10,030 nt of DNA, taken from contig PCSS01000112.1 in the NCBI GenBank assembly GCA_002771395.1, forward strand, positions 1 through 10,030. The letters run 5' to 3'. Each line of letters begins with the position of its first letter. Position 1 is the first letter of the stretch. Below the pieces are notes generated by a model that searched no databases, was not told the origin of the DNA, and saw nothing but the letters and a program-made list of their open reading frames with translations. The stretch comes from Bacteroidetes bacterium CG23_combo_of_CG06-09_8_20_14_all_32_9. Its GTDB lineage: Bacteria > Bacteroidota > Bacteroidia > Bacteroidales > GWA2-32-17. Positions 1 to 10,030 of this stretch are shown piece after piece. The translations under genes and the position numbers were made by a program.

Positions 1-56
1 TTATTCAACGGGGTAAATGAGCGGTAAAATATGAGGAATTATCCAACGGGGTGAAT
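1..56 (+). repeat. Two direct copies of a dispersed ACGGGGT box
   Basis: Two 18-bp copies lie in direct orientation, at 1-18 (TTATTCAACGGGGTAAAT) and 39-56 (TTATCCAACGGGGTGAAT), and match at 16 of 18 positions. Related copies recur at 4768-4785 and 6075-6092 on the plus strand and at 6023-6040 on the minus strand. Degenerate versions lie at 4719-4736 (minus) and 4978-4993 (plus). All copies are intergenic. The function is unknown; a REP-like or miniature mobile repeat is the simplest reading. The window edge may cut off further copies to the left. Confidence 0.75.
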
Positions 57-91
57 AAAAAATTCGTAATTCGGTGGAATAATAAAAACAA

Positions 92-140
92 AGATTGAAG
101 AAGATTGACAAGACGAGTCTGTATCAATCTACTTCAATCT
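92..140. repeat. Long imperfect hairpin upstream of ribD
   Basis: The left arm (92-114, starting AGATTGAAGAAGATTGA) is nearly the reverse complement of the right arm (117-140, ending CTACTTCAATCT). They meet at AGAC-ga-GTCT with a 2-nt loop. Roughly 20 base pairs form, with a few mismatches or a bulge. A TTG codon at 105 that could extend the ribD reading frame lies inside this hairpin, which argues against using it as a start. It is not followed by a T tract, so it does not look like a standard terminator. It lies 35 bp downstream of the second ACGGGGT box. Confidence 0.7.
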
Positions 141-188
141 GAAAAATATAAAAAAGTGAGTATCAACAAATTAATAAAATATAAACAG

Positions 189-1235
189 ATGAACCGTGAT
201 ATAAAATTTATGAATCGTTGTATTGAACTTGCCGCATCAGGTTTAGGATTTACAGCTCCAAACCCTCTTGTAGGTTGTGTAATTACTCATGAAAATGAAA
301 TAATAGGTGAAGGCTATCATCACAAATTTGGCAAACCACATGCCGAAGTAAATGCCATAAATTCAGTAAAAACCAAAAAACTGTTAAAAAACTCTACTCT
401 TTACGTTACGCTTGAACCCTGTTCGCACTTTGGTAAAACGCCACCATGTGCCGATTTAATTGTAAAAATGGGCATCCCAAGAGTTATTATCGCCTCAAAA
501 GATCCGTTTCGGCAAGTGGCAGGAAAAGGCATAGAAATATTAAAAAATGCCGGGGTAGAAGTTGAAACGGGCATTTTAAAAGATGAATACGAATGGCTTA
601 ATCGAAGATATTTCACTTTTTACAAAAAACAGCGACCTTATGTTATTTTAAAATGGGCACAATCTTCCGATGGGTTTATTGATATTAAAAGAACCGCTGA
701 TACTCCTAAAATAACATGGATTACAAATGAAACCTGCCGAACATTGGTTCATAAATGGCGTTCCGAAGAACAGGCAATTTTAATTGGTACCGAAACAGTA
801 TTAAATGATAATCCTGAATTAACGGTAAGACGTTGGAATGGCAAAAATCCTTTAAGAATTGTAATTGACCGTAATCTCACACTTTTAAAAAAATTGAAAG
901 TTTTTAATGACAAGGCTCAAACACTTGTATTTACTGAGACAGACAAATCGTCAATTCAAAATAATATTGAATATCGCACCATTTTATTTGATGATATGCT
1001 TTTAAAAAATATTTTAAAGGAACTATATAAACGCAATATTCAATCTATAATAATTGAAGGAGGTGCATACACTTTAAACTCATTTATTCGGAAAAACTTG
1101 TGGGACGAAGCAAGGGTATTTACCGGTGATGTTGTGTTTAGTAAAGGATTACATGCACCAAAAATGTACATTACGGCACATTCAACCGAAATGATTTTTA
1201 AAAATAAGATGGACATTTACTATAATATACTATAA
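189..1235 (+). CDS. ribD: Bifunctional riboflavin biosynthesis deaminase/reductase RibD
   Basis: This cytosolic enzyme of riboflavin synthesis deaminates diaminohydroxyphosphoribosylaminopyrimidine and then reduces the ribosyl chain with NADPH. From the ATG at 189 the protein has 348 residues, close to the family norm. The N-terminal deaminase domain shows APNPLVGCVI, the catalytic zinc motif HAE (His51, Glu53) and PCSHFGKTPPC supplying Cys78 and Cys87, spaced as in E. coli RibD. The C-terminal reductase domain starts near residue 149 (RPYVILKWAQSSDGFI) and contains LIGTETVLNDNPELTVR and IIEGGAYTLNSF. The frame is open further upstream to a TTG at 105, but those codons fall in an intergenic hairpin and have no family match, so 189 is preferred; an ATG at 210 is a less likely alternative. 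It converges with holA across about 170 bp. No clear promoter box was found upstream. Confidence 0.95.
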   Translation: MNRDIKFMNRCIELAASGLGFTAPNPLVGCVITHENEIIGEGYHHKFGKPHAEVNAINSVKTKKLLKNSTLYVTLEPCSHFGKTPPCADLIVKMGIPRVIIASKDPFRQVAGKGIEILKNAGVEVETGILKDEYEWLNRRYFTFYKKQRPYVILKWAQSSDGFIDIKRTADTPKITWITNETCRTLVHKWRSEEQAILIGTETVLNDNPELTVRRWNGKNPLRIVIDRNLTLLKKLKVFNDKAQTLVFTETDKSSIQNNIEYRTILFDDMLLKNILKELYKRNIQSIIIEGGAYTLNSFIRKNLWDEARVFTGDVVFSKGLHAPKMYITAHSTEMIFKNKMDIYYNIL

Positions 1236-1403
1236 ACGTGATAAATTGTCGCATTTTATGATTATAATAAAGATATAGAGGTATATGGTATAAAGGTATA
1301 AGGTGGTGCGTATTGTACTTTAAAAAACAATTAATATGTGAGTAATTTTAAAATTGAAGTCCGACAAAGAAAAAGCGATTTTTAAAAGTCCCGATAATAA
1401 ATT

Positions 1404-2441
1404 TTAATGTATCAATCTATAAACAAGTTCTTTTAAAAGCTCATCGGGTTGGGCACGGGCAACATCAACTCCTTTGCTTTTCATATCAAATTGCCGCAAA
1501 ATACTTATATTGCTAATTGTTTTTTTGACCGGATAATTTTTTGCTGCATTAATGTATTCTGCAATAAAATATGGATTTATGCCCATAACATAAGATAAAT
1601 TTTCTCTTGATTTATTTTGAGTATAATGAAAAATTAAAATTTTAACAAAATAATCAAACAAAGTTTTTATAGTAAGAAAAACAGGATTATCGGTTGGGTT
1701 TTTTCCAAAATAATTTATAATACGGTTAGCTTTTAGTATTTCTTTATTACCAATGGCTTTCTGCAACTCAAAGTTATTAAACTCCTTGCTTATACCAATA
1801 TGCTTTTCGATAAGCTCTGGAGTTATAACCTTTGATTCTTTAGGTAAGACTAATAAAAGTTTTTCAATTTCATTTGAAATTTTACACAAATCGCTGCCAA
1901 TAAAATCTGCCATCAAAGTTGCTGCTGTAAGATCTATTTTTAAATGTCGTTTAGCTAAATATGACGATATCCATTCGGGCAATTTGCTGTCGTAAAGTCT
2001 TTTACTTTCTAATATAACACCGTTTTTTTCTAATGCTTTATATAATTTCCTGTTTTTATCGAGTGATTTATATTTAAGATTTATTACAAGAATTGTTGAT
2101 TTTGGGGGGCTTTCGGCATACAACAGAAATGAGTTAGGTTTTTTACTTTTTCCTGGGCCATCGCTGCCATCAATTCCTTTAATGTTTTGAGCTTCTTTAA
2201 TAATTATAACCTGATAATTTGCCATCATCGGAAAGCGTCGCGAAGCAGTAATTACAGTACCCAAATCAACATCTTTGCCATATAAAATTGATTGATTAAA
2301 AGATTGTTCAGCTTCGGTAAGTACGTTATTGGCAATAAAATCAGTTACTTTATCAATATAATAAGCCTCATCGCCCATTAAATAATAAATGGGTTTATAA
2401 ATTTTATTTTTTAAGTCTTTAATAATTTGTTCGTAGAGCAT
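1404..2441 (-). CDS. holA: DNA polymerase III subunit delta (HolA)
   Basis: The delta subunit of the clamp-loader complex opens the beta sliding clamp and loads it on DNA during replication. The 345-residue length is normal for the family. Recognisable parts are the N-terminal YYLMGDEAYYIDKV segment (residues 19-32), the SRRFPMMANYQVIIIKEAQ strand region (67-85) and ILVINLKYKSLDKNRKLYKAL (117-137). After these come the LPEWISSYL helix (154-162), the DLCKISNEIEKLLLVL helix typical of HolA (184-199), and the C-terminal collar with ISILRQFDMKSKG near 312-324. As is usual for delta, it lacks a working Walker A motif. Residues 90-102 (GSDGPGKSKKP) form a loop rich in Gly, Ser and Lys. It reads toward ribD, and its start lies beside the repeat-rich 2442-2876 gap. 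I saw no convincing TAnnTTTG promoter box upstream of the start. Confidence 0.92.
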   Translation of the reverse strand: MLYEQIIKDLKNKIYKPIYYLMGDEAYYIDKVTDFIANNVLTEAEQSFNQSILYGKDVDLGTVITASRRFPMMANYQVIIIKEAQNIKGIDGSDGPGKSKKPNSFLLYAESPPKSTILVINLKYKSLDKNRKLYKALEKNGVILESKRLYDSKLPEWISSYLAKRHLKIDLTAATLMADFIGSDLCKISNEIEKLLLVLPKESKVITPELIEKHIGISKEFNNFELQKAIGNKEILKANRIINYFGKNPTDNPVFLTIKTLFDYFVKILIFHYTQNKSRENLSYVMGINPYFIAEYINAAKNYPVKKTISNISILRQFDMKSKGVDVARAQPDELLKELVYRLIH

Positions 2442-2646
2442 AAACTTATTGATTTAGGCGCTTATTGCACGACTTTTACCAACATGTTGTTACTAAAATA
2501 TAAGTTTCTTCTTCCCCATTCTCCGTTTCTCCTATTTGGTTCTGGCTGCGCCAATTTAGGATTTGGTAACAAGATTAGGTATTTATATATTGTTAATAAC
2601 TGTTATCGGTAACTTAATTTACACAATTTTCGGTAATTATACTTGT

Positions 2647-2736
2647 AAAGGTCATTAATTGTCATTCGCTTTGCTGTATATGGTTGTCATTCGCTTGTAG
2701 AACAATTGTATGACTATTGAATGACCTTTGAATGAC
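2647..2736. repeat. Cluster of direct and inverted GTCATTC repeats
   Basis: GTCATTCGCTT occurs twice exactly (2661-2671 and 2686-2696), 25 bp apart start to start. GAATGAC, the reverse complement of its first seven bases, occurs twice further on (2719-2725 and 2730-2736). An outer exact 10-bp inverted repeat, AAAGGTCATT (2647-2656) and AATGACCTTT (2720-2729), encloses most of the cluster. The rest of 2442-2876 holds no supported gene, only AT-rich spacer and the promoter at its right end. The cluster could be a protein-binding array for the downstream secreted-protein gene or a decayed repeat element; sequence alone does not decide. Confidence 0.65.
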
Positions 2737-2828
2737 TATACAAAAAACGCAATTTATTATCTATTACAGTATAGTAATACATAAAAATCGGCAACCAAAA
2801 ACACACAATTTTGGTGCAAATTTAGTTA

Positions 2829-2855
2829 TTGTTTTGTTAAAAATGTATATCTTTG
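2829..2855 (+). promoter_or_regulatory. Bacteroidota-type promoter for the T9SS protein gene
   Basis: TATCTTTG at 2848-2855 fits the Bacteroidota -7 consensus TAnnTTTG exactly and ends 21 bp before the ATG at 2877. A TTG at 2829-2831 could serve as a weak -33 element, although its 16-bp spacing is shorter than the usual 19-21. The implied leader is short and AT-rich, with no Shine-Dalgarno sequence, as is common in this phylum. Confidence 0.6.
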
Positions 2856-2876
2856 TTTTTAATAAAATAAATTATC

Positions 2877-3920
2877 ATGAAAACAATTTTTTGTTTGGTT
2901 TTGTTATTATCGGGTTTTAAAATAAATGCCCAAATTGCTGTTGACCAATATGATATGCCATCTTCTGGCGACACAATTTACTATGGAATTTCTGCTGTCC
3001 CACTTTTTGACCCTGCTCAAACAGACACCAATTACATTTGGGATTTTTCAAATTTAGTTGTAATAACCCACCGTTCAGATACTTTTTTAACCGTTTTTCA
3101 AACTCCGGCAGTTTACAACATTGTTTTTAATCCATTGGTTGCCAACTTAGCATATATAAACCAAAACCCGCCTACTTTTGGAGTTGGAATAACAATAACA
3201 GAATATTACGATTTTTTAAAAAAATCATCATCTTATTACCACAAAGCAGGTTTTGGTGCAATGATTAATGGAGTACCAACTCCGGTAAAATATGATAACC
3301 CCGAGATATATTATTCATTTCCCTTAAATTATAACAATCAGGATTCTTCTGTTTCTTCATTTGGAATGACAATCCCCGGTTATGGATATTTTGGACAAAC
3401 AATTAAACATCAGTATATTGTTGATGGTTGGGGAACACTAATTATACATTATGGTACTTTTCAGGTTTTGCGTGTAAAAGCAACTATAAATATTACCGAT
3501 ACTGTTTATTTAGATACAATTGGCTATGGATATACCATTAACCGCCCAACTTCGTATGAGTATTACTGGATTGCTAAAAACCTGCAAGGACAAGCACTAA
3601 AAATTTCGCAAACCGGTATAAGTTATTCGGCCGAGTTTTTAGATTCATTAGCATATTCAAATGTTTCTTCAAATTATTTTAATGAGGATATAAAAGTTTT
3701 TCCAAATCCTGCAAACACAGAAATTACGGTTCATAATATTTCAGAAAAATTTCCTGTAATGGTAACAATTACCGACAATTTCGGGAAATGCGTCTTTAAA
3801 AAAGAAATCAACCAAAACTTTGTTAATATTGATGTATCTGAAATTCCTTCAGGATTTTATCTTTTAAAAATAAACTCCGCTCAAAATTCAAAAGTTAAAA
3901 AACTGGTACTTATTCATTAA
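2877..3920 (+). CDS. Secreted protein with T9SS type A C-terminal sorting domain
   Basis: This 347-residue exported protein is of unknown function. The N terminus is a signal peptide (MKTIFCLVLLLSGFKINA), probably cut between Ala18 and Gln19; Gln as the first mature residue is frequent in Bacteroidota. The last roughly 80 residues form a type IX secretion sorting domain: DIKVFPNPANTEITVHN, a VTITDNFGK strand, then IDVSEIPSGFYLLKI and a terminal KKLVLIH. Such proteins cross the outer membrane through the Por machinery and are released or attached to the surface after the domain is removed. The middle (about 20-265) is rich in Tyr, Asn, Thr and Ser and probably beta-structured, but I recognise no enzyme or binding motif in it. 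It has its own promoter and is followed after 60 bp by the metallopeptidase gene, which may be read on the same transcript. Confidence 0.88.
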   Translation: MKTIFCLVLLLSGFKINAQIAVDQYDMPSSGDTIYYGISAVPLFDPAQTDTNYIWDFSNLVVITHRSDTFLTVFQTPAVYNIVFNPLVANLAYINQNPPTFGVGITITEYYDFLKKSSSYYHKAGFGAMINGVPTPVKYDNPEIYYSFPLNYNNQDSSVSSFGMTIPGYGYFGQTIKHQYIVDGWGTLIIHYGTFQVLRVKATINITDTVYLDTIGYGYTINRPTSYEYYWIAKNLQGQALKISQTGISYSAEFLDSLAYSNVSSNYFNEDIKVFPNPANTEITVHNISEKFPVMVTITDNFGKCVFKKEINQNFVNIDVSEIPSGFYLLKINSAQNSKVKKLVLIH

Positions 3921-3980
3921 ACATCTTTCAAAATAAAATTGTTATCCGGTTTTCATTGAAATTACTAAATTAAAAAAAAT

Positions 3981-4661
3981 ATGTCTTCAATTTGGATTAT
4001 TTTCGGTGTGTTCATGATTATCAGTTGGCTGATAGGCATGCAATTAAAATCAAAGTTTAAAGCTTATTCTAAAATTCCTGTAAACAATTTGTTAAGTGGA
4101 AAAGACGTTGCCGAAAAAATGCTTTACGAAAGCGGCATTTCCGATGTTAAAGTTATTTCGGTATCAGGCTCGCTTACCGACCATTATAACCCGCTTACAA
4201 AAACCGTAAATCTAAGCCCCGAAGTTTATAATGGGCGTCATATTGCTGCAGCAGCCGTTGCAGCTCATGAGTGCGGGCACGCTGTGCAACATGCACGGGC
4301 TTTTTCTTTTTTGCAAATGAGAACAACTTTAGTTCCTATTGTTAGTTTTTCTTCAAAATGGGTTCAGTGGATTTTACTTGCCGGAATTATTACTTTACAA
4401 AGTTTTCCATACTTGCTTTTAGGTGGAATTATACTTTTTGCGCTTACAACTTTATTTAGCTTTGTTACCCTGCCGGTTGAGATTGATGCGAGCAGACGTG
4501 CTCTTGTGTGGCTATCAAATAGCGGAATAACAAATTCCTCAACATATCCGAAAGCTAAAGACGCTTTAAAATGGGCTGCTTATACTTATGTTGTTGCCGC
4601 TCTGGCTTCGCTTGCAACCTTGCTTTATTATATTTCTATATTTACGGGGAGAAAAGATTAG
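3981..4661 (+). CDS. YugP-like membrane zinc metallopeptidase
   Basis: This 226-residue integral membrane protein belongs to the neutral zinc metallopeptidase family related to Bacillus YugP (Zn_peptidase_2). The zinc-binding HExxH-type motif reads HECGH at residues 96-100. Glu167 in LPVEIDASRRA is the likely third metal ligand, because this EIDAS segment is characteristic of the family. Hydrophobic stretches that can cross the membrane lie at about 2-20, 116-139, 142-164 and 198-220. SGSLTDHYNPLTKTVNLSPEVY (about 62-83) before the active site is also typical. The substrate is not known; membrane protein quality control is a reasonable guess. The length matches the family. No separate TAnnTTTG box is visible in the 60 bp before the ATG, so co-transcription with the secreted-protein gene is possible. 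Confidence 0.9.
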   Translation: MSSIWIIFGVFMIISWLIGMQLKSKFKAYSKIPVNNLLSGKDVAEKMLYESGISDVKVISVSGSLTDHYNPLTKTVNLSPEVYNGRHIAAAAVAAHECGHAVQHARAFSFLQMRTTLVPIVSFSSKWVQWILLAGIITLQSFPYLLLGGIILFALTTLFSFVTLPVEIDASRRALVWLSNSGITNSSTYPKAKDALKWAAYTYVVAALASLATLLYYISIFTGRKD

Positions 4662-4716
4662 CGGGATTATCAATCACCTTAAATCCGCAAGTGATTTATA
4701 ATTCATTGTCTCCCGC
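4661..4716 (+). terminator. Nested inverted repeat after the metallopeptidase gene
   Basis: GCGGGA (4661-4666, starting on the last base of the stop codon) pairs with TCCCGC (4711-4716). Inside this, AATCAC (4672-4677) pairs with GTGATT (4691-4696). The position directly behind the stop suggests a transcript-end structure. The arms are short, the loops are large and no T run follows, so a true intrinsic terminator is doubtful. Confidence 0.3.
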
Positions 4717-4718
4717 AG

Positions 4719-4785
4719 ATTTACCCCCTAAGATAGATTATAAATAAACGAACCGAAAAAATAGTAATTATCTAACGGGGTAAAC
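4719..4785. repeat. Inverted pair of ACGGGGT boxes
   Basis: A clear plus-strand copy lies at 4768-4785 (TTATCTAACGGGGTAAAC). A degenerate minus-strand copy lies at 4719-4736, reading CTATCTTAGGGGGTAAAT on its own strand and matching 14 of 18 positions of the first. The gap between them is 31 bp. The same outward-facing arrangement recurs at 6023-6092 with a 34-bp gap, which supports the two copies forming one unit. A further degenerate plus-strand copy (TTATTAAGGGGTGAAT) lies at 4978-4993, just before the agmatinase promoter. Confidence 0.6.
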
Positions 4786-4822
4786 GTTTACTATATAACT
4801 CTCTTTCATAAGGTTGAATATC

Positions 4823-4906
4823 AAGTAGAAATAGATGGAAATAAGTAGAAATAAATGGAAATATGTAGTGAGTTTTTATTTTCTACGTTATTTCAATTTA
4901 TTTCTA
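4823..4906. repeat. Ten-base tandem repeat folding into a long hairpin
   Basis: From 4823 to 4862 a 10-bp unit close to AAGTAGAAAT is repeated four times; as a 20-bp unit it is almost exact twice. The part 4846-4868 (starting TAGAAATAAATGGAAATA) is nearly the reverse complement of 4883-4906 (ending TTTATTTCTA). This gives a stem of about 20 pairs with a 14-nt T-rich loop. It lies 37 bp downstream of the ACGGGGT box at 4768-4785, much as the hairpin at 92-140 lies 35 bp behind the box at 39-56. The rest of the 4662-5031 gap holds no supported gene. Confidence 0.65.
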
Positions 4907-5007
4907 ATATAATTCTTTATAGTTATATGTTTTGAAGTTCCCCAAATTTCCTGGGATCGAGAACTTTGCGGTGGTTTTTATTAAGGGGTGAATAGTTACA
5001 AATTTTC

Positions 5008-5015
5008 TATTTTTG
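5008..5015 (+). promoter_or_regulatory. Promoter -7 box for agmatinase
   Basis: TATTTTTG matches the Bacteroidota -7 consensus TAnnTTTG and ends 16 bp before the ATG at 5032, implying a very short untranslated leader. No convincing -33 TTG was identified at the expected distance. Confidence 0.5.
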
Positions 5016-5031
5016 CTAAAATTTTATTTTG

Positions 5032-5871
5032 ATGACAAATTACGGCGGTATCCCTAAAGAATTTTCTGATTTAAAAAACGCTAAGGTAGTTATTCTGCCA
5101 GTACCTTACGATGGAACAAGCACATGGGTAAAAGGAGCCGACAAAGGGCCCGAAGCCATTCTTGAAGCGTCGGCAAATATGGAATTATACGATATCGAAA
5201 GCAAAAGCGAAATATATACAATTGGTATTCACACTGCTAAACCTGTAACAGAAAAAAGCAGTCCCGAAAAAATGACCGATGCCGTTTATAAAGAAGCAAA
5301 AAAATATGTTGGTAAATATTATACTGTTGTTATTGGTGGTGAACATTCGGTAAGCTTTGGAACTATAAAAGCGCATTTCGAAAAGTATAAAAATATGTGC
5401 GTTTTACAAATTGATGCTCACTCCGACCTTCGCCCCGAATACGAAGGCTCAAAATACAATCACGCTTGCGTAATGGCTCGCACCCGTGAACTTTGCAGGG
5501 TTGTGCACGTTGGTATTCGCAGTCAATGTGTAGAAGAATTACCATACATTATTCGTGAAAATATTTTTTATGCTCACGAAATACAGAATAATAACGATTG
5601 GTTCGAGAAAGCGGTTGAACGATTAACGGCAAATGTTTATATAACAATTGATTTAGACGGATTAGACCCATCAATAATGCCATCAACCGGCACACCGGAA
5701 CCCGGTGGTGTGGGTTGGTACCAGTTAATTTCATTTCTGCAAAAAGTATATCAAAAACGCAACGTTGTTGGGTTTGATGTTGTTGAACTCTGTCCCAATA
5801 AAATTAACACCGCACCTGATTTTCTTGCCTCAAAACTTATTTATAAAATGATTGGATATAAATTTAAGTAA
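5032..5871 (+). CDS. speB: Agmatinase (ureohydrolase family)
   Basis: A cytosolic dimanganese enzyme that hydrolyses agmatine to putrescine and urea, the second step of the arginine decarboxylase route to polyamines. Counted from the TTG at 5029 (280 residues; subtract one for the preferred ATG at 5032), all six ureohydrolase metal ligands are present. They are His106 in GGEHSVSFG, Asp129, His131 and Asp133 in QIDAHSDLR, and Asp208 and Asp210 in ITIDLDGLDPSIMPSTGTPEPGG. That last motif is typical of agmatinases, although arginase or another guanidino-ureohydrolase activity cannot be fully excluded. The ATG is preferred because the conserved fold starts just after it and a -7 box lies 16 bp upstream. 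Arginine decarboxylase, the partner enzyme, is not in the window. The deoxyhypusine synthase-like gene that may be its functional neighbour lies beyond the toxin-antitoxin cassette. Confidence 0.9.
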   Translation: MTNYGGIPKEFSDLKNAKVVILPVPYDGTSTWVKGADKGPEAILEASANMELYDIESKSEIYTIGIHTAKPVTEKSSPEKMTDAVYKEAKKYVGKYYTVVIGGEHSVSFGTIKAHFEKYKNMCVLQIDAHSDLRPEYEGSKYNHACVMARTRELCRVVHVGIRSQCVEELPYIIRENIFYAHEIQNNNDWFEKAVERLTANVYITIDLDGLDPSIMPSTGTPEPGGVGWYQLISFLQKVYQKRNVVGFDVVELCPNKINTAPDFLASKLIYKMIGYKFK

Positions 5872-5929
5872 TTGCAGCTATACTAAAAACGGGATATATT
5901 TATACATTTTTTCCAATTTCAGATTTCAT

Positions 5930-5999
5930 ATTTCAAATTGCAGATTGCATAACACAAATTGTAAATTGCAATATAATATATAAATAAATAATTTGAAAT
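5930..5999. repeat. AT-rich inverted repeat with AATTGCA units
   Basis: ATTTCAAATT (5930-5939) is the exact reverse complement of AATTTGAAAT (5990-5999). Between them, short units such as AAATTGCAGATTGCA and AAATTGTAAATTGCA repeat with small changes. It lies 23 bp from the minus-strand ACGGGGT box at 6023-6040, on the downstream side in that box's own orientation. It looks like a decayed repeat and no coding potential was seen. Confidence 0.5.
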
Positions 6000-6022
6000 T
6001 TTTCAACAATCAAAATGTACAA

Positions 6023-6092
6023 ATTCACCCCGTAGGATAACGCCATGAAAAAGGATAAAGAAAAAATAAAAACAATATCCAACGGGGTATAC
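6023..6092. repeat. Inverted pair of ACGGGGT boxes before the toxin-antitoxin cassette
   Basis: A minus-strand copy (6023-6040, reading TTATCCTACGGGGTGAAT on its strand) faces away from a plus-strand copy (6075-6092, ATATCCAACGGGGTATAC). The two could pair: ACCCCGT (6027-6033) with ACGGGGT (6082-6088), and GGAT (6035-6038) with ATCC (6077-6080), around one A-A mismatch. The rest of the 5872-6233 gap is AT-rich spacer with an AT-only inverted repeat (ATTTTTTT at 6205-6212, AAAAAAAT at 6223-6230) and no supported gene. Confidence 0.65.
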
Positions 6093-6233
6093 ACCAATAA
6101 AATAAAAAAACAGTGAGTAATTAAAATAAAAAATATTTCCGTATGTCATTGATGTACTATTATTTGTAAAAATCATTTTCCAAGTTGGGGTAACTACTTT
6201 TTTAATTTTTTTGAAATAAATTAAAAAAATATA

Positions 6234-6260
6234 TAAAAGTTCACATTATGTGAACTTTTA
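6234..6260. promoter_or_regulatory. Perfect 27-bp palindrome, probable operator of the toxin-antitoxin operon
   Basis: Two perfect 13-bp arms (left arm TAAAAGTTCACAT) meet around a single central T at 6247. The palindrome ends 3 bp before the -7 promoter box and covers the space where the -33 element and spacer would be, so a protein bound here would block initiation. HigA-type antitoxins are dimeric helix-turn-helix repressors of their own operons, so the antitoxin encoded at 6670-7206 is the obvious candidate ligand. As RNA it would be a strong hairpin, but it lies upstream of the expected transcription start. Confidence 0.8.
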
Positions 6261-6263
6261 ATT

Positions 6264-6271
6264 TATCTTTG
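6264..6271 (+). promoter_or_regulatory. Promoter -7 box of the toxin-antitoxin operon
   Basis: TATCTTTG fits TAnnTTTG exactly and is identical to the box in front of the T9SS protein gene (2848-2855). Transcription should begin a few bases further on, near 6275, leaving only about 15-20 nt before the codons for the conserved toxin N terminus. No good TTG -33 element is visible; the palindrome occupies that space. Confidence 0.65.
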
Positions 6272-6291
6272 TAAAATATTTCAACATAAAA

Positions 6292-6654
6292 ACGGCAAGA
6301 ATTATTGCAGTCAAACATATTAAAGAGTTTATGAATAAGCACTCTCAATATGCTGAAGCTTTAAATGCCTGGATTTCTATTGTTGAAGATTGTTGTTGGG
6401 AAAAACCTCAAGATATTTTAAATGATTTTAGTTCTACAAATATTCTTCACAAAAGGGATAATAAGCAAAGTATCAAATCACCCGAGAGAGCTGTGTTTGA
6501 TATAAAAGGAAATCACATTAGAATAATTGTAAAGTACCAATTTTTTACTAAACAGAAAAAATGCATATTATATCTCAAATGGATTGGAACTCATGCTGAA
6601 TACACTAAAATATGTGATAAAAACCAGCAGTACGATATTAATTTATTTAAATAA
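6292..6654 (+). CDS. higB: HigB-family (RelE-like) mRNA interferase toxin, start codon uncertain
   Basis: This is the toxin of a type II toxin-antitoxin pair; HigB proteins cleave mRNA on the translating ribosome. The C-terminal half carries the HigB_toxin signature: RAVFDIKGNHIRIIVKYQF, then a strand region ending WIGTHAEYTKI. The first ATG in frame is at 6331 (107 residues), but the frame upstream encodes RIIAVKHIKEF (6298-6330), which matches the conserved first strand and helix of the family. No ATG, GTG or TTG occurs in frame between the stop at 6259 and 6331. An ACG at 6292 (followed by Ala-Arg-Ile-Ile) sits where the start is expected, giving 120 residues; ATA at 6286 or ATT at 6301 or 6304 are alternatives. 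This may be deliberate weak initiation, a mutation, or a base error. The toxin-first order is classic for higBA, and the antitoxin follows after 15 bp. Confidence 0.82.
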   Translation, partial: TARIIAVKHIKEFMNKHSQYAEALNAWISIVEDCCWEKPQDILNDFSSTNILHKRDNKQSIKSPERAVFDIKGNHIRIIVKYQFFTKQKKCILYLKWIGTHAEYTKICDKNQQYDINLFK

Positions 6655-6656
6655 AA

Positions 6657-6660
6657 GGAG
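6657..6660 (+). promoter_or_regulatory. Shine-Dalgarno site of the antitoxin gene
   Basis: GGAG, within AAAAGGAGAAA, ends 9 nt before the antitoxin ATG at 6670. This is the only convincing Shine-Dalgarno sequence I noticed at a gene start in the window. It contrasts with the toxin, which has neither such a site nor a standard start codon, and it would favour antitoxin over toxin synthesis from the shared mRNA. Confidence 0.55.
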
Positions 6661-6669
6661 AAACAGATT

Positions 6670-7206
6670 ATGGAAATAAAAGTAATTAAAACCGAAGAAG
6701 ATTATAAGGTAGCCGTTAATTATTTGGAAGAATTAGGAGATGCCCCTGATTTTGAAAACAACCCTGAGTTGGTTGAAAAATTCGAATTGATTGAAAAACT
6801 TATTGAGTTATACGATAAAGAACACTATCCTATTGAAAAAGGAAATCCAATAGAAATTATCAAACTTAGAATGGAATATATGGAATTAAAACAAAAAGAC
6901 CTTATTCCTGCTATTGGAAGCAAAGGATTAGTTTCAGATGTATTGAATAAAAAAAGAAAAATTTCAAAAAGAATGATACGTGAATTGTCTAAATTACTCA
7001 ATGTTAGTCAGGAAATTTTAAATACTGAATATGAATTATCAATTACAAAATGCAAAGAAGTAGCTAAAGAAAATACTGTAACAGGAGATGATGTTTTTAA
7101 ATTTTCGAAAACACTTTTGGCAACTATTGGGGACTTTTCAAGCAATGTTTTTCAAAGAGGAGCAATTATTAATGTTATGCCAATGATAAATCGTTATAAA
7201 AAATGA
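6670..7206 (+). CDS. higA: HigA-family antitoxin with a C-terminal extension
   Basis: This antitoxin and probable autorepressor is expected to bind and neutralise the HigB toxin and to bind the 6234-6260 palindrome. Residues 1-123 look like a complete HigA of the Bacteroidota type. An N-terminal helical region (MEIKVIKTEEDY to YDKEHYPIE, about 1-56) is followed by an Xre-type helix-turn-helix (about 60-118) with LKQKDLIPAIGSKGLVSDVL and KKRKISKRMIRELSKLLNVS. Ordinary members end near here. This protein continues for about 55 more residues (124-178) to a hydrophobic, basic tail with VFKFSKTLLATIGDF and GAIINVMPMINRYKK. The extension resembles, in position only, the chaperone-addiction tails of antitoxins in tripartite systems. 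The stop overlaps the next start as ATGA, so the two genes are translationally coupled. Confidence 0.88.
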   Translation: MEIKVIKTEEDYKVAVNYLEELGDAPDFENNPELVEKFELIEKLIELYDKEHYPIEKGNPIEIIKLRMEYMELKQKDLIPAIGSKGLVSDVLNKKRKISKRMIRELSKLLNVSQEILNTEYELSITKCKEVAKENTVTGDDVFKFSKTLLATIGDFSSNVFQRGAIINVMPMINRYKK

Positions 7207-8894
7207 AAACAATAACATTTTATTCCTATAAAGGCGGTGTTGGAAGAACTTTAGCTCTTGCCAATATTGCAAAACGACTTGCAGAATTCGGAAAAAAAGT
7301 CTGTTTAATTGATTTTGACTTAGAATCTCCGGGACTGCACTATAAGTTCAAAGAAAACATCAGTAACAAAGTAATTAATCATGGAATTGTTGATTATATT
7401 AATTACTTCAATTGTCATAATTCTATTCCAAAATCTCTTGCTGACTATGTAACACCGATTGCTTTTAAAAATAAAAAGTTTAAAGACATTGATTTTATTG
7501 CAGCCGGAAACGTTTATTCTGATAAATATTGGAAAACTCTATTTTCAATAGACTGGGTAAACATGTTTTATAAAAAAGACAGTAAAGGAGTAGCTTTATT
7601 TGTTGACTTGAAAGAGAGAATAAGAAAAGAACTTAAACCAGATTATCTTTTAATTGATTCACGAACCGGTATTTCGGAAATTTCGGGTATTACAATGTCT
7701 CTTATGGCAGACGAAATAGTGTTGCTTGCCGCTAAAAATGAAGAAAACCTTCAAGGAATAAAACAAATCATTAAAACATTAGCTCAACCTGAAAATACGC
7801 TATCCGGCAAAATTCCAAAGTTGAATTTTGTGTTATGCAGAATACCATATTTTGAAAGACCTGATGAGAAAATCATTGAACAAAGAGCAATAAATGAGGT
7901 TGATAGAGATTTAAAGGCATTTATAAACGAGTCTAAACTACCTATTGCATTCGAAAAATTATTTATAATTCATTCCGACCCAACTTTAGAAATTGAAGAA
8001 AAGTTATTAATGGGCTATCAGTATGAAAAGGAAGAAGATAACAAACAATATATTCAAAGAAAATCCAGAATAAAGTCTCCAATTGCAACTGATTATTTAG
8101 AATTATTTGAAGAACTTACTAATAGCCAATTATCAGTTAAAGAGAAACAAATATTCAATAATATAAAAAAAACTGAATTTTTAATTGAAAGAACCAAGAA
8201 CACTTCCGATAATAATGAAAAGATAAAATTATTATTAGAAGCCATTCATCTAAATCCAAAATCAGATGTAGCTTATGCGCTTTTAGCAAATAGTTATTTT
8301 ATATATAAAAATCATATAGATGCTTTGGGTAATATTAATAAAGCAATTGAATTAAATCAAGAATCGAATGATTATTTGTGTAAAAAAGGAATTATTATTG
8401 AAGATATGGGAAAGGTTGAGGATGCAGAAAGTATTTTCAAAGAAGTAATAACGCGGGATAATAAAAATTTTTATGCTCTTATGTGGTTGGGGAGTATTTA
8501 TTCTGACAAAAAGAACTATGAAAAAGCTTTAGAATATTACTTGAAAGAAGTAAAGTTTTATCCTGATTACCCTGGTGGATATAACAACGTTGCAAATATA
8601 TACAGATTACAAAAAAATAATGAAAAGGCCTTTGAAAATATTTATAGAGCATTGGAGTTAGCCCCTAAAGATGCTACAAGTACCGGAACTTTAGCAGAAA
8701 TATATGCTCAATTAGGGAATGATAATGAATTTTATAAAAATTTTGAATTATCCTTATCATTTGGAATATCTAAAGAAACCCTTGAAAGGAGTTTTGAAAA
8801 AGAAGATGTTTATAAGCCATACCTTCAAGTTCCAAAATTTCTCAATCTTCTAAAGAAATATAATATTAACATTGATATTTCGAAATTCATATAA
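7203..8894 (+). CDS. KGGVGR-variant ParA/MinD-like ATPase with C-terminal TPR repeats
   Basis: This 563-residue cytosolic protein has two parts. Residues 1 to about 305 form a SIMIBI-type P-loop ATPase of the ParA/MinD kind. It has a deviant Walker A YKGGVGRT (9-16) that keeps signature Lys10 but has Arg15 in place of the usual P-loop lysine, a second acidic motif IDFDLESPGL (36-45), and a Walker B-like YLLIDSRTG (148-156). Residues about 336-523 form around five TPRs of 34 residues, for example ALMWLGSIYSDKKNYEKALEYY and GGYNNVANIYRLQ, normally a protein-binding scaffold. A short tail (about 524-563) ends in KKYNINIDISKFI. The gene overlaps the antitoxin stop by 4 bp and shares its operon. 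KGGVGR-type ATPases occur in several bacterial conflict systems; here a sensor, switch or chaperone-like role toward HigBA is inferred, not shown. Chromosome partitioning is unlikely because no ParB-like gene is near. Confidence 0.85.
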   Translation: MKTITFYSYKGGVGRTLALANIAKRLAEFGKKVCLIDFDLESPGLHYKFKENISNKVINHGIVDYINYFNCHNSIPKSLADYVTPIAFKNKKFKDIDFIAAGNVYSDKYWKTLFSIDWVNMFYKKDSKGVALFVDLKERIRKELKPDYLLIDSRTGISEISGITMSLMADEIVLLAAKNEENLQGIKQIIKTLAQPENTLSGKIPKLNFVLCRIPYFERPDEKIIEQRAINEVDRDLKAFINESKLPIAFEKLFIIHSDPTLEIEEKLLMGYQYEKEEDNKQYIQRKSRIKSPIATDYLELFEELTNSQLSVKEKQIFNNIKKTEFLIERTKNTSDNNEKIKLLLEAIHLNPKSDVAYALLANSYFIYKNHIDALGNINKAIELNQESNDYLCKKGIIIEDMGKVEDAESIFKEVITRDNKNFYALMWLGSIYSDKKNYEKALEYYLKEVKFYPDYPGGYNNVANIYRLQKNNEKAFENIYRALELAPKDATSTGTLAEIYAQLGNDNEFYKNFELSLSFGISKETLERSFEKEDVYKPYLQVPKFLNLLKKYNINIDISKFI

Positions 8895-8930
8895 ATTATT
8901 TAAAAATTTCAAATACAAATACTTATAATA

Positions 8931-9971
8931 ATGAAAAATCTTAAAAAAAGCGATGTTTTAAAAGAAACAATAAAACACATTGACATTAAAAAAATTGATT
9001 GTACTGCAATAATCAATGCAATGCGAGATATGTCTTTCACTTCGCGTGATACTGCTAACGCAGCCGATATTTATAAAAGAATGTTGGAAGATAAAAAATG
9101 TTCAGTAATCCTTACAATAGCAGGAAGCACAAGTGCTGCAGGATGTATGCAAGTTTATGTGGACATGGTAAAAAATAATATGGTTGATGCAATAGTTTCA
9201 ACCGGTGCATCAATTGTGGATATGGATTTTTTTGAAGCTCTTGGCTTTAAACACTACAAAGGCAGCCAATATGCAGACGATAAAACACTTCGCAGTTTAT
9301 ATATTGACCGAATTTACGATACTTATATTGACGAAGAAGAATTACAAGTTTGCGATAACACTATCGAAGAGATTGCTAATTCATTAGAACTTCGCCCATA
9401 TTCATCATGCGAGTTTATTAAAGAAATGGGAAAATATTTAACGAAGCGCTCAAAGAAAAAAGATTCTTTAATTCAAGCTGCTTACGAACATAATGTTCCA
9501 ATATTTTGCCCTGCTTTTACCGATAGTAGTGCTGGTTTTGGTTTAGTAAAACACCAGGTTTCGCATCCCAAAAAACATTTGTCTATTGATTCGGTTGCAG
9601 ATTTTCTCGAACTTACTCAGGTTAAAATGAAAGCCGGCGAAACAGGATTAATTATGATTGGTGGTGGTGTTCCTAAAAATTTCGCACAAGACATAGTTAT
9701 CTGTGCCGAAGTATTGGGACACGAAGTTCCTATGCATAAATATGCTGTACAAATTACAGTTGCCGATGTACGTGATGGTGCATGTTCAAGCTCTACACTT
9801 CGCGAAGCCTCATCATGGGGAAAAGTTGAAACTACTTTCGAGCAAATGGTTTATGCCGAGGCAACTACAGTACTCCCATTAATTGTAAGTTATGTTTATC
9901 ATTCGGGAGTTTGGAAAAAACGTAAACCTCGTGAATTTTCAAAAATTTTCGATAAAAAATATATTTTATAG
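8931..9971 (+). CDS. Deoxyhypusine synthase-family protein (possible homospermidine synthase)
   Basis: This 346-residue cytosolic NAD-dependent aminobutyltransferase belongs to the deoxyhypusine synthase family. Eukaryotic members modify eIF5A, which bacteria lack. Bacterial homologues characterised so far transfer the aminobutyl group to small amines, making homospermidine, so a polyamine product is likely. Family marks are LTIAGSTSAAG (61-71) and VSTGASIVDMDFFEALGFKHYKG (about 89-111), FCPAFTDSSAGFG (192-204) and GLIMIGGGVPKNF (239-251). The C-terminal SSWGKVE contains Lys298, which aligns with the catalytic lysine of human deoxyhypusine synthase (Lys329), and is followed by VYAEATTVLPLIVSYVY. 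The gene begins 36 bp after the ATPase-TPR gene with no obvious TAnnTTTG box in the gap, so it may depend on read-through or on a promoter inside the upstream gene. Agmatinase, two functional steps away in polyamine metabolism, lies about 3 kb upstream. Confidence 0.88.
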   Translation: MKNLKKSDVLKETIKHIDIKKIDCTAIINAMRDMSFTSRDTANAADIYKRMLEDKKCSVILTIAGSTSAAGCMQVYVDMVKNNMVDAIVSTGASIVDMDFFEALGFKHYKGSQYADDKTLRSLYIDRIYDTYIDEEELQVCDNTIEEIANSLELRPYSSCEFIKEMGKYLTKRSKKKDSLIQAAYEHNVPIFCPAFTDSSAGFGLVKHQVSHPKKHLSIDSVADFLELTQVKMKAGETGLIMIGGGVPKNFAQDIVICAEVLGHEVPMHKYAVQITVADVRDGACSSSTLREASSWGKVETTFEQMVYAEATTVLPLIVSYVYHSGVWKKRKPREFSKIFDKKYIL

Positions 9972-10030
9972 GCATTTTTCATTGAGCAGTTTACAACTTA
10001 GCGAAGCGATCTCACGAACACCTATAAAAA

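Follow-up and report, generated by a model that had tools for sequence, protein, structure and literature searches.

In toxin-antitoxin-chaperone (TAC) modules, a SecB-like chaperone puts the toxin-antitoxin (TA) pair under a condition and lets it respond to phage proteins. PMC9519451 and PMC11980606 describe the chaperone as the third component of higBAC, mqsRAC and cmdTAC, and phage defence is shown for some TAC modules. The window analysed here (the whole stretch of 10,030 nucleotides) carries a cassette that resembles TAC modules: the third gene stands behind a type II TA pair, the antitoxin carries a C-terminal extension, and third genes of one kind accompany more than one TA family (PMC9519451, PMC11980606). 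In contrast to the SecB-like chaperone of TAC, the third protein of the window is a KGGVGR ATPase with TPRs.

A similar gene order is given for PD-lambda-2 in Vassallo 2022 (PMC9519451), where HigB comes first, a HigA-like protein second, and a third gene is required for defence and not for neutralisation. However, according to the same paper, the HigA of PD-lambda-2 is fused to a C-terminal peptidase, absent from the HigA of the window, and its third gene is P4-antitoxin-like instead of encoding a KGGVGR-TPR ATPase. In PADLOC, the two upstream proteins of the window matched PD-Lambda-2 models, the match of HigA with the B model covering only positions 1-124 of 402. Two plain HigAs fitted this model better than the window HigA and both the peptidase and the P4-antitoxin-like gene are absent, therefore the PD-lambda-2 membership suggested by PADLOC was rejected. 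The PADLOC candidate PDC-M28 was matched through its B model by ATPase residues 2-215 only; no other PDC-M28 component was matched, and the two upstream proteins fitted no PDC-M28 model at E<=1. The ptuXYZ system (PMC11980606) likewise comprises three genes in one operon, among them those of an ATPase and of a toxin with the BECR fold (HigB/YoeB-like). Unlike the window, its PtuY is a PtuA-type ATPase, its first gene is a type IV restriction homologue and no antitoxin is described among its three genes. Among the papers searched, none contained the word KGGVGR or PDC-M28, and no title or abstract opening among the top-ranked papers listed pointed to a system composed of HigB, HigA and a KGGVGR ATPase.

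Location and organization of the cassette

The features of the locus are as follows.

5029-5871: agmatinase-like gene, left flank of the inserted segment
5872..8900 (ends approximate), + strand: inserted segment, the whole cassette, between the agmatinase-like and deoxyhypusine-synthase-like genes
6234..6260, no strand: perfect palindrome with 13-bp arms and a 1-bp centre, likely HigA operator
6264..6271, + strand: TATCTTTG, Bacteroidota-type -7 box TAnnTTTG
6292..6654, + strand: higB frame (PF09907), 6292 being aligned with the start of the relatives and the first ATG standing only at 6331
6670..7023, + strand: higA core, residues 1-118
7024..7206, + strand: higA C-terminal tail, residues 119-178, and stop; missing from the 29 plain HigAs measured
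7203..8135, + strand: KGGVGR variant ATPase domain of the third protein (NF047398 over residues 1-193)
8136..8894, + strand: TPR domain (residues 312-552) and C-terminus of the third protein (Pfam TPRs, AF2, Foldseek)
8931-9971: deoxyhypusine-synthase-like gene, right flank of the inserted segment

The two flanking genes, neither of which is a defence gene, adjoin each other in 8/8 relatives with the site, which is empty there. The blastn matches of the flanks to four same-genus loci stopped at 5867 and resumed near 8901-8926. These breaks and the adjacency of the flanking genes in the relatives indicate that 5872-8900 is a discrete insert. A search for a TSD or for repeats at the insert termini yielded only direct matches of 9 bp and imperfect repeats rich in A and T, none of them convincing.

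The spacing reported in the sequence-only reading was confirmed: 15 bp separate the end of the higB frame (6654) from the higA start (6670), and the higA stop at 7206 overlaps the ATPase gene start at 7203 by 4 bp. HigB, the tailed HigA and the KGGVGR-ATPase/TPR protein are apparently encoded in one transcription unit. The palindrome noted earlier at the promoter also stood up to a control, as 0/40 dinucleotide shuffles of the window contained a palindrome with arms of >=12 and a centre of <=3. At the corresponding place, L009 and L120 have perfect palindromes with 8-10 bp arms, and the one in L010 and L121 is degenerate. The palindrome of the window is likely the operator bound by HigA, the predicted repressor. 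TATCTTTG was identified by TAnnTTTG, the consensus of the Bacteroidota-type -7 box, which occurs in 5/5 loci.

HigB and HigA

The assignment of the first gene as a HigB toxin gene was retained for its family, the Pfam score with PF09907 being 63.1 bits at a cut-off of 27, and was weakened with regard to its start. The HigB of the linked relatives starts with ATG in 4/4 cases; the aligned codon of the window at 6292 is not ATG, GTG or TTG, and an ATG appears in the frame only 13 codons further on, at 6331. As the start of the relatives is missing, the window HigB may be untranslated or truncated. No HigB or HigA relatives were detected in IMG/VR with the corresponding profiles.

HigA was weakly matched by Pfam HTH_3 and TIGR02607, both below the cut-off. 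Two relatives which are likewise preceded by HigB share 79% and 59% identity with it, and the window HigA profile recovers ordinary HigAs. By homology, the pair is classed as type II HigBA, with a predicted HigB (RelE-like) toxin upstream of an HTH HigA homologous to ordinary HigAs. The proposed extension of HigA was found as a tail of about 60 aa beyond residue 118, and a long tail was present in 5/5 ATPase-linked HigAs. The linked HigAs were 165-178 aa long (5/5), whereas the 29 plain HigAs with the highest scores in the class were 118-123 aa long (29/29), with no KGGVGR-ATPase in the surrounding DNA examined. In the HigA tree, the linked proteins form one side of a branch with a support of 100/100 and the 29 plain HigAs are on the other side.

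An extra sample consisted of 18 loci of the class picked for long open frames (L127-L144), 17 of them new as L144 coincides with L055. The ATPase was present at 0/18 of these loci; the tails beyond residue 118 were 24-31 aa in seven, 69 aa in one (L130) and 0-4 aa in ten. Since 8/18 of these ATPase-free loci have tails of 24-69 aa, the tail alone is not diagnostic of the ATPase linkage. The AF2 model of HigA, with three sequences in the alignment, was uninformative (mean pLDDT 49).

The third protein

The third protein is 563 aa long and matched NF047398, the 'KGGVGR-motif variant AAA ATPase', with 167.8 bits (cut-off 90) besides Pfam TPRs, in agreement with the initial assignment; NF047398 is a domain name without an assigned function. 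The KGGVGR, DFDLE and DSRTG motifs were invariant in 9/9 ATPase sequences. KGGVGR has Arg where the P-loop has Lys, and for this reason ATP hydrolysis by the third protein is only putative. In the AF2 model (three sequences in the alignment), the pLDDT of the TPR part was >=80 per 10-residue block from residue 331 and that of the ATPase part was mostly <50. The best Foldseek matches were TPR superhelices. SecB was absent among the 25 best of the 30 Pfam families and the 25 best of the 38 NCBIfam families matched by the protein.

Recurrence of the three-gene order

The HigB-HigA-ATPase arrangement extends beyond this genome, being found in 5 loci from 5 families of a single taxonomic order. The five HigBA-linked ATPases do not form a supported clade on the ATPase tree, L121 being unresolved. 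The sequence-only reading had considered that the ATPase might mostly be found alone. This was not so in the close loci, where in 16/16 cases (window included) the small second gene ends between 4 nt inside and 31 nt before the ATPase start. The more distant KGGVGR proteins of other branches occur in other settings, with TIR-like, caspase or HTH genes instead of TA pairs. The TIR in L041 and L109 is our own reading of the sequence.

The match of G421 covers residues 346-553 only. The G924 ATPase is 286 aa long, and the frame read past its stop, close to a contig end, encodes no TPR. L126 (G025:C690) was left out of the loci examined. L037 (Aeromonas, genome scan) was rejected as MinD-like with KGGVGK by sequence reading; L038 (Aeromonas) gave the same match. 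The narrow ATPase profile detected nothing in IMG/VR, but wider ATPase profiles did find viral relatives. The search of phage records gave no match.

Other partners of the ATPase and the tail motif

As judged from gene neighbourhoods, the KGGVGR-ATPase partnership extends beyond HigBA, which is new. In Bacteroidota, on plasmids of proteobacteria and in IMG/VR contigs, relatives of the ATPase stand behind PD-T4-10-like, DUF6932/Xre, MqsA-type and HicA-like pairs. Four kinds of pair lie upstream of the ATPases of the Bacteroidota clade (8 rows, support 100/100) and two upstream of those of the plasmid clade (4 rows, support 97/93). The analysis of the plasmid matches covered 16 regions in which the ATPase was matched and left out 124 Escherichia plasmid records; a search with the L079 ATPase gave 35 records, 0 of them from Escherichia.

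In L039 and L029, the pairs match PD-T4-10 A and B and precede KGGVGR/KGGTGR ATPases, that of L029 belonging to a more distant tree branch. PD-T4-10 is presented in Vassallo 2022 (PMC9519451) as a two-gene phage-defence TA system with B as the toxin. Unlike this two-gene form, L039 and L029 have an ATPase gene after the pair, and of the 353 positions of B they match only 1-125 or 1-127. As B is the toxin there, the term antitoxin tail is unfit for the PD-T4-10-like pair.

The second protein before the ATPase is mostly tailed across the TA-like pairs. The motif F-x-L-[RKA], chosen post hoc, was present in 5/13 second proteins. It was then met in 3/4 new antitoxins (shuffle P 0.00015), or 2/3 without a near-copy (P 0.003), and in 0/29 plain HigAs. 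The strict motif was absent from the HigBA tails (0/5) and from L039, L029 and L028, and it was found in 0/4 proteins, HTH or unassigned, that neighbour more distant KGGVGR proteins. All four new antitoxins belong to the MqsA type, as do three of the initial five, so part of the motif is accounted for by common ancestry; outside the MqsA type it recurs in one locus each (L081, L040). The single ATPase-free MqsA relative found, whose record is not among the 35 with the L079 ATPase, ends without a tail.

Discussion

We consider the chances evenly balanced that the locus is a three-gene toxin-antitoxin-ATPase module, in which the ATPase would be an exchangeable gate, the TA pair an exchangeable output, and the infection would be aborted. 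HigA would repress the promoter at the palindrome and neutralise HigB, its tail possibly docking on the ATPase-TPR protein, whose nucleotide state would decide whether the antitoxin holds. A phage or other invader could perturb the ATPase via its nucleotide or via the groove of the TPRs; HigA would then fail, and HigB would cut mRNA at the ribosome. Phage defence is a putative function of the cassette. The ATPase is read as acting on the antitoxin like SecB in TAC modules, though it is unrelated to SecB. The earlier suggestion that it takes the place of the chaperone fits its occurrence beside several TA-like pairs, some of them with the shared tail motif. The gene order repeated in five families, the separate branch of the tailed HigAs and the discrete insert with its empty site also favour the module. 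Weighing against it are the HigBA tails devoid of the strict motif, the TPR-less ATPase of G924, the flanks free of defence genes, the failure of the HigB, HigA and narrow ATPase profiles to detect relatives in IMG/VR, and the higB frame without a usual start.

The ATPase-TPR protein could instead be a defence or stress protein by itself, sensor and effector in one, with the TA pair as an attached guard which kills or arrests cells upon loss of the ATPase gene or its shut-off by an invader. Such an addiction would account for a TA type that varies while the ATPase is constant, and for KGGVGR proteins of other branches that occur without TA pairs. However, no catalytic effector domain was found among the 25 best of the 30 Pfam families of the third protein, the second gene is tailed in the close clade, and the motif is common to three antitoxin-like types. 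A tail with a shared motif suggests physical coupling over mere linkage, and we regard the guard as rather improbable. HigBA functions alone elsewhere and HigA of the window's kind is common in the class (131/395 genomes, own genome included), as would be expected for an ordinary autoregulated HigBA with an unrelated cargo gene sharing its promoter. Recurrence in five families, the tail in all five linked HigAs, the overlapping or close gene starts and the other TA-like pairs beside the same ATPase make this quite unlikely.

The missing toxin start, where all four linked relatives have ATG, points to a decayed copy, whose remaining genes would be silenced or would be an antitoxin-ATPase remnant that confers immunity. 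Yet the three frames are otherwise open, the promoter and palindrome are intact, the ATPase is 83% identical to that of L009, and the start difference could be due to an assembly error, a rare start codon or translation from 6331. Decay is held to be unlikely.

Returning to the ATPase-gated module, a broader proposal, which we hold tentatively and at somewhat under an even chance, is a tripartite TA class under a TPR-bearing, MinD/ParA-like KGGVGR ATPase, which would run parallel to the SecB-controlled TAC systems without being related to them. One regulator family would gate at least five unrelated pairs (HigBA, MqsA-type, HicA-like, PD-T4-10-like, DUF6932/Xre), in several of them reading a short C-terminal docking motif gained convergently by the antitoxins. 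The antitoxin tail motif together with the KGGVGR gene would then be a handle for finding such systems, and the proposal gives a testable function for the otherwise unnamed KGGVGR ATPases. If it is true, third-party control of antitoxins would be a general design that has evolved repeatedly, with an unrelated nucleotide-switch ATPase in the seat of SecB.

Cassette, promoter and insertion site

The window (contig C317) originates from an assembly of 400 contigs and 2.28 Mb, determined to be 74% complete. The cassette consists of three genes:

HigB frame, ending at 6654; PF09907, 63.1 bits (family scan)
6670-7206; HigA gene
7203-8894; 563-aa third protein, KGGVGR-motif variant AAA ATPase with TPRs, NF047398, 167.8 bits (family scan)

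The cassette is a discrete insert in the window. A deoxyhypusine-synthase-like gene was present in 8 of the 9 genus and family relatives searched, and in all eight it directly adjoined the agmatinase-like gene, the ATPase being absent from the locus; in the window these two genes are about 3.0 kb apart. No ORFs of at least 60 aa were detected within the insert beyond HigB, HigA and the ATPase, and no target duplication or terminal repeats were evident at it. The insert begins on its left side with a short array of tandem repeats at 5910-5970, made up of 2.9 copies of a 21-nt unit.

The promoter region contains a 27-nt perfect palindrome plus TATCTTTG. The perfect palindrome reported in the sequence-only reading was borne out, and none with arms of ≥12 appeared in 40 dinucleotide shuffles of the window. 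The TAnnTTTG box is common to all five HigBA-linked loci, and a perfect palindrome was found at the corresponding place in three of them (the window and the relatives' loci L009 and L120), the palindromes of L010 and L121 being degenerate.

In all four linked relatives, higB has an ATG aligned with window position 6292, where the window codon is not a usual start. The first later ATG is at 6331, and a start there would cost 13 residues; the remaining frame is intact, including the C-terminal WIGTHAEY stretch. The window copy of higB may be impaired, may use a rare start codon or may reflect an assembly error.

Recurrence of the module and the HigA tail

The ATPase was matched at E≤1e-40 in at least 8 of the order's 257 genomes (the window's own among them), at 10 places, at E≤1e-20 in at least 5 of 395 class-draw genomes (own included; the match in G421 aligned over the TPR part only) and, with the wider profile at E≤1e-25, in at least 23 of 395 phylum-draw genomes, where only the window matched at full length; these tallies are lower bounds, since 3 to 5 candidates were scored per genome. 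The closest named matches of the window ATPase were two Bacteroidota MAGs. The upstream genes were tabulated for the order's places except G025:C690. HigBA preceded the ATPase in five of the 10 (G000, G056, G073, G985 and G924), a pair without family assignment in the second place of G056, a PD-T4-10-like pair in G066, and larger proteins without family assignment in G025:C79 and G019. The check proposed with the sequence-only reading, recurrence of HigBA beside ATPase homologues, gave five genomes of the order, with a tailed HigA in every one. The operon and its recurrence are regarded as practically certain. The tripartite module appears to be rare. By itself, HigA is widespread: its profile matched 131 of 395 class-draw genomes (own included).

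The five linked HigAs are 165, 168, 169, 172 and 178 aa long. The 29 best-scoring plain HigAs of the class draw measured 118-123 aa, and no ATPase was present in the flanking DNA covered, which reached at most 1.5 kb in either direction and was shorter in a few cases. The ATPase was also absent from 18 plain HigA loci chosen for long frames, one of which repeats L055; tails of 24-31 aa were found in 7 of these loci and of 69 aa in one. None of the 325 plasmid records matching HigA covered 80% of the tailed protein. A tree built from 34 HigA cores placed the five linked HigAs together on one side of a branch with 100/100 support.

Partners and sequence features of the ATPase

The ATPases of L039, L040 and L028 are 39-45% identical to the window ATPase and share its clade (100/100), in which the five HigBA-linked ATPases do not form a supported group, L121 being placed without support. 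They follow a PD-T4-10 A/B pair, a DUF6932 and Xre-HTH pair, and a pair without family assignment, respectively. L028:1003-3843 holds the second ATPase of G056, with a 274-aa and 190-aa pair upstream where HigBA would otherwise stand; repeats of some 34 residues, nearly identical to one another, extend up to the contig end. Plasmid relatives are 23-24% identical. In R. gallicum, R. phaseoli and Massilia they stand behind a protein of about 120 aa without family and an MqsA-family antitoxin, and in Polymorphobacter behind two proteins that match PDC-M06A and B of PADLOC, the first of which, without a Pfam match, reads as HicA-like.

Four IMG/VR contigs (L158-L161) encode full-length ATPases behind MqsA-type antitoxins, with L159 left out of the family scan and the L161 antitoxin scoring under the MqsA cut-off. 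No ORF of ≥50 aa was found directly upstream of the L159 antitoxin. At the others (L160:1430-4239, L161:3072-5896, L158:3074-5854), proteins of 116-121 aa precede the antitoxin; no Pfam match was obtained for them at E≤0.05, and they possibly represent an undescribed toxin family. Genes that we take to be relaxase- or integrase-like lie nearby in L159, L168 and L171, so 'viral' is the collection's label.

The spacing is tight in all 16 close loci, the window among them: the stop of the second gene lies anywhere from 4 nt within the ATPase gene to 31 nt ahead of it. KGGVGR proteins that are less closely related, including that of L029, adjoin PD-T4-10-like, TIR-like, caspase, HTH or family-less genes. 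At L041:82-2792, a presumably TIR-like gene precedes a KGGVGR ATPase whose C-terminus is extended by a long additional region, which we take to resemble a GH25-type lysozyme fold, and at L109:1706-5247 a presumed TIR-like protein precedes a KGGTGR ATPase with an apparently formylglycine-generating-enzyme-like C-terminal region.

KGGVGR, DFDLE and DSRTG were invariant in all nine aligned ATPases. In KGGVGR, the deviant Walker A signature lysine is presumably retained and arginine replaces the usual P-loop lysine. The AF2 model of the third protein was confident for the TPR part only; the G924 ATPase stops short of the TPR region, with 290 bases left to the end of its contig. ATP hydrolysis is not to be assumed, because Kaur et al. 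(PMC7159879) predicted the MinD/ParA-like domains of some conflict systems to be inactive.

Candidate docking motif

F-x-L-[RKA], a pattern picked after viewing 13 second proteins (those directly before the ATPase), occurs at the C-terminus of five of them (EFQLRR, TFSLKR, GFRLRP, GFDLRR, GFCLAR), of MqsA, HicA-like and DUF6932/Xre types, the latter two with one locus each. Among four antitoxins fetched after that choice, three carried the strict motif and all four the loose F-x-L (L160, with FELF, only the loose one). The shuffle P was 0.00015 (strict) and 0.00025 (loose), or 0.003 and 0.0008 without the near-copy L159. These four, like three of the first five carriers, belong to the MqsA type or look like it, so shared descent accounts for part of the recurrence. 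The motif was absent from the 29 plain HigAs and from four proteins adjoining distant KGGVGR proteins, and L174, the single MqsA relative without an ATPase to turn up in plasmids, has no tail. In the HigBA tails the strict motif is missing, and the positions they have in common are different ones. Judged from sequence, F-x-L-[RKA] is a possible docking motif.

Discussion

In TAC modules, according to PMC9519451 and PMC11980606, the antitoxin bears a C-terminal extension and is supported by a SecB-like chaperone, an arrangement that a phage protein can perturb. By analogy, we propose that the HigA tail ties the antitoxin to the ATPase-TPR protein, which it would either need or signal to. The ATPase could stabilise the antitoxin until disturbed, or it could be an active trigger, comparable to PD-lambda-2C, which PMC9519451 describes as required for defence and dispensable for neutralisation. 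The stabiliser is somewhat preferred. A functional coupling of ATPase and antitoxin is probable, and docking through the tail is an even call.

At L039:1450-4054 and L029:2710-5169, PD-T4-10 A and a shortened PD-T4-10 B (B model positions 1-125 and 1-127 of 353, respectively) precede a KGGVGR or KGGTGR ATPase, which adds to a validated defence TA a third gene that does not figure in the sections consulted of its paper. No description of this three-gene composition was found among the literature matches listed, and as most subscription papers lay outside the search, its absence is unproven. The cassette is placed among the tripartite TA systems, outside both TAC and PD-lambda-2, and a role in phage defence is somewhat more likely than not.
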